DNA from: Marinobacterium jannaschii DSM 6295
GTDB lineage: Bacteria > Pseudomonadota > Gammaproteobacteria > Pseudomonadales > Balneatricaceae
DNA: 64,000 bases
Direction of reading: 5' to 3'
NCBI RefSeq assembly: GCF_000620085.1
Contig: NZ_KK211068.1
Coordinates: forward strand, 19,811-83,810
A model generated the notes under the pieces. The model made no database searches. It was not told where the DNA came from and was given only the letters and a program-made list of their open reading frames with translations. How positions within the stretch are numbered: the first letter of the stretch is position 1; each line of letters begins with the position of its first letter. The translations under genes were made by a program, and so were the position numbers. Below, in pieces: positions 1-64,000 of this stretch.

Positions 1-69
1 ATTACTCAGTGCAGTGAAATCACCAAATGACTTGGATACATTTTTGATAGAAAGATAAGCACCATTCAT
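1..69 (-). CDS. ABC transporter ATP-binding protein, N-terminal fragment
   Basis: Only the first 23 codons are present; the gene runs off the left edge. The ATG at 69-67 begins MNGAYLSIKNVSKSFG, the usual first strand of an ABC ATPase (IxNVSKxFG), so this is the nucleotide-binding subunit of an importer. It lies downstream of the binding protein on the same strand, separated by a terminator-like hairpin. It is probably the ATPase partner (PhnT/FbpC type) of the adjacent 2-aminoethylphosphonate-type binding protein. The Walker motifs lie outside the window, so the substrate is inferred from context only. Confidence 0.7.
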   Translation of the reverse strand, partial: MNGAYLSIKNVSKSFGDFTALSN

Positions 70-193
70 TGTTATCGCCCTTTGTCAGTGCCTTTTCAGC
101 GTTCGCCGGAAAACCGTTGCGCAGGCTGAATAGAGTTCGGTGTGTGGCCTCACGGCCGGGATAATGGATTGATACTGCCGCAGAAGTGTTGCA

Positions 194-223
194 GAAACAA
201 AACAGAGGGCAGCCGCTGCCCTC
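194..223 (-). terminator. Hairpin terminator/attenuator after the binding protein
   Basis: A perfect 9-bp stem (GAGGGCAGC, one-base loop, GCTGCCCTC at 205-223) is followed on the minus strand by a T-rich stretch. It lies between the binding protein gene and the ABC ATPase. It probably attenuates transcription so that the binding protein is made in excess over the membrane subunits. Confidence 0.7.
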
Positions 224-253
224 CGTCAGTTGTTGCAGGGTAAGCAGTCGTCG

Positions 254-1276
254 TTATTTAGGATCGGACTTGCTGTCGTAGCGGTTCTGCCACTCTTTAA
301 GGATCGCCATGCGATTCTGGGCAGCCCATTCAAAGTTGTTGTCGATCATCAGGGCTTCAGGATTTTCCGGGAAGTGCTTAACCGGCTTGGCAATGCCCGG
401 CATGGCTACTACGGCATAGCCCTTGTTATACAACGTGTTGGCAGGCTTGGAAGCGACGAAGTCCATCAGCTTCTGCGCCGCATCGAGCTTATCGGTACCC
501 TTGATGATCGCAGCCGCTTCCATATCCCAGCCCAGACCTTCGCTCGGGAATACCAGGTCCAGAGGTGCACCTTTGGTTTTCAGCTTAGCGCCACGGAAGG
601 CAAAGGAGACACCGATCGCCGTTTCACCGGACGCCGCCAGTTTACAAGGCTTGGAGCCGGAGTGAGTATAGCGGGCAATATTGTTATGCAGGCCGTCCAT
701 AAAGCTCCAGCCCTTGTCTTCGCCATAGATCTGCAGCCAGGAGGAAACATCCAGGAAGCCTGTACCTGAAGAGTTCGGGTTCGGCATGATGATATGGCCC
801 TTATATTCGGGCTTAGTCAGATCCTGCCATGAGGCCGGCTTACTCAGGTTGTGCTTTTTCGCTTCGACAGTGTTGAAGCAGATAGAGGCAATCCAGGCGT
901 CCATGCCGACCCAAGAAGGCACGGCATCTGAGTCACGGAATTTAGCTGACAGCTTATCCAGCCCTTCAGGTGCATATGGCTGCAGCAGGTCTTCACCCTT
1001 CAGCACCAGCAGAGAGGTCGCGGCCAGGCCCCAGACAACGTCCGCCTGAGGATTGGCTTTCTCGGCCAGAAGCTTGGCAGTCACGATACCGGTAGAATCG
1101 CGGACCCATTTAATCTTGATATCCGGATACTGCTTGTTGAATTCTTTGGCGTAACGCTTCAGGTCTTCAGCTTCTACAGCGGTATAAACCGTCAGCTCAG
1201 TCGCAGCCTGAGCATTCGCAGCGACTACAACAGCACCTGCAACAGACAGAGCACGAATAATGGATTTCATCTTCAC
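254..1276 (-). CDS. phnS: Phosphonate (2-aminoethylphosphonate-type) ABC transporter substrate-binding protein
   Basis: Periplasmic solute-binding protein of the iron/2-aminoethylphosphonate (FbpA/PhnS) class. It captures substrate and delivers it to the inner-membrane permease. It has a Sec signal peptide (charged MKMKSIIR, hydrophobic core, cleavage near ANAQA-A) followed by the ELTVYTAVEAEDL start of the mature fold. The likely start is the GTG at 1276-1274, 7 nt after AGGAG; an in-frame ATG two codons later is the alternative. The gene lies between a GntR/HutC regulator and an ABC ATPase, a typical phn(R)STUV arrangement, and that context supports the phosphonate assignment. An iron-binding protein is less likely because of the PhnR-like neighbour and the operator upstream. 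Confidence 0.75.
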   Translation of the reverse strand: MKMKSIIRALSVAGAVVVAANAQAATELTVYTAVEAEDLKRYAKEFNKQYPDIKIKWVRDSTGIVTAKLLAEKANPQADVVWGLAATSLLVLKGEDLLQPYAPEGLDKLSAKFRDSDAVPSWVGMDAWIASICFNTVEAKKHNLSKPASWQDLTKPEYKGHIIMPNPNSSGTGFLDVSSWLQIYGEDKGWSFMDGLHNNIARYTHSGSKPCKLAASGETAIGVSFAFRGAKLKTKGAPLDLVFPSEGLGWDMEAAAIIKGTDKLDAAQKLMDFVASKPANTLYNKGYAVVAMPGIAKPVKHFPENPEALMIDNNFEWAAQNRMAILKEWQNRYDSKSDPK

Positions 1277-1300
1277 CGTCAGACTCCTGATTTAAGTTCA

Positions 1301-1316
1301 TCTGGTATACACCAGA
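1301..1316. promoter_or_regulatory. Palindromic operator upstream of the phosphonate binding protein
   Basis: TCTGGTATACACCAGA is an inverted repeat (TCTGGT, 4-nt spacer, ACCAGA) 25 nt upstream of the binding-protein start. The TGGT...ACCA core is typical of GntR/HutC-family operators, so the adjacent PhnR-like protein is the obvious ligand-responsive regulator. I did not find a copy of the same palindrome before the regulator gene itself. Confidence 0.7.
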
Positions 1317-1415
1317 ATTAAAGCTTAGATTAGAGAGTCCCGATGACAGTGAGATGACAGAAAGTTAACCGTTGTTTTACAACCGCCCTTTCCCTGACCG
1401 GGCGGCTTGATCGGA

Positions 1416-2141
1416 CTATGCAGCACCGGCGCCCAGTAACAGATTCATCTGCAGGGCATCATGACGCCAGAACTCGCGATCGTACTCAATCACCGTACCA
1501 TACTGGTCCCGGGTCAGGCGCTGGATCACCAGACAGGTATAGCCTGCCGGAGCCTGCAACAGCTCGGCCTGTTCTGCACTGAGGGAAGCCACCGAAATAT
1601 CGAGTTCAACCTGATCGTATTCACGCCCATACTGCTGGCGTAACACCGCGCTGACCGAATGTTCCAGATCCTTCTCGGCCAGACCAGGTAACTGCGACGG
1701 GCGCAGGTAGATCTGTTCAAAGTAGACCGGTCTGCCATCAACACCACGCAACCGTTCGATCTGCAGTAGCTCTTCATCAGCATCAACCGACATGCGGGCC
1801 GCCAGCCTGCCACCCGCCGCACAGAGGGTCTTACTCAGTTGCCGGCTAAACGGCTCGAAGCCTTGTTCCGCGACATACTCCATAAAATAGCTGACACGGG
1901 CCGGGTTATAGCGAATCCGCTCGGGTGTCACGAACCAGCCGCGCCGGTTAGAACGATAGATCTTACCTTCCGCTTCGAGCTGCTTCAGCGCCTCCCGGGT
2001 GGTAACACGGCTGGTATGAATCGTTTCACTTATGGTGCGTTCCGATGGTAGTTTATCGTCCGGCTTCCACTCTCCACTCTCTATCCTCTGCCGCAGATAT
2101 TCGACTACCTGTAACGAGGTTACCGGCTTCTTTACCGCCAT
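1416..2141 (-). CDS. phnR: GntR-family (HutC subfamily) regulator, PhnR-like
   Basis: Transcription factor of 241 residues. It has an N-terminal winged helix (about residues 10-75, with KLPSERTISE and TSRVTTREALKQLEAEG forming the helix-turn-helix) and a C-terminal UTRA effector domain (about 90-235). The stretch RRGWFVTPERIRYNP after the wing is characteristic of PhnR-type regulators of 2-aminoethylphosphonate uptake. The start taken is the ATG at 2141, preceded by GGGAG at about 10 nt; an upstream TTG is also in frame. It is co-oriented with the binding protein, whose promoter carries a matching palindrome, so local control is likely. Confidence 0.8.
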   Translation of the reverse strand: MAVKKPVTSLQVVEYLRQRIESGEWKPDDKLPSERTISETIHTSRVTTREALKQLEAEGKIYRSNRRGWFVTPERIRYNPARVSYFMEYVAEQGFEPFSRQLSKTLCAAGGRLAARMSVDADEELLQIERLRGVDGRPVYFEQIYLRPSQLPGLAEKDLEHSVSAVLRQQYGREYDQVELDISVASLSAEQAELLQAPAGYTCLVIQRLTRDQYGTVIEYDREFWRHDALQMNLLLGAGAA

Positions 2142-2232
2142 CAACTATTCTCCCACTCAACCTCAGAACCAACTGGCCTTTATTACAGCAAAATCACTAC
2201 ACTTTTGTGAACCCGCCCGTCAGGCATAAAAA

Positions 2233-2263
2233 AACGGCGATCAGATATAATCTGACCGCCGTT
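2233..2263 (-). terminator. Second hairpin between aceF and phnR
   Basis: A long near-perfect stem (AACGGCG and TCAGAT pairing with ATCTGA and CGCCGTT, 2233-2263) is followed on the minus strand by a run of T at 2227-2234. It lies about 20 nt downstream of another terminator that follows aceF, so the pair forms a tandem stop that insulates phnR from the strongly expressed pdh operon. Confidence 0.75.
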
Positions 2264-2281
2264 GCTAAGCTCTGCCCCCGG

Positions 2282-2307
2282 AAAAAAGAAGAGCCCCGAA
2301 GGACTCT
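2282..2307 (-). terminator. Rho-independent terminator of aceEF
   Basis: On the minus strand a 7-bp stem closed by a stable TTCG tetraloop (2290-2307) is followed by a T-rich run (2282-2289). It begins about 20 nt after the aceF stop codon. Confidence 0.85.
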
Positions 2308-2328
2308 GAGCCAAGGGATTGGAAACTT

Positions 2329-4302
2329 TTACAGCATCAGGCGACGGATATCGCTCAGCAGTGCGTTTACGTAGGTCAGGAAGCGACCGGCATCACCGCC
2401 ATTGATGGCACGGTGATCGTAGGAAAGGCACAGTGGCAGCATATTGCGCGGCTCGAACTCTTTACCGTTCCAGCGCGGCTTGATATCTGCTTTAGAGATA
2501 CCCAGGATACCGACTTCCGGCGCGTTAACGATCGGCGTGAAACCAGTACCACCGATACCGCCCAGGCTGGAGATGGTGAAGCAGGCGCCCTGCATCTCGT
2601 TTGGCTTCAGCTTACGGTCCTTCGCCTTGCCTGCCAGCTCGATCACTTCGTTCGACAGCTCGTAGATGCCTTTCTTATCAGCATCCTTAATCACAGGCAC
2701 CATCAGGCCATTCGGGGTATCAACCGCGATTCCGATGTTTACATACTTCTTGTAAACGATGTGCTCGCCATCAGCATGCAGGGAAGCATTGAACTTCGGA
2801 TTCGCCACCAGCGCCTTAGCAACCGCCTTGATCATAAATGGCAGTGGCGTCAGTCGAACGCCCGCCTTAGCCGCTTCGTCCTTCATCGACTTACGGAAAG
2901 CTTCCAGCTCTGTGATATCCGCTTCATCGAACTGAGTCACGTGCGGGATATTCAGCCAGCAGCGTGCCATGTTGTCGCGGGTAACCTTCGCGATCTTGCT
3001 CAGCTTCTCGACTTCAACTTCACCGAACTTGCTGAAATCCACTTCAGGGATCGCCGGGATACCGGAACCACCTGTCACGGCCGCCTGTTTAGGCTGCTCG
3101 GCCAGTTTCTTCAGCGCTGATTTCACATACGCCTGAACGTCTTCCTTCAGGATACGGCCTTTACGGCCGGTACCCGCAACCAGTGACAGATCGACACCGA
3201 ATTCGCGGGCCACTGCGCGTACCGCAGGACCTGCGTGAACATTGCGGTTCTTCTTATCCAGCGCTGCCAGGTCAGTCGCTGGCGCGGCCTTCGCCGGAGC
3301 TGCTGCAGGTGCAGCCGCCTTGGCCGGTGCCGGAGCTGCTGCTGCCGGAGCGGGTGCCGCTGCTACAGGTGCCGCTGCCGGAGCCGCACCTTTAACTTCC
3401 AGCACCAGGATCAGGTCACCTTCGTTACAGGTACTGCCTTCACTGATCTTAACGTCTTTAACAACACCGGATTTAGGCGCAGGTACTTCCATAGAAGCCT
3501 TGTCCGTTTCCAGTGCAATCAGGCTGTCGCCTTCGTTGACTTCATCGCCGGCCTTTACCAGCACTTCGATCACATCAACGTCAGTGGCACCGGACAGGTC
3601 CGGTACCAGCACATCTTCGACACCGCCCGCTACCGGCGCGGCAACCGGGGCAACGACAGGAGCTTCTGCCGCAGGTGCGGGTGCAGCTTCTGCAACCGGC
3701 GCTGCGGCCGGTGCGGCACCTGCAACTTCCAGGGTCAGGATCAGGTCACCTTCATTACAGGTGCCGCCTTCGCCCATGATCACTTCTTTAACCGTACCGG
3801 CCTTAGGTGCAGGTACTTCCATAGACGCCTTGTCGGTCTCCAGTACCAGCAGGCTGTCGCCTTCAGCGATCACATCGCCCGCTTTAACCAGTACTTCAAC
3901 CACATCAACATCGCTGGAACCGGACAGGTCAGGCACCGTCACTTCTTCTACTGCAGACGCAGCCGGGGCCGCCGCTGGCGCGGCAGCTGGGGCTTCAGCA
4001 ACAGGTGCAGGAGCGGCAGCAGGTGCAGGCTCGGCAGCCGGCGCAGTCGCTGCGGCGGCGACATCTTCAGCCGTGACTTCAACGATTGCTTCACCTTCAT
4101 TGATGGTGTCGCCTTCGTTAACCATGATTTTGGCGATCACACCGGCACGATCCGCCGGTACTTCCATGGACGCCTTATCTGTTTCCAGTACGATCAGGGA
4201 ATCGCCTTCGGCAATCACATCACCGACCGCCACACAAACTTCAACGATATCTACGTCTGTAGCGCCGCCGATATCAGGAACATTAATTGTGATATTGCTC
4301 AC
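2329..4302 (-). CDS. aceF: Pyruvate dehydrogenase E2, dihydrolipoyl acetyltransferase
   Basis: Core subunit of the pyruvate dehydrogenase complex; it transfers the acetyl group from E1 to CoA. The 657-residue protein has three lipoyl domains, each with the ETDKASMEVPA swinging-arm motif; the lipoylated lysines are near residues 43, 157 and 267. Ala/Pro-rich linkers join them. A peripheral subunit-binding domain follows (HAGPAVRAVAREFG, about 350-390), then the catalytic domain ending with SYDHRAINGGDAG, which holds the active-site His and Asp. Three lipoyl domains is the enterobacterial E2 number. The start is a GTG at 4302 preceded by GAGGA at 7 nt. It lies 48 nt downstream of aceE in the same operon. 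No lpd gene is present in the window. Confidence 0.97.
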   Translation of the reverse strand: MSNITINVPDIGGATDVDIVEVCVAVGDVIAEGDSLIVLETDKASMEVPADRAGVIAKIMVNEGDTINEGEAIVEVTAEDVAAAATAPAAEPAPAAAPAPVAEAPAAAPAAAPAASAVEEVTVPDLSGSSDVDVVEVLVKAGDVIAEGDSLLVLETDKASMEVPAPKAGTVKEVIMGEGGTCNEGDLILTLEVAGAAPAAAPVAEAAPAPAAEAPVVAPVAAPVAGGVEDVLVPDLSGATDVDVIEVLVKAGDEVNEGDSLIALETDKASMEVPAPKSGVVKDVKISEGSTCNEGDLILVLEVKGAAPAAAPVAAAPAPAAAAPAPAKAAAPAAAPAKAAPATDLAALDKKNRNVHAGPAVRAVAREFGVDLSLVAGTGRKGRILKEDVQAYVKSALKKLAEQPKQAAVTGGSGIPAIPEVDFSKFGEVEVEKLSKIAKVTRDNMARCWLNIPHVTQFDEADITELEAFRKSMKDEAAKAGVRLTPLPFMIKAVAKALVANPKFNASLHADGEHIVYKKYVNIGIAVDTPNGLMVPVIKDADKKGIYELSNEVIELAGKAKDRKLKPNEMQGACFTISSLGGIGGTGFTPIVNAPEVGILGISKADIKPRWNGKEFEPRNMLPLCLSYDHRAINGGDAGRFLTYVNALLSDIRRLML

Positions 4303-4350
4303 GTTTCTATCCTCTACCTTAATAAGCTGATTCGAAGTTCAGGGGCAGTC

Positions 4351-7008
4351 TTAAACTGTCCAGGGTGCCGGTTTTTCCGGATTGATGTTGAACTTCTGCA
4401 TAGCTTTAGCAACGTCAGCAGTCGATACCTGACCTTCTTCCTGCAGTGATTTCAGTGCCGCCACGACAACGTAGTAGCGGTTAACCTCGAAGAACTCACG
4501 CAGTTTGTTGCGGGTATCGGAGCGACCGAAACCATCAGTACCCAGTACCTTGTAGTTGCGCGGGATGTATTCACGCAGCTGGTCTGCATACAGGCGCATG
4601 TAGTCGGTGGAGGCGATTACAGGGCCTTTGCGGTCTTTCAGGCAGTCTTCCAGGAAAGAGGTACGCGGCTCTTCTTCAGGATGCAGCATGTTCCAGCGAT
4701 AAGCGGACTGGGCATCGCGACGCAGTTCGTTGATGGAGGTAGTGCTCCATACGTCTGCCTCGATGCCGAACTCTTCACGCAGGATAGTTGCGGCTTCGCG
4801 AACTTCGCGCAGGATAGAACCACAGCCGAACAGCTGTACTTTCTTCTCTGCGTCTTTGCCCTCTTCCAGCAGGTACATACCTTTGATGATGCCCTCTTCG
4901 GCACCAACCGGCATCGCTGGGTGAGCGTAGTTTTCGTTCAGCGTAGTGATGTAGTAGAACTTGTTCTCCTGGTCTTCATACATACGCTTCAGACCATCCT
5001 GCACAATCACGGTCAGCTCATAGCCGTAGGTCGGATCGTAGGAGACACAGTTCGGGATCATCTGCGCCATCAGGTGGCTGTGACCATCCTGGTGCTGCAG
5101 GCCTTCGCCGTTCAGCGTAGTACGACCGGAAGTCGCACCGATCAGGAAGCCGCGCGCCTGCATATCACCCGCCGCCCAGGCCAGGTCCATGATGCGCTGG
5201 AAACCAAACATGGAGTAGTAGATGTAGAACGGCACCATGGTGCAGTTGTTGTTCGCGTAGGAGGTCGCCGCAGCGATCCACGCAGACATTGCACCCGCTT
5301 CGTTGATGCCCTCTTCCAGAATCTGACCGGTCTTGGACTCTTTGTAGAACATGATCTGGTCAGCATCGTGCGGCACGTAGCGCTGGCCTTCAGAGGTGTA
5401 AATTCCCAACTGACGGAACATTCCTTCCATACCGAAAGTACGCGCTTCGTCCGGCACAATCGGTACCACACGCTCACCCATGTTCTTGTCCTTAACCAGG
5501 GTGCTCAGCACTCGGTTAAGGGACATCTGAGTGGACAGCTCACGCTTGCCACTCTCTTTCAGGTTGTTGGCAAACGTTTCCAGTGCCGGGATTTCCAGCT
5601 TTTCAAATTCGGTGCGACGTACCGGGTAGAAACCGCCCAGTTTCTGACGACGATCCAGCATGTACTTCATTTCCGGAGAGTCCGGAGCCGGACGGTAGTA
5701 AGGCACGTCCTTCAGCTGATCATCAGACAGCGGGATGTTGAAACGATCACGGAAATCCTTCAGATCGTCGATCGCGACTTTCTTCATGGAATGGGTGTCG
5801 TTCTTCGCTTCGCCGGACTTACCGGTACCGTAGCCCTTAACAGTCTGCGCCAGGATAACGGTTGGCTGACCCTTGTGGTCCATCGCCTGCTGGTAAGCAG
5901 CGAATACCTTGTACGGATCGTGGCCACCGCGGTTCAGGTTCATGATCTCGTCATCGGACATGTCCTTAACCATTTCCAGCAGCTCAGGATACTTGCCGAA
6001 GAAATGTTCGCGGGTATAAGCGCCGCCGTTAGCCTTATAGTTCTGCAGTTCGCCGTCACAGACTTCGTCCATGCGCTTCTGCAGCAGGCCTTTATCATCT
6101 TTCTCAAACAGCGGATCCCAGTGACGGCCCCAAAGGCACTTCACTACATTCCAGCCGGCACCGCGGAAGACGCCTTCCAGTTCCTGTACGATCTTGCCGT
6201 TACCACGTACCGGACCATCCAGACGCTGCAGGTTACAGTTGATCACGAAGACCAGGTTTTCCAGCTGCTCACGACCAGCCAGGGCGATCGCGCCCAGGGA
6301 TTCCGGCTCATCACACTCACCATCACCGAGGAATGCCCAAACTTTACGGTCACCACGGTTGATCAGGCTACGCGCTGACAGGTAACGCATCACATGCGCC
6401 TGGTAGATCGCCTGGATCGGGCCCAGACCCATGGATACGGTCGGGAACTGCCAGAAGTCAGGCATCAGCCATGGATGTGGGTAGGAAGACAGGCCGTTGC
6501 CGTCTACTTCGCGGCGGAAGTTGTCCATCTGTTCTTCTGTCAGACGACCTTCCAGATAGGCGCGGGAGTAAATACCCGGGGCAATATGGCCCTGGAAGAA
6601 CACCATATCGGCATCCTGATCGCCTTCGTTACCACGGAAGAAGTAGTTGAAACCGATATCGTACAGAGTCGCGGAGGAGGAGAACGAAGATATATGTCCG
6701 CCCAGGCCTTCATCGTTGTCATTGGCGCGCATAACCATCGCCATCGCATTCCAACGGATGAAAGAACGGATACGACGTTCCATGAACAGGTCACCCGGCA
6801 TACGCGCTTCATCCCTCGGCGCGATGGTGTTGCGATACGGGGTGTTCAGGCTGGTGGTGGTACCAGCGCCCAGTTCTGCCGCTTTTTCACCGAGTTTACG
6901 CAGAATGTAGCTTGCACGATCATCGCCTTCACTTTTGGCGACAGATTCCAGTGCATCCAGCCATTCCTGCGTTTCAATCGGATCAATATCTTCAATAAAG
7001 TCTTGCAC
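4351..7008 (-). CDS. aceE: Pyruvate dehydrogenase E1 component (homodimeric type)
   Basis: Thiamine-diphosphate-dependent decarboxylase that converts pyruvate to an acetyl group on the E2 lipoyl arm. The protein is 885 residues, full length for the homodimeric gammaproteobacterial E1. The ThDP/Mg motif GDGECDEPES lies near residue 228, with the closing NCN about 28 residues later. The start is GTG at 7008, preceded by GGAGAAGG at about 4 nt. It is the first gene of the aceEF operon. Upstream lies a TATAAT box with a palindromic operator, and the PdhR-type regulator is the next gene. Confidence 0.97.
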   Translation of the reverse strand: MQDFIEDIDPIETQEWLDALESVAKSEGDDRASYILRKLGEKAAELGAGTTTSLNTPYRNTIAPRDEARMPGDLFMERRIRSFIRWNAMAMVMRANDNDEGLGGHISSFSSSATLYDIGFNYFFRGNEGDQDADMVFFQGHIAPGIYSRAYLEGRLTEEQMDNFRREVDGNGLSSYPHPWLMPDFWQFPTVSMGLGPIQAIYQAHVMRYLSARSLINRGDRKVWAFLGDGECDEPESLGAIALAGREQLENLVFVINCNLQRLDGPVRGNGKIVQELEGVFRGAGWNVVKCLWGRHWDPLFEKDDKGLLQKRMDEVCDGELQNYKANGGAYTREHFFGKYPELLEMVKDMSDDEIMNLNRGGHDPYKVFAAYQQAMDHKGQPTVILAQTVKGYGTGKSGEAKNDTHSMKKVAIDDLKDFRDRFNIPLSDDQLKDVPYYRPAPDSPEMKYMLDRRQKLGGFYPVRRTEFEKLEIPALETFANNLKESGKRELSTQMSLNRVLSTLVKDKNMGERVVPIVPDEARTFGMEGMFRQLGIYTSEGQRYVPHDADQIMFYKESKTGQILEEGINEAGAMSAWIAAATSYANNNCTMVPFYIYYSMFGFQRIMDLAWAAGDMQARGFLIGATSGRTTLNGEGLQHQDGHSHLMAQMIPNCVSYDPTYGYELTVIVQDGLKRMYEDQENKFYYITTLNENYAHPAMPVGAEEGIIKGMYLLEEGKDAEKKVQLFGCGSILREVREAATILREEFGIEADVWSTTSINELRRDAQSAYRWNMLHPEEEPRTSFLEDCLKDRKGPVIASTDYMRLYADQLREYIPRNYKVLGTDGFGRSDTRNKLREFFEVNRYYVVVAALKSLQEEGQVSTADVAKAMQKFNINPEKPAPWTV

Positions 7009-7115
7009 TATGCCTTCTCCACTCTCAGGTTAACGCAGTTTATCCAGACTTAGTTTGTCTGCAGGCCCGACTCCATGCTGCGCCGCAACAATATAGTTAT
7101 CATCTGGTGCTGTTA

Positions 7116-7138
7116 ATTATATATGTAGTAATACTACA
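7116..7138 (-). promoter_or_regulatory. aceE promoter -10 with adjacent 15-nt palindromic operator
   Basis: On the minus strand a perfect TATAAT (7121-7116) lies about 110 nt before the aceE start. Directly upstream is the perfect palindrome TGTAGTAATACTACA (7124-7138), which occupies the -10/-35 spacer. No good -35 is visible. A protein bound there would block polymerase. The core AGTnnnACT fits the general GntR/FadR operator pattern but differs from the ATTGGT-type PdhR sites near pdhR and dctP, so the regulator is uncertain. Confidence 0.6.
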
Positions 7139-7233
7139 GAAAAATGATGCCGGAATCTACAAAAGCGCCTTTTCGACTACAAAAAGCAGACTATTTTCTA
7201 TACAGCAGGTTTTTTTGTAGTTTTTATACAGGG

Positions 7234-8001
7234 CTATGGATCTATGTTGATATTGGCCCTGCGCAACGCCCTTTCCTGGCGTGAGTTTTCCCGCTCACCT
7301 TCCAGCAACGCATCTTCAACATAGGCCAGATGGTCGTGTGCAGCCATGCGGGCCTTTTCCGGATCGCCTTCCAGAATAGCGTTCATCAGCAGCGCGTGCT
7401 GCTGATGGATCTTTTCCCGGTAGTCGGCTTTAGGATAGATGTTCTGCAGGTTATCCCAGATATGCTGACGCAGCAGGCTGAACAGGGCCCGCATCATATG
7501 CAGCAGCACCAGATTGTGGGTGGACTCGGCAATCTGCAGGTGAAAGTCCACATCTGCGTACACTTCCTTATCGAATTCTTTGTTTTCGTGGAACCGCTCC
7601 AGATCCGCATAACGCTGACGGATCAATTCCTTGTCCGCAGGCGTGCTTCGCAGCGCAGCGTAGTAAGCCGAAACGCCCTCCAGCGCATGACGGAACTCCA
7701 GCAGGTCATACTGGGCCTCAGGATGGGTCTTGAACAATTCCAGTAATGGATCGGAAAACGAGCCGCCCAGATCTTCAGACACATAAGTGCCGCCGCCCTG
7801 CCGGCTGATCAGCAGCCCTTTTGCAGTCAGTTTCTGTACCGCCTCACGCAGTGAAGGCCGCGAAACTTCAAACTGCTTCGCCATCTCACGCTCAGGGGGC
7901 AGCTTCTGACCAGGCTTCAATGTCCCCTCCAGGATCATGGCTTCTAACTGCTCCATGATCACATCGGAAATTTTGGGCTGCCTAACCCTTTGATACGCCA
8001 T
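7234..8001 (-). CDS. pdhR: Pyruvate-responsive GntR-family regulator PdhR
   Basis: FadR-subfamily GntR repressor of 255 residues. The N-terminal winged helix (RQPKISDVIMEQLEAMILEG, KLPPEREMAKQF, VSRPSLREAVQKL, RQGGGTYV) and the start of the sensor domain (QYDLLEFRHALEGVSAYYAA) closely resemble enterobacterial PdhR. PdhR senses pyruvate and represses the pdh operon. The start taken is the ATG at 8001 (MAYQRVRQPK), 7 nt after GGAGAG; a GTG five codons upstream overlaps the ribosome-binding site and is rejected. It lies between aceEF and a divergent TRAP/D-lactate dehydrogenase cluster, with ATTGGT...ACCAAT operators before itself and before dctP. An LldR-like role in lactate control is a reasonable alternative. 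Confidence 0.88.
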   Translation of the reverse strand: MAYQRVRQPKISDVIMEQLEAMILEGTLKPGQKLPPEREMAKQFEVSRPSLREAVQKLTAKGLLISRQGGGTYVSEDLGGSFSDPLLELFKTHPEAQYDLLEFRHALEGVSAYYAALRSTPADKELIRQRYADLERFHENKEFDKEVYADVDFHLQIAESTHNLVLLHMMRALFSLLRQHIWDNLQNIYPKADYREKIHQQHALLMNAILEGDPEKARMAAHDHLAYVEDALLEGERENSRQERALRRANINIDP

Positions 8002-8022
8002 ACAAAAACTCTCCACAAACTT

Positions 8023-8037
8023 ATTGGTATGACCAAT
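8023..8037. promoter_or_regulatory. PdhR-type operator 1 (before pdhR)
   Basis: ATTGGTATGACCAAT is a perfect match to the PdhR-family consensus (ATTGGT, 3 nt, ACCAAT). It lies 22 nt upstream of the pdhR start, which implies autorepression. Confidence 0.85.
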
Positions 8038-8129
8038 ATGTTACGGCGGGATACACCGTTTCATCAATTCCGAATTTGCACCTTATAACTACAGGGTCTT
8101 TACTGATAACGGAATAAAAGCAGATAACA

Positions 8130-8145
8130 AATTGGTTTTACCATT
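8130..8145. promoter_or_regulatory. PdhR-type operator 2, imperfect
   Basis: AATTGGTTTTACCATT keeps the TTGGT and ACCA half sites with the correct 3-nt centre but loses the last symmetric position. It lies midway between pdhR and dctP, and may act with the two perfect sites on either side. Confidence 0.6.
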
Positions 8146-8235
8146 TTTAAATACCTTAAACCCGGTTTGATTTGCAATCAAAGTTTAAGCAAATTCCGCG
8201 AAAATAGCGGGCACCGGAAAAAGAACAAAAACCTG

Positions 8236-8265
8236 TTGACAAGTCCTGCTCAAAAAAAATACAGT
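8236..8265 (+). promoter_or_regulatory. Predicted sigma-70 promoter of the dctPQM cluster
   Basis: A perfect -35 TTGACA (8236-8241) is followed after 18 nt by TACAGT (8260-8265; 4 of 6). Transcription would start near 8272, just before the PdhR-type operator at 8284-8299, a classic repressor position. Leader length to the dctP start is about 130 nt. Confidence 0.55.
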
Positions 8266-8283
8266 CTTAGTTCGCGGCTGGTA

Positions 8284-8299
8284 AATTGGTATTACCAAT
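8284..8299. promoter_or_regulatory. PdhR-type operator 3 (before dctP)
   Basis: AATTGGTATTACCAAT has both perfect half sites with a 3-nt centre. It lies just downstream of the predicted dctP transcription start, so the repressor would block elongation or open-complex formation of the TRAP/D-lactate dehydrogenase transcript. Confidence 0.85.
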
Positions 8300-8399
8300 C
8301 TTAACACAAGGATGTCTGACTGAGTAAAACCCCGCAATAAATTCTCAGACTGCTAAGTGCCGTAGTAATAACAAAAATGAATCGCCATGAGGATGTGTC

Positions 8400-9470
8400 A
8401 TGAAAAAGTTCGCTAAGTCCATGATCTCTGCTGCTGTAATTTCTGCTGCTGTTGCTGGTGTAAGCGCCCCGGCTCAGGCGGCTGATAAGCTGCTGTTGAA
8501 AACCCCAATCGCTTTCGGTTCTCACCTGCCAGCACTCGGCACACCGATTAAATGGGTTTCCGAACAGCTTAAGCTGGTCAGCGACGGCAAAGTACGGATG
8601 AAAATCTACGAGCCGGGTAAGCTGGTTAGCCCTCCCGAAATTCTTGATGCTGTATCTTCCGGTAAAGTGAACTCCGGTTACTCGACTGCCGGTTACTGGC
8701 AGGGCAAGATGCCTGCAGCCGCTCTGTTCTCAGCCGTACCTTTCGGCCCTGAAGCAGGCGAATACATGGCATGGCTGTACTACGGCAACGGCATGAACCT
8801 GTATCAGGAGATGTACGACAATGCCGGCTACAACGTAAAAGTCCTGCCTTGCGCCATCATCTCTCCGGAAACATCCGGCTGGTTCTCCAAACCGATCGAG
8901 AAGCCTGAAGACCTGAAAGGCCTGAACATGCGTTTCTTCGGCCTGGGTGCTTCCGTTATGGAAAAACTGGGTGTCGGCACAGTTCAGCTGCCAGGCGGTG
9001 AAATCTTCGGAGCCCTGGAGAAAGGCGCGATCGACGCAACCGAATTCTCTCAGCCTGCAATCGACCAGCGCCTGGGTCTGCACAAGATCGCCAAATACAA
9101 CTACTTCCCTGGCTGGCACCAGCAGGCAACTGTCTTTGAGCTTCTGGTGAACAAAGACACCTGGGGCAAAATGAGCAAAGGTCAGAAAGCCCTGGTTGAG
9201 ACGACCTGTAAGGCATCCATGACGAATGCAATCGCCGAGGGTGAGGCAATGCAGTTCGACGTGATGGCCAAAGCCAAGGATAACGGTGTAGAGATCCGCT
9301 ACTGGAACGAAACTATGCTGAAGACCTTCGAATCCAAATGGGGTGAAGTGGTTGCAGAGAAGACTGCAGCTGATCCGTTCTTCAAGAAAGTATGGGATGA
9401 CATGAGCACTTTCCGCGAAGGTTACGACCTGTGGGAAGCCAATGCCTTCCTGCCACGCGCGCAGCGCTAA
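8400..9470 (+). CDS. dctP: TRAP transporter substrate-binding protein (DctP type)
   Basis: Periplasmic binding protein of a tripartite ATP-independent transporter, 356 residues. A Sec signal peptide (MKKFAKSMISAA... cleaved after APAQA) is followed by a DctP fold; GKVNSGYSTAGYWQGKMPAA and GLNMRFFGLGASVMEKLG are typical segments. The late region GAIDATEFSQPAIDQ is the family signature near the bound carboxylate. The following dctQ and dctM complete the system. The neighbouring D-lactate dehydrogenase and PdhR-type operators suggest lactate, pyruvate or a related 2-oxo/2-hydroxy acid as substrate; this is inference. Confidence 0.88.
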   Translation: MKKFAKSMISAAVISAAVAGVSAPAQAADKLLLKTPIAFGSHLPALGTPIKWVSEQLKLVSDGKVRMKIYEPGKLVSPPEILDAVSSGKVNSGYSTAGYWQGKMPAAALFSAVPFGPEAGEYMAWLYYGNGMNLYQEMYDNAGYNVKVLPCAIISPETSGWFSKPIEKPEDLKGLNMRFFGLGASVMEKLGVGTVQLPGGEIFGALEKGAIDATEFSQPAIDQRLGLHKIAKYNYFPGWHQQATVFELLVNKDTWGKMSKGQKALVETTCKASMTNAIAEGEAMQFDVMAKAKDNGVEIRYWNETMLKTFESKWGEVVAEKTAADPFFKKVWDDMSTFREGYDLWEANAFLPRAQR

Positions 9471-9490
9471 TCAAGCCTGAGGCTTGAAAC

Positions 9491-9519
9491 AACAGGCGAG
9501 CCCGGTCAGCTCGCCTGTT
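9491..9519 (+). terminator. Intercistronic hairpin between dctP and dctQ
   Basis: An 11-bp perfect stem (AACAGGCGAGC / GCTCGCCTGTT) with a 7-nt loop follows dctP by 20 nt, after a smaller hairpin at 9471-9487. The T tract is poor. It may be a leaky terminator or an RNA-stabilising element that favours dctP over dctQM, common for binding-protein genes. Confidence 0.6.
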
Positions 9520-9620
9520 CTGTAATACCGCAGGCCGGAATACCCCAATACCGTGCGCCGGTATCTACCCTGATCATCTATAACTATAACGACTGTCCTG
9601 AGTAAGAGGTTGGGCCTCCT

Positions 9621-10148
9621 GTGAATCAACAAGACAAACTTCCGCCAGTACCACTGGCTGACGCGATCGATCGCTTTATCCAGCGCATCGGCATGAGCGT
9701 CGCTTGGGTGTACGTATTGCTCGTACTGGTAATTATGCTCCAGGTTATTCTGCGAAAGGGTTTTTCCAGTGGTCTTATTGCTCTGGAAGAGCTGCAGTGG
9801 CACCTGTACGCTATTGGCGTAATGTTTGGCCTTTCGTATGCCCAGACAACCAACAGCCACATCCGCGTTGACCTGTTCTATTCCCGCCTCCGCGCCCGCA
9901 CTAAACGCTGGGTGGAGGTGATCGGCATCCTGACACTGGTACTTCCTTTTATTCTTGTTGTGTTCCTGCACAGCATCGATTTCGTCGCCGACTCATGGCG
10001 CATCAATGAACATTCTTCGGCCCCATCAGGCCTTCCCTGGCGCTGGCTGATCAAAGGCACCATTCCAGTGACCTTCGCTCTGCTTGGCCTGGCGGTTGTA
10101 TCCCGCCTAATCCGTGATCTGACTCTGCTGGTGAAAGGTGAAAACTGA
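9621..10148 (+). CDS. dctQ: TRAP transporter small permease (DctQ)
   Basis: Small integral membrane subunit of 175 residues with four hydrophobic segments (about 23-45, 55-75, 95-115 and 140-160). LEELQWHLYAIGVMFGLSYA and NSHIRVDLFYSRL are family hallmarks of DctQ. It starts with GTG at 9621 (MNQQDKL) and ends in a TGATG overlap with dctM, which implies translational coupling. Confidence 0.9.
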   Translation: MNQQDKLPPVPLADAIDRFIQRIGMSVAWVYVLLVLVIMLQVILRKGFSSGLIALEELQWHLYAIGVMFGLSYAQTTNSHIRVDLFYSRLRARTKRWVEVIGILTLVLPFILVVFLHSIDFVADSWRINEHSSAPSGLPWRWLIKGTIPVTFALLGLAVVSRLIRDLTLLVKGEN

Positions 10149-11533
10149 TGGAGATTAATGAGATTCTTGTTATTGCGATGTTCCTGTCGTTCATCGCACT
10201 GCTGTTTACCGGTATCCCTGTTGCCTGGGTGCTGGGTGGTATTGGCGTAATCTTTGCCGGTATCGGCTACCTGGCTGACACCTACTTCGACACTATTACC
10301 GGTCTTGATTACCTGACTCTCGGCCTGGTGGTAAACCGCCTCTACAAGATCATGGACAACTGGATTCTTGTGGCGCTACCGATGTTCATATTTATGGGCA
10401 TCATGCTGGATAAGTCCGGTGTAGCGGAGCGTCTGATGCAGTCCATGCAGGAGCTGTTTGGTCGTGTGCGCGGGGGTCTGGCGATTACTGTTACCGCAAT
10501 CGGTATTATCCTGGCCGCATCCACCGGCATCATCGGGGCGTCGGTCGTACTGCTGGCCGTTATGTCCCTGCCTTCCATGACCAAGCAGGGCTATGCCATG
10601 CCGCTGGCCTTGGGCACCATCGCCTCTGCCGGTACACTGGGCATCCTGATCCCACCAAGCATCATGCTGGTGATCATGGCTGACCAGCTGGGCCTGTCCG
10701 TGGGCGACCTGTTTATGGGTGCGGTTATTCCGGGCCTGATGCTGGGTGCGATGTACATCATCTACATTCTGGCGGTTGGCTTCTTCAAGCCTGACGCAGC
10801 ACCAATTCCATCGGATGCCAAGCCGATCACCCTGGGCGTGTTCCTGAACGTGATGAAAGCGGTAACACCAACGCTGCTGCTGATCTTTGTAGTGCTGGGT
10901 TCTATCTTCGCCGGTATTGCCACACCGACTGAAGCCTCCGGCGTCGGCGCATTCGGTGCGACCCTGCTGGCAGCCTACAACAGGAAGCTTAACTTCAAGG
11001 TCGTAAAAGAGGTGGTTGGCGGTACCATGAACACCACCGCTTACATCTTTGCGATCTTTATCGGTGCCACCTGTTTCGCTCTGGTACTGCGTGAGTTGGG
11101 CGGTGATGAGCTGATCGAGTCGTTCCTGACCGGCCTGCCATTTGGTCCTTACGGCATTATCTTCTTTATCCTGGCAGTGATTTTCCTACTCGGTTTCTTC
11201 CTGGACTGGATCGAGATCACCCTGATCATCCTACCGCTGCTGGCACCGGTTATTTCGGCGCTGGGCCTGGGCATCGATGGCTACGGGGTGGTGGATAATC
11301 CTGAGCTGGTGTGGTTCGTGATGCTGGTTGCCATGGCATTGCAGACATCCTTCCTGACACCACCGGTCGGCTTTGCCCTGTTCTACCTGAAAGGGGTCTG
11401 CCCGCCAAACGTTAAACTGAGTGATATCTACAAGGGGGTGATCCCATTCATCCTTCTCCAGCTGGGCGGGCTACTGATTCTGGTGTTCTGGCCGCAGCTC
11501 GTACTCTGGCTGCCGGCAATCGCCTACAGCTAA
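10148..11533 (+). CDS. dctM: TRAP transporter large permease (DctM)
   Basis: Large permease of 461 residues with about 12-13 hydrophobic segments. It drives sodium- or proton-coupled import of the substrate delivered by DctP. GTLGILIPPSIMLVIMADQ and ATPTEASGVGAFGA are conserved DctM motifs, and FLDWIEITLIILPLLAPV lies near the C-terminus. It overlaps dctQ by 1 nt. A strong hairpin follows in the gap to the D-lactate dehydrogenase gene. Confidence 0.93.
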   Translation: MEINEILVIAMFLSFIALLFTGIPVAWVLGGIGVIFAGIGYLADTYFDTITGLDYLTLGLVVNRLYKIMDNWILVALPMFIFMGIMLDKSGVAERLMQSMQELFGRVRGGLAITVTAIGIILAASTGIIGASVVLLAVMSLPSMTKQGYAMPLALGTIASAGTLGILIPPSIMLVIMADQLGLSVGDLFMGAVIPGLMLGAMYIIYILAVGFFKPDAAPIPSDAKPITLGVFLNVMKAVTPTLLLIFVVLGSIFAGIATPTEASGVGAFGATLLAAYNRKLNFKVVKEVVGGTMNTTAYIFAIFIGATCFALVLRELGGDELIESFLTGLPFGPYGIIFFILAVIFLLGFFLDWIEITLIILPLLAPVISALGLGIDGYGVVDNPELVWFVMLVAMALQTSFLTPPVGFALFYLKGVCPPNVKLSDIYKGVIPFILLQLGGLLILVFWPQLVLWLPAIAYS

Positions 11534-11562
11534 GATCCTAAGCCTGCAGACCCAGCAGGCCA

Positions 11563-11613
11563 GGAGGGCGGCGCATTGCCATAGGGGCCAAAGTGCCTTT
11601 CGCGCTGCCCTCC
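11563..11613 (+). terminator. Long hairpin after dctM
   Basis: GGAGGGCGGCGC (11563-11574) pairs with GCGCTGCCCTCC (11602-11613), 11 Watson-Crick pairs plus one G-T, followed by TTTAT. The 27-nt loop is long. It is probably a terminator or attenuator that reduces, but may not abolish, read-through into the D-lactate dehydrogenase gene. Confidence 0.6.
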
Positions 11614-11670
11614 TTTATCCATAATTATTACAGCTGCTATAGCAGATATTTTGGTGAGGTTACCTGGACT

Positions 11671-14544
11671 ATGAAACAGAGCTATCGGGAACTTCTCGAT
11701 CAGCTACGGGAATTTATTCCCGAAAAGCGCCTGATCAGCGATCCACTGAGAACACTGGCCTATGGAACCGATGCCAGTTTTTACCGACTGATTCCACAAA
11801 TCGTAGTGCGTGTGGAGAGCGAGCAGGAAGTGCAGCAGGTCGTCACCCAAGCCGCCGAGGCCGGTATCGCCGTGACCTTCCGCGCGGCAGGCACCAGCCT
11901 GTCCGGCCAGGCCATCACCGACTCTATCCTGATCCAGCTGGGCGACGGCTGGAAAGGTTATACGATCAGCGACGACGCGACAGAGATCAGCCTGCAGCCC
12001 GGTGTGATTGGTGGTCACGCCAACAAATATCTGGCGCCCTTTAACAAAAAGATCGGTCCCGACCCGGCGTCGATCAATGCTGCGATGATCGGCGGAATCG
12101 CTGCCAATAACGCCAGCGGCATGTGCTGTGGTACCGCGCAAAACAGCTACCGCACCCTGAAGAGCATGCGTCTGGTTCTGGCTGACGGCACGCTGCTGGA
12201 TACCGGCGATCAGGCTTCTGTGACCGCGTTCCGCCAAAGCCATAAAGGCCTGCTGGATGCCCTCGACAGTCTGGGTAAGCAGACCCGTGGCAACGACAAG
12301 CTGCACCAGCGCATCAGGCACAAGTATCGCCTGAAAAACACCACCGGTTACGCCATCAACTCGCTGGTCGACTACGAAGATCCGATCGATATACTGCAGC
12401 ACCTGATGATCGGCTCTGAAGGCACGCTGGGATTTATCTCGCAGATCACCTACAACACCGTTGACGAGCATCCCAACAAAGCCTCGGCACTGATCTTCTT
12501 CAACACCGTGCGCACCACCTGCGAAGCGGTCGCCTTGCTGAAACCGACTCCGGTTTCTGCGGTGGAGATGATCGACCGGGCCGGCCTGCGCTCGATCGAG
12601 AACAAAGAGGGGATGCCGGACTTTATCAAGGGCCTGCCAGAAGATGCAGCTGCGCTGCTGGTCGAAACCCGCTCCGCAGATCCCGCGGCACTGGAACAGC
12701 AGATCAGCGAAATCAAAACCTCGATCGCGCACCTGGAAACCAGCCAGCCGGTCTATTTCACCACGGACCCGGCCGAGTACGCCAAGTACTGGGCGATCCG
12801 CAAAGGCCTGTTCCCGGCCGTAGGCGCCGTGCGCCTGACCGGCACCACGGTGATCATCGAAGATGTCGCATTCCCGGTAGAACAGCTGGCGGATGCGGTA
12901 CAGGACCTGCACCATATCTTTGAGAAGTGGCATTACGATGAAGCCCTGATCTTCGGCCACGCCCTGGAAGGCAACCTGCACTTCGTCTTTACCCAGGCAT
13001 TCGATACCCAGGAAGAGATCGACCGCTATGAGGGCCTGATGGATGATGTCGGCAAAATGGTGGTTGGCAAATACGACGGTTCGCTGAAAGCGGAGCACGG
13101 TACCGGCCGCAACATGGCCCCTTATGTGGAGATGGAGTGGGGTAAGGATGCCTACGCCCTGATGTGGGAACTGAAAGAGCTGCTCGACCCGCAACAGATC
13201 CTCAACCCCGGTGTCGTCCTCAACCGCAACAGCCGGGTACACGTCGAGAACCTCAAGCCGCTGCCGGCGGCCGACCCGCTAGTTGATAAGTGCATCGAGT
13301 GTGGCTTCTGCGAACCCACCTGCCCGTCCCGCGCACTGACCCTGAGTCCGCGCCAGCGCATCGTCATCTGGCGTGAGATCGCCCGCCTGGAAGCCTCCGG
13401 AGAAGACCCGCAGCGACTGCAGGAGTTACGCACCGAATACCAGTATCAGGGGACCGATACCTGTGCTGCCTGCGGCCTCTGCTCGACGACCTGCCCGGTC
13501 GGGATCAATACCGGTGACCTGACCCGCTCTATCCGCAGCCGCAACAATGAGAACCACACCAAACTGGCCAACTGGCTGGCTAATCACTATGAAGGGGTCA
13601 CCAGGGTCAGCAAAATCGCCTTCAAAGGCGCCGACCTGGCCCACGCCGCCATCGGCACTAAAGCGATGAGCAAGGTGACCGGTCTTGCCCGTAAGGTGAC
13701 TGGGGGAGCCGTGCAGCAGTGGCTGCCGACCATGCCGACAGCGGCACCAAAGATCGATACCAGCGCACGGATATCAAACCCCGAAGCGCCCAGGGTCGTG
13801 TACCTGCCAAGCTGTGCCTGCCGCAGTATGGGACCGGCGCGCGGTGACAGTGAACAGACCCCGCTGGCCGAGAAAACCGTGGCGTTGCTGCGTAAGGCCG
13901 GCTATGAAGTGATCTATCCGGAGCAGCTGGATAAGCTGTGTTGCGGTATGCCATTTCAGTCTAAGGGCATGTTTGAAGCGGCCGACATGAAAGCCCTGGA
14001 AACCGGCGAAGCCCTGCAGCGCGCCAGCAACAATGGCGAATATCCGATCTATTCCGATACCAGCCCCTGCTCGCTGCGCCTGCGTGAGAAACTGGATGAT
14101 AACCTTAAGATTTATGACAGCATCGAGTTCATCGACCAGTTCCTGCTCGATCGGCTAATCTTCACCCCGATCAGCGAACCGGTTGCCCTGCATATTACCT
14201 GCAGCGCCACCCGCATGGGCCAGGCGGAGAAACTGAAGCGAATCGCCGAAGCCTGTTCAACCCAGGTCGTGATTCCGGATCAGATCACCTGTTGCGGTTT
14301 CGCCGGGGACAAAGGTTTCAGCACCCCGGAGCTGAATGCTTCAGCCCTGCGCACGCTGAAGGACTCGGTATCAGGCTGCAGCAGTGGTTACTCCACCAGC
14401 CGTACCTGCGAGATCGGACTCAGCCATTACAGCGGTATCGACTATCGCTCGATTGTCTATCTGATCGACCGGGTGACTCAGGCGAAACTAAACAACACAG
14501 CCTCTACTGAGGAAAACCGCCGTATCCAGAGCCAGTCGCTCTGA
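11671..14544 (+). CDS. FAD- and Fe-S-containing D-lactate dehydrogenase-type oxidoreductase
   Basis: Respiratory 2-hydroxyacid dehydrogenase of about 957 residues. An N-terminal PCMH FAD-binding domain (about 30-250; FRAAGTSLSGQAI, GGIAANNASGMCCG, GSEGTLGFIS) is followed by the FAD-oxidase C-terminal domain (HALEGNLHFVF, EHGTGRNMAPYVEMEWG). A ferredoxin-like part has two clusters (CIECGFCEPTCP and CAACGLCSTTCP), and two CCG-type domains follow (LCCGMPFQSKG, TCCGFAGDKG). This layout matches the Dld-II class that oxidises D-lactate to pyruvate and feeds electrons to the quinone pool. The start taken is the ATG at 11671 with GAGG upstream; a longer frame to 11593 would run into the upstream hairpin. 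Neighbouring TRAP genes and PdhR sites agree with lactate use. Confidence 0.85.
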   Translation: MKQSYRELLDQLREFIPEKRLISDPLRTLAYGTDASFYRLIPQIVVRVESEQEVQQVVTQAAEAGIAVTFRAAGTSLSGQAITDSILIQLGDGWKGYTISDDATEISLQPGVIGGHANKYLAPFNKKIGPDPASINAAMIGGIAANNASGMCCGTAQNSYRTLKSMRLVLADGTLLDTGDQASVTAFRQSHKGLLDALDSLGKQTRGNDKLHQRIRHKYRLKNTTGYAINSLVDYEDPIDILQHLMIGSEGTLGFISQITYNTVDEHPNKASALIFFNTVRTTCEAVALLKPTPVSAVEMIDRAGLRSIENKEGMPDFIKGLPEDAAALLVETRSADPAALEQQISEIKTSIAHLETSQPVYFTTDPAEYAKYWAIRKGLFPAVGAVRLTGTTVIIEDVAFPVEQLADAVQDLHHIFEKWHYDEALIFGHALEGNLHFVFTQAFDTQEEIDRYEGLMDDVGKMVVGKYDGSLKAEHGTGRNMAPYVEMEWGKDAYALMWELKELLDPQQILNPGVVLNRNSRVHVENLKPLPAADPLVDKCIECGFCEPTCPSRALTLSPRQRIVIWREIARLEASGEDPQRLQELRTEYQYQGTDTCAACGLCSTTCPVGINTGDLTRSIRSRNNENHTKLANWLANHYEGVTRVSKIAFKGADLAHAAIGTKAMSKVTGLARKVTGGAVQQWLPTMPTAAPKIDTSARISNPEAPRVVYLPSCACRSMGPARGDSEQTPLAEKTVALLRKAGYEVIYPEQLDKLCCGMPFQSKGMFEAADMKALETGEALQRASNNGEYPIYSDTSPCSLRLREKLDDNLKIYDSIEFIDQFLLDRLIFTPISEPVALHITCSATRMGQAEKLKRIAEACSTQVVIPDQITCCGFAGDKGFSTPELNASALRTLKDSVSGCSSGYSTSRTCEIGLSHYSGIDYRSIVYLIDRVTQAKLNNTASTEENRRIQSQSL

Positions 14545-14571
14545 TACGGTAAACCACGAGGAGATGTAACG

Positions 14572-15060
14572 ATGGCACTTCCGCGGATCAAAACCATCCT
14601 CTATACCACATCATTGGGTAAGCACACCCGCCCGGTCTTCCGCCAGGCGGTTAATATGGCCACCCAGTTCAATGCCCGCATTCTGATGCTGCATGTGGTA
14701 GAGCCAATGGGTGAAATGGGCCAGGCACTGATTCAGAACTACTTGCCACAAGATCTGGTTGATAAAATACACGACGAAGGCATTGAAACGATTCGTAGCC
14801 AGATGCAGCAGCGCGTGGCTGACTTCTGTGCCGAAGAGCTGGACAGCCTGCCGTCTGAGGTCAAGCTGGATGTAGAGCATCTGGTGGTCGAAGGTAACCA
14901 TGTTGATACCATTCTGCAGCAGGCCCGTGATATAAACGCGGATCTGATTGTGATGGGCCAGGAAAACACCTTTGGTCATCACAGCCATACCACCCAGCAG
15001 GTGACCAGGAATGCCGAAATTCCGGTACTTGTGGTACCGACTGGCAAACAATACAGCTAA
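14572..15060 (+). CDS. Universal stress protein UspA family
   Basis: Single-domain Usp of 162 residues. It begins IKTILYTTSLGKHTRPVFRQAVNMA and ends with the nucleotide-binding motif GQENTFGHHSHTTQQVTRNAEIPVLVVP, close to the G-2x-G-9x-G(S/T) ATP-binding class though the spacing is altered. A strong GAGGAG lies 7 nt before the ATG. It follows the D-lactate dehydrogenase by 27 nt and is probably co-transcribed; its stress role here is inferred. Confidence 0.85.
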   Translation: MALPRIKTILYTTSLGKHTRPVFRQAVNMATQFNARILMLHVVEPMGEMGQALIQNYLPQDLVDKIHDEGIETIRSQMQQRVADFCAEELDSLPSEVKLDVEHLVVEGNHVDTILQQARDINADLIVMGQENTFGHHSHTTQQVTRNAEIPVLVVPTGKQYS

Positions 15061-15078
15061 CCGTTCCGGAATCTGAGC

Positions 15079-15972
15079 ATGGACGCAACCTCACTGTCAC
15101 TGATCGAACGTATTTTCATGACCGTGTTTCCACTGGTCGCCATCGTGGCGGTGGGGTATTTCTACGGACGTAAACTGCATCCCAATATGGCAGTGCCCAA
15201 CCAGCTGAATATGGACGTGTTTACGCCCGCCCTGATTTTCTCAGTGCTGTCAGCCAAGTCCTTCGACCTGATGGCCTATCAGGAACTGGCACTGGCCGGA
15301 GTGGCGGTGGTTATCGGTTCCGGCCTGTTACTGCTGCCCCTTTGCCGGCTGATCGGCATCCACCCGAAAACGTTCCTGCCGCCGATGATGTTCAGTAACA
15401 GCGGCAACCTCGGCCTGCCGCTGGCCGTACTGGCCTTTGGTGAACAGGCCCTGCCGGCGGCGGTGGTACTGTTCCTGGTGGAAAATCTGCTGCACTTCAC
15501 CCTTGGCATCTACATGCTGGATCACCGCACCAATCCCTGGCATATACTGCGCATGCCAATGATCCTCGCGACGATTGCCGGACTGGTCTGGAGCGGCCTG
15601 GGACTCGAGCTGTATCCGGCCTTACAGACCTTTATCGATATGCTGGGTGAAATCGCCATCCCGCTGATGCTGTTTGCCCTCGGCGTACGCATGCTCAGTG
15701 TCGACCTTTCTAACTGGCGCAGCGGTATGCTGGGCGCCGTCCTCTGCCCGCTGAGCGGCCTGATTATGGTACTGGCAATCCAGCAGGTACTGCAGCTGGA
15801 ACCACAGCATCTGGCCTACCTGATCCTGTTCGGCGCCCTGCCACCGGCGGTCCTGAATTACATGGTCGCAGAACGCTATAACCAGGAACCTCAGCAGGTT
15901 GCCTCCATCGTACTGTTGGGTAATATGGGAAGCCTGATTATCATTCCTGCCACACTGGCATTTATTCTCTAG
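15079..15972 (+). CDS. Auxin efflux carrier (AEC) family transporter
   Basis: Integral membrane protein of 297 residues with about 8-10 hydrophobic helices. The two halves show AEC features: N-terminal VAVGYFYGRKLHPNMAVPNQLNMDVFTPALIFS, central NSGNLGLPLAVLAFG, and C-terminal ALPPAVLNYMVAERY. Bacterial members are linked to malate or other carboxylate movement. Its place 18 nt after the Usp gene, in a lactate/TRAP cluster, fits an organic-acid transporter. The substrate is not shown by the sequence. Confidence 0.85.
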   Translation: MDATSLSLIERIFMTVFPLVAIVAVGYFYGRKLHPNMAVPNQLNMDVFTPALIFSVLSAKSFDLMAYQELALAGVAVVIGSGLLLLPLCRLIGIHPKTFLPPMMFSNSGNLGLPLAVLAFGEQALPAAVVLFLVENLLHFTLGIYMLDHRTNPWHILRMPMILATIAGLVWSGLGLELYPALQTFIDMLGEIAIPLMLFALGVRMLSVDLSNWRSGMLGAVLCPLSGLIMVLAIQQVLQLEPQHLAYLILFGALPPAVLNYMVAERYNQEPQQVASIVLLGNMGSLIIIPATLAFIL

Positions 15973-16011
15973 GGACTTTCAGGTCCCGAAGCTTTGACCT
16001 TCAGGACGCCT

Positions 16012-16914
16012 ATGCAGATTGGCATCGATCTTGGCGGCACCAAGATTGAAATTCAGGCGCTGTCCCCCCGGGGAGAGCTGCTTTTCAGGCAGCGCGCCCC
16101 AACCCCTCAGGGCAACTATCCCGCCACTGTTGCGGCCATTGCCGCGCTTATTGGTCAAGCCGAACACCACACCGGTCACACCTGTCCGCAGATTGGCATC
16201 GCGATTCCCGGTGCGATATCGCCAGCCAGCGGCCTGATCAAAAACGCCAACTCGGTCTGCCTGATTGGTCAGCGACTGGACCAGGATGTCAGCGCCCTGA
16301 TACAACGCCCCGTTGTGCTGGCAAATGATGCTGACTGCTTTGCCCTGTCGGAAGCAACCGACGGTGCTGCGGCAGGTACTGCGAGCGTGTTTGGCGTGAT
16401 TCTCGGTACCGGGGTGGGGGGCGGCATCGTCATTCAGGGCAAGCTGCTGTCAGGCCCCAATGCGATCTGTGGCGAGTGGGGCCACAATCCCCTGCCCTGG
16501 CCAGATCCGGCTGATCCGGCTGCAAGGCCCTGCTATTGCGGTAAACAGGGTTGTATAGAGACCTATCTTTCCGGGCCCGGCTTTGCTCAGCAGTTTCAGC
16601 AGCAGACAGGTACACCCCTGATGTCCGAACAGATCTGGCAACTGGCTGATCAGGGAGATCCTGAGGCAGCACAAGCGACCGGGCGCTATATCGACCAGCT
16701 GGCCCGCTCACTGGCGTCAGTGATCAATATTCTTGATCCGGAAGTGATCGTGCTGGGAGGGGGGCTTTCCAACGTGAAACGACTTTATAGCGAGGTTCCC
16801 CAAAGGTGGGAGCGCTACGTCTTCTCTGACAGCGTAACAACGGCTTTGCGCCGGGCTAAATACGGCGATAGCAGCGGCGTCAGGGGAGCGGCCTGGTTAA
16901 GGCCAGCCGGCTGA
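16012..16914 (+). CDS. ROK-family sugar kinase
   Basis: Cytoplasmic sugar kinase of 300 residues, fructokinase/N-acetylglucosamine kinase type. It has the phosphate-1 motif IGIDLGGTKIE at the N-terminus, the catalytic Asp in LANDADCFALSEA, GTGVGGGIVIQGKLLSG, the HExGH-like segment CGEWGHNPLPW and the zinc-binding CYCGKQGCIETYLSG. The ATG at 16012 has AGGA 5 nt upstream; a TTG 18 nt earlier is less likely. The substrate cannot be read from the sequence; Mak (fructose) and NagK are both possible. Confidence 0.88.
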   Translation: MQIGIDLGGTKIEIQALSPRGELLFRQRAPTPQGNYPATVAAIAALIGQAEHHTGHTCPQIGIAIPGAISPASGLIKNANSVCLIGQRLDQDVSALIQRPVVLANDADCFALSEATDGAAAGTASVFGVILGTGVGGGIVIQGKLLSGPNAICGEWGHNPLPWPDPADPAARPCYCGKQGCIETYLSGPGFAQQFQQQTGTPLMSEQIWQLADQGDPEAAQATGRYIDQLARSLASVINILDPEVIVLGGGLSNVKRLYSEVPQRWERYVFSDSVTTALRRAKYGDSSGVRGAAWLRPAG

Positions 16915-16941
16915 AGCGGCAGATACAGAACAATCTCCAGA

Positions 16942-16970
16942 TAAAAAGGCCGTCACCCAGGTCACGGCCT
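16942..16970 (-). terminator. Terminator of the ComEA-like gene
   Basis: On the minus strand AGGCCGT (16970-16964) pairs with ACGGCCT (16953-16947) and is followed by TTTTTAT. It lies 10 nt after the ComEA-like stop. Confidence 0.75.
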
Positions 16971-16979
16971 GAAGAGTAA

Positions 16980-17267
16980 CTATCCTGCCTTATCCTCTGC
17001 CTGCAGTAAGATCTGATGGCGGTTTTTCTCCAGTGTCGCTTTGCCAATACCCTTCACGTCCGTCAAGGCTTCAACAGTGCTAAAGTCGCCATGCTGGTTG
17101 CGGTACTCCACAATCGCCGCCGCTTTACCCATACCGATTCCGGACAGGTTTGCAGCCAGTTCCTCTGCCGAAGCCGTGTTGATGTTGACCGGTTCAGCCA
17201 TCAGGCCGGCGGAAAACAGTATCGCGGTCGTAGCCAAAACCCCGGTTATCAGTGATTTCAGAGACAT
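16980..17267 (-). CDS. ComEA-family helix-hairpin-helix DNA-binding protein
   Basis: Small exported protein of 95 residues. A signal peptide (MSLKSLITGVLATTAILFSAGLMA) is followed by the ComEA core VNINTASAEELAANLSGIG...AAAIVEYRNQHGDF...EALTDVKGIGKATLEKN, two helix-hairpin-helix motifs that bind double-stranded DNA in the periplasm. Such short proteins can pull DNA through the outer membrane during natural transformation; no other com gene is in the window. The start at 17267 has AAGGAG about 9 nt upstream. Confidence 0.88.
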   Translation of the reverse strand: MSLKSLITGVLATTAILFSAGLMAEPVNINTASAEELAANLSGIGMGKAAAIVEYRNQHGDFSTVEALTDVKGIGKATLEKNRHQILLQAEDKAG

Positions 17268-17287
17268 AGGGTAACTCCTTTTAGAAT

Positions 17288-17320
17288 TAAAAAAACCGCT
17301 CAAGTCCTTGAGCGGTTTTT
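17288..17320. terminator. Bidirectional terminator between pyrF and the ComEA-like gene
   Basis: A perfect 14-bp stem (AAAAACCGCTCAAG / CTTGAGCGGTTTTT, 17291-17320) has T runs on both strands. It ends the pyrF-lapAB transcript on the minus strand. Confidence 0.85.
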
Positions 17321-17350
17321 AGATTTACCAGAGATCCGGCCTGCTGCCAA

Positions 17351-18061
17351 TCAGATAAAAGGCGCGATCTCGGCTTCGATTGACTTCAGTGCCTCAACCG
17401 GCGACTCCGCCTTAGTGATCGGGCGTCCGATCACCAAGTAGTCGCTGCCATCATGCAGCGCCTGTGACGGCGTCACGATACGCTTCTGATCACCCGCCTC
17501 AGCATCGGAAGGACGGATACCCGGAGTAACCAGCTTGAAGTCGGCACTGACGATCTTGCGTAATTCCACCGCCTCCTGGGCCGAGCAGACAATCCCATCC
17601 AGGCCGCTGGACTCGGTCAGTTTTGCCAGACGCTTCACCTGCTCCATCGGCTCGATATCCAGTCCCATTTCAGCCAGGTCGGACTGTTCCATGCTGGTCA
17701 GCACCGTTACGGCGATCAGCAAGGTCTTACAATCCTCCACCTGCGCCAGCTCTTTACGCGCAGCTTCCATCATACGACGGCCACCGGAGGCATGCACATT
17801 GACCATCCAGACTCCCATCTCGGCCGCAGCCCGGACAGCCTTGGCCGTGGTATTGGGGATATCATGGAATTTAAGGTCCAGGAAAACCTCGAAGCCACGC
17901 TGATGCAGTGCTTCGACAATAGACGGGCCACAACGTGTAAACAACTCCTTGCCCACTTTTACCCGGCAGCGCTGCGGATCAAGCCGATCGGCCATCGCCA
18001 GCGCTTCGCTTTGGTTCGGGTAGTCCAGTGCAACAATTACAGGTTTCGGGTCCTGGCTCAT
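17351..18061 (-). CDS. pyrF: Orotidine 5'-phosphate decarboxylase
   Basis: Last step of UMP synthesis: OMP to UMP plus CO2. The 236-residue protein has the N-terminal [10 protein letters not shown], the catalytic motif [12 protein letters not shown] (Asp-Lys-Asp network), VNVHASGG, and the phosphate-binding TPGIRP and YLVIGRPIT. It lies downstream of lapA-lapB in the same orientation, 21 nt after lapB, as in many gammaproteobacteria. Confidence 0.97.
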
Positions 18062-18082
18062 CTATTCTCTCTCAGTTAGTTT

Positions 18083-19279
18083 CTATTCGCCTTCAAGGCC
18101 TTGGATCGGTTTGGTCGTGCCCCACCTGCGACAAGAGGGGCAATGCCAGTGCAGCAGTTTTCCGGAGTAGCCGCATTGATGGCAGCGATAGACAGGCTTG
18201 GAATACTCCAGCTGACCGGTCAGGCCGCGCAGTACCCGCAGACTGTCCCTTGCACTTTCGGCGCCGTAATTAATATGCAGATCGATCAGCCGGTTAAACC
18301 CTTTTACCGAAGGCCGTTTTTTCAACTCTTCGGTGATATAGCTTCCGGCGACATAGGGGCCGCGCTCTTCAGCCAGATCCTCTGCCAGCGCCAGCATCAC
18401 CGTGGTTGACGCTGTTTCAGTCATACATTGACGCAGATAGTTTACCAGCTCTGCACTATTTCCCAATGCCTGATAGCACTCTTTGAGCAGCGGAACGGCT
18501 TCGGAGATAAAGACCGGTTCACGCTCTATTCCCTGCTTCAGATAGCGGATTGCCTGACGCCACTGCGACTGGCCTATCGCAATCTTAGCCTTTAGCAGTG
18601 CGACCCTGAAGACACTGTTGTCGAATCCATCAGCCTGCTTAAGACAGCGCCGTGCCTCCGCCAGATCTCCATTTGCCCGCGCAACCTCTGACAGTTCGCA
18701 GCAATAGTGGGCCAGTGAGCCTTTCAGCGATTTGCGTTCCTCGGCCGACATCTGCACCGCCGTATCCAACGCCTGCTGCCATTCGCCTTCCTTTTCATAA
18801 ATACGGATCAGCAGCTTACGGGCATTTTCTGCGGTATCTTTCGGCAAAGACTGCTTCAGCAGTTCCAGCAACAGGTTTTCAGCCCGGTCCAACAGACCAA
18901 CGGCATCGTAATCACGTGCCAGTGCCATCTGAACCCTCAGAAACTCACTTCGCTTAAGATCCGGGCGGGCCAGCAAGTTCTGGTGTATCTGGATAGCACG
19001 ATCGACATCGCCCTTACGCCGGAAAAGCTTGGCAAGCGCAAGGTGTGCGGGGATGGTATCGGAATTAACTTCCAGCGCACGAATAAAGCTCTCTATCGCT
19101 TCATCGGTGCGCTCGTTAAGAAGGTAGTCGAGTCCGGCGAAATATTCCCGGCTCATATCAGTACGGGGGCGGACAGCGAGCTGTTTCCTGCGCTGGTCAC
19201 GCCTCCCTAACCACCATCCGGCAGCAACAGCCAGGAATAGTGGAATGATCAACAGGTAGTTTTGTACCTCAGGCAGCAT
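18083..19279 (-). CDS. lapB: Lipopolysaccharide assembly protein B (TPR and rubredoxin-like)
   Basis: Inner-membrane-anchored cytoplasmic protein that controls LpxC turnover through FtsH and so balances LPS synthesis. The 398 residues hold one N-terminal membrane helix (YLLIIPLFLAVAAGWWLG), a series of TPR repeats (about 45-350), and a C-terminal rubredoxin-type zinc site (CHQCGYSG ... CPSC). It overlaps lapA by 11 nt, which implies coupled translation. Confidence 0.95.
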   Translation of the reverse strand: MLPEVQNYLLIIPLFLAVAAGWWLGRRDQRRKQLAVRPRTDMSREYFAGLDYLLNERTDEAIESFIRALEVNSDTIPAHLALAKLFRRKGDVDRAIQIHQNLLARPDLKRSEFLRVQMALARDYDAVGLLDRAENLLLELLKQSLPKDTAENARKLLIRIYEKEGEWQQALDTAVQMSAEERKSLKGSLAHYCCELSEVARANGDLAEARRCLKQADGFDNSVFRVALLKAKIAIGQSQWRQAIRYLKQGIEREPVFISEAVPLLKECYQALGNSAELVNYLRQCMTETASTTVMLALAEDLAEERGPYVAGSYITEELKKRPSVKGFNRLIDLHINYGAESARDSLRVLRGLTGQLEYSKPVYRCHQCGYSGKLLHWHCPSCRRWGTTKPIQGLEGE

Positions 19280-19574
19280 CTTTCAGAGCAGCTGTGCGCA
19301 GCTGATCAAGCTCCTTCTGTGCCGTTGTCATACGACGACGAACTGAACCCAGGCGGGTACGCAGCAAAACAACAGTGCCGACACTCAGGGCAACACCTAA
19401 TAAACCACCCATGCCAAACGCCGCAATCAGCCACAGGGAGAGGCTCATCTCCGGCAATTGCATAAAGACCAGATCAATCGCAACTTTATCGGTATTGTGA
19501 AAAGTAAACTGCATACCGATAAATACAACGACAATACAAAGTACACCTACTAGTAATGTTTTAAGCCAACGCAC
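19269..19574 (-). CDS. lapA: Lipopolysaccharide assembly protein A (DUF1049)
   Basis: Small membrane protein of 101 residues with two hydrophobic segments (about 5-22 and 43-68) and a basic coiled-coil tail. The N-terminal pattern GVLCIVVVFIGMQFTFHNTDKVAIDL is typical of LapA/YciS. It starts with GTG at 19574, GAGG upstream, and works with LapB on LpxC control. Confidence 0.93.
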   Translation of the reverse strand: MRWLKTLLVGVLCIVVVFIGMQFTFHNTDKVAIDLVFMQLPEMSLSLWLIAAFGMGGLLGVALSVGTVVLLRTRLGSVRRRMTTAQKELDQLRTAALKDAA

Positions 19575-19616
19575 TGCAATATATCCTCTTACGGATTCAA
19601 AGAGCTTACAGGAAGA

Positions 19617-19901
19617 TTATACTTCTTGATTAACCTGCTCTCGCAGCTCTTTACCCGGTTTGAAATGTGGAACGTATTTGGCAGCCAGTGACACTGACTC
19701 GCCGGTTTTTGGATTCCGCCCCTGTCGTGGGGCCCTGTAGTGAAGGGAGAAACTGCCGAAGCCACGAATCTCAATACGATCTCCGGCCGCTAATGCTTCT
19801 GTCATATGATCAAGCATTGTTTTAACCGCCAGCTCGACATCCTTAACCGACAGCTGTTCATGTCGGTCAACCAGCCGCTCTATCAGCTCAGATTTGGTCA
19901 T
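19617..19901 (-). CDS. ihfB: Integration host factor subunit beta
   Basis: Nucleoid protein of 94 residues that bends DNA sharply as an IhfA-IhfB dimer. The HU/IHF fold is clear: [28 protein letters not shown] and the DNA-intercalating arm [10 protein letters not shown]. It lies downstream of rpsA as usual. It is relevant to this window because both CRISPR leaders carry IHF-type sites, and type I-F spacer integration is known to depend on IHF. Confidence 0.97.
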
Positions 19902-20060
19902 CGCCTTCCCCCTTTTAGCACCTCAATTCAATACCATCTGTGAAGATGGCATTGTCTGCCGGGCAGTACAGCATCCCTGGCCATATAGCTGCTTATCTGC
20001 AGCTGGCAGAGCGCAGAGCCACTCTTAAACCACGTGATCTACGCCCGATGAAAGCTTCGC

Positions 20061-21740
20061 TCAGGAACCTTTCTTCATCTGCTGTTTGATGAGCTCACCG
20101 ATTGTAGTCGGACCGGAGACCTCTGTGGTTTGCTGATTCACAGACTTCATCGTCTGTGCTTCCTGTTGTTTTTCCAGCTGTTTAACAGACAGTGTGATTA
20201 CCCGGTTGCGGCGATCAAGGTTTGCAATTACAGCTTCGACCTCATCTCCTACCGAGAAAAGCGTATGCAGGTCATCGACACGGTCAACCGCCGCATCAGC
20301 AGCCCTGAGCGTACCGGTGATACCTTCAGCCAAAGTAATCTCTGCCTGTTTTTCAGACAGCTCCGCCACAACACCGCTAATCACGCTGCCTTTACCATAC
20401 TGGCCAAGGAAATCGGAAAACGGATCGTTATCCAGCTGTTTGATACCCAACGCGATACGCTCTCTTTCCGGATCGATCGAGAGCACTACAGCTTCGACTT
20501 CCTGCCCCTTACTGTAATTCTTCACAGCATCGTCACCGGACTCGTTCCAGGACAGGTCGGAGAGGTGAACCAAGCCGTCAATACCGCCGTCCAGGCCGAT
20601 AAACACACCAAAGTCGGTGATAGATTTGATCACGCCCTTAAGCTTATCGCCCTTGTTATTTTCAGACGCAAAGGCTTCCCAAGGGTTTTGACGGCACTGT
20701 TTCATACCGAGCGAGATACGGCGACGTTCTTCATCGATATCGAGAATCATAACCTCGACCTCTTCGCCAATCTGCACGACTTTCGACGGATGAACGTTCT
20801 TATTGGTCCAGTCCATTTCAGATACATGCACCAGGCCTTCGATACCACTGTCGATCTCAGCAAAACAGCCATAGTCGGTCAGATTAGTGACCCGGGCCTT
20901 AACGCGTGAACCATTGCTGTAGTTCGCTTTGAGTGTTGTCCATGGATCATCACTCAACTGCTTCAGACCCAGGGATACACGCCCCTTCTCGCGGTCAAAG
21001 CGCAGCACCTTAACATTTATCTCATCACCGATTTTCAGCAGCTCACTTGGGTGCTTAACTCGCTTCCAGGCGATATCGGTGATATGCAGCAGGCCATCAA
21101 GGCCACCCAGATCGATGAAGGCACCGTAGTCGGTCAGGTTCTTAACCAGACCTTTAATAACTGCGCCCTCGTCCAGGTTAGCCAGCAGCTTCTCACGCTC
21201 TTCGCTGTATGCTGCTTCCAGCACTGCACGGCGGGAAACCACGATGTTATTGCGCTTGGCATCCAGCTTAACCAGCTTGAATTCCAGGTCCTGATTTTCC
21301 AGGTGACTGGTATCGCGCATCGGTCTTACATCGACCAGAGAACCCGGCAGGAAAGCGCTGATGGTATTCACCATAACGGTGAAGCCACCACGCACCTTAC
21401 CGGTAATCCGGCCACTGACAACGTCTTCATTCTCAAAGGCTTTTTCGAGTTCTTTCCAGGCTTCGGCCCGTTTCGCCTTCTCGCGTGACAGCTGGGTTGC
21501 GCCATAACCATCTTCGACAGTTTCAAGCGCGACCTGTACCTCATCACCGACAGCAATGGTCAACTCGCCATTGTCATCGTTAAACTGTGCACGGGGGATA
21601 ACACCTTCAGATTTGAGTCCTGCATGGACAACGACAAAATCACTTTCGATAGCCACCACAATACCGGTCACGATAGCACCCGGTGCCATCTCAAGGTCCT
21701 TCAGGCTCTCTTCGAAAAGATCAGCAAAACTCTCACTCAT
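20061..21740 (-). CDS. rpsA: 30S ribosomal protein S1
   Basis: 559-residue S1 with six S1/OB-fold RNA-binding repeats; it holds mRNA on the 30S subunit. The N-terminus [13 protein letters not shown] is the ribosome-docking helix. The repeats carry [39 protein letters not shown] and [20 protein letters not shown]. It lies between cmk (32 nt upstream) and ihfB, the conserved order. Confidence 0.98.
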
Positions 21741-21772
21741 AACCGTATTATCCTCACGTGCATTCCCAGAAT

Positions 21773-22462
21773 TTAACGAAGGCCTTTATGACGAGCCTCA
21801 TCGAGCACTGCGGCCAGAACCTGATCAATGCTCATGGTTGTCGTATCCAGACGAGTGGCATCTTCAGCAGGCTTCAAAGGAGCTACTTTGCGGTTCATAT
21901 CCCGCGCATCGCGTGCTTGAATATCCTCTAATATAGCCTGAAGACTAGCACCCACCCCCTTGTTAATCAACTGCTTATAGCGCCTGTCAGCACGCTCTTC
22001 CGCGCTCGCATCAAGGTAGATTTTAAGCGGTGCATCAGGGAATACGACGGTTCCCATATCGCGACCGTCTGCAATCAGCCCGGGCTTCTCAGCGAACGCC
22101 CGCTGACGCTCCAGCAACGCTTCCCGTACAGCGGGAATCGCAGCCACAACCGAGGCCTCATTACCGATTTCCTCAGCCCTGATTGCATCCGTGACCTCTT
22201 CCCCTTCGAGAATAATCTGCACATCATCTTCGCCATCCCGGGCGACAAACTGAACATCCAGGTGAGCGGCCAGTACGACCAGCGCTTCCTCATCATCCAG
22301 TGCGACACCGTGATGACGGGCAGCCAGCGCAGATAGCCGGTACAGTGCACCGCTGTCCAGCAGATGCCAGCCAAGCTCTTTAGCCAGCAACCGACAGATA
22401 GTGCCTTTACCGGAACCACTGGGACCGTCAACGGTAATGACCGGCACTGTTGCTTCGGACAT
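21773..22462 (-). CDS. cmk: Cytidylate kinase
   Basis: Phosphorylates CMP and dCMP. The 229-residue protein has the P-loop GPSGSGKGT near residue 12, the CMP-binding LDSGALYRL, and [11 protein letters not shown]. It overlaps the stop of the tyrA-aroA fusion gene by 1 nt (TGATG) and precedes rpsA. Confidence 0.97.
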
Positions 22463-24681
22463 CAGTCCTCCTCCTTCACAACTTTAATTCCAACCTGCTG
22501 TGCCAGCTCGATAAACCCCGGGAACGAGGTCGCAACATTGGCACAGTCATTAATTTTTATCTCCCCTTCAGCGCACAGAGAGGCGACTGCAAAGGACATG
22601 GCAATACGGTGATCGCCATGACTGAACACTTCTCCGCCCTGCAGGCGACCACCACGGATGATTGCGCCATCCGGTGTACCTTCGATATCGGCCCCCAGTG
22701 CTTTCAGGCCATCAACCATCGACTGTATACGATCACTTTCCTTAACCCGCAGCTCTTCAGCGCCGGTCACAACGGTTTCACCCTCGGCACAGGCGGCTGC
22801 TATAAACAGTGCAGGAAACTCATCAATCGCCAGCGGTACCTGATCTTCGGGAACCTGAATCCCCTTCAGCGGCGCATAACGCACGCGGATATCAGCAACC
22901 GGCTCGCCGCCGACTTCACGCTCATTCAGTAATTCAAGATCGGTACCCATCAGGCGCAGGATATTGATAATACCGATGCGTGTCGGGTTAATTCCGACAT
23001 GCTCCAGCGTCAGATCCGAGCCCGGAGTAATTGCCGCGGCGACCAGGAAGAAAGTCGCTGATGAGATATCGGCAGGCACATCAATAGCCCCGGCCTTCAG
23101 CGTACCGCCACTGCGCACCGTAACCTTGTTACCTTGCTGCTCGACATCATAGCCAAACCCTTTCAGCATTCGCTCGGTATGGTCACGGGTCGGTGCCGGC
23201 TCTGAAACCGAGGTATCACCTTCGGCATACAAACCCGCCAGCATCAGACAGGACTTAACCTGGGCACTGGCCATCGGCATGTCATAGTCGATCCCCTTCA
23301 GGCGCTGACCACCTTTGATCTTCAGTGGCGGGCGACCGCCCTCAGCACTTTCGATCACCGCCCCCATTGCCCGCAACGGCTTGGCAACACGTTCCATAGG
23401 ACGTTTGGAAAGCGACTCATCACCGCTTAACTCGGTATCAAATGCCTGGGCAGCCAGCAGACCGGACAGCAATCGAATCGAGGTGCCAGAGTTGCCAACA
23501 TACAGAGGTCCCGGAGGTGCCTGCAGACCATGGAGACCGACGCCATAGATCTTCACTTCGCCCTGATGAGGACCTTCAATCACCACACCCATATCACGGA
23601 ACGCCTGCAGGGTCGCCAGACTGTCTTCTCCTTCGAGGAAACCGGTGACTTCGGTAATACCATCGGCCAGCGAACCCAGCATAATGGAGCGGTGAGAAAT
23701 CGACTTATCGCCCGGTACACGAATGCTTCCACTGACTGAACCACCGGGAAGCGCACGGAATACTACATTGTTATTGTTCATGTTTTGTGAATACGAGGTA
23801 CTAGTTAATATTCGGGAAAAATGCTCGCGTGCCGCTTTGGCACGGGTGAATATACCGAGCATTGTCTGACTTTCACTTTCGGCTATCGCTTGACGCAATA
23901 CTGCGAGGCCTTCTACATAACGATCCAACTGGCTCAGGATTGCATCACGGTTTGCAACAGACACATCGTGCCACATTGTCGGGTCGCTGGCAGCAATCCG
24001 GGTAAAGTCACGAAAGCCTCCGGCTGCATAACGGAAGATATCTCTATTTTCCTCATCCTTTGCAAGGGTATCAACCAGAGAAAAGGCCAGCAGATGGGGC
24101 AGATGACTGGTTGCGGCTAAAACCTCATCATGACGCCCTACTTCCATCTGCAATACTTCGGCACCGGTACTCTGCCACATCCGGGCAATACTACGCGTTG
24201 CCAGCGCCGAGGTTTCAGCACCCGGGGTGAGTATCACCTTATGGCGTTCAAACAGGGAGGCATCCGCCGCCTCGACACCGCTCTTTTCCGATCCGGCGAT
24301 GGGATGGCCCGGTACGAAGTTTTCCGGCAAACGACCGAAAATCCTCTGCGCCGCATCGACCAGGTTGGCTTTGGTACTACCCACATCCGTAATCAGGGTC
24401 TCATCCCGAACCCAGGGGGCAATCTGCTCCAGCACCTGCTCCATGACCTTTACCGGGACCGCCAGCACAACGACATCCGCTGCCCGTACGGCGCTTTCCA
24501 GCTCAATAGCTGCGGCATCGATCACCTGCATCGTCACCGCCTTGGCCATTTCATCCGGGTCCCGGTCATAACCATAAACCGTGCGACAGAAATGACCGCC
24601 TTTAAGCGCTTTCGCCAGAGAGCCGCCAATAAGCCCGAGACCTATAATCAAAACCTGTTCAGCATTAAAACTCACAGTCAC
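22462..24681 (-). CDS. tyrA-aroA: Bifunctional prephenate dehydrogenase / EPSP synthase (TyrA-AroA fusion)
   Basis: One polypeptide of about 739 residues joins two non-consecutive steps of aromatic amino acid synthesis. The N-terminal TyrA part (about 1-290) has the NAD-binding motif [17 protein letters not shown] and the catalytic region [14 protein letters not shown]. The C-terminal AroA part (about 300-739) has [26 protein letters not shown] and LRVKESDRI. The preferred start is the GTG at 24681, which overlaps the hisC stop by 4 nt with AAGG just upstream; an in-frame ATG at 24708 lies inside hisC. The fusion is known in Pseudomonas and Oceanospirillales, so it is also a lineage marker. 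Confidence 0.95.
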
Positions 24682-25775
24682 AGCACCTTCTGCAGGAGAT
24701 CGAGACAACGTTGATTTTCCGCTTCCAGCCCGATACTGATACGGAGATGATCCGGCATACCGTAGTTTGCCAGCGGACGGACGATCACCCCCTGTCTCAG
24801 CATCGCTTCATAGACCGGTGCTGCCGGCCGCCCCATATCCGCCGTCACGAAATTAGCCACAGACGGAATATAACCGATACCTAACCGGCTCAGGCCCTGG
24901 GTCAGCTGCTCCATACCGCTGCGATTCAGCGTTACGGTTTCAGCCAGGTAGTCGGAATCGTCCAGCGCCGCGCAGGCGGCAGCCTGCGCCAAAGCGTTAA
25001 CATTAAACGGCTGGCGTACCCGGTTGAGCAGGTCGGTAATCTGCGCAGATGCAAGGGCATAGCCGACCCGGAGCGCAGCCAGGCCATAGGCCTTGGAAAA
25101 AGTGCGCGTCACAATCAGGTTAGGGAATTCGGCCTGCAGGGCCAGCCCATCCGGAAACGCGGCATCATCGACATACTCGGTATAGGCCTCATCCAGCACC
25201 ACCAGCACCTGTTCCGGCACCTGCCGGAGAAAGTCACGCAGCGCCGATTCCTTCAGCCAGGTTCCGGTCGGGTTGTTCGGGTTGGCAATAAATACCAGTC
25301 GGGTCGCATCGGTAATGGCCTGGCGCATTGCCTCCAGGTCATGCCCCCAATCCTTCGCCTCGGTCACCACCGCACGGGCACCACAGGCCTGGGTCAGCAG
25401 TGGATAAACCACAAAGGCGTAACGGGAATAAACCACTTCATCGCCGGGCTGCAGAAAGGTGCGGGCAATCAGCTCCAGCACATCATTCGAGCCGTTGCCC
25501 AGGGTGATCTGCTCAGGCCATATGCCAAAGCGGCGCTGCAATGCATGCTTCAGTTGAAAACCGCTGGCATCAGGGTAGCGGCTGCCATCACCCAGCGACT
25601 CAGCGATAGCCGCCTTCACTCGCGGCCCCAGCCCCAGCGGATTTTCATTGCTGGCAAGCTTAACGATATTGCTCAGGCCCAGCTCACGCTCCAGCTCCTC
25701 CACCGGCTTACCCGGCTGATAGGGTTGCAGGGCGCGCACACCGGGCACGGCGAGACGGGTAAAATCACAACTCAT
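24678..25775 (-). CDS. hisC: Histidinol-phosphate/aromatic aminotransferase (HisC2 type)
   Basis: PLP-dependent class I/II aminotransferase of 365 residues. Visible are YQPGKPVEELERELG at the N-terminus, KLASNENPLG, NPNNPTGTW, the DEAY motif, and the PLP lysine in TRTFSKAYGLA. Its place between pheA and tyrA-aroA suggests that it transaminates phenylpyruvate or imidazole-acetol phosphate in the aromatic/histidine pathways. It overlaps the next gene by 4 nt. Confidence 0.93.
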   Translation of the reverse strand: MSCDFTRLAVPGVRALQPYQPGKPVEELERELGLSNIVKLASNENPLGLGPRVKAAIAESLGDGSRYPDASGFQLKHALQRRFGIWPEQITLGNGSNDVLELIARTFLQPGDEVVYSRYAFVVYPLLTQACGARAVVTEAKDWGHDLEAMRQAITDATRLVFIANPNNPTGTWLKESALRDFLRQVPEQVLVVLDEAYTEYVDDAAFPDGLALQAEFPNLIVTRTFSKAYGLAALRVGYALASAQITDLLNRVRQPFNVNALAQAAACAALDDSDYLAETVTLNRSGMEQLTQGLSRLGIGYIPSVANFVTADMGRPAAPVYEAMLRQGVIVRPLANYGMPDHLRISIGLEAENQRCLDLLQKVL

Positions 25776-25788
25776 CGCAGGACACCTG

Positions 25789-26874
25789 TTATAGGACCGC
25801 GCCGGGGTAAGACCCCAGCAGTTTCAGTTCCACACTGCCACTTTCCAGCTCACGCAATACGGCAGCAATGACCGGATCACTGTAATGTCCCTCAAAGTCG
25901 AGATAGAACAGGTGTCCCTGCCCTGCTGGCCGGGTCTCGATCCGGGTCAGGCTGATCTGCTGGCGGTTAAACGGCTCCAGCAATTTATACAGCGCACCCG
26001 GACTGTTATGGGCAGAGATCAGAATAGACGTCTTATCAGAGCCACTAGGTCCCACTTCCTGATCACCGATCACCAGGAAACGGGTACTGCTTTCCGGCTC
26101 ATCTTCTATATTGGTAGCGGAAATATAGAGCTGGAAGCGGTCGGCGTTCACATCGCTGGCAATAGCGGCACAGTCATGACCACCTTCGGCAACCCGTCGC
26201 GCGGCTTCAAGGTTGGATCCCACAGCAATTTTTTCCGCCTGCGGGTAATGTAATTCCAGCCAGGCCCTGCACTGGGCAAAGGACTGCTGTGGCGCATAGA
26301 TTCGGCTGACCACAGAGTCTTCATCCAGTGTCAGCAGATGCTGGTGCGCCCGTAGCTCGACCTCTCCGACAATCCTCAGATCAAAGCGCCGGAACAGATC
26401 CAGTGTATGGTTGATCATCCCCTCGGCGGAGTTTTCAATCGGAACAACGCCATAGTGAGCAGCGCCGGACTGTACCTCACGGAATACTTCGTCCAGCGAC
26501 TGAAGCGGCACACTGCAAACCGAGTTACCAAAGTGTTTCTGCGCAGCCTGTTGCGTGAATGTTCCCTCCGGGCCGAGAAAGGCCACCCGCATGGGTTCTT
26601 CCAACGCCAGGCAGACTGACATAATCTCACGAAACAGGCGGGCAACTTCATGGCCCTCCAGTGGTCCGGTATTACGGTCCATCACCCGGCGCAGCACCTG
26701 TGCCTCGCGCTCCGGACGGTAGAACACCGCATCCTGGGTTCCCTGATATTTCAGCTTAACTTCTGCAACGTTTTGCGCACAGCGTGCACGTTCGTTGAGC
26801 AGCTCATGAATCTTTTTGTCGATCGTATCGATCTGATCACGAAGGACTCTGAGCTCCTTTTCCTGCTCACTCAT
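25789..26874 (-). CDS. pheA: Bifunctional chorismate mutase / prephenate dehydratase (P-protein)
   Basis: Makes phenylpyruvate from chorismate. The 361-residue protein has an AroQ chorismate mutase domain (about 5-90; LRDQIDTIDKKIHELLNERA), the dehydratase domain (about 92-270; RVAFLGPEGTFTQQAA, GVVPIENSAEG, TRFLVIG) and a C-terminal ACT domain (about 280-355; NSPGALYKLLEPF, LTRIETRPAG), the usual site for phenylalanine feedback. It lies 14 nt before hisC on the same transcript. Confidence 0.97.
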   Translation of the reverse strand: MSEQEKELRVLRDQIDTIDKKIHELLNERARCAQNVAEVKLKYQGTQDAVFYRPEREAQVLRRVMDRNTGPLEGHEVARLFREIMSVCLALEEPMRVAFLGPEGTFTQQAAQKHFGNSVCSVPLQSLDEVFREVQSGAAHYGVVPIENSAEGMINHTLDLFRRFDLRIVGEVELRAHQHLLTLDEDSVVSRIYAPQQSFAQCRAWLELHYPQAEKIAVGSNLEAARRVAEGGHDCAAIASDVNADRFQLYISATNIEDEPESSTRFLVIGDQEVGPSGSDKTSILISAHNSPGALYKLLEPFNRQQISLTRIETRPAGQGHLFYLDFEGHYSDPVIAAVLRELESGSVELKLLGSYPGAVL

Positions 26875-26887
26875 ACCGTTCTACTTC

Positions 26888-27970
26888 TTAGCCGTTTTTC
26901 TGTTCAAATTCACGCATAAAGGCGATCAGTGCATCAACTGCCTGTTCGGTCACTGCGTTGTAAATGCTGGCTCGCATACCGCCCACCGAGCGATGACCTT
27001 TCAGGTTCAGCAGGCCAGCGGCTTCTGCCTGCTCGAGGAACAGGCTATCCAGCGACGCATCCGCCAGGGTAAAAGGTACATTCATGCGCGAGCGACAGGC
27101 CGGAGCTACCGGGTTGGCATAGAAGCCGCTTCCATCGATAAAGCCATACAGCTTGTCGGCCTTACGCTGATTGATACGGTCAATCGCTTCAACGCCACCC
27201 TGCGCTTTCAGCCACTTAAACACCAGACCGGCCAGATACCAGCCAAACGTCGGTGGCGTATTGGTCATCGAGTCGGCGTCCGCATGTACCTTGTAGTCAA
27301 ACATCGATGGGGTAGATGCCATCGCCTTACCCAGCAGGTCCTCACGCACGATCACCAGCGTCAGTCCGGCAGGGCCGATATTCTTCTGTGCCCCGGCATA
27401 GATCAGGCCAAAGCGGCTGACATCCAGCGGAGCGGACAGGATGGAAGAGGAGTAATCTGCCACCAGTGGCACCTCTCCGGTTACCGGGATATACGGAAAC
27501 TCTACACCGCCGATAGTCTCATTCGGCGTGTAATGCACATAGGCCGCCCCGGGATTGAGCTGCAGCTCTTCCTGAGTCGGCGCTGCGGTGAAGCCGTTGG
27601 CTTCTGCCGAAGCTGCAACATTGACGCTGCAATAGCGCTGCGCTTCTTTAAGGGCTTTCTTCGACCAGATACCGGTATTGATCAGGTCGATCGAGGTTTT
27701 ATCTCCCAGCAGGTTCATCGGAACCATAGAGAACTGAGAGGTGGCACCGCCCTGAAGGAACAGCACTTTGTAGTTGTCAGGGATCTGCATCAGGTCACGC
27801 AGATCCTGTTCGGCCTGTTCGGCGACGGAGACAAACTCCTTACTGCGATGGCTCATCTCCATAATGGAGAGGCCTTTTCCGTGCCAGTCGAGGATTTCGG
27901 CCTGTGCCTGTTCCAGCACAGCATCCGGCAGGCCGGCAGGCCCGGCGCTGAAATTGTATAGACGTGTCAT
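26888..27970 (-). CDS. serC: Phosphoserine aminotransferase
   Basis: PLP enzyme of serine and pyridoxal biosynthesis, 360 residues. Motifs: [10 protein letters not shown] at the N-terminus, [30 protein letters not shown], and the PLP lysine in [12 protein letters not shown]. It lies between gyrA and pheA in the conserved gyrA-serC-pheA order, 13 nt before pheA. Confidence 0.97.
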
Positions 27971-28052
27971 AATTCAGTTTTCTAATTCTGCAATGCAAGG
28001 CTATCAACCGTCCGGCTGCGGCAAAGGCTGCGGACGGCAGGGTTCAGAGACG

Positions 28053-28077
28053 AAAAGTGCGGCACCAGGCCGCACTT
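28053..28077 (-). terminator. Terminator after gyrA
   Basis: A perfect stem GTGCGGC / GCCGCAC, extended by AA/TT, with a 5-nt loop lies just before the gyrA stop on the plus-strand map. On the minus strand TTTTCG follows. It separates gyrA from the serC operon. Confidence 0.8.
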
Positions 28078-28083
28078 ACAACG

Positions 28084-30717
28084 TTACTCGCCGTCCGTTT
28101 CCGGTTCATCTTTCTGTTGTGCAGCATGCTCTTCAGACGGTGCCTGTTCGCCACCCTCCTGCTGAGCTTCCGGCTCGCCTTCAACCTCTTCGGGTTCTTC
28201 GATGCGGGCCAGGCCAACCAGCTGTTCGCCTTCGGCTACACGGATCAGGGTCACGCCCTGGGTATTACGTCCGAGTTCAGAGATCTCGCTGGTCCGGGTT
28301 CGCACCAGTGTGCCGCGGTTACTGATCAGCATCACGTCATCGGTGCAGAATACCTGAACCGCGCCGGCAAGTTCGCCGTTACGCTCGGTGCACTGCTGGC
28401 CGATAACACCCTGACCACCACGGCCCTTCACAGGGAAGTCGTCAATCGCTGTTTTCTTACCGTAACCATTCTCCGAGGCGGTCAGGATACTGCCCCCCTC
28501 CTGTGGAATGATCAGCGAGATAACCCGGATATCATCTGGCATCCGGATACCGCGTACACCGCGTGCGGTGCGGCCCATTGGACGGACATCATCTTCGTTA
28601 AAGCGCATCGCTTTACCGGCGCTGGTAATCAGCATGATATCGTCGGAGCCATCGGTAATAGCAGCGCCAATCAGCTGATCGCCTTCAACCAGTTCAACCG
28701 CAATCAGGCCATTAGAGCGTGGGCGGGAGAAATTGGTCAGCGCTGTTTTCTTCACCGTACCGGATGCCGTGGCCATGAAGACATACTTGTCTTCCGCATA
28801 CTCATTCACCGGCAGGATGGTGGTAATACGCTCATCCTCTTCCAGTGGCAGAATATTAACGATAGGACGACCGCGCGCGGCACGGCTGGCCGGCGGAATC
28901 TCAAATACCTTCAGCCAGTAAACCTTACCGCGGCTGGTAAAGCAGAGAATCGTATCGTGGGTATTTGCGACCAGCAGATGCTCGATGAAATCTTCCTCTT
29001 TCATCGCCGTCGCAGAACGGCCTTTACCGCCACGACGCTGCGCCTGATAGTCATCGACAGGCTGGGTCTTGGCGTACCCCTGATGAGAGATGGTAACCAC
29101 CATATCCTCTTCAGTGATCAGGTCGGCAACGGTCAGGTCCTGGCGTGAAGCGATAATTTCGGTGCGACGCTCATCGCCATACTCTTCCAGAATCGCGTCC
29201 AGTTCCTCACGAATCACTTCCATCAGACGCTGGTGAGAGCCCAGAATCTCCAGCAGCTCGGCAATACGCTCCAGCAGCTCTTTATACTCGGCAATCAGCT
29301 TCTCATGTTCCAGACCGGTAAGGCGGTGCAGACGCAGATCCAGGATAGCCTGAGCCTGAACCGGAGACAGATGGTAGAAACCATCGTGCAGGCCGTATTC
29401 AGGTTCCAGCTCTTCCGGACGGCAAGCGGTTTCACCCGCCCGCTCCAGCATATCCAGTACATCACCCGCAGCCCAAGGCGTATTGATCAGGCGCTCTTTA
29501 GCCTCAGCAGGTGTTGGTGAAGACTTGATGGCCTCGATCACCGGATCGATATTCGCCAGAGCGATTGCCAGACCTTCCAGGATATGGCCACGTTCACGCG
29601 CCTTACGCAGCTCGTAGACAGTTCGGCGGGTAACAACTTCACGGCGGTGACGGATAAAGTTCTCAAGCATCGACTTGAGATCCAGGATCCGCGGCTGACC
29701 ATCGACCAGCGCCACGACGTTGATACCAAACACACTTTCCATCTGCGTGTGGGCAAACAGATTGTTGATCACCACGTCCGGAACTTCGCCGCGACGCAGT
29801 TCGATCACAATACGCATACCGTCTTTATCAGACTCGTCACGCAGCTCAGTGATACCTTCGATCTTCTTCTCTTTAACCAGCTCGGCGATTTTCTCAATCA
29901 GGCGAGCTTTGTTGAGCTGATAAGGTATCTCGGTAATAACCAGAGAGGCTTTACCGTTCTTTTCGTTCTCTTCGACATGGTGACGGGCACGCACATAGAT
30001 ACGGCCGCGCCCCGTGCGATAGGCCTGCAGGATACCTGCGCGGCCGTTGATAATACCGCCGGTCGGAAAGTCAGGCCCCGGGATAAACTGCATCAGTTCA
30101 TCAACCGTCAGCTCCTGATTATCGATCAGCGCGATACAACCCTTCACCACTTCGCTCAGGTTATGAGGCGGGATATTGGTTGCCATACCTACCGCGATAC
30201 CAGAGGATCCATTCACCAGCAGGTTAGGCACCCGGGTCGGCAGGACTTCTGGAATCTTTTCCGTACCATCGTAGTTATCTACGAAATCAACGGTCTCTTT
30301 CTCCAGGTCTGCCAACATCTCATGGGAGATTTTCTCCATGCGAATTTCGGTGTATCGCATGGCTGCAGCGGAGTCGCCATCTACCGAACCGAAGTTACCC
30401 TGTCCATCTACCAGGGTGTAGCGCATGGAAAAATCCTGCGCCATCCGGACAATAGTGTCATAAACAGCACTGTCACCGTGTGGGTGGTATTTACCGATTA
30501 CATCCCCTACGACACGGGCAGATTTTTTATATGGTTTGTTCCAGTCATTACCCAGTTCATTCATCGCGAACAAAACGCGACGATGCACCGGTTTCAGTCC
30601 ATCACGAACATCCGGCAATGCCCTGCCTACGATGACGCTCATCGCGTAATCAAGGTAGGATTGCTTCAGCTCATCCTCGATGTTAACTGGCAAAATCTCT
30701 TTAGCTAGATCACCCAT
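28084..30717 (-). CDS. gyrA: DNA gyrase subunit A
   Basis: Type II topoisomerase subunit of about 877 residues that cuts and rejoins DNA. The start is the ATG at 30717 ([16 protein letters not shown]) with AAGGA upstream; a longer frame to 30768 lacks family similarity. Numbering matches E. coli exactly: catalytic Tyr122 in MRYTE, and the quinolone-determining residues Ser83 and Asp87 in GDSAVYDT are the sensitive type. The C-terminal beta-pinwheel begins with the GyrA box QRRGGKG. The tail is acidic and Glu/Gln rich. Confidence 0.98.
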
Positions 30718-30994
30718 TCGCTTTCCTTCGGTCAGCTTTTCTACGGCGGGAAGACGCCGCACAATCATAACCGGGCGAGTATATCACATTACAGCTTCGG
30801 GTAAGCCTGCTAAATGAAGGTCTTAGGGCGCTCAGCCGCCTTCTGCAGAGAGCTCGGCAAGCCCCCTTACAAGGGCATCGAAAACAGCTGCCTGCATTCC
30901 TGAGCAGCCTCAGAGCCCTCCGCAGGACCAGCGCTGTTTTAAGCCGGGTACGGGTGGTAAACTGCCGATTCAAAGCGAACAAGTTGATAATGAT

Positions 30995-31714
30995 ATGACA
31001 GACCACGCCCGAACCCTGAACATCGATCCCCAGGAAATAGCCAAGTTTGAAGAACTCGCCAATAAATGGTGGGATCGCAACAGCGAATTCAAGCCGCTGC
31101 ATGACATTAATCCGCTACGAGTGGGCTATATAGACCGCATCGCTCACCTGGCGGGGAAAACCGTTCTGGATGTGGGCTGTGGTGGCGGTATCCTGTCTGA
31201 GTCCATGGCTCAGCGCGGTGCGACTGTCAGCGGCATCGACATGGGCGAAGCCCCTCTGAAAGTGGCCAAACTGCATGGCCTTGAAAGCGGTGTATCGGTT
31301 AATTATCGCCAGGTCACCGTCGAAGAGCTGGCCGATGAGCAGCCGGAATCATTCGATGTCGTCACCTGCATGGAGATGCTGGAACACGTGCCTGACCCGG
31401 CCTCTATTATCAATGCCTGCGCCCGGCTGGCCAAACCCGGCGGCCACCTGTTTTTCTCCACCCTGAACCGCAATCCGAAAAGCTATCTGTTTGCGATTGT
31501 CGGTGCAGAAAAGCTCCTCAAGCTGGTCCCTCAGGGCACCCACGACTTCAATAAGTTTATACGCCCGTCTGAACTCGGCGGCTGGATCCGTGAAGCCGGC
31601 CTGCAAAGCAGCGATATCACCGGCATGGTCTACAACCCGTTGACCAAGACCTACAGCCTCAACCCGCGCGATGTCGACGTCAATTATATGATCGCCACCC
31701 GCAAACCGGACTAA
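30995..31714 (+). CDS. ubiG: Ubiquinone biosynthesis O-methyltransferase
   Basis: SAM-dependent enzyme for both O-methylations of ubiquinone, 239 residues. It has the ubiG N-terminus ([16 protein letters not shown]), SAM motif [14 protein letters not shown], post-I GIDM, and [13 protein letters not shown]. It is divergent from gyrA across a 277-bp promoter region and starts the ubiG-mupP-yciK operon. Confidence 0.96.
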
Positions 31715-31719
31715 GCCTG

Positions 31720-32397
31720 ATGATTCGTCAGTTAGAGGCAGTGTTCTTCGATCTCGACGGCACCTTGCTGGATACGGCGCCCGACTTTCATCGGGTGGTC
31801 AACCTGATGCGGCAACAGGATCAGCTGGCTCCGGTCACAATGGAACTGATGCGTGAGCAGGTTTCCAATGGCGCCGGCGCCATGGTCTGCGCCGCATACG
31901 GCATCGCCATGGACGATCCGCGTTATGAGCCCCTGCGGCTGCGTATGCTGGATATCTACAGTGACCAGCTGGCGGTCGATACCCGGCTCTATCCGGGCAT
32001 TGAAGGACTGCTTGGCTGGCTGGAGAGCAAGCAACGCCCCTGGGGTATTGCGACCAATAAGCCCGCCCGCTTTACCCTCCCGCTGCTGCAACAGCTGCAG
32101 CTGGACAAACGCAGTGCCGCCACCATCTGCCCTGATCACGTTCGCAACAGAAAACCCGATCCGGAGTCTCTGCTGATTGCCACTGAGGCATTGAAACTTA
32201 ATCCGGAAAACTGTGTCTACGTGGGCGACCACCTGCGTGATATCGAATGCGGGAAGCGTGCGGGTATGACAACAATCGCCGCCGGCTATGGCTATATCGA
32301 CCGCTCGGATTGTGCTGAAGACTGGGGTGCCGACCATATCGTGCATCAGTCTGGCGATATACAGCCATTACTACAATCGCTGTATACTCTGAGCTAA
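31720..32397 (+). CDS. mupP: HAD phosphatase, MupP-type N-acetylmuramic acid 6-phosphate phosphatase
   Basis: HAD-superfamily phosphatase of 225 residues: FFDLDGTLLDT (nucleophile and acid Asp), ATNKPARFT, RKPDPESL and GDHLRDIECGKRAG. By domain alone it would be called phosphoglycolate phosphatase. The gene order ubiG-mupP-yciK is the one in Pseudomonas, where MupP dephosphorylates MurNAc-6P in the anabolic peptidoglycan-recycling route. That context is why MupP is preferred. It is 5 nt after ubiG. Confidence 0.8.
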   Translation: MIRQLEAVFFDLDGTLLDTAPDFHRVVNLMRQQDQLAPVTMELMREQVSNGAGAMVCAAYGIAMDDPRYEPLRLRMLDIYSDQLAVDTRLYPGIEGLLGWLESKQRPWGIATNKPARFTLPLLQQLQLDKRSAATICPDHVRNRKPDPESLLIATEALKLNPENCVYVGDHLRDIECGKRAGMTTIAAGYGYIDRSDCAEDWGADHIVHQSGDIQPLLQSLYTLS

Positions 32398-32429
32398 TGC
32401 CCTCAGAATACCGAAGGAATGCTGAAATT

Positions 32430-33170
32430 ATGTTCGACTACCAAGCCCCGGAACAACACCTCAAGAATCGAGTCATTCTTGTCACCGGCGCAGGTGACGG
32501 AATTGGTCGGGTTGCGGCGATCAACTATGCCGCTCAGGGTGCCACTGTGATCCTTCTCGGCCGCACACCGGAAAAACTGGATCATGTCTACGACGAGATT
32601 GAAGCCAAAGGTTATCCACAGCCGGCAATCGTCCCGCTGAATCTGGAAAGCGCAACGGAGCACGACTATATCGAACTGGCGAACACCCTGAGCCAGGAGT
32701 TTGACCAACTCGATGGCATTCTCCACAACGCCAGTCTGCTCGGTGTGCGTACGCCCCTGGAAAGCTACGATCCGGTTATCTGGAATCAGGTCATGCAGGT
32801 CAATGTAACCGCGCCTTTTATGCTGACACAGGCGCTATTGCCTCTGCTGAACAATGCTGAAGACGCTTCTGTCATTTTCACCTCCTCAGGTGTCGGGCGC
32901 AAAGGGCGGGCATACTGGGGAGCCTATGCAGTCTCCAAGTTCGCCACCGAAGGCATGATGGAGACCCTGGCAGACGAGCTGGATAACACCAGCAACATCC
33001 GGGTTAACTGCATCAACCCGGGCGCAACCCGCACCCAGATGCGTGCAACCGCCTACCCTGGAGAAGATCCGGCCACACTGCCAACCCCACAGGATATCAT
33101 GCCGGTTTATCTGTATCTGATGGGTGCCGACAGCAAGGACTGTAATGGGCAGTCACTGAACGCTCAGTAA
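32430..33170 (+). CDS. yciK: YciK family short-chain dehydrogenase
   Basis: SDR oxidoreductase of 246 residues with VILVTGAGDGIG (NAD(P) loop), LDGILHNAS, and the catalytic Ser-Tyr-Lys (TSSGVG ... WGAYAVSKFA). The start at 32430 (MFDYQAPE) matches the family start and has AAGGA upstream; the longer frame overlapping mupP is less likely. The substrate is unknown for the family. Confidence 0.9.
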   Translation: MFDYQAPEQHLKNRVILVTGAGDGIGRVAAINYAAQGATVILLGRTPEKLDHVYDEIEAKGYPQPAIVPLNLESATEHDYIELANTLSQEFDQLDGILHNASLLGVRTPLESYDPVIWNQVMQVNVTAPFMLTQALLPLLNNAEDASVIFTSSGVGRKGRAYWGAYAVSKFATEGMMETLADELDNTSNIRVNCINPGATRTQMRATAYPGEDPATLPTPQDIMPVYLYLMGADSKDCNGQSLNAQ

Positions 33171-33185
33171 ACAGCTCCCCGTCCA

Positions 33186-33213
33186 TAAAAAACCATCCCG
33201 AAGGATGGTTTTT
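33186..33213. terminator. Bidirectional terminator between yciK and rluB
   Basis: AAAAAACCATCC and GGATGGTTTTTT form a 12-bp perfect stem with a CGAA loop. T runs on both strands serve the convergent yciK and rluB genes. Confidence 0.9.
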
Positions 33214-33238
33214 TATGCGCCTGTAAAGCCATAGGCAA

Positions 33239-34111
33239 TCAGTCGACGATACGAACCTTACCGCGACGACGAGGCTTGGCATTTACCTCTTCCTCGCGAC
33301 GTGCACGCTGCCGCTTGAAGCGACGCTGCATACTGCTCTTCTCCTCGACAGAGATCTTAGGAGCGCGTTTCGGCTTCAGATCCAGGGTCTTCGCCAGTCC
33401 TTCAACTTCCTTAACCGGCAACTCTTTCCAGGTTCCCGCGCGCACCTCGCTTGGCAGGAACAGCGGCCCGAAACGAACACGCTTCAAGCGGCTCACCTGA
33501 ACCTCCTGAGACTCCCACAGACGACGTACTTCGCGATTACGGCCTTCCATCACCACGCAATGGAACCACTTATTGGCGCCTTCACCGTCAAAGAACTGAA
33601 CGTCGGTAAAGCGCGCCATGCCGTCTTCCAGCAGCACACCTTCGGTCAGGCGCTTCAGCATAGTATCGTCTACATTACCCAATACGCGCACCGCATACTC
33701 ACGGTCAATCTGTGCCGAAGGATGCATCATCGCATTCGCCAGCTCACCGTCAGTCGTGAAGATCAGCAAGCCGGAGGTATTGATATCCAGGCGGCCAACC
33801 GTAATCCAGCGTCCATCCTTCAGCGGGGGCAGATGGTCAAATACCGTCGGCCGGCCTTCCGGATCATGACGGGTACAGATCTCACCCACAGGCTTGTTAT
33901 AGATCAGCACCCGACGCGGGGCTTCTTTTTCAAACACCAGCTTCGCTTCGGAACCATCGACCTGCACTGCATCTGCTGCAGTCACCCGATCCCCCAACGT
34001 AGCCACACTACCATTCAGCGAGATCCGTCCCGCTTCTATCCAACGCTCCATCTCACGACGTGAGCCAAATCCGGAGCGCGCCAAAACTTTATGCAGCTTT
34101 TCACCAGCCAT
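33239..34111 (-). CDS. rluB: 23S rRNA pseudouridine(2605) synthase
   Basis: 290-residue pseudouridine synthase with an N-terminal S4 domain (KLHKVLARSGFGSRREMERWI) and the RsuA/RluB catalytic core (GRLDINTSGLLIFTTDGELA, where Asp is the nucleophile; REYAVRV; EGRNREVRRLWE). A long basic C-terminal tail (KRQRARREEE...RRRGK) is typical of RluB and favours it over RluE/F. The start taken is the ATG at 34111 with GAGG upstream. Confidence 0.93.
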   Translation of the reverse strand: MAGEKLHKVLARSGFGSRREMERWIEAGRISLNGSVATLGDRVTAADAVQVDGSEAKLVFEKEAPRRVLIYNKPVGEICTRHDPEGRPTVFDHLPPLKDGRWITVGRLDINTSGLLIFTTDGELANAMMHPSAQIDREYAVRVLGNVDDTMLKRLTEGVLLEDGMARFTDVQFFDGEGANKWFHCVVMEGRNREVRRLWESQEVQVSRLKRVRFGPLFLPSEVRAGTWKELPVKEVEGLAKTLDLKPKRAPKISVEEKSSMQRRFKRQRARREEEVNAKPRRRGKVRIVD

Positions 34112-34166
34112 TTCCGACGCCTCATTAATCATTGAAAGCTAATATACTGCCACCGGGACAGAAAAC

Positions 34167-34204
34167 AAAAAGCTCCCCGGGTGCTTAACCCGGAGAGCTT
34201 TTCT
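34167..34204. terminator. Bidirectional terminator after the H-NS-like gene
   Basis: AAAAGCTC and CCGGG pair with CCCGG and GAGCTTTT (about 34168-34202), with T-rich flanks on both strands. It ends the H-NS-like gene 24 nt downstream of its stop and lies just upstream of rluB. Confidence 0.85.
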
Positions 34205-34227
34205 ATCATACCCTAAAGCGATGCCGA

Positions 34228-34617
34228 TTACTTAATCAGGCAATCCTCTTTAGAATTACCTTTAGCGAAGAACTGCTGGAAAGCAACGGGGGTACGACCG
34301 CGGCCGGACCACTCGTGCGTTTCACCTTCATCGTCAACGATACGGTATTTTGGTTGTACCTTTTTACGCGGAGTCAGCTCTGCAGAACCCACGAGGTCAT
34401 CCATATTAATACCAGCCTCAAGCATGGATAGACGGATTTCCTCGATTTTGGAAACTTTCTCCTGCTCAGCAGCTTCACGCGCTTCTTCTTCAGCACGCTT
34501 TTCATCAACGATCTCAGTAAGGTCGCCGATTACTTTTTCCAGCTCAGCCAAAGAAAGCGTCTGACACTGTTTACGCAGTGAGTTCTTGCGGGTAAGCGTC
34601 TTTACAAAATCAGACAT
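34228..34617 (-). CDS. H-NS family nucleoid-associated protein
   Basis: Small DNA-binding silencer of 129 residues. The N-terminal half is a predicted coiled-coil oligomerisation region (about 5-80; LAELEKVIGDLTEIVDEKRAEEEAREAAEQ). The C-terminal DNA-binding domain holds the loop motif WSGRGRTPVAFQQF, which inserts into AT-rich minor grooves. The start taken is the ATG at 34617; the ribosome-binding site is weak and a longer frame has no similarity. It has its own AT-rich upstream region. H-NS proteins commonly silence horizontally acquired and CRISPR-Cas genes; no direct link is shown here. Confidence 0.9.
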   Translation of the reverse strand: MSDFVKTLTRKNSLRKQCQTLSLAELEKVIGDLTEIVDEKRAEEEAREAAEQEKVSKIEEIRLSMLEAGINMDDLVGSAELTPRKKVQPKYRIVDDEGETHEWSGRGRTPVAFQQFFAKGNSKEDCLIK

Positions 34618-34769
34618 CTTGATGTTCACCAAATAATCAGTTGAGGGACTATTTATCTTTATAGGATAAGCAGCCTCAAATGCCAAATAAAAACCGTAAA
34701 TTCCCTTTACACCAGATCTGTTTAAGATCAATTCCGGTGGATAGTATCACACTTTTAAATTAATTAAAT

Positions 34770-35390
34770 TCAAATCAAATCAGAAACATTACCGGCCCCT
34801 TCCCTAATAACCTGAGGCGCCTCGTCTATCAGATTAATTACAGAGGTTGCCTCATGACCACAGTAGCCGCCATCAATCACCAGATCGACTTCATGCTGCA
34901 GCGTCTGACGAATATCATATGGATCAGTTAAAGGCTCGTCATCTCCCGGGAGAATAAGAGAAGTACTCATAATCGGCTCACCCAGAACATCTGTCAGCGC
35001 CTGGACAATTTTATTGTCCGGTATCCTGATTCCGATCGTTCTGCGTTTTGGGTGCAACAGGCGGCGGGGAACTTCACTGGTCGCCTGCAGGATAAATGTA
35101 TAGGCTCCCGGCGTATGCGCTTTCAGAAAACGGTAACGCTGGTTATCAACCTTGGCGTAGGTGCTTATTTCACTGAGGTCACGGCATACCAGAGTAAAGT
35201 TATGCTTATCTGTGAGCTTACGCAGGCGTTTAATCCTGTCCAGTGCCCTTTTATCACCTAAGTGGCAACCTATGGCATAGGCACAGTCGGTCGGATAGAC
35301 AATCACGCCACCGGCATTAAGGATCTCCACAGCCTGGCTGATCAGGCGCGCCTGCGGATTATCCGGATGTATCTGAAAAAACTGACTCAC
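34770..35390 (-). CDS. yciO: YciO/Sua5/YrdC-family protein
   Basis: 206-residue protein of the threonylcarbamoyl-AMP synthase fold: GGVIVYPTDCAYAIGC, RIKRLRKLTDKHNFTLVC, HPKRRTIGIRIPDN and STSLILPGDDEPLTDPYDI. YciO lacks some features of TsaC and its function is less certain. In E. coli it lies next to rnm (yciV), as it does here after a 511-bp gap. Confidence 0.92.
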   Translation of the reverse strand: MSQFFQIHPDNPQARLISQAVEILNAGGVIVYPTDCAYAIGCHLGDKRALDRIKRLRKLTDKHNFTLVCRDLSEISTYAKVDNQRYRFLKAHTPGAYTFILQATSEVPRRLLHPKRRTIGIRIPDNKIVQALTDVLGEPIMSTSLILPGDDEPLTDPYDIRQTLQHEVDLVIDGGYCGHEATSVINLIDEAPQVIREGAGNVSDLI

Positions 35391-35901
35391 CTGTTTTCCT
35401 CTTTATCCGCATCAAAGCAATATTGATTCTGCTGATTATCGTGACCAGAAGCAGCATGATACCTCTGCAGCTATTATCGAATACCTGCTTCAGCAAAGAC
35501 TCCCGCCTGTTACAGGCCTCTTGCGGAAGCAGTCAGGGTGTCATTATAAGCGGCACCACAGATGCCGGTATCGGAGTCATGCAGCCCTAGGCACGGGTCA
35601 TTTCCCTAAAACTGTATCAAATTCGCAACACATATTTACAGTTTTAACTCAAAAGACCTAGCGGCTATCAGTATTATTTTCCAGTCCAGGCCTTCTGCAG
35701 AATGCAGCCAGATCAAACTCAGCAGGCTTTTGAAGCCCGCCCCGGCGACGAAAAACCAGGGTAATAAGTAGGCGGCATCAGAAGATTGACTGACAAAAAG
35801 GAGGGAGATCTGAAAAATCAGGCACCCGCCGGGAACTTAATTGCTCCGGCAAAATCTGACGGCTATCGAAAGCAGCGAGAGAAAGGCAGCGACTTAGCGC
35901 T
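35391..35901. other. 511-bp intergenic region without a recognisable gene
   Basis: No ATG/GTG-started frame with family similarity is visible. Two features stand out. First, a 10-bp perfect inverted repeat TAAAACTGTA (35607-35616) / TACAGTTTTA (35637-35646) with a 20-nt loop. Second, a strong AAGGAGGG at about 35800-35806 on the plus strand is followed by CTG and an open frame of 44 codons that runs antisense into the end of rnm. Neither is enough to call a gene. Confidence 0.5.
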
Positions 35902-36759
35902 TTATTCGCTCGCCGCCAGCCCCAATAAAGGTATCAACACGTGATTCGATTCAGAGCGTACGGCCGGATAGCGCCCCAGCTCGGTCCAGTTATAAGAAGG
36001 TGAATGAAAGTCACTGCCCGCAGAAACCATCAGCCCGTTTTCACTGGCGTATTTTTCCAGCTCACGGCGGTGATCCGGTGATACACCCGGATATGAAACC
36101 TCGATTGCCTGGCCTCCCTGCTCAGCAAACGCGGACATTAAAAGTCTCAGTTTGGTAAATGTCATATCATATTTTGTCGGATGGGCGAGTACCGCTATAC
36201 CACCGCTATCCCTGATAACATTTATTGCAGCGGACATTTCCGGCCACTGCATTTTTACATCAGCAGGCTTGCCGGTACCAAGATAGCGCTTAAAAACCTG
36301 ATTCTCATTTTTTACCGCCCCGGCGGCCACTAGCGCCCTGGCAAAATGAGGCCGGCCGATTGATCCGCCCGCAGCCAGTTTCTGTGCCTCCTGCCAGATA
36401 TCCGGTAACCCCTGTTTCACCAGGCGCTCACTGATGCGCCGGGCACGCTGCTGACGTAAATCATCAATCTCTGCAAGATAACTCTGTAACGCGGAATCCG
36501 TGATATCCACGCCCAGGCCAACGATATGCACCATGCGCCCATTCCACAGGCAGCTTAATTCAGTCCCGGTGATGATCCGAATCGTATCGTCATCCACCTG
36601 CTGCGCCAGCAACTCGCGGGTTCCGGATACCGAATCGTGGTCGGTTAACGCCAGCACTTCGATGCCGCAATCCAGGGCGCGACTCAATAATGCTTCCGGC
36701 GCCAGGGCACCATCCGAAGCCGTTGAGTGGCAATGTAAATCATATCTTGGAAAAACCAT
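35902..36759 (-). CDS. rnm: 5'-3' exoribonuclease Rnm (PHP domain)
   Basis: 285-residue PHP-family metallo-phosphoesterase: DLHCHSTASDG and LTDHDSVSG at the N-terminus, TGTELS, HPTKY and SAGSDFHSP as metal ligands. The E. coli homologue (YciV/RNase AM) trims 5' ends of 23S, 16S and 5S rRNA and short oligonucleotides. It is divergent from yciB. Confidence 0.92.
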   Translation of the reverse strand: MVFPRYDLHCHSTASDGALAPEALLSRALDCGIEVLALTDHDSVSGTRELLAQQVDDDTIRIITGTELSCLWNGRMVHIVGLGVDITDSALQSYLAEIDDLRQQRARRISERLVKQGLPDIWQEAQKLAAGGSIGRPHFARALVAAGAVKNENQVFKRYLGTGKPADVKMQWPEMSAAINVIRDSGGIAVLAHPTKYDMTFTKLRLLMSAFAEQGGQAIEVSYPGVSPDHRRELEKYASENGLMVSAGSDFHSPSYNWTELGRYPAVRSESNHVLIPLLGLAASE

Positions 36760-36829
36760 ACGCCTTCACTATTTATAACTTGGCTACTGAACTTTATACT
36801 TGCCCCATTCTCCTGCTAAACGAGCAAAC

Positions 36830-37378
36830 ATGAAACTCTTACTCGATTTTCTGCCTGTCATCATTTTCTTTGCAGTCTACAAAACCAGCGGTGACATCAT
36901 CCTGGCAACGGCGGTGCTGATCCCGGCTACCCTGCTGCAGATCGGTTACACCTGGTTTCGCTCCCACCGTATAGAAAAGATGCAACTGGTAACACTGGTG
37001 CTGGTGATTCTACTGGGTGGCGCTACCGTGCTGTTTAATGACAAAACCTTTATCCAGTGGAAGCCAACTATTGTAAACTGGCTGTTTGCCGCAGCCTTTC
37101 TCGGCAGTCAATTCATCGGTGAAAAGACGATCGTGCAACGCCTGATGGACAGCAGCATTACCCTGCCCCAGATCGCCTGGCGCAAGCTGAACGTCGCCTG
37201 GGTAATTTTTTTCGTAGCGCTGGGCGTGATCAACCTGTTTGTTGCCTTCAACTTCAGCGAAGAAACCTGGGTTAACTTTAAGCTGTTCGGCATGCTCGGA
37301 CTCACGCTGGTCTTTATCATAGGCCAGGGAGTTTATCTGTCCCGCCATATTCAGAGCACAGAAGAAAGCAACGACTAA
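36830..37378 (+). CDS. yciB: Inner membrane septation protein YciB
   Basis: Five-helix inner membrane protein of 182 residues. MKLLLDFLPVIIFFAVYK, the conserved NDKTFIQWKPTIVNWLFA and WRKLNVAWVIFFVALGVINLFVAF are family signatures. It is linked to cell division and envelope synthesis in enterobacteria. The start taken is the ATG at 36830. yciI follows by 16 nt and is probably co-transcribed. Confidence 0.95.
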   Translation: MKLLLDFLPVIIFFAVYKTSGDIILATAVLIPATLLQIGYTWFRSHRIEKMQLVTLVLVILLGGATVLFNDKTFIQWKPTIVNWLFAAAFLGSQFIGEKTIVQRLMDSSITLPQIAWRKLNVAWVIFFVALGVINLFVAFNFSEETWVNFKLFGMLGLTLVFIIGQGVYLSRHIQSTEESND

Positions 37379-37394
37379 GTAACAGGAGATTGCC

Positions 37395-37694
37395 GTGTAC
37401 TACGCTATTATCGCTCAGGACTTTGAGAACAGCCTGGAAGCACGCCTCAAGGCGCGTCCGGATCATCTGGCCCGCCTTAAACAGCTGGCCGAAGAGGGAC
37501 GCCTTCTGATCGCCGGCCCTCATCCGGCAATCGATTCGGAAGATCCTGGTGAAGCCGGATTCAGTGGCAGCCTTGTCGTTGCAGAGTTTGATTCCCTGGA
37601 CACAGCAACTGCATGGGCAGATGCAGATCCCTATGTAGCTGCCGGCGTCTATAAAGAAGTAACAGTAAAGCCGTATAAGAAAGTCCTGCCCTGA
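37395..37694 (+). CDS. yciI: YciI-like protein
   Basis: 99-residue protein of the YCII fold: [43 protein letters not shown], with the conserved His and Asp pair ([16 protein letters not shown]). It starts with GTG at 37395 after AACAGGAG. Enzymatic role unknown in this subfamily. Confidence 0.92.
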
Positions 37695-37833
37695 TCATAG
37701 TCGTACAGGGAAGCAAAGATGATCTAAAGGCCCTTAAGAAAATGCCCGTCACCCACTAAGAGATCGGTGATCTTTTCGGATGACTCCAAAGGCAGCCTTT
37801 AACTCCCTTATTCACATGAAAAGGAACTCGACC

Positions 37834-38505
37834 ATGAAACTATTGGCAAAAGCAACCGGCCTTGCCCTGGCTATCGGCCTGGCTGCAGGCGTTCAGGCTC
37901 ACCCAAACCATGCTGGCTATGCTACTGACTCCAACGAGAATATTGTCCGCACCGGCTTCGGTGAGTGCTGGCGTGTAGGCACCTGGACTGAGAGCTCTGT
38001 CCAGAACGCAGTAGAAGGCTGCGACGGCTACCAGAAGCCTCAGCCAAAGCCAGCCCCGGCACCCGCTCCTAAGCCTGTTGTTAAGGTACAGCCAGCACCT
38101 GCTCCGGTACCTGCACCAGCGCCAGCGCCTAAATTCGTCGATATGCCGGTACAGCAGAGCCACATTGTCTACTTCGGCTTCGACAGCGCAGAAGTTAACC
38201 AGATTGATGAGATCGTGAACTACCTGAGCAGCCTGGACAATCTCGAGCAGATTCGCCTGGTTGGCCACGCTGACCGCCTGGGTGCCAGCGAGTACAACAT
38301 CAAGCTGTCCGAGCGTCGCATGCGCTCCGTAACCGAACTGCTGGAAGATGCCGGTGTTGCACCAGGCAAAATCAGCACCGGCTTCCGTGGTGAAAATGCA
38401 CCTGCAACCACCTGCAGCGGCAGTGGTGAACAGCTGAAAAAATGCCTGGCTTCCAACCGTCGCGTAGAGGTTGTGATCAACGGCGTTAAGCGCGTTCAGC
38501 AGTAA
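37834..38505 (+). CDS. OmpA-family outer membrane/peptidoglycan-associated protein
   Basis: 223-residue exported protein. A signal peptide (MKLLAKATGLALAIGLAAGVQA) is followed by a short domain with a Cys pair (FGECWRVGTW...VEGCDGYQ), a Pro/Ala linker (about 70-105), and a C-terminal OmpA domain (about 112-220) with YFGFDSAEV, VGHADRLGASEYNIKLSERRM and NRRVEVVI. It binds peptidoglycan. It lacks an OmpA beta-barrel, so it is a soluble or loosely anchored periplasmic form. AAGGA 8 nt before 37834 decides the start. A good terminator follows. Confidence 0.9.
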   Translation: MKLLAKATGLALAIGLAAGVQAHPNHAGYATDSNENIVRTGFGECWRVGTWTESSVQNAVEGCDGYQKPQPKPAPAPAPKPVVKVQPAPAPVPAPAPAPKFVDMPVQQSHIVYFGFDSAEVNQIDEIVNYLSSLDNLEQIRLVGHADRLGASEYNIKLSERRMRSVTELLEDAGVAPGKISTGFRGENAPATTCSGSGEQLKKCLASNRRVEVVINGVKRVQQ

Positions 38506-38520
38506 TATACTGACAAAGAC

Positions 38521-38548
38521 AAGGGCTGCATCTGCAGCCCTTTATTTT
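38521..38548 (+). terminator. Terminator of the OmpA-like gene
   Basis: AAGGGCTGCA TC TGCAGCCCTT forms a perfect 10-bp stem followed by TATTTTAT, 15 nt after the stop codon. Confidence 0.88.
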
Positions 38549-38554
38549 ATAGCT

Positions 38555-39001
38555 ATGAAATCACTCCTGGCATACAGCCGCCTTCTGTTGCTCCTGCTGC
38601 TAAGCACCCAGCCACTTATGACTGCGCAGGCTGCCGAATACGCCTTCCAGAAAGTCGTTTACCACATCAACTATGCCGACCCTTCGCGCATTGCCGAAAC
38701 CTTCAGCAATATCGATAACCACCTGGCCGCATTAGGCGAGGATGGCGTTGATATCAAAGTTGTGGTGCACGGCAAAGCGATCGAGTATCTGACACAGGCC
38801 CGCACCGACGAGGCAAAGCAGTCCCGACTGGACAACCTCCGGCTTCAGGGCGCTGAGCTATTGGTATGTGGCAACACCCTGAAAGGATACCGGATCGAAT
38901 ACACAGATCTGTACGACGTAGAGGCCTCAGATGTCGTAGAAGCCGGGCTGCCAGCCATTGTTGACCTGCAGCAACGTGGCTATATCTACGTACGGCCATG
39001 A
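38555..39001 (+). CDS. Exported DsrE-family protein
   Basis: 148-residue DsrE/F-like protein with a Sec signal peptide (MKSLLAYSRLLLLLLLSTQPLMTAQA). The mature part VVYHINYADPSRIAETFSNIDNHL ... KVVVHGKAIEYL ... LVCGNTLKG is typical of the periplasmic DsrE subgroup, with one conserved Cys in VCGNT. The stop overlaps the ATG of the rhodanese gene (ATGA). DsrE proteins handle protein-bound persulfide sulfur, so this pair may move or detoxify sulfane sulfur; this is inference. Confidence 0.85.
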   Translation: MKSLLAYSRLLLLLLLSTQPLMTAQAAEYAFQKVVYHINYADPSRIAETFSNIDNHLAALGEDGVDIKVVVHGKAIEYLTQARTDEAKQSRLDNLRLQGAELLVCGNTLKGYRIEYTDLYDVEASDVVEAGLPAIVDLQQRGYIYVRP

Positions 39002-39354
39002 ATATAAAACACTGGCTTCAGTGGCTGCCATTCGGCAAAGTCCCCCAGCTAGACCCTGCATCACTGTCACCAGCACAGTTACAGCAATACCTGATTGTCG
39101 ATGTTCGCACCGGTACAGAGTGGCGCCAGAGCCATATCGCCGGCAGTCATAACCTGCCCCTACACCGTTTCAGCATCAATGCAGCATTGTTCCAGCCCCG
39201 GACCAGGAAGCCTGTCCTTTGCATCTGCCTTAGCGCTCACCGCAGCACACCGGCAGTGCGCAAGCTGCGTGAAGCAGGCATTGAGGCCTACGAACTGAAG
39301 GGAGGGATGCTCAGGTGGTGGCGACTGGGACTCCCGACGGAGAGAAGCCGGTAA
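38998..39354 (+). CDS. Rhodanese-like sulfurtransferase
   Basis: 118-residue single-domain rhodanese: LIVDVRTGTEWRQSHIAGSHNLPL (CH2A), and the active-site loop CLSAHRS with the catalytic Cys, followed by GGMLRWWR. There is no clear signal peptide, so it is probably cytoplasmic or weakly membrane-associated by its N-terminal WLQWLPFG. It is translationally coupled to the upstream DsrE gene. Confidence 0.88.
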   Translation: MNIKHWLQWLPFGKVPQLDPASLSPAQLQQYLIVDVRTGTEWRQSHIAGSHNLPLHRFSINAALFQPRTRKPVLCICLSAHRSTPAVRKLREAGIEAYELKGGMLRWWRLGLPTERSR

Positions 39355-39400
39355 ACAGCCTTGATATGCTGGAAAGGGTACTGCAGAGCCTGCAGCAGAT

Positions 39401-39435
39401 AAAAAAACGGCAGCCATATGGCTGCCGTTTTTATT
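39401..39435. terminator. Bidirectional terminator between the rhodanese gene and purL
   Basis: AAAAACGGCAGCC ATAT GGCTGCCGTTTTT is a 13-bp perfect stem with T runs on both strands, serving two convergent genes. Confidence 0.9.
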
Positions 39436-39456
39436 TAACTGCTCTGCTTCAACCGC

Positions 39457-42400
39457 TTAGCCGGTAAAGACGCGGGCGTTACGGAACATGCGCATCCAGG
39501 CACCATCTTCAGCCCAGGCTTCCGGCGCCCAGCTGTTAGTGACAGCGCGGAATACACGTTCAGGGTGCGGCATCATGATAGTGACACGGCCGTCGGCAGC
39601 GGTCACACCAGAGATACCCACAGGCGAGCCATTCGGGTTCGCCGGATAAGCCTCAGTCACCTGACCGCGGTTATCGACATAGCGCAGCGCTACGCTACCG
39701 GCACCCTGCAGGCCTGCCAGGTGTGCATCATCCCGGAATTCCGCACGTCCCTCGCCATGGGCAATGGCGATCGGCATACGGGAACCCTGCATACCCTGCA
39801 GCAGGATAGAATCCGTTTCCTGAACCTCAACCATCGCCACACGTGCTTCAAACTGCTCAGAAGCGTTGCGTACAAAATGAGGCCACAGCTCTGCACCCGG
39901 AATCAGCTCATGCAGGTTGGACAGCATCTGACAGCCATTACATACGCCCAGTGCGAAGCTGTCTTCACGATTGAAGAACGCCTGGAACTGGTCGCGGGCA
40001 CGGCTGTTAAACAGGATCGACTTGGCCCAGCCCTCACCGGCTCCCAGTACATCACCGTAGGAGAAGCCACCGCAGGCGACCAGACCCTTAAACTGATCCA
40101 GTGATACCCGGCCTTCCAGGATATCGCTCATGTGCACGTCAACTGCAGCGAAACCGGCGCGATCAAAAGCGGCCGCCATTTCGATATGGCCATTGACACC
40201 CTGTTCACGGATAACCGCCATCTGCGGGCGAACACCGGTGCTGATAAACGGTGCTGCGACATCTTCATTGACATCGAAGCTCAGGTCAGCGCTCAGGCCC
40301 GGATCTTCCTTATCCAGCAGGCTATCAAACTCCTGCTGAGCACAGTCAGAGTTGTCACGCAGCGACTGCATCTGATAGGAAGTTTCTGCCCACCAGCGCT
40401 GCAGCTGAACACGGCTCTCGTTGTAGATCTCTTCTTCGTCGAAGTGAACATTCAGCGTATCGTCGTCATTCAGGGTACCGATCACCTTGGCGATCTCGCC
40501 CAGACCGGCAGCGTTCAGCTCGGTCAGAACGGTTTCGAGGTCACCACGCTTCACCTGAATGACACCACCCAGTTCCTCAGCGAAGAGCGCTGCAGCCAGC
40601 TCGCTGCTATCGACAGCCAGCATATCCAGGTTGATATCCACACCGGTACGACCGGCAAACGCCATTTCGGCTACCGTGGCGAACAGACCACCGTCAGAGC
40701 GGTCATGATAGGCCAGCAGCAGCCCCTGTTCGTTCAGTTCCTGCATCGCCTGGAAGAAGGCAACCAGCAGTTCAGGCTGATCGACATCAGGTACTTCCTG
40801 ACCGACCTGGCTGAATACCTGGGCCAGTGCAGACAGACCCAGACGGTTGTTACCGTTACCCAGATCCAGCAGGATCAGGTCGGTCTCGCCCTGATCGGTA
40901 CGCAGCTGCGGAGTCAGTGTCTTACGCGCATCCAGCACCGGTGCAAAACCGGTGATCACCAGCGACATCGGCGCCGTCACCGACTTGTCTTCACCCTCAT
41001 CGTTCCACACGGTACGCATGGACATAGAGTCCTTACCAACCGGGATAGTAATGCCCAGCTGCGGACACAGCTCCATACCCACCGCTTTCACGGTGTCGTA
41101 CAGTTTTTCATCTTCGCCCGGGTGGCCAGCGGCACACATCCAGTTAGCGGACAGCTTGATATTCACGATATCTTCGATACGGGCACCGGCCAGGTTGGTC
41201 ACGGTTTCACCGATCGCCATCCGGCCCGAGGCTGGGGAATCAACCAGCGCCAGCGGGGTGCGCTCACCCATCGCCATCGCCTCACCTGCGTTGGTGTCGT
41301 AAGCGGCGGTGGTCACGGCACAATCCGCCACCGGTACCTGCCACGGGCCAACCATCTGATCGCGGGCAACCATGCCGGTAATGGAGCGGTCACCGATGGT
41401 AATCAGGAAAGACTTGGACGCTACTGCAGGCAGCTTCATTACGCGCTCAGCGGCTTCTTCCAGATCGATGTTGCTGGCATCAAAGGCAGGCACTTCGTAG
41501 GTCTTACGCTCAACACGGCGATGCATCTTCGGCGGCTTGCCGAACAGCACGCTCATTGGCAGATCAACCGGCTTGTTCTCGAAGTGGGTATCGCCCAGGG
41601 TCAGGTGATGTTCATCGGTCGCTTCACCGACGATAGCGTATGGGCAGCGTTCGCGGGCACAGATCGCTTCAAAGCGGGCCAGGTCTTTTGGCTCAACTGC
41701 CATCACGTAGCGCTCCTGCGCTTCGTTACACCAGATCGCCAGCGGGCTCATACCCGGCTCATCGTTGTTGACATTACGCAGCTCGAAGTTACCGCCGCGG
41801 CCGCCGTCTTTGACCAGCTCAGGGAAAGCGTTGGACAGACCACCGGCGCCCACATCATGGATAAAGGCTATCGGGTTCTCATCACCCTGCTGCCAGCACT
41901 GGTCGATCACTTCCTGACAGCGACGCTCCAGTTCCGGGTTATCACGCTGTACGGAAGCAAAATCCAGATCGGCAGAAGAAGTACCGGAAGACATGGAGGA
42001 AGCCGCACCGCCACCCAGGCCGATCTGCATCGCAGGGCCACCCAGACAGATCAGCTTGGCACCCACAGGGATCTCGCCCTTATCAACATGCTCGGTACGG
42101 ATATTACCGAAGCCACCAGCGATCATGATCGGCTTGTGGTAACCACGCACCTCTTCACCGGCTGCGCCGTTCACCTTCTGTTCGAAGGTACGGAAGTAAC
42201 CGTTCAGGGCCGGACGACCAAATTCATTGTTGAACGCAGCGCCACCGATCGGGCCTTCGATCATGATATCCAGTGCGGAGACGATACGCTCAGGCTTGCC
42301 ATACTGACTTTCCCATGGCTGTTCGAAGCCCGGGATATTCAGGTCAGAAACGGTAAAACCGGTCAGGCCTGCCTTTGGCTTGGAGCCTTTACCGGTCGCG

Positions 42401-43356
42401 CCTTCGTCGCGGATCTCACCACCGGAACCGGTCGCCGCACCGGAGTGAGGCGCAATAGCCGTCGGGTGGTTATGGGTTTCCACCTTCATCAGGATAGCGA
42501 TCTCTTCCTGATTGTAGCTGTACTCTTTGCCATCCGGTTTCGGGAAGAAACGCCCGGCTGTGGAACCATTCATCACAGCAGCGTTGTCAGAGTAAGCAGA
42601 AAGGATGTTCTCGCCGCCCATCTCGTTGGTATTGCGGATCATGGCGAACAGGGACTTATCCTGCGCTTCGCCATCGATATCCCATGAAGCATTAAAGATC
42701 TTATGACGGCAATGCTCTGAGTTCGCCTGTGCGAACATCATCAGCTCAACATCAGTCGGGTTACGTCCCAGCTCCTGGAAGGCATTAACCAGATAATCGA
42801 TCTCGTCCTCTGCCAGCGCCAGTCCCAGCTCTACGTTGGCAGCCTCCAGTGCCGGACGGCCCCCTGCCAGCACATCGACAGTTGTCAGCGGCTTCGGCTC
42901 TTCATTACGGAACAGTCCCTGAGCCTGATCCATCTCCGATAGCACAGCTTCTACCATACGGTCATGCAGGATTGCTTCTACCTGCGCCTGTTCAGCCTGA
43001 TTCAGATCGCCGGTCACGTAGTAAGCGATACCGCGCTCCAGGCGCTTCACAGCATTCAGGCCACAGTTATGGGCGATATCTGTCGCTTTGGAAGACCATG
43101 GCGAGATCGTTCCCAGACGAGGCACAACCAGAAACAGCTGGCCTTCAGGCGCTTCAACTTTATCCGCTTTGGGGCCATATCGCAGAATACGGTCCAGCAC
43201 GGCCAGCTCATCTGCAGACAATGCCTGTTCCTGCTCAGCAAAGTGCATAAATTCACCGTACAGGCCGGTAACGGCAGGAACTTTAGACTGAAGAACGGAC
43301 AACAGCTTATCGTGACGGAAAGCAGAGAGAGCGGGGGCTCCACGCAGTGCAAGCAT
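39457..43356 (-). CDS. purL: Phosphoribosylformylglycinamidine synthase
   Basis: Large-type FGAM synthase of about 1299 residues; fourth step of purine synthesis. It has an N-terminal PurS-like domain, FGAM synthase core ([33 protein letters not shown]), and a C-terminal glutaminase with the nucleophile Cys in LGVCNGCQM and the His in [11 protein letters not shown]. The start taken is the ATG at 43356 ([10 protein letters not shown]); an in-frame GTG at 43365 lies only 3 nt after GAGG and is the alternative. Confidence 0.97.
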
Positions 43357-43708
43357 GTTTTTCACAAGCCTCTTGGATGACTGCCTCAGGGGACAGTGGT
43401 TACATGAGATAACAAAGGCTGAATTCTACCCGAAACAGGCGGTTTTAGGCCAGAAAAGAGCCATCTCAATTCTGTAACAAAGCGACCCGAAAGATGCCCG
43501 CAGGCAGAGACAGGTGCATCTCGATGACAAAAATGAAAGAATGTCTTGCCGTTAACGCACAGCACTGTTAAACCAACTCAGCCACCGGACGCAGACACCG
43601 AAATCAGGCAGTGACAGACTGCTGATGCAGACAGAGGATATTGAAGCGAATGATACAGACCACCTTCTCACCAGCACGCCTGTTCGGCTAAGTATTTGCC
43701 GGCATAGC
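43357..43708. promoter_or_regulatory. Divergent intergenic region purL/mltF
   Basis: About 350 bp between divergent genes. It must hold the promoters of both, but no hexamer pair or PurR-type box stands out by eye. An open frame extends from 43625 into mltF without similarity to the family N-terminus. Confidence 0.4.
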
Positions 43709-45193
43709 ATGAAGCTGTTTGACCTGCGTAAGAAAAAGGATCTTTTCCACCTGCTGGCCATGGTGGCACTGCTCTGTATCCCCGCTATTCTCAGCTATAA
43801 CAGTAAAACCCAGCTTCAGGTTATCCGCGAGAGCGGTACGCTTCGCGTCGTCACCACCAACACCCACAGCACTTATTTTATCGAGCGCGACAAACCGGCC
43901 GGCTTTGAGTACGAGCTGGTACAGGCATTCGCCGACCACCTTGGCGTCGAGGCCAAATTTGAGATCGCCAGCAATGTCGGCGACGTTATGGAAACCATAC
44001 AACGTCGTGACGCGCACCTTGCCGCCGCGATGCTGACCGTCACGGCCGATCGCCTGCGCAGATTCGACTTTGCCCCGCCCTATATGTATAGCGCTTCCAC
44101 CGTGGTATACCGGATTACCCGAGGTAAGGAGCCTCCGCGCTCGGTGCAGGACATGATTGGCCGGGAGGTGCGCATCGTCGCCAACAGCAGCTACGAGGAA
44201 TCTCTGCGACGACTTCAGGATCAATATCCTGAGCTGAGCTGGCAGAGCAGCGAAGAAGAAGCCACGGTTGAACTGATGGAAGCCGTGCACCAACGCAAGC
44301 TTGACCTGACGGTATTGGATGAAGTCTCCTTCAATGCCCAGAAAAGCTTCTTCCCGGGCCTTAACAGCGGCTTCACGCTGGATGAATCGCAACCCCTGGC
44401 ATGGATGCTCCCTCCGCATCCGGATGAGTCACTGAAACGCGCCCTGGTCCGCTTTTTCCTGCGCACGGAAACCCAGACGCTGATTAAGAATCTGAAAGAG
44501 AAGTACTTCGCCCGCCGGAACCAGCTGGACTACTTTGACACTGTCACTTTCAAAAAGGATATGAAAAAGCGACTGCCGAAACTGGAGCAGTACTTTCATA
44601 TGGCAGAGCAGGAAACCGATATAGACTGGAAACTGCTTGCCGCGATCGCCTATCAGGAAAGTCACTGGAATCCGAAAGCCGTATCACCCACCGGCGTTCG
44701 CGGCGTGATGATGCTGACCCGGGCGACCGCAAAAGAGATGGGGGTTAAAGACCGGACCGATCCGCGCCAGAGCATCATGGGCGGCGCCCACTACCTGATC
44801 AAGGTCATGAGCAAGATCCCAAAGCGGATTACCGGTAAAGACCGCTTCTGGATGGCGCTGGCTGGTTACAACGTCGGCTTTGGCCATCTGGAAGATGCCC
44901 GCATCCTGGCCTCCCGGGCCGGCGAGAATCCGGACCGCTGGGAAACCGTAAAGAAATTCCTGCCACTGCTAACCAAACCGAAATACTACAAGACCGTTAA
45001 ACGCGGTTATGCCCGGGGCTACGAGCCGGTGGCCTATGTACGCAACATTCGCAAGTATATTGCCCTGCTGCGCTGGGAACTGCAGGTCAATCAGATCAAA
45101 AAGCAGCGGGAACTGGAACAGCTGATCGAAGCGGAGGCACTTCAGCCAGACACTCCTGATGAGCAGACGGAAGACTTTCCGCCCGTACTCTGA
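43709..45193 (+). CDS. mltF: Membrane-bound lytic murein transglycosylase F
   Basis: 494-residue two-domain enzyme. A membrane/signal segment (FHLLAMVALLCIPAILS) is followed by a solute-binding-protein-like domain (about 45-270; LRVVTTNTHSTYFIERDKPAGFEYEL) that regulates activity, then a SLT catalytic domain (about 290-460). The catalytic Glu is in AYQESHW (Glu317), with GVRGVMML and ALAGYNVGFGHLEDA downstream. It cleaves glycan strands to 1,6-anhydroMurNAc products. The start at 43709 (MKLFDLRKKKD) is chosen by family length. Confidence 0.95.
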   Translation: MKLFDLRKKKDLFHLLAMVALLCIPAILSYNSKTQLQVIRESGTLRVVTTNTHSTYFIERDKPAGFEYELVQAFADHLGVEAKFEIASNVGDVMETIQRRDAHLAAAMLTVTADRLRRFDFAPPYMYSASTVVYRITRGKEPPRSVQDMIGREVRIVANSSYEESLRRLQDQYPELSWQSSEEEATVELMEAVHQRKLDLTVLDEVSFNAQKSFFPGLNSGFTLDESQPLAWMLPPHPDESLKRALVRFFLRTETQTLIKNLKEKYFARRNQLDYFDTVTFKKDMKKRLPKLEQYFHMAEQETDIDWKLLAAIAYQESHWNPKAVSPTGVRGVMMLTRATAKEMGVKDRTDPRQSIMGGAHYLIKVMSKIPKRITGKDRFWMALAGYNVGFGHLEDARILASRAGENPDRWETVKKFLPLLTKPKYYKTVKRGYARGYEPVAYVRNIRKYIALLRWELQVNQIKKQRELEQLIEAEALQPDTPDEQTEDFPPVL

Positions 45194-45251
45194 ACATACA
45201 GGATGCCCGCCCTGAACACCTGAGCCCGAAGCCCTTAGCCCTAGCCTTCGA

Positions 45252-45968
<717 letters not shown>

Positions 45969-46008
45969 TTATGGCCCTAAACCAGCGGCCACACAGCAGT
46001 ATCCGGCC

Positions 46009-47589
46009 TTATTCCCACTCGATAGTAGCAGGCGGCTTGGAGCTGACATCATAAGCCACGCGAGAGATATGCGGGATCTCGTTGATGATACGGCCGGAAA
46101 CAGTTTCCAGCAGTTCATACGGCAGATGCGCCCAGCGGGCTGTCATAAAGTCGATAGTCTCAACCGCACGCAGTGACACCACGTACTCGTAGCGACGACC
46201 GTCACCAACAACACCGACGGATTTTACTGGCAGGAAGACTACGAATGCCTGGCTGGTCTTATGGTACCAATCAGCCTTATGCAGCTCTTCGATGAAGATT
46301 GCATCCGCTTCACGCAGGATATCGGCATATTCTTTCTTAACTTCGCCCAGAATACGCACACCCAGACCCGGCCCCGGGAACGGGTGACGATATACCATGT
46401 CGTAAGGCAGCCCCAGCTCCAGCCCCAGCTTGCGCACTTCGTCCTTGAACAGCTCACGCAGCGGTTCAACCAGCTCCATCTTCATGTCTTCCGGCAGTCC
46501 ACCCACATTGTGGTGGGACTTGATGACGTGTGCCTTACCGGTCTTAGCTGCAGCGGACTCGATTACGTCAGGGTAGATAGTGCCCTGTGCCAGGAAGTGA
46601 ACATCGGTCAGCTTGGCAGCTTCTTCATCAAACACTTCAATAAAAGTGTTACCGATGATCTTACGCTTGGCTTCAGGATCAGCCTCACCGGCCAGACGCC
46701 CCAGGAACAGGTCTTCAGACTCAGAGCGGATCACTTTAACGCCCATGTTCTTAGCGAACATGTCCATTACCTGATCGCCTTCATGTTTACGCAGCAGACC
46801 GTTGTCTACAAATACGCAGGTCAGCTGATCGCCGATCGCCTTGTGCAGCAGGGCAGCGACAACGGAGGAGTCTACGCCGCCGGACAGACCCAGCAGTACC
46901 TTCTGGTTACCGACCTGTGCGCGTACTTTCTCGATCTGATCCGCGATGATATTTGCTGAAGTCCAGAGTTTCTCGGCACCACAGATTTCACTGACAAAGC
47001 GCTCCAGCATACGGCCGCCCTGCTTGGTGTGCGTCACCTCAGGGTGGAACTGTACGCCGTAGAAGCCTTTCTTAGGATCACACATCGCCGCGATCGGAGC
47101 CGAGTCGGTGGACGCGATCACACCGAAGCCTTCCGGCAGAGCAGTGACCTTGTCACCGTGGCTCATCCATACGTCCAGCAACAGAGAACCGTTGTTGGAA
47201 ACGTGATCCTCGATACCTTCCAGCAGACGGCTCGGATGATCGCCCAGACGGACCTTGGCGTAGCCAAACTCACGCTTATCGGATGTCTCAACCTTGCCAC
47301 CCATCTGGGCGGCCATGGTCTGCATGCCGTAGCAGATACCCAGTACAGGTACACCCAGCTCAAAAACCAGCTCAGGCGCTCGCGGAGAGTCGCCTTCAGT
47401 TACCGACTCAGGACCACCGGCCAGGATCACACCCTTAGGGGCAAATTCACGGATATCTTCATCCGCCATATCCCATGGGTAGATCTCACAGAACACACCG
47501 ATCTCGCGAATACGACGCGCGATCAGCTGAGTGTACTGGGAACCGAAATCCAGAATCAGGATTTTGTGAGCATGAATATCTTGTGTCAT
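46009..47589 (-). CDS. guaA: GMP synthase (glutamine-hydrolysing)
   Basis: Converts XMP to GMP. The 526-residue protein has the glutaminase triad region ([12 protein letters not shown] with the nucleophile Cys, and [11 protein letters not shown]), the ATP-pyrophosphatase P-loop [13 protein letters not shown], and the C-terminal dimerisation domain ending KPPATIEWE. It lies downstream of guaB but a strong terminator separates them, so it may have its own promoter. Confidence 0.98.
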
Positions 47590-47643
47590 CTTCTCAGTAT
47601 CTCCACCGCTTGCACTGTATGGGTGGATCCCATACGCGGATGC

Positions 47644-47675
47644 AAAAAAAAAAGGGGGCGGTCAGACACCGCCCC
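47644..47675 (-). terminator. Terminator between guaB and guaA
   Basis: GGGGCGGT / ACCGCCCC (47655-47675) with a 5-nt loop is followed on the minus strand by ten T. It is one of the strongest terminators in the window and would uncouple guaA from guaB unless it is leaky. Confidence 0.9.
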
Positions 47676-47695
47676 ACTCTTCGGGGATTAGTTAA

Positions 47696-49252
<1,557 letters not shown>

Positions 49253-49405
49253 CTAAATTATTCATATAGACAACCCGCCGCCACTTATCTCAGTCCCGGA
49301 ACTTCAGCGGCCTCCGCAGATACCGGACCTTTCATCGAGCAGACCGGAACCGTACAGCTGAACGGATCCCGACGACAGCGGTTCAGACCGTCTTCCAGCT
49401 GAGGT

Positions 49406-50779
49406 ATGATGCTGCCCATGCACTATCAAACCTCAGAACCAGCGCGCTCAGTCCGCGCCATCAGTGTCAGTGAACTGAATCGCCAGGTGCGGGGTTTGCT
49501 GGAAAGCTCCTTCCTGCTGATCAATGTCGAGGGCGAGATCTCCAACTTTGTCCGCCCCAGCTCCGGCCACTGGTACTTCACCCTCAAGGATGAACAGGCT
49601 CAGGTACGCTGTGCCATGTTCCGCAACCGCAACCAGTACCTGAAATACCAGCCCAAAAACGGCGACCGGGTGATACTGCGGGCCAAAGTCAGTCTCTATG
49701 AGGGCCGTGGTGACTACCAGCTGATCGGTGAATTTCTCGAAGAGAGTGGTACCGGCACCCTGCAACAGGCGTTCGAGCAGCTGAAAACCCGGCTGCAGCA
49801 TGAAGGCCTGTTCTCCGCCGATTTCAAGCAGCCACTGCCGGAACACCCGCACCATATCGGTGTTATCACCTCTCCCACCGGTGCCGCGATACACGATATT
49901 CTGACCGTATTAAAACGACGTTTCCCCGGTATGCCGGTCACCCTCTACCCGGTGGCAGTGCAGGGCAATGAGGCCGCCGGCCAGATCCGCCGCGCCATTG
50001 AGATCGCTAACAAGCATAGGGCCTGTGACGTACTGATCGTCGGCCGGGGCGGCGGCTCGCTGGAAGACCTCTGGCCATTTAACGAAGAGGTTGTGGCACG
50101 GGCTATATTTGCCTCAGAGATTCCAATCGTCAGTGCGGTCGGGCACGAGGTCGATGTAGTGATCAGTGACTTTGTTGCCGATCACCGCGCGGCGACGCCA
50201 TCGGCGGCGGCAGAGTTACTCAGCCCCGATCAGCACAACCTGAAGCTGCGCCTGAATCAGCTTAAGTTAAGGCTGCAGCAGCAGCTGAGTCAGCGCCTGC
50301 GCCGTGATCAGGAGCGGGTGAGCGCCCTGCGCAATCGTCTGCGCCATCCCGGAGAACGCCTGCGCCAACAGAGCCAGCGCCTGGACGAACTGGAGTTGCG
50401 GCTGCACAAGGCCCTGCAGCAGCGCATCCAGCGCGATCATACCCGGCTGGAATACCTCAGCGCCCGACTGGATCAGCAGCGGCCGGAACGCCGACTCCGG
50501 CAGTATCAGCAACAACTTCAGCAACTGCAACACCAGCTGGACCAGCTGATGCAGCAGAAACTACACAATACCCGGTTAAGGTTTCAGCACCTGGCAGGCC
50601 AGCTCCATACGGTCAGCCCGCTGGCTACCCTGGAACGCGGCTACGCCATTGTTCAGGATGACAAAGGCCGGGTTCTGCAGGATGCAGCAAAGGCTACTCC
50701 GGGACAGAAAATCGAAGCCCGGCTACATCGTGGTCGCCTGCAATGCACCGTCGACAGTATCACCGAGGAATTTATATGA
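49406..50779 (+). CDS. xseA: Exodeoxyribonuclease VII large subunit
   Basis: 457-residue nuclease subunit with an N-terminal OB fold (about 20-115; VEGEISNFVRPSSGHWYFTLKD), the catalytic domain (GVITSPTGAAIHDIL, VGRGGGSLEDLWPFNEE, VGHEVDVVISDFVAD), and a very long Gln/Arg/Leu coiled coil (about 275-400). The start is uncertain: ATGs at 49406, 49409 and 49418 follow GAGG at 49401-49404; the last two have more usual spacing. It ends in an ATGA overlap with the M23 peptidase gene. Confidence 0.95.
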   Translation: MMLPMHYQTSEPARSVRAISVSELNRQVRGLLESSFLLINVEGEISNFVRPSSGHWYFTLKDEQAQVRCAMFRNRNQYLKYQPKNGDRVILRAKVSLYEGRGDYQLIGEFLEESGTGTLQQAFEQLKTRLQHEGLFSADFKQPLPEHPHHIGVITSPTGAAIHDILTVLKRRFPGMPVTLYPVAVQGNEAAGQIRRAIEIANKHRACDVLIVGRGGGSLEDLWPFNEEVVARAIFASEIPIVSAVGHEVDVVISDFVADHRAATPSAAAELLSPDQHNLKLRLNQLKLRLQQQLSQRLRRDQERVSALRNRLRHPGERLRQQSQRLDELELRLHKALQQRIQRDHTRLEYLSARLDQQRPERRLRQYQQQLQQLQHQLDQLMQQKLHNTRLRFQHLAGQLHTVSPLATLERGYAIVQDDKGRVLQDAAKATPGQKIEARLHRGRLQCTVDSITEEFI

Positions 50780-51627
50780 GCGCTATACGCCCGCTGATCG
50801 CTGCTATTGCCCTGATGCTCGCCGCGCTCAGCCTGCCGCTGCAGGCGCAGCGACTGCCTGAAGAATCACGGGTCCCCGGCGGTATCGCCCTGATTCCACT
50901 CGCAGGCCTGGCTGCCGACAAAAAACCCAGTGCCTGGTACAAAAGCAACCGGGTGATGGTGATCAGCAGCCAGGGCACCTCACTGCAAGATCAGGCCCAC
51001 TGGATCGCCGTGGCAGGCATCCCCCTGAAAGCCAATCCGAAGAAAAAACAACACCTGCGCGCCAACGCCACCTCCTACTACTTCGATATTGACGGGAAAG
51101 AATACAAGGCCCAGTACCTGACGGTAAAAAACAAGCGCCATGTCAATCCTGATCCCAAGGATATCGCCCGCTGGCGCAAGGAAAAGGCCGAGATGGTTGC
51201 CGCCTTCAAGCACTGGAGCAACCCAGAAGAGCCAGTCACCCGTTTTGAACTACCGGCCAAAGGCCCTTTCAGCAGCCCGTTTGGCCTGAAACGTTTCTTT
51301 AATAAGCAGCCACGTAACCCACACAGCGGCCTGGATATCGCCGCCCCCCAGGGCGCCCCCATTACCGCTCCTGCTGCGGGCAAGGTGGTCGCGGTTGGCA
51401 ATTACTTCTTTAACGGCAACACGGTGATCCTCGATCATGGCAATGGCCTCACCACCCTCTACTGTCATATGAGCCGTATAGACGTAAAGATGGGTGATCA
51501 GCTAAAAACCGGCGATTCAATCGGTGCTATTGGTAAGACAGGACGTGTCACCGGTCCGCACCTGCACTGGACGGTGAGTCTGAATAACACCCGGGTCAAC
51601 CCGCTGCTTTTTGTAGAAGGAAAATAA
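50776..51627 (+). CDS. M23-family metallopeptidase
   Basis: 283-residue exported peptidoglycan peptidase. A signal peptide (MSAIRPLIAAIALMLAALSLPLQAQ) is followed by an N-terminal Ig-like region and a LytM domain with the zinc ligands HSGLDIAAP and GPHLHWTVS, and GNTVILDHGNGLTTLYCHMS. All catalytic residues appear intact, so it is probably an active endopeptidase. It is translationally coupled to xseA and marks the end of the conserved chromosomal region before the CRISPR locus. Confidence 0.92.
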   Translation: MSAIRPLIAAIALMLAALSLPLQAQRLPEESRVPGGIALIPLAGLAADKKPSAWYKSNRVMVISSQGTSLQDQAHWIAVAGIPLKANPKKKQHLRANATSYYFDIDGKEYKAQYLTVKNKRHVNPDPKDIARWRKEKAEMVAAFKHWSNPEEPVTRFELPAKGPFSSPFGLKRFFNKQPRNPHSGLDIAAPQGAPITAPAAGKVVAVGNYFFNGNTVILDHGNGLTTLYCHMSRIDVKMGDQLKTGDSIGAIGKTGRVTGPHLHWTVSLNNTRVNPLLFVEGK

Positions 51628-52087
51628 TTTCCAGTCACAACACAGGTTGGGATGCGCCGCTCACAATGATTGCCAAATCAAGGCATCGAAGACGCGGCTC
51701 AACCCAACCCTGGCCCGAACCCGAATCTCACAATATCCCACCACTATCGCCACCGCATCCGGCTGCACGACGGCATACCTAACCGATCCGTGTCATGTGC
51801 GAAAGCCCCTCAGATGCCACGAACATCAGATGCCACGAATAAGTCAAAACCAATCAGCAAAGTCTTAAAAGCAATTAAAACGTCCGGCACGCCTGCCAGA
51901 GCCAGGCAGTAACCCCACGAAGAGATTGCCCATATCCGTGTTTCTTAGCAAAGCTTCCAACCCTTTTTTCAGGGAAGGATTCAACCTATATAAATCAATC
52001 AGTTAGCGCCCACCCCAAAAAAAGGGGAAAATGACCGATTCCGCCGTAAGCTCTTTAAAAACCAGAGAAAACGCTTTAAGTTCTCTA
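51628..52087 (+). other. Leader region of CRISPR array 1
   Basis: No supported gene. Short frames here (about 51647-51912) have no recognisable similarity and unusual composition. The last ~95 bases are a type I-F leader: an exact IHF consensus AATCAATCAGTTA (51993-52005), a CCCC-A7-GGGG element (about 52013-52028), and AAGCTCTTTAAAAA about 35 bases before the first repeat. The same three elements occur in the same order before array 2. A direct repeat AGATGCCACGAA lies at about 51810-51840. Confidence 0.75.
51993..52005 (+). promoter_or_regulatory. IHF-type site in leader 1
   Basis: AATCAATCAGTTA fits the IHF consensus WATCAANNNNTTR at every position and ends 83 bases before the first repeat. 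In type I-F, IHF bending of the leader is known to direct Cas1/Cas2-3 integration. Confidence 0.75.
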
Positions 52088-52586
52088 GTTCACTGCCGTA
52101 CAGGCAGCTAAGAAAATTGGGCACCCAAAGGCGCGATTATCTTGATGGTTCACTGCCGTACAGGCAGCTAAGAAAATAGTCGCAGGCCCGCAGCTCGCGA
52201 TAGTCGAGTTCACTGCCGTACAGGCAGCTAAGAAATGCTGGCCTGACTGCCAGACCACGGTTTGAGGGTTCACTGCCGTACAGGCAGCTAAGAAATTTAT
52301 CCGGTGCCTTGTGGCGGGTTTGTCGGGGTTCACTGCCGTACAGGCAGCTAAGAAAAATAATCAATGCTGGTTTCAAACTTCCGGAGGGTTCACTGCCGTA
52401 CAGGCAGCTAAGAAATGCTCAGCAGTTGGGCAGAATTCGTCGAGATTGTTCACTGCCGTACAGGCAGCTAAGAAATGAGCAAGGCAGCGGTGCCGACGAT
52501 CAGGGGGTTCACTGCCGTACAGGCAACTAAGAAAAACCAGCCGCATCAGCATCGGTAACACCCCAGGTTCACTGCCGTACAGGCAG
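52088..52586 (+). CRISPR. Type I-F CRISPR array 1 (9 repeats, 8 spacers)
   Basis: Repeats begin at 52088, 52148, 52208, 52268, 52328, 52388, 52448, 52507 and 52567. The 28-nt repeat starts GTTCA, has the Cas6f stem CTGCC/GGCAG with loop GTACA, and ends with the handle CTAAGAAA. Spacers are 32 nt, except the seventh (31 nt). The eighth repeat has G20 changed to A (GGCAA), which breaks the stem base pair at the cleavage site, and the ninth is cut off after GGCAG. Decay at this end and the leader at the other show that new spacers enter at 52088. Confidence 0.98.
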
Positions 52587-52609
52587 AGTGGTATTGAGAT
52601 ATAAGGACA

Positions 52610-52632
52610 GGAGCCAGCCATAGGCTGGCCCC
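52610..52632 (+). terminator. Hairpin after array 1
   Basis: GGAGCCAGCC ATA GGCTGGCCCC is a 10-pair stem (one non-standard pair) followed by TTTCC. It lies 24 nt after the truncated last repeat and probably ends the pre-crRNA transcript. Confidence 0.6.
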
Positions 52633-52774
52633 TTTCCTGGATTTCACTACGTCCACATACAGTCGTCATTCAAACAATAAATCCAAAGAATCAGGCTGCG
52701 TTTTTATCTCAAGCCCGGCATACTGGCGGCTAAGGAAGCTCTGTTTAATGCCATCCAAACAAAGGACTTGTACT

Positions 52775-53752
52775 ATGGATGACTTCTCCCCGTCTGACCT
52801 GAAAACCATTCTCCACTCCAAAAGGGCGAATCTCTACTACCTGCAGCATTGCCGGGTACTGGTGAACGGTGGTCGAGTGGAATACGTCACCGACGAGGCA
52901 AGCCGCTCGCGCTACTGGAATATCCCCATCGCCAACACCACTTGTATCCTGCTGGGCACGGGTACTTCGGTGACACAGGCTGCGATGCGGGAGCTGGCGA
53001 AGGCCGGGGTATTGGTCGGATTCTGTGGCGGTGGCGGCACCCCCTTGTTCAGCGCCAATGAAATGGATGTGGAAGCGGCCTGGTTTGCGCCGCAAAGTGA
53101 ATATCGCCCCACCGAGTACCTGCAACATTGGGTGCGTTTCTGGTTTGATGATGAGCGGCGCCTCAATACCGCCAAACGGATGCAGCAGGCTCGGCTGGAT
53201 CGTATCGCCCACCGCTGGCTGGATAATCGCAGCCTGAAGGATGCGGGCTTCATGCCAGCAGCCGATCAGTTGCAAGCCTTGCTAACAAAACACCGTCATA
53301 GTATTGAACAATCTGGCAATAGCACCGAGCTGCTCACCGGCGAAGCCCGCTTAACCAAATCGCTGTTCGCACTGGCCGCCCGCACCGTCGGTTACGAGGA
53401 CTTTACCCGCGCCAAACGTGGTAAGGGTACAGATCCAGCCAACCGCTTTCTCGATCATGGTAACTATCTGGCTTACGGCCTGGGAGCCACCGCCTGCTGG
53501 GTACTGGGTCTGCCTCATGGATTGGCAGTACTGCACGGCAAAACACGCCGTGGCGGTCTGGTTTTTGATACTGCCGACCTGGTGAAAGACGCCACTATAC
53601 TGCCGCAAGCCTTTATCTCCGCCATGCGTGGTGATGATGAGCAAACCTTTCGCCAAGCCTGCATCGAACAGCTGACCCAGAGCGAAGCCCTCGACTTTAT
53701 GATCGACACCCTTCAACAAGTTGCCCTCGCCGAAGGCAGCGACGCGTTATGA
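52775..53752 (+). CDS. cas1: CRISPR-associated endonuclease Cas1, type I-F
   Basis: Integrase of spacer acquisition, 325 residues. The start at 52775 (MDDFSPSDLKTILHSKRANLYYL) matches the I-F family and has AAAGGA about 8 nt upstream; the frame also extends to 52748. Family segments: WNIPIANTTCILLGTGTS, FCGGGGTPLFSANE, RAKRGKGTDPANRFLDHGNYLAYG (with metal-binding residues) and LPHGLAVLHGKTRRGGLVFD. It acts with the Cas2 domain of the next gene, which it overlaps by 4 nt (ATGA). Confidence 0.97.
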   Translation: MDDFSPSDLKTILHSKRANLYYLQHCRVLVNGGRVEYVTDEASRSRYWNIPIANTTCILLGTGTSVTQAAMRELAKAGVLVGFCGGGGTPLFSANEMDVEAAWFAPQSEYRPTEYLQHWVRFWFDDERRLNTAKRMQQARLDRIAHRWLDNRSLKDAGFMPAADQLQALLTKHRHSIEQSGNSTELLTGEARLTKSLFALAARTVGYEDFTRAKRGKGTDPANRFLDHGNYLAYGLGATACWVLGLPHGLAVLHGKTRRGGLVFDTADLVKDATILPQAFISAMRGDDEQTFRQACIEQLTQSEALDFMIDTLQQVALAEGSDAL

Positions 53753-56700
53753 ATATCCTGTTGATCGCCCAGTGCCAAAAGAATGCGCTGAAAGAAACCC
53801 GCCGCATTCTGGATCAGTTCGCCGAACGCCGTGGCGACCGGAGCTGGCAAACACCAATTACCCAGGCAGGCCTGAATACCCTGCACGCATTGCTACGAAA
53901 AACCGCACGTAAAAACACCGCGGTCGCCTGCCACTGGATACGGGGACGAAATCACAGCGAACTGATATGGATTATCGGCGATGCATCACGCTTTAACAGC
54001 CAGGGTGCCGTCCCCACCAATAGCACCCGCCGCAATGTGCTGCGCCAGCAAGATGAGAACGACTGGCACAGCGGTGAGCTGATCAAACGCCTCGCCATCC
54101 TGGCCGCCTTGCTGCACGACCTGGGGAAGGCCTGTATTGCCTTCCAGAACAAGCTGAAAGATTTTCACCACAGCCCACCCAACCTCTACCGCCATGAGTG
54201 GATATCACTCAGATTGCTACAAAGCTTTGTCGGCAATGACAGCGACGATCAGAGCTGGCTGCAGCGATTGGCCGACACGCCCGGTGATGAGCAGCAATGG
54301 CTGGGCCGCCTGGAACAGGAACAACCTGGTCAGACCAGCTCCGCGCCACTGAAAAACCTACCGCCGCTGGCCCAGATAGTCGGCTGGCTGATCGTCAGCC
54401 ACCACCGACTACCGAAGTTTCCCAACAATGACCCCGACGCCCGTGTCAGCAGTGGTAATCTGAATCGGTTACTCAGCGAGATTACCGCAGCTTGGAATCA
54501 ACCCCACTACACCAATGATCCACCGCAGGATGCCAAACCCTACTGGCAGTTTGATGGCCCGTTGCCGGTAGCCAGTAAACTCTGGCAAAAACAGGTAAGT
54601 CGCACCGCTAATGCCCTGCTGAAGCAGCACAACAGCCCACACCTTACGCCGGATAACGGTTACCTGCTCCATCTGTCGCGACTTAGCCTGATGCTGGCAG
54701 ACCATAACTACTCCAGCCTTAGCGATAAAAGCCACCGCGACTGGGTTGTCGGTGACAGCGCCTGCACTTTGGGCGCAAACACCAAACCGGGACAGCGCGG
54801 CTTCAAACAAACCCTGGATGCCCATCTGTTGGGTGTCGCGCGCCTGGCCGGGCTGGTCGCCCATAGCCTGCCCAAACTGGATGATCACCTGCCCCGCCTG
54901 GCCAACCACAAAGGGCTGAGAAAACGCAGCAAAGCCCCCTTTCAGTGGCAGAACAAAGCCTTTGATCTCGCTGAATCACTTCGCCACGCCAGCGAACAAC
55001 AAGGGTTCTTTGCCATCAACATGGCCTCCACCGGCTGCGGTAAGACACTGGCTAACGCCCGCATCATGTGTGGTTTGGCCGCGCCGGAAAAAGGCGCCCG
55101 TTTCAGTATCGCTTTGGGATTACGCACGCTCACCCTACAAACCGGCGAAGCCCTGCGTAAGCGGTTACATCTCAACGATGACGAACTAGCCATTCGCGTT
55201 GGCGGTAGTGCCAGCCGAAAGCTGTTTGAGCACCAGCAGGAGGAAAAGGAGAGAGAAGGCTCGGAATCCGCCGCCGAGCTTGAAGATGAAAGCTGCCATA
55301 TTTGTTACGAAGGTGACTTTCAGCAGCACCCGCTGCTATCTCGGCTCAGCCATAATCCGGAGATTAAAAAACTGCTGGCTGCTCCCCTTCTCAGCTGTAC
55401 CGTCGACCATCTGGTACCAGCCACTGAAGGCATCCGAGGCGGGCGGCAGATCGCCCCGATGCTGCGCCTGCTTACAGCCGATTTGATACTGGATGAGATA
55501 GACGATTTCGATATCGGAGACCTCCCGGCCCTGACCCGGCTGGTGCATTTCGCCGCGATGCTGGGTTCACGGGTACTGCTCTCCTCCGCCACCCTGCCCC
55601 CGACTCTGGTCGAAGGACTCTACAACGCCTACCGGGATGGTCGCAAAATATACCAGCGCAATAGGGGCGACAAGCCCGGCGCAGAGGTCAATATCTGCTG
55701 CGCCTGGTTCGATGAAAACGCCAGTGCCCACCATGATTGTGCAACCACAGAAACATTCGCCACCGCCCATCAACAGTTTGTAAAACAGCGAACGAAAAAA
55801 CTGGCTACTGCCATAGTGCGCCGCCGGGGAGAACTGATTCCGTTTGAGCCCGGTAAGATCAAAAGTAAACTTATCCGCCAGCAGCTGGCGCAGCTTCTGC
55901 AGCAACAGGCAATAGCCCTGCATCAAGGCCATGCTGAGCAAGATCCACATTCCGGGAAACAGGTCTCATTCGGGCTGATCCGCATGGCCAATATAGAACC
56001 GCTGTTCGATGTCGCCTTGGAGCTGTTCAAGCTGCCTGTCCCTGACGACATACAGATCCACCTCTGCGCCTACCACTCACAGTACCCTTTACTGCTGCGC
56101 TCGCGCATTGAAAAGATGCTGGATGGCTTACTACAACGCCATGATGAAAAAGCAGTGTTTGATCACCCGGAAGTTCGCCAGCGGCTGGATAGCTATAGCG
56201 CCAAAGATCAGATCTTTATTGTACTGGGCTCCCCTGTAACCGAAGTTGGCCGCGACCACGACTATGACTGGGCGATCGTTGAACCCTCCTCCATGCGATC
56301 CATTATCCAGTTAGCCGGGCGTATCCGTCGCCACCGCCCTGGCCCTTGCGAGCTGACCAATATCCAGCTGCTGAATACCAATATGAAAGCACTGGAGTTT
56401 TCCGGTCAGCCTGCCTACTGCAAACCCGGCTTTGAAAATAAAGATAACCGCCTGATCAGTCATCAGCTGGATAGCTTGCTGACCGACCAACAATGGCAAA
56501 CCATCGATGCCCGCCCACGAATTATTGAAGGTGACAGCCTGAACCCGAACAGCAGCCTGGTAGATCTGGAGCATCACCGCCTAAGGAAGCTGATGTATCA
56601 ACCAGCGCCGCAGCAAAACGCTCTAAGTCCGGAAGCACTGGCAAAACTAACACCGCGTCAACGGGACAAGCTCACGCCACCGGAAATACCACTCTGTGCC

Positions 56701-57105
56701 AGCAGCTGGTATCTGCAACCACTGGCACAACTGAGCGGCGACTTGCCCACAATACAACCATTTCGCAAACAAACCGGAGACGAAGTAGAACTGGTGCTAC
56801 TGCCGGATGAGGATGAAGAAGATGCCCTGCTGCATGAAGTGCATCAGCCAGATGGCAGGCGCGGCGACAACTGTTATCTGAATGCAGAAAACAAGTTGCA
56901 GCGCATCGAGCTGGCACCCAATAAAGGCATCGCGATCTGGGGCTGCGAAGACTATATGGAAGCATTGACCGAGCTGGCCGAGAGTATGGAGATGGGGCTT
57001 GATCGCTGCGCAAAAATCTATGGTCGCCTCAGCTTACCCAAACCGGGAGTAGATGGCAGAGGCTGGCGTTTTCACCCGGCGCTGGGTTTTGCAAAGGGGC
57101 AATAG
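53749..57105 (+). CDS. cas3: Cas2-3 fusion, type I-F helicase-nuclease
   Basis: 1118-residue fusion typical of subtype I-F. An N-terminal Cas2 domain (about 1-90) joins Cas1 for integration. An HD nuclease domain follows (LLHDLGKA, His123-Asp124), then an SF2 helicase: Walker A ASTGCGKT (426-433), DEID box (582-585), motif III SSATLPP, and motif VI QLAGRIRRHRPG. It degrades DNA bound by the Csy complex. All key residues are intact. It is slightly longer than the Pseudomonas protein. It is the last gene of the cas1-cas3 unit; csy1 is not next, because a reversed toxin-antitoxin pair intervenes. Confidence 0.97.
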   Translation: MNILLIAQCQKNALKETRRILDQFAERRGDRSWQTPITQAGLNTLHALLRKTARKNTAVACHWIRGRNHSELIWIIGDASRFNSQGAVPTNSTRRNVLRQQDENDWHSGELIKRLAILAALLHDLGKACIAFQNKLKDFHHSPPNLYRHEWISLRLLQSFVGNDSDDQSWLQRLADTPGDEQQWLGRLEQEQPGQTSSAPLKNLPPLAQIVGWLIVSHHRLPKFPNNDPDARVSSGNLNRLLSEITAAWNQPHYTNDPPQDAKPYWQFDGPLPVASKLWQKQVSRTANALLKQHNSPHLTPDNGYLLHLSRLSLMLADHNYSSLSDKSHRDWVVGDSACTLGANTKPGQRGFKQTLDAHLLGVARLAGLVAHSLPKLDDHLPRLANHKGLRKRSKAPFQWQNKAFDLAESLRHASEQQGFFAINMASTGCGKTLANARIMCGLAAPEKGARFSIALGLRTLTLQTGEALRKRLHLNDDELAIRVGGSASRKLFEHQQEEKEREGSESAAELEDESCHICYEGDFQQHPLLSRLSHNPEIKKLLAAPLLSCTVDHLVPATEGIRGGRQIAPMLRLLTADLILDEIDDFDIGDLPALTRLVHFAAMLGSRVLLSSATLPPTLVEGLYNAYRDGRKIYQRNRGDKPGAEVNICCAWFDENASAHHDCATTETFATAHQQFVKQRTKKLATAIVRRRGELIPFEPGKIKSKLIRQQLAQLLQQQAIALHQGHAEQDPHSGKQVSFGLIRMANIEPLFDVALELFKLPVPDDIQIHLCAYHSQYPLLLRSRIEKMLDGLLQRHDEKAVFDHPEVRQRLDSYSAKDQIFIVLGSPVTEVGRDHDYDWAIVEPSSMRSIIQLAGRIRRHRPGPCELTNIQLLNTNMKALEFSGQPAYCKPGFENKDNRLISHQLDSLLTDQQWQTIDARPRIIEGDSLNPNSSLVDLEHHRLRKLMYQPAPQQNALSPEALAKLTPRQRDKLTPPEIPLCASSWYLQPLAQLSGDLPTIQPFRKQTGDEVELVLLPDEDEEDALLHEVHQPDGRRGDNCYLNAENKLQRIELAPNKGIAIWGCEDYMEALTELAESMEMGLDRCAKIYGRLSLPKPGVDGRGWRFHPALGFAKGQ

Positions 57106-57179
57106 TCACTAAGTGGCGACTTTCCGCTCCTACCGAGCAGTAGCAACTGTCTCCAGTAAATAAGGAAAACTATGTCCTA

Positions 57180-57572
57180 TCAACCTTGTTGATCCGCCCA
57201 GAGGGAATATAGAACATCTGCGAAATCGACGGCTGTTAGTTCTCCCTTTACCAGATCAACCATCGCATCGGCTAACTGATCATTATCATGGGTCAGTTCG
57301 TAATCATTCAGAGATAGATACTCCAGGCAGACGGCAAGACCAGTGCGTTTGTTGGCGTCCGACAGGTTATGCCCTACTGCGATTACTTGCGCATAGCTGG
57401 CTGCAATTTCGAAAACATCATCTAATCCGCTATAACATATTGCATTGTCCACACGAGCTAGCGCCCCGCAAAGACCACCGTAATCAGGCTGACCGCAATG
57501 CCCTGGCTCAGATTCGAGAATTTTCGAATTAATCTCTAACACTCGCTCAGGGGGGAAGTGGATTAGCTGCAT
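57180..57572 (-). CDS. doc: Death-on-curing (Doc/Fic-fold) toxin
   Basis: 130-residue toxin of the Doc family. The Fic-type catalytic motif HNLSDANKR (68-76) is intact; in phage P1 Doc the similar motif phosphorylates EF-Tu and stops translation. Other family features: YGGLCGALARVDNAICYSGLDD and the C-terminal LWADQ. The start overlaps the antitoxin stop by 1 nt (TAATG), a coupled antitoxin-toxin order. The pair is inverted inside the I-F cas cluster, between cas2-3 and csy1, which are normally adjacent. Activity is inferred from the intact motif. Confidence 0.92.
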   Translation of the reverse strand: MQLIHFPPERVLEINSKILESEPGHCGQPDYGGLCGALARVDNAICYSGLDDVFEIAASYAQVIAVGHNLSDANKRTGLAVCLEYLSLNDYELTHDNDQLADAMVDLVKGELTAVDFADVLYSLWADQQG

Positions 57573-57742
57573 TACATATCAGCCAAGCGAGCAAACGTCT
57601 TTTTATGAGTACGCAGTACCAGCTTGGTTTCAGATTTTACAATCTGTTTCCCAGTCTCACCTTCTAGAGATAGGGACCGCGTCGCCTTGATTTTCGGACG
57701 CTTAACCAGATCAACACCATAACGTCTCTTACTCTGGGACAT
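57572..57742 (-). CDS. Putative antitoxin partner of Doc
   Basis: Small basic protein of 56 residues (MSQSKRRYGVDLVKRPKIK...RTHKKTFARLADM). I do not recognise its DNA-binding family; it is not an obvious Phd. The C-terminal region (about 35-56) is predicted helical and basic, and could be the toxin-neutralising segment. The start taken is the ATG at 57742, with AAGG and GAGG upstream on the minus strand; the open frame extends to 57823. Function is inferred from its position directly upstream of, and coupled to, doc. A TGC-TACTAT extended -10 lies about 45 nt upstream of the start. Confidence 0.75.
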   Translation of the reverse strand: MSQSKRRYGVDLVKRPKIKATRSLSLEGETGKQIVKSETKLVLRTHKKTFARLADM

Positions 57743-57857
57743 AGCCTCAACCTTATAAATCGCATAGTTACGAAGATAGTAGCACAGGCCTCTAAAGCTA
57801 TCTGCACACTGATTGAATGTCATAAATGGATTGAAAGGGCCAGCTCCCTGCGGCCCA

Positions 57858-57930
57858 CTGCCTATTCGGCAGAGTAAAGAGGTAAGAAAACATCAACACT
57901 ATTTTCTAAGCTGCCTTAACGGCAGAAGCA
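57858..57930 (-). ncRNA. Candidate crRNA-like regulatory RNA (CreR/CreA type): two degenerate I-F repeats and a 30-nt pseudo-spacer
   Basis: Read on the minus strand. Pseudo-repeat 1 (57925-57903) has the I-F stem CTGCC/GGCAG with loop GTTAA, followed by the handle CTTAGAAA; 20 of 23 bases equal array 1 repeats, and the handle equals that of the last repeat of array 2. A 30-nt pseudo-spacer (57902-57873) follows. Pseudo-repeat 2 keeps only the stem (CTGCC-GAATA-GGCAG, 57872-57858) and has lost the handle. Cas6f could cut after each GGCAG and give an 8-nt handle, guide and 3' hairpin as in a crRNA. The distance from handle to second stem is 30 nt against 37 in real units, so the complex would be shorter. 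Known parallels are CreA and CreR RNAs, which guide Cascade to partial targets in promoters. No promoter was identified with confidence. Transcription would continue toward the antitoxin-doc pair. Confidence 0.8.
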
Positions 57931-57940
57931 TACACATCCC

Positions 57941-57988
57941 ATCAATCCCCATAGTGCAATTTTTAAAATATCAATACTATGGATTGAT
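57941..57988. repeat. Imperfect 13-bp inverted repeat upstream of csy1
   Basis: The left arm ATCAATCCCCATAGT (57941-57955) and right arm ACTATGGATTGAT (57976-57988) are reverse complements except for two extra C. The 20-nt centre is A/T-rich. Each arm presents CC followed by ATAGT facing inward, so both carry a type I-F PAM and the first bases of the pseudo-spacer. It could be a paired Csy target, or an ordinary repressor operator. Confidence 0.8.
57965..57982 (-). promoter_or_regulatory. Predicted Csy-complex (Cascade) binding target in the csy1 promoter region
   Basis: On the minus strand CC (57982-57981) is followed by ATAGTATTGATATTTT. The pseudo-spacer of the adjacent element begins ATAGTGTTGATGTTTT. 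Of 16 positions, 14 match; the mismatches are at 6 and 12, the positions flipped out of the guide-target duplex in type I complexes, and pairing stops after 16. CC is the I-F PAM. Partial pairing of this length is expected to allow binding without Cas2-3 cleavage. The site abuts the predicted csy1 -35 box. Confidence 0.75.
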
Positions 57989-58012
57989 CGAGATACAAGA
58001 GCACGATAGCAT
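57984..58012 (+). promoter_or_regulatory. Predicted csy1-csy4 promoter
   Basis: TTGATC (57984-57989), a 17-nt spacer and TAGCAT (58007-58012) each match 4 of 6 consensus positions. An A/T-rich tract directly upstream (57958-57980) could be an UP element. The start of transcription would be near 58019, about 47 nt before csy1. The prediction is moderate; the position just downstream of the Csy target is what makes it relevant. Confidence 0.5.
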
Positions 58013-58065
58013 GCTCCGACAGCGATTCGCAATGTTACCGAAACCAATGCGTTTACGAGGCGCTT

Positions 58066-59343
58066 ATGACTAATACTCCACAGGGAACCGGAGCACTTCG
58101 CCAGCTGATGCAGGGCTTTATTGCCGAACGCCTGCAAAGCAAGGTGGAAAAGCTGGCACCGGATGACCCTCGCTATGAAAAGCTGCAACAGCAATATCAA
58201 TACGCCAACTGGCTGGAGGACGCCGCCCGGCGAGTCAGCCAGCTGCAGGTGGTCACCCACTCGCTGAAGGCGGTGCATCCCGATGCCCGTGGCACTAATC
58301 TCTTCGTCGAGCCCGACAACCTAAACCAACACCCGCTAATCGGCAGTCATCTGCTGGATGATAACTTTGCGCCTGATGTTGTCGGCAATGCTGCCGCATT
58401 AGATGTCTATAAATTTCTGAAGCTGGAACAAGACGGTGCTAGCCTGCTAAGCCTGGCAAAGGCTGGTGATGCCGCTTTTAAAGCGGCACTCAGCGACAAC
58501 CCAGAACAAGCCGATGCATGGTGCAGTGCCTTTGCCGGTATCACCGAAGGCGGTACAGCCCCCTCCAGCCACAGTCGCGCCAAGCAGCTGTACTGGCTCG
58601 TCGGTGAAGACCCGACCGATAACGATGATTACCATCTACTGGCGCCGCTGCATGCCACCTCGCTCACGCATCGAATATTCACTGAACTGAATGAGTGTCG
58701 CTTTGGCGATGCGTTCAAAGCAGCCCGTCAGGCCCGGCGCGATAAAAAGGAAGGCCAGCCTTACTACGACTATCCCAACCTGGCGGTACGTAAGCTAGGT
58801 GGGACTAAGCCGCAGAATATATCCCAACTTAATAGCGAACGGGGCGGAGTCAATTATCAACTGGCTTCCCTGCCTCCAGTCTGGCGCACCCAGGCCGTGC
58901 GTCCCATTTACAACACCGATTCGGCGATCGGCAGCTATCACCGTCGTCAGAATGTACGCCAAGCGTTGAAGCAGTTGCTGCGTTTGCTAAAAACAGCCGC
59001 AGACAATATGCGAGTCCACCTGCTGATTGATGAACAGATCGACACACTGCTAGATGAGCTGATTCTGTTTAGCGCGGAGCTACGTAGCCTGACACCAGGC
59101 TGGAGCAATCACCCGGATTGCCGTCTGCTCGACTGGCAACGCTGCTGGCTCGATAGCGGTGCTGAGTTTGATGAGGAGCCGCCCACGCAATGGACCACCG
59201 AAGTCTGTCGCAGCTTCGCCCTATGGCTGAACCAGCAATTGAAAAATGCAGACCTCCTCACCGCCGACCAGGAACATAACGAATGGGCACGCAGGATGAA
59301 AAAACGCCTGCATGAGCTGGAAGAGGAGCTACAGCATGACTGA
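58066..59343 (+). CDS. csy1: Csy1 / Cas8f, large subunit of the type I-F Csy complex
   Basis: 425-residue Cas8f. With Csy2 it holds the crRNA 5' handle and recognises the CC PAM. It starts at 58066 with GAGG 5 nt upstream. Features: YQYANWLEDAARRVSQLQVVTHSLKAVHPDARGTNLF, the central SKAKQL-like SRAKQLYWL, and SLPPVWRTQAVRPIYNTDSAIGSY near residue 270. It ends 8 nt inside csy2. It is the first gene of the csy1-2-3-4 operon, separated from cas2-3 by about 960 bp. Confidence 0.95.
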   Translation: MTNTPQGTGALRQLMQGFIAERLQSKVEKLAPDDPRYEKLQQQYQYANWLEDAARRVSQLQVVTHSLKAVHPDARGTNLFVEPDNLNQHPLIGSHLLDDNFAPDVVGNAAALDVYKFLKLEQDGASLLSLAKAGDAAFKAALSDNPEQADAWCSAFAGITEGGTAPSSHSRAKQLYWLVGEDPTDNDDYHLLAPLHATSLTHRIFTELNECRFGDAFKAARQARRDKKEGQPYYDYPNLAVRKLGGTKPQNISQLNSERGGVNYQLASLPPVWRTQAVRPIYNTDSAIGSYHRRQNVRQALKQLLRLLKTAADNMRVHLLIDEQIDTLLDELILFSAELRSLTPGWSNHPDCRLLDWQRCWLDSGAEFDEEPPTQWTTEVCRSFALWLNQQLKNADLLTADQEHNEWARRMKKRLHELEEELQHD

Positions 59344-60301
59344 TCCGCAACATCTGCTGGTACTGCCCCGGCTACGTATCCAAAACGCCAATGCGATCTC
59401 CAGCCCTTTGACCTGGGGTTTTCCGGCAATGAGCGCCTTTACTGGCTTTATGCAGGCGCTGGAGCGCAAGGTCATGCATCTGGGGCTGATGTTTGAAGGT
59501 ATTGGGGTGGTCTGTCACCAACACCAGGCACAAACCAGCCGGGGCTTTGTCCATCAGTTCCACCAAACCCGTAACCCGGTGGGCAAAGATGGCAAGACGG
59601 CCGCCATCGTCGAAGAGGGACGAATCCACCTTGAAGTTACACTGATTCTGGCTGTCAGGGGTGACGCCTGCCAGGAGCCTGATAAATATAGCCGCGCCCG
59701 CACCGTTGCTGAAGTGGCTGAGATAGCTGCAGGTATGAGGATCGCTGGCGGTTCAGTGCTGCCCGGCGAGCAACGCTATCAACCGGAGCTGATCAATATC
59801 GCAGGCCCGGAGGGCGATAAAGCGTTTCGCCGCCTGCGCCGTCGCTGCCTGCCTGGATTTGCCCTGGTACTGCGCGATGACCTTCTACACAGTCATCATC
59901 AAAGCCTACAGGCCGAACAACCCGATACAGACCTGCTGGATGCCTGGCTGGATATGAACCGCCTGCACCATCAATATGGCCCGCACCAGGTGACCGATGC
60001 CAACGGAAAGGCCAGCGAACAGATCGGTTGGTACTCCCAACGATCCCCCGGCTGGCTGGTCCCGATTCCTGTGGGGTATGGCGGCCTGTCTGAGCTTCAC
60101 CCGGCGGGCACTGTAAGCGGTACCCGCGACAGCACCACCCCCGTGTGTTTTGTAGAAAGCCTCTACTCGATGGGACAGTGGCTAAGCCCTCACCGACTGC
60201 AATCCGCCCGTCAACTGCTCTGGTATGTGGATAACAATCTCTACCAGCAGCGCTACCGACTGAACAACGATTATGCCCCTCTGGCGGGCAATGACGCATA
60301 A
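59336..60301 (+). CDS. csy2: Csy2 / Cas5f, type I-F Csy complex subunit
   Basis: 321-residue Cas5f that binds the crRNA 5' handle with Csy1. The start taken is 59336 (MTDPQHLLVLPRLRIQNANAIS), 8 nt inside csy1 with GAGGAG upstream; a longer frame to 59312 lacks a ribosome-binding site. Family segments: SSPLTWGFPAMSAFTGFMQALERK and GWYSQRSPGWLVPIPVGYGGL. Confidence 0.95.
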   Translation: MTDPQHLLVLPRLRIQNANAISSPLTWGFPAMSAFTGFMQALERKVMHLGLMFEGIGVVCHQHQAQTSRGFVHQFHQTRNPVGKDGKTAAIVEEGRIHLEVTLILAVRGDACQEPDKYSRARTVAEVAEIAAGMRIAGGSVLPGEQRYQPELINIAGPEGDKAFRRLRRRCLPGFALVLRDDLLHSHHQSLQAEQPDTDLLDAWLDMNRLHHQYGPHQVTDANGKASEQIGWYSQRSPGWLVPIPVGYGGLSELHPAGTVSGTRDSTTPVCFVESLYSMGQWLSPHRLQSARQLLWYVDNNLYQQRYRLNNDYAPLAGNDA

Positions 60302-60314
60302 AAGGACTTAAATC

Positions 60315-61352
60315 ATGAGCACAACTCCATTGAAAACCGCTTCTGTACTGGCATTCGAACGTAAACTGGATCCATCCGATGCCTTGATGTATGCCGGTCG
60401 CTGGGATGACCGCAAAGACAGCAGCGTCTGGCCCGCCATTGCAGTGCAGGAAAAGTCGGTGCGCGGCACTATCTCCAACCGCCTGAAAGGCAGCAAGGCT
60501 GACCCGGCCAAGCTGGATGCTGAAATCTCCAACCCCAACCTGCAAACCGTCGATACCGCTGCCCTGCCCGCCGAGGCGGACACCCTGAAAGTACGCTTTA
60601 CCCTGCGTATCCTGGGCGGCACCGGCACGCCCTCAGCCTGCAACAGCGCTCCCTACCAGGCCCGACTGCAGGAGGTGGTAAAGGGGTACGCTGAAGAGCA
60701 AGGCTTTGCCACCCTGGCCTGGCGTTATGCTTGTAACCTGGCCAATGGCCGTTTCCTGTGGCGCAACCGGGTCGGTGCAGAGGCAGTAGAAGTACAGATT
60801 AATCAGCTCGAAAAAGGCGCGTCCGCACAAAGCTGGAGCTTCGATGCGCAAACCCTGTCACTGCGTCATTTCGATGCCAACGACACGGCAAAAGACAATC
60901 TGACCACCCTGGCTGAAGCGATAGAAAATGGCCTTAATGGCGAGCGCTATACCCTGCTGGAAATTACTGCCTTTGTGCGGCTGGGTGCTGGCCAGGAAGT
61001 GTTTCCTTCACAGGAGCTGATTCTGGATCGGGGCCGGGGCGATAAAAGCCGCACCCTATATCAGGTCAATGAGATCGCCGGTATCCACTCTCAGAAGCTG
61101 GGCAATGCGATCCGCACTATCGACGACTGGTACCCGCAAACCGAAGCGACTGAAGGGCTTGGCCCCATCGCTGCCGAACCCTATGGCTCCGTCACCACCC
61201 GCGGTATGGCCTGCCGCCAGCCAAAACAGAAGGAAGACTTCTACTCCCTGCTGGATAACTGGCTGCTGAAAGAGAAAGTACCAAGCGTAGAGAACCAACA
61301 CTATGTGATGGCTATCCTGATTCGCGGCGGAGTGTTTGGGGAGGCCAACTGA
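60315..61352 (+). CDS. csy3: Csy3 / Cas7f, backbone subunit of the type I-F Csy complex
   Basis: 345-residue Cas7f; six copies normally coat the guide in 6-nt steps, flipping out every sixth base. It begins [23 protein letters not shown] and holds [11 protein letters not shown] and [28 protein letters not shown] lies 9 nt upstream of the ATG. It overlaps csy4 by 1 nt (TGATG). Confidence 0.96.
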
Positions 61353-61915
61353 TGCTGAGCCACTATCTGGAGATCAGCATCCTGCCAGACCCGGAGTTCA
61401 GCACCCCGATGCTGATGAACGCCCTGCTATGCAAACTGCACCGGGCACTGGTTAGCCAGCCAGAGGTGGAAGTCGCTCTCAGCTTTCCGGGATACAGTCG
61501 TGATCCGCGTTCACTGGGAGACCGACTTCGCCTCCACGGCAGCGCCGATGCACTGGATCAGTTAGGTAACAGCTGGCTACGCGGTATGGCAGACCATATC
61601 AACAGCACCGGGATTGAACCGATCCCGCAGACAGCTAGCTACTGCACAGTGCGCCGCCGTCAGTTTAAATCCAGTGCCGAGCGGTTACGCCGCCGCCGTA
61701 TGAAGCGCCATGGCGAAAGCTATGAGCAAGCCGCAGCACTGATTCCTGATAGTGTGGAACGCAAGTCACAGCTGCCCTTTGCCACTCTGCGCAGCACCAG
61801 CAGCGGCCAGCAGTTCCAGCTATTTATCGAGCAGAGCGAAGCTACGGCAGAACCGAAAGACGGGACCTTTAACCGCTACGGTTTAAGCCAGCAAGCCACC
61901 GTACCCTGGTTTTAA
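61352..61915 (+). CDS. cas6f: Csy4 / Cas6f, crRNA-processing endoribonuclease
   Basis: 187 residues, the same length as the Pseudomonas enzyme. It cuts the pre-crRNA at the 3' base of each repeat stem. The catalytic His30 (CKLHRAL), Ser148 (TLRSTSSGQ) and Tyr176 (FNRYGLS) are all present, as is the arginine-rich RNA-binding helix SAERLRRRRMKRH (108-120). The protein ends with the family signature VPWF. It recognises the CTGCC/GGCAG stem found in both arrays and in the two pseudo-repeats upstream of csy1. Confidence 0.97.
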   Translation: MLSHYLEISILPDPEFSTPMLMNALLCKLHRALVSQPEVEVALSFPGYSRDPRSLGDRLRLHGSADALDQLGNSWLRGMADHINSTGIEPIPQTASYCTVRRRQFKSSAERLRRRRMKRHGESYEQAAALIPDSVERKSQLPFATLRSTSSGQQFQLFIEQSEATAEPKDGTFNRYGLSQQATVPWF

Positions 61916-62043
61916 CCCTTTTTTGGGGCTGATTTTTCAGCCCTTTTAAATCAACAACATAGCGTTTACCCCGAAAAAAGGGGTAAACGCGGCATTTACT
62001 GCCAAGCTCTTTAAAAATAAGGAATAAACCGGCTACACTTCTA
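61916..62043 (+). other. Leader of CRISPR array 2
   Basis: 128 bases between csy4 and the first repeat. It shares with leader 1 an IHF-type site (AATCAACAACATA, 61949-61961; one mismatch to consensus) ending 83 bases before the repeat, a CCCC-G-A6-GGGG element (about 61969-61984), and AAGCTCTTTAAAAA about 35 bases before the repeat. Array 2 therefore grows at 62044. Confidence 0.8.
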
Positions 62044-64000
62044 CTTCACTGCCGCACAGGCAGCTAAGAAACATCTCAGCAGTCGATGTAAGGAGCTGAC
62101 TAACTTCACTGCCGCACAGGCAGCTAAGAAAGACAGCGCTAAACGGGTGTTTGTGGATCTGCACTTCACTGCCGCACAGGCAGCTAAGAAAATAGCGATG
62201 CTGGATCCCGCAATCAATGCAGTCTTCACTGCCGCACAGGCAGCTAAGAAAAGTGCCAGCTTCCAGCTATCAAAGCGCTTATACTTCACTGCCGCACAGG
62301 CAGCTAAGAAACACGCCCAGGCAGGCAGCCCCGCAGACACAGTCTTCACTGCCGCACAGGCAGCTAAGAAAAGTGCCAGCTTCCAGCTATCAAAGCGCTT
62401 ATACTTCACTGCCGCACAGGCAGCTAAGAAACACGCCCAGGCAGGCAGCCCCGCAGACACAGTCTTCACTGCCGCACAGGCAGCTAAGAAACGGTGGAAG
62501 CGAGCACCGTCAGATAATCTGCTCTTCACTGCCGCACAGGCAGCTAAGAAATGCGAAATATTCGTAATGCGCCCCCTGATCCCCTTCACTGCCGCACAGG
62601 CAGCTAAGAAAGTGACACCGGAGTCTAAGACCAGATTGCTCTCCTTCACTGCCGCACAGGCAGCTAAGAAATGCAGGAAGCAGGATTGATGGCAAAAATC
62701 AGACTTCACTGCCGCACAGGCAGCTAAGAAATCAGATACCCGGGCCGGTTTTCGGCGGATCAGCTTCACTGCCGCACAGGCAGCTAAGAAAACCGCCAGA
62801 ACACCAATACAACGGCCGTAGCACTTCACTGCCGCACAGGCAGCTAAGAAATGGATATCGAGACAGATGAAAAGGGCCGCAACCTTCACTGCCGCACAGG
62901 CAGCTAAGAAAGCTACCGAACCTCTTGCCTGCTAACGCAACGTCTTCACTGCCGCACAGGCAGCTAAGAAATTCACCCGCCAGCGCACCCAGCGGGCTAT
63001 ATCCTTCACTGCCGCACAGGCAGCTAAGAAAATAAAGATCAATGGCATAGATATGCCGCTTTACTTCACTGCCGCACAGGCAGCTAAGAAAATTGTACCA
63101 ATTACCCACATAGTGGAAGAGGGCTTCACTGCCGCACAGGCAGCTAAGAAAAATGAAACCCGTGTGGCAGCGCTGGATACTCGCTTCACTGCCGCACAGG
63201 CAGCTAAGAAAACTATCGAGGGTTAACGATGAAAGTCGGTCAACTTCACTGCCGCACAGGCAGCTAAGAAAAGAACCCCAGCGTGTTGCTTACGCCGGTT
63301 GTGCTTCACTGCCGCACAGGCAGCTAAGAAAAATAATGCCGCTGTCACCGCAACATCGACCGCCTTCACTGCCGCACAGGCAGCTAAGAAAAATCGAAGT
63401 CATAAACGGCTTTTCGCGGCATACTTCACTGCCGCACAGGCAGCTAAGAAAATCGATTATTTCCATTCCATTCAATTGGAGGCCTTCACTGCCGCACAGG
63501 CAGCTAAGAAATTGCATAATCGCCCAGCCCATTGCCTACAGAACTTCACTGCCGCACAGGCAGCTAAGAAAACCGGCAGCGCTTGCCTAATGACTGTAGC
63601 CACCTTCACTGCCGCACAGGCAGCTAAGAAAAAGGAGATTCCCCGCCGGGGCGTGCCGCATATCTTCACTGCCGCACAGGCAGCTAAGAAAAGCTCGCCA
63701 GCGCGAACACCCAGCAATAGGTACTTCACTGCCGCACAGGCAGCTCAGAAATGAAGGGCAGTCATACATGCTTTTGTGCCTGTGTTCACTGCCGCACAGG
63801 CAGCTCAGAAAATCAGGCCCGTATTTTTTCTGACACTCATCGTGTTCACTGCCGCACAGGCAGCTCAGAAATTACGACCCTGAATTACGTTTTTCATCCT
63901 TTAGTTCACTGCCGCACAGGCAGCTCAGAAATACTGTCCAACCGCTTTTAGCTGGCTGTTTCAGTTCACTGCCGCACAGGCAGCTTAGAAAAATACAGTG
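62044..64000 (+). CRISPR. Type I-F CRISPR array 2 (33 repeats in window, continues or ends at the edge)
   Basis: Repeats start every 60 bases exactly from 62044 to 63964: 28-nt repeats and 32 complete 32-nt spacers. The common repeat starts CTTCA, with stem CTGCC/GGCAG, loop GCACA and handle CTAAGAAA. It differs from array 1 at positions 1 (C for G) and 12 (C for T). Repeats 29-32 have the handle CTCAGAAA and repeat 33 has CTTAGAAA; repeats 30-33 start with G. Spacers 4 and 5 recur as spacers 6 and 7. The last 9 bases after repeat 33 may be a spacer or the trailer. Confidence 0.98.

Follow-up and report, generated by a model that had tools for sequence, protein, structure and literature searches.

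The window, that is the whole 64 kb stretch of DNA analysed here, carries a type I-F CRISPR-Cas locus whose genes lie on the plus strand in the order cas1, cas2-3, csy1, csy2, csy3 and csy4. By profile matches, cas1 and cas2-3 (52748..57105, plus strand) belong to the same I-F system as csy1-4. The latter are led by csy1 (cas8f; 58066..59343, plus strand; PF09611 and TIGR02564), with csy2, csy3 and csy4 (cas6f) at 59312..61915 on the same strand. There are two CRISPR arrays with 60-nt spacing, one running from 52088 and another from 62044.

Between the end of cas2-3 (57105) and the start of csy1 (58066) the minus strand holds a Doc toxin, a small ORF and a mini-array. The Doc-family toxin (57180-57572, minus strand) matches Fic/DOC_P1. 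The small antitoxin-like ORF (57572-57823, minus strand), for which the alternative start at 57742 looks likelier, was assigned no family in the profile searches. The two genes are probably independent cargo. Because this opposite-strand pair interrupts the cas operon, csy1-4 likely need their own promoter here.

Across the loci studied below, seven different toxin-antitoxin-like pairs occupy the gap between cas3 and csy1, all on the strand opposite to csy1. They are Doc, HicAB-like, an HTH antitoxin pair (HigBA-like), PIN-Phd, a nucleotidyltransferase pair, ParE and HipBA-like, where Pfam backs at least one partner of each pair and the remainder was named by eye; they are located in the window (57180-57823) and in L088, L111, L118, L121, L077/L116 and L103/L098. 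The window's own genome also has a second csy1-4 operon (L042 5452-9328; G000:C11, about 139-143 kb), whose csy1 is about 42-44% identical to that of the window. No cas1 or cas3 match was found within the 19 kb region taken around it; a small array of few repeats lies behind its csy4, and antiporter and chemotaxis-type genes are its neighbours.

The mini-array consists of two degenerate I-F repeats around a guide, all on the minus strand, as the first-pass annotation had described for 57930-57858. The first repeat (57903..57930) is identical to the array repeat at 20/28 positions and keeps 5/5 stem pairs; its handle, CTTAGAAA, lies at 57910-57903. The second repeat (57850..57877) contains the hairpin CTGCCGAATAGGCAG, that is CTGCC-GAATA-GGCAG, at 57872-57858. 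An ordinary CRISPR array has near-identical repeats and a 32-nt spacer, whereas here the repeats are degenerate and the guide (57878..57902) is 25 nt long in the repeat register. The pseudo-spacer had earlier been given as 30 nt, which is correct when measured from handle to hairpin but not in the repeat register. The RNA length proposed at the same time agrees with the sequence: from the start of the handle to the end of the second hairpin there are 53 nt, and this would be the Cas6f product (57858..57910, minus strand; 8 nt of handle, 30 nt and 15 nt of hairpin).

The Rfam model CRISPR-DR4 gives the first repeat 20 bits, below its gathering score of 35. The predicted RNA fold is not clearly better than that of shuffled sequences (z -1.55, 14/200 shuffles as good), and it pairs 57907-57885, which includes part of the guide, with itself. 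A G+C-rich hairpin followed by TTTC (57837..57856, minus strand) is a weak candidate for the point where the guide transcript stops; no terminator came out of the terminator scan.

In the array that begins at 62044 the last repeats carry CTTAGAAA, and most of its repeats CTAAGAAA (L140, G000:C11:83000-93000). That the mini-array shares CTTAGAAA with the terminal repeats suggests that it split from an older repeat form. The window's own genome holds no further copy of the guide within 3 mismatches. In a viral scan for the handle end plus seed, 7 contigs matched, with no repeat beside the matches. A likeness of the guide region to a gene start (26 nt, E 7.5e-4; L125 at about 1500-1525) in G028, a genome of the family and the one with such a hit among 115 other genomes searched, was rejected as chance, having no CC and a 2-nt gap.

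A target (protospacer) for this guide lies on the same strand at 57980-57965. It matches the guide at 14/16 bases, the mismatches being at positions 6 and 12, and it is preceded by a CC PAM (57981..57982, minus strand), exactly as had been noted before. Pairing stops after base 16: positions 17-25 match at 2 only. Within the 5.18 Mb genome a single site combines CC with 14/14 informative matches, and this is the target of the window. At least 11/14 informative matches are reached in the 64 kb window by the guide itself, the target and four other sites, and CC is present only at the target. Shuffled guides reached the observed score within this interval in 0/300 cases. The chance that two mismatches in 16 land on both 6 and 12 is 1/120, and the same two positions dominate the mismatches in the family, so the earlier argument that this register is unlikely to arise by chance holds.

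The target lies within an inverted repeat at 57941-57988, which reads ATCAATCC..ATAGT / ACTAT..GGATTGAT on the plus strand. A second, inverted site, CC-ATAGTG at 57949-57956 (plus strand), lies on the other arm of this repeat; it was considered as an extra target and rejected, as just 6 seed bases match. For seven other loci with a mini-array, no runner-up target with a seed run above 3 was present in the top-three lists.

To see these features in context we compared 82 distinct csy1 loci: 20 regions from near genomes, 71 from named species and the window, minus 10 duplicates. The near-genome regions, 20 of 32 matches listed, include the second csy operon of the window's genome. In 37/82 loci csy1 is preceded by a mini-array that has a CC target of its own (at least 12/14 informative matches). 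A strict detector finds mini-arrays in 36 loci, and in 35 of these the own gap contains a CC target of at least 12/14; the exception, L094, reaches 12 using its neighbouring repeat. A looser scan adds L088 (13/14) and L118 (11/14), the latter being left out of the pair count, so that the total is 37. Several 14/14 entries of the looser scan are candidate self-matches, where CC happens to precede, and were set aside by eye; the mismatch, flipped-base, promoter and TTGA analyses excluded self-matches by script. Because its guide is nearly palindromic, L082 has two equal target candidates, of which the site at -269 was used for the layout classes and the one at -383 for pair detection and the TTGA analyses.

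The presence of a pair depends on the length of the gap, where gap lengths, like target distances, use estimated csy1 starts. Below 150 nt there are 26 loci and 0 mini-arrays, though one would hardly fit. At 150 nt or more there are 50 loci, 36 with a pair and 14 without a detected pair. In the 6 loci where no cas3 was matched upstream, one pair was found (L113).

The guides differ widely among the 37 paired loci. When guides were swapped onto foreign gaps, at least 12 matches were reached in 13/1260 tests, each of these 13 involving loci whose guides resemble each other. For each of the first 8 pairs, 0/300 shuffled guides came up to the observed total, and among loci without a strict mini-array shuffled candidates reached 12 in 1/1140. 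Further, when no PAM was required, CC still preceded the best non-self match in 34/36. Fine-scale changes agree with this. In three related loci guide and target share changes at position 9, where L064 has A and L070 and L074 have C, and at position 10, where L074 has T and the other two have A; in L064 and L074 they also change alike at position 14. The comparison in relatives that had been proposed as a check on the pair therefore came out in its favour. This comparison shows that guide and target change together across lineages, and their coevolution can be seen both in the Pseudomonadota and in two loci of Thermodesulfobacteriota. The window's own pair has no near relative for such an analysis, since its closest relative, L033, is without the element.

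For targets chosen blind to phase, the mismatches in the 37 pairs at positions 1-17 are 0, 0, 0, 0, 0, 29, 1, 4, 2, 5, 1, 27, 0, 10, 9, 5 and 5. Position 6 is thus mismatched in 29/37 pairs and position 12 in 27/37, and elsewhere in this range the counts are 0-10.

The flipped-out target bases also have a composition of their own. Positions 6, 12 and 18 are A in 75/111 cells (37 targets), and in 44/69 when one locus is kept per cluster (23 clusters, at a cut-off set by us). Random positions of the same targets reach this enrichment in 0/20000 trials in both data sets. One possible cause is that A-T pairs may be cheaper to open at bases where this expense is not recovered by pairing with the RNA; no published explanation surfaced in the literature listings, which is weak evidence of absence. 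Base 1 of the target is A or T in 37/37 loci and base 7 is A in none of the 37.

By their distance to csy1 the 37 targets fall into two layouts: 9 are compact, at 47-97 nt ahead of where csy1 is estimated to start, and 28 are distal (at least 138 nt). The window belongs to the compact layout, with 69 nt from the target to the csy1 ribosome-binding region. The csy1 tree of the 82 loci has several long branches, and the layout labels on it were assigned by us. It requires 7 changes of the compact label and 16 of the distal label, of which well-supported branches force 7 and 15. L033, the sister of the window, has a short gap and no mini-array element; L034, of the same genus (Pontibacterium granulatum, via the duplicate L054), has an unrelated guide with its own matching target; and the compact locus L088 sits among distal Vreelandella loci. 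Taken together, the tree and these three loci indicate that the element seems to have been gained, lost and switched between layouts often.

The predicted csy1 promoter (57984..58012, plus strand) consists of TTGATC (57984-57989), a 17-nt spacer and TAGCAT (58007-58012), with 8/12 consensus bases. It is the best-scoring candidate there under looser scoring. A stricter sigma-70 scan (9/12 consensus) found no promoter upstream of csy1, and the assignment was made from the looser score together with a pattern in the family, TTGA next to the PAM. The complement of the PAM, GG on the plus strand, has TTGA within 1-3 nt after it for 18/32 minus-oriented targets, compared with 26/1147 other GGs in the same gaps, counts that come from related loci and hence are not independent. 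For the compact loci with a minus-oriented target, TTGA comes right after the PAM in 3/6 (the window, L035 and L060); the other 3 compact targets are plus-oriented, and to them the pattern is not applicable.

In the window the PAM ends one base ahead of the -35-like TTGATC, and csy1 is the first gene downstream. This arrangement makes autorepression of csy1-4 much the best reading: the element is very likely a stand-alone mini-CRISPR whose guide RNA would hold the Csy complex at the predicted csy1 promoter, so that csy1-4 repress themselves in the manner of CreR. The locus has the sequence features of a CreR-type autorepressor, with a crRNA-like unit of degenerate repeats near cas genes, a CC-flanked partial target (14/16) at a predicted cas promoter, and no toxin gene between target and csy1.

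The course of such a regulation would be as follows. Cas6f would cut the mini-array transcript into the 53-nt guide RNA, which would load the Csy complex onto the target beside the csy1 promoter. With pairing that ends near base 16, the complex would bind without licensing Cas3, and its PAM end would stand in the way of RNA polymerase at the -35 box. Both of these steps are inferred from what is established about type I effectors. A shortage of Csy, its titration by crRNAs or its inhibition by an anti-CRISPR would relax the repression and let csy1-4 expression increase.

A guide in this gap may have another function. In the I-F systems of Acinetobacter the same cas3-csy1 gap is known to hold CreTA, whose target is flanked by CC and mismatched at 6, 11 and 18 (PMC10097628). 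By analogy the guide of the window would be the antitoxin CreA, and Csy would repress a small RNA toxin between the target and csy1. The relatives are instructive here, as 22/28 distal loci have a strong Shine-Dalgarno match (at least 6 nt) between target and csy1, and many of them a similar start, such as ATGATTGGCTATCG, in the same interval, as creT of this gap in Acinetobacter would predict. In the window, however, the 69-nt interval is without a Shine-Dalgarno match of at least 5 nt, as are the 8 other compact loci (0/9 in all). Being shorter, the compact intervals would contain such a match by chance less often, which favours this contrast between the layouts and somewhat weakens the argument against CreTA. 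The sole open frame in the interval of the window (20 codons from 58013) runs into csy1, again with no Shine-Dalgarno match of at least 5 nt ahead of it. Because the creT signal is absent between target and csy1, CreTA was rejected for the window, and we consider it very improbable there. That csy1 itself is the regulated gene, as the first-pass annotation held, is instead backed by three features: the layout is compact, a CreT-like signal is lacking, and a -35-like box lies beside the PAM. The self-repression circuit of that annotation is well supported as a prediction.

Another candidate for control by the guide is the Doc toxin-antitoxin pair, located downstream on the strand of the mini-array and starting immediately behind it; loss of Csy would then free the toxin. 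Six other toxin-antitoxin-like kinds share gap and strand in the relatives. Mini-arrays aimed at toxin-antitoxin cargo have reportedly been described by Shmakov in 2023. Further, in PMC12737573 CrePA is a case of a guide acting on a protein toxin. Against this, 140-240 nt separate the target from the Doc pair downstream of it, a stretch that includes the mini-array and a hairpin, and a better promoter candidate for the pair on that strand lies behind the mini-array at 57823-57795 (7.4, compared with at most 4.5 near the target; the scores are weak). Six compact loci have the same layout in gaps of 210-255 nt, too short for a toxin-antitoxin pair. There is little chance that the Doc pair is what the guide controls.

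That the element is a decayed CRISPR remnant, its likeness to the site upstream of csy1 being due to chance or duplicated DNA, would agree with the degenerate repeats, the sub-threshold Rfam match and the closest relative being without it, yet this is strongly disfavoured and hardly credible given the unique CC-flanked 14/14 site in 5.18 Mb, the matched pairs in 37/82 loci with their swap and shuffle controls, and the clustering of mismatches in sixth-base phase.

Self-repression of csy1-4 is itself opposed by a few observations: a promoter that has 8/12 consensus bases and escapes the strict scan, TTGA beside the PAM in just 3/6 minus-oriented compact loci while 3 compact targets are plus-oriented, an RNA fold near that of shuffles, 14/50 long gaps without a pair, and the sister locus without the element. 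A wider reading, to which we give somewhat less than even credence, is that I-F cas3-csy1 gaps share one RNA-guided operator, with the PAM at the -35 box, pairing that ends at about 17 and A at the flipped bases, which switches between silencing of csy1 and silencing of an RNA toxin, the window being in the self-repression state. If so, self-repression and CRISPR addiction would be two states of one switch. The comparison gives rules that can be tested, namely the position of the complex relative to the -35 box, the pairing length and A at flipped target bases. Further, a compact or distal target together with the presence or absence of a creT signal provides a sequence test that parts self-repression from an RNA-toxin addiction module.

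The principle that crRNA-like RNAs control cas genes is already known, and the window adds an I-F example. Shmakov is also said to have described, in 2023, stand-alone repeats whose spacer has a partial match to cas8 promoters, with one I-F1 case tested. CreR is named for I-B, I-E and V-A in PMC13131331, whereas the window is I-F and known here from its sequence; the logic of self-repression appears also in PMC12737573 and PMC12948488. In these accounts CreR, like the element of the window, is a crRNA-like RNA from a mini-CRISPR with a partial match to a cas promoter, by which the effector is predicted to repress itself. The I-F CreTA, as presented in PMC10097628, has in common with the window the cas3-csy1 gap, two degenerate repeats, Csy4-type hairpins, the divergent orientation and a CC-flanked partial target with a mismatch at 6. 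However, CreTA needs a creT mini-ORF with a strong Shine-Dalgarno sequence past the target, and in the window csy1 follows directly without one. A stand-alone I-F repeat processed by Cas6f is found in Racr too, according to PMC10651486, and in the window such processing is predicted; Racrs are there solitary repeats in viral genomes, while the unit of the window has two repeats and its matched target lies in the cas locus of the host. The window thus adds an I-F case of a CRISPR effector that appears to regulate its own level.
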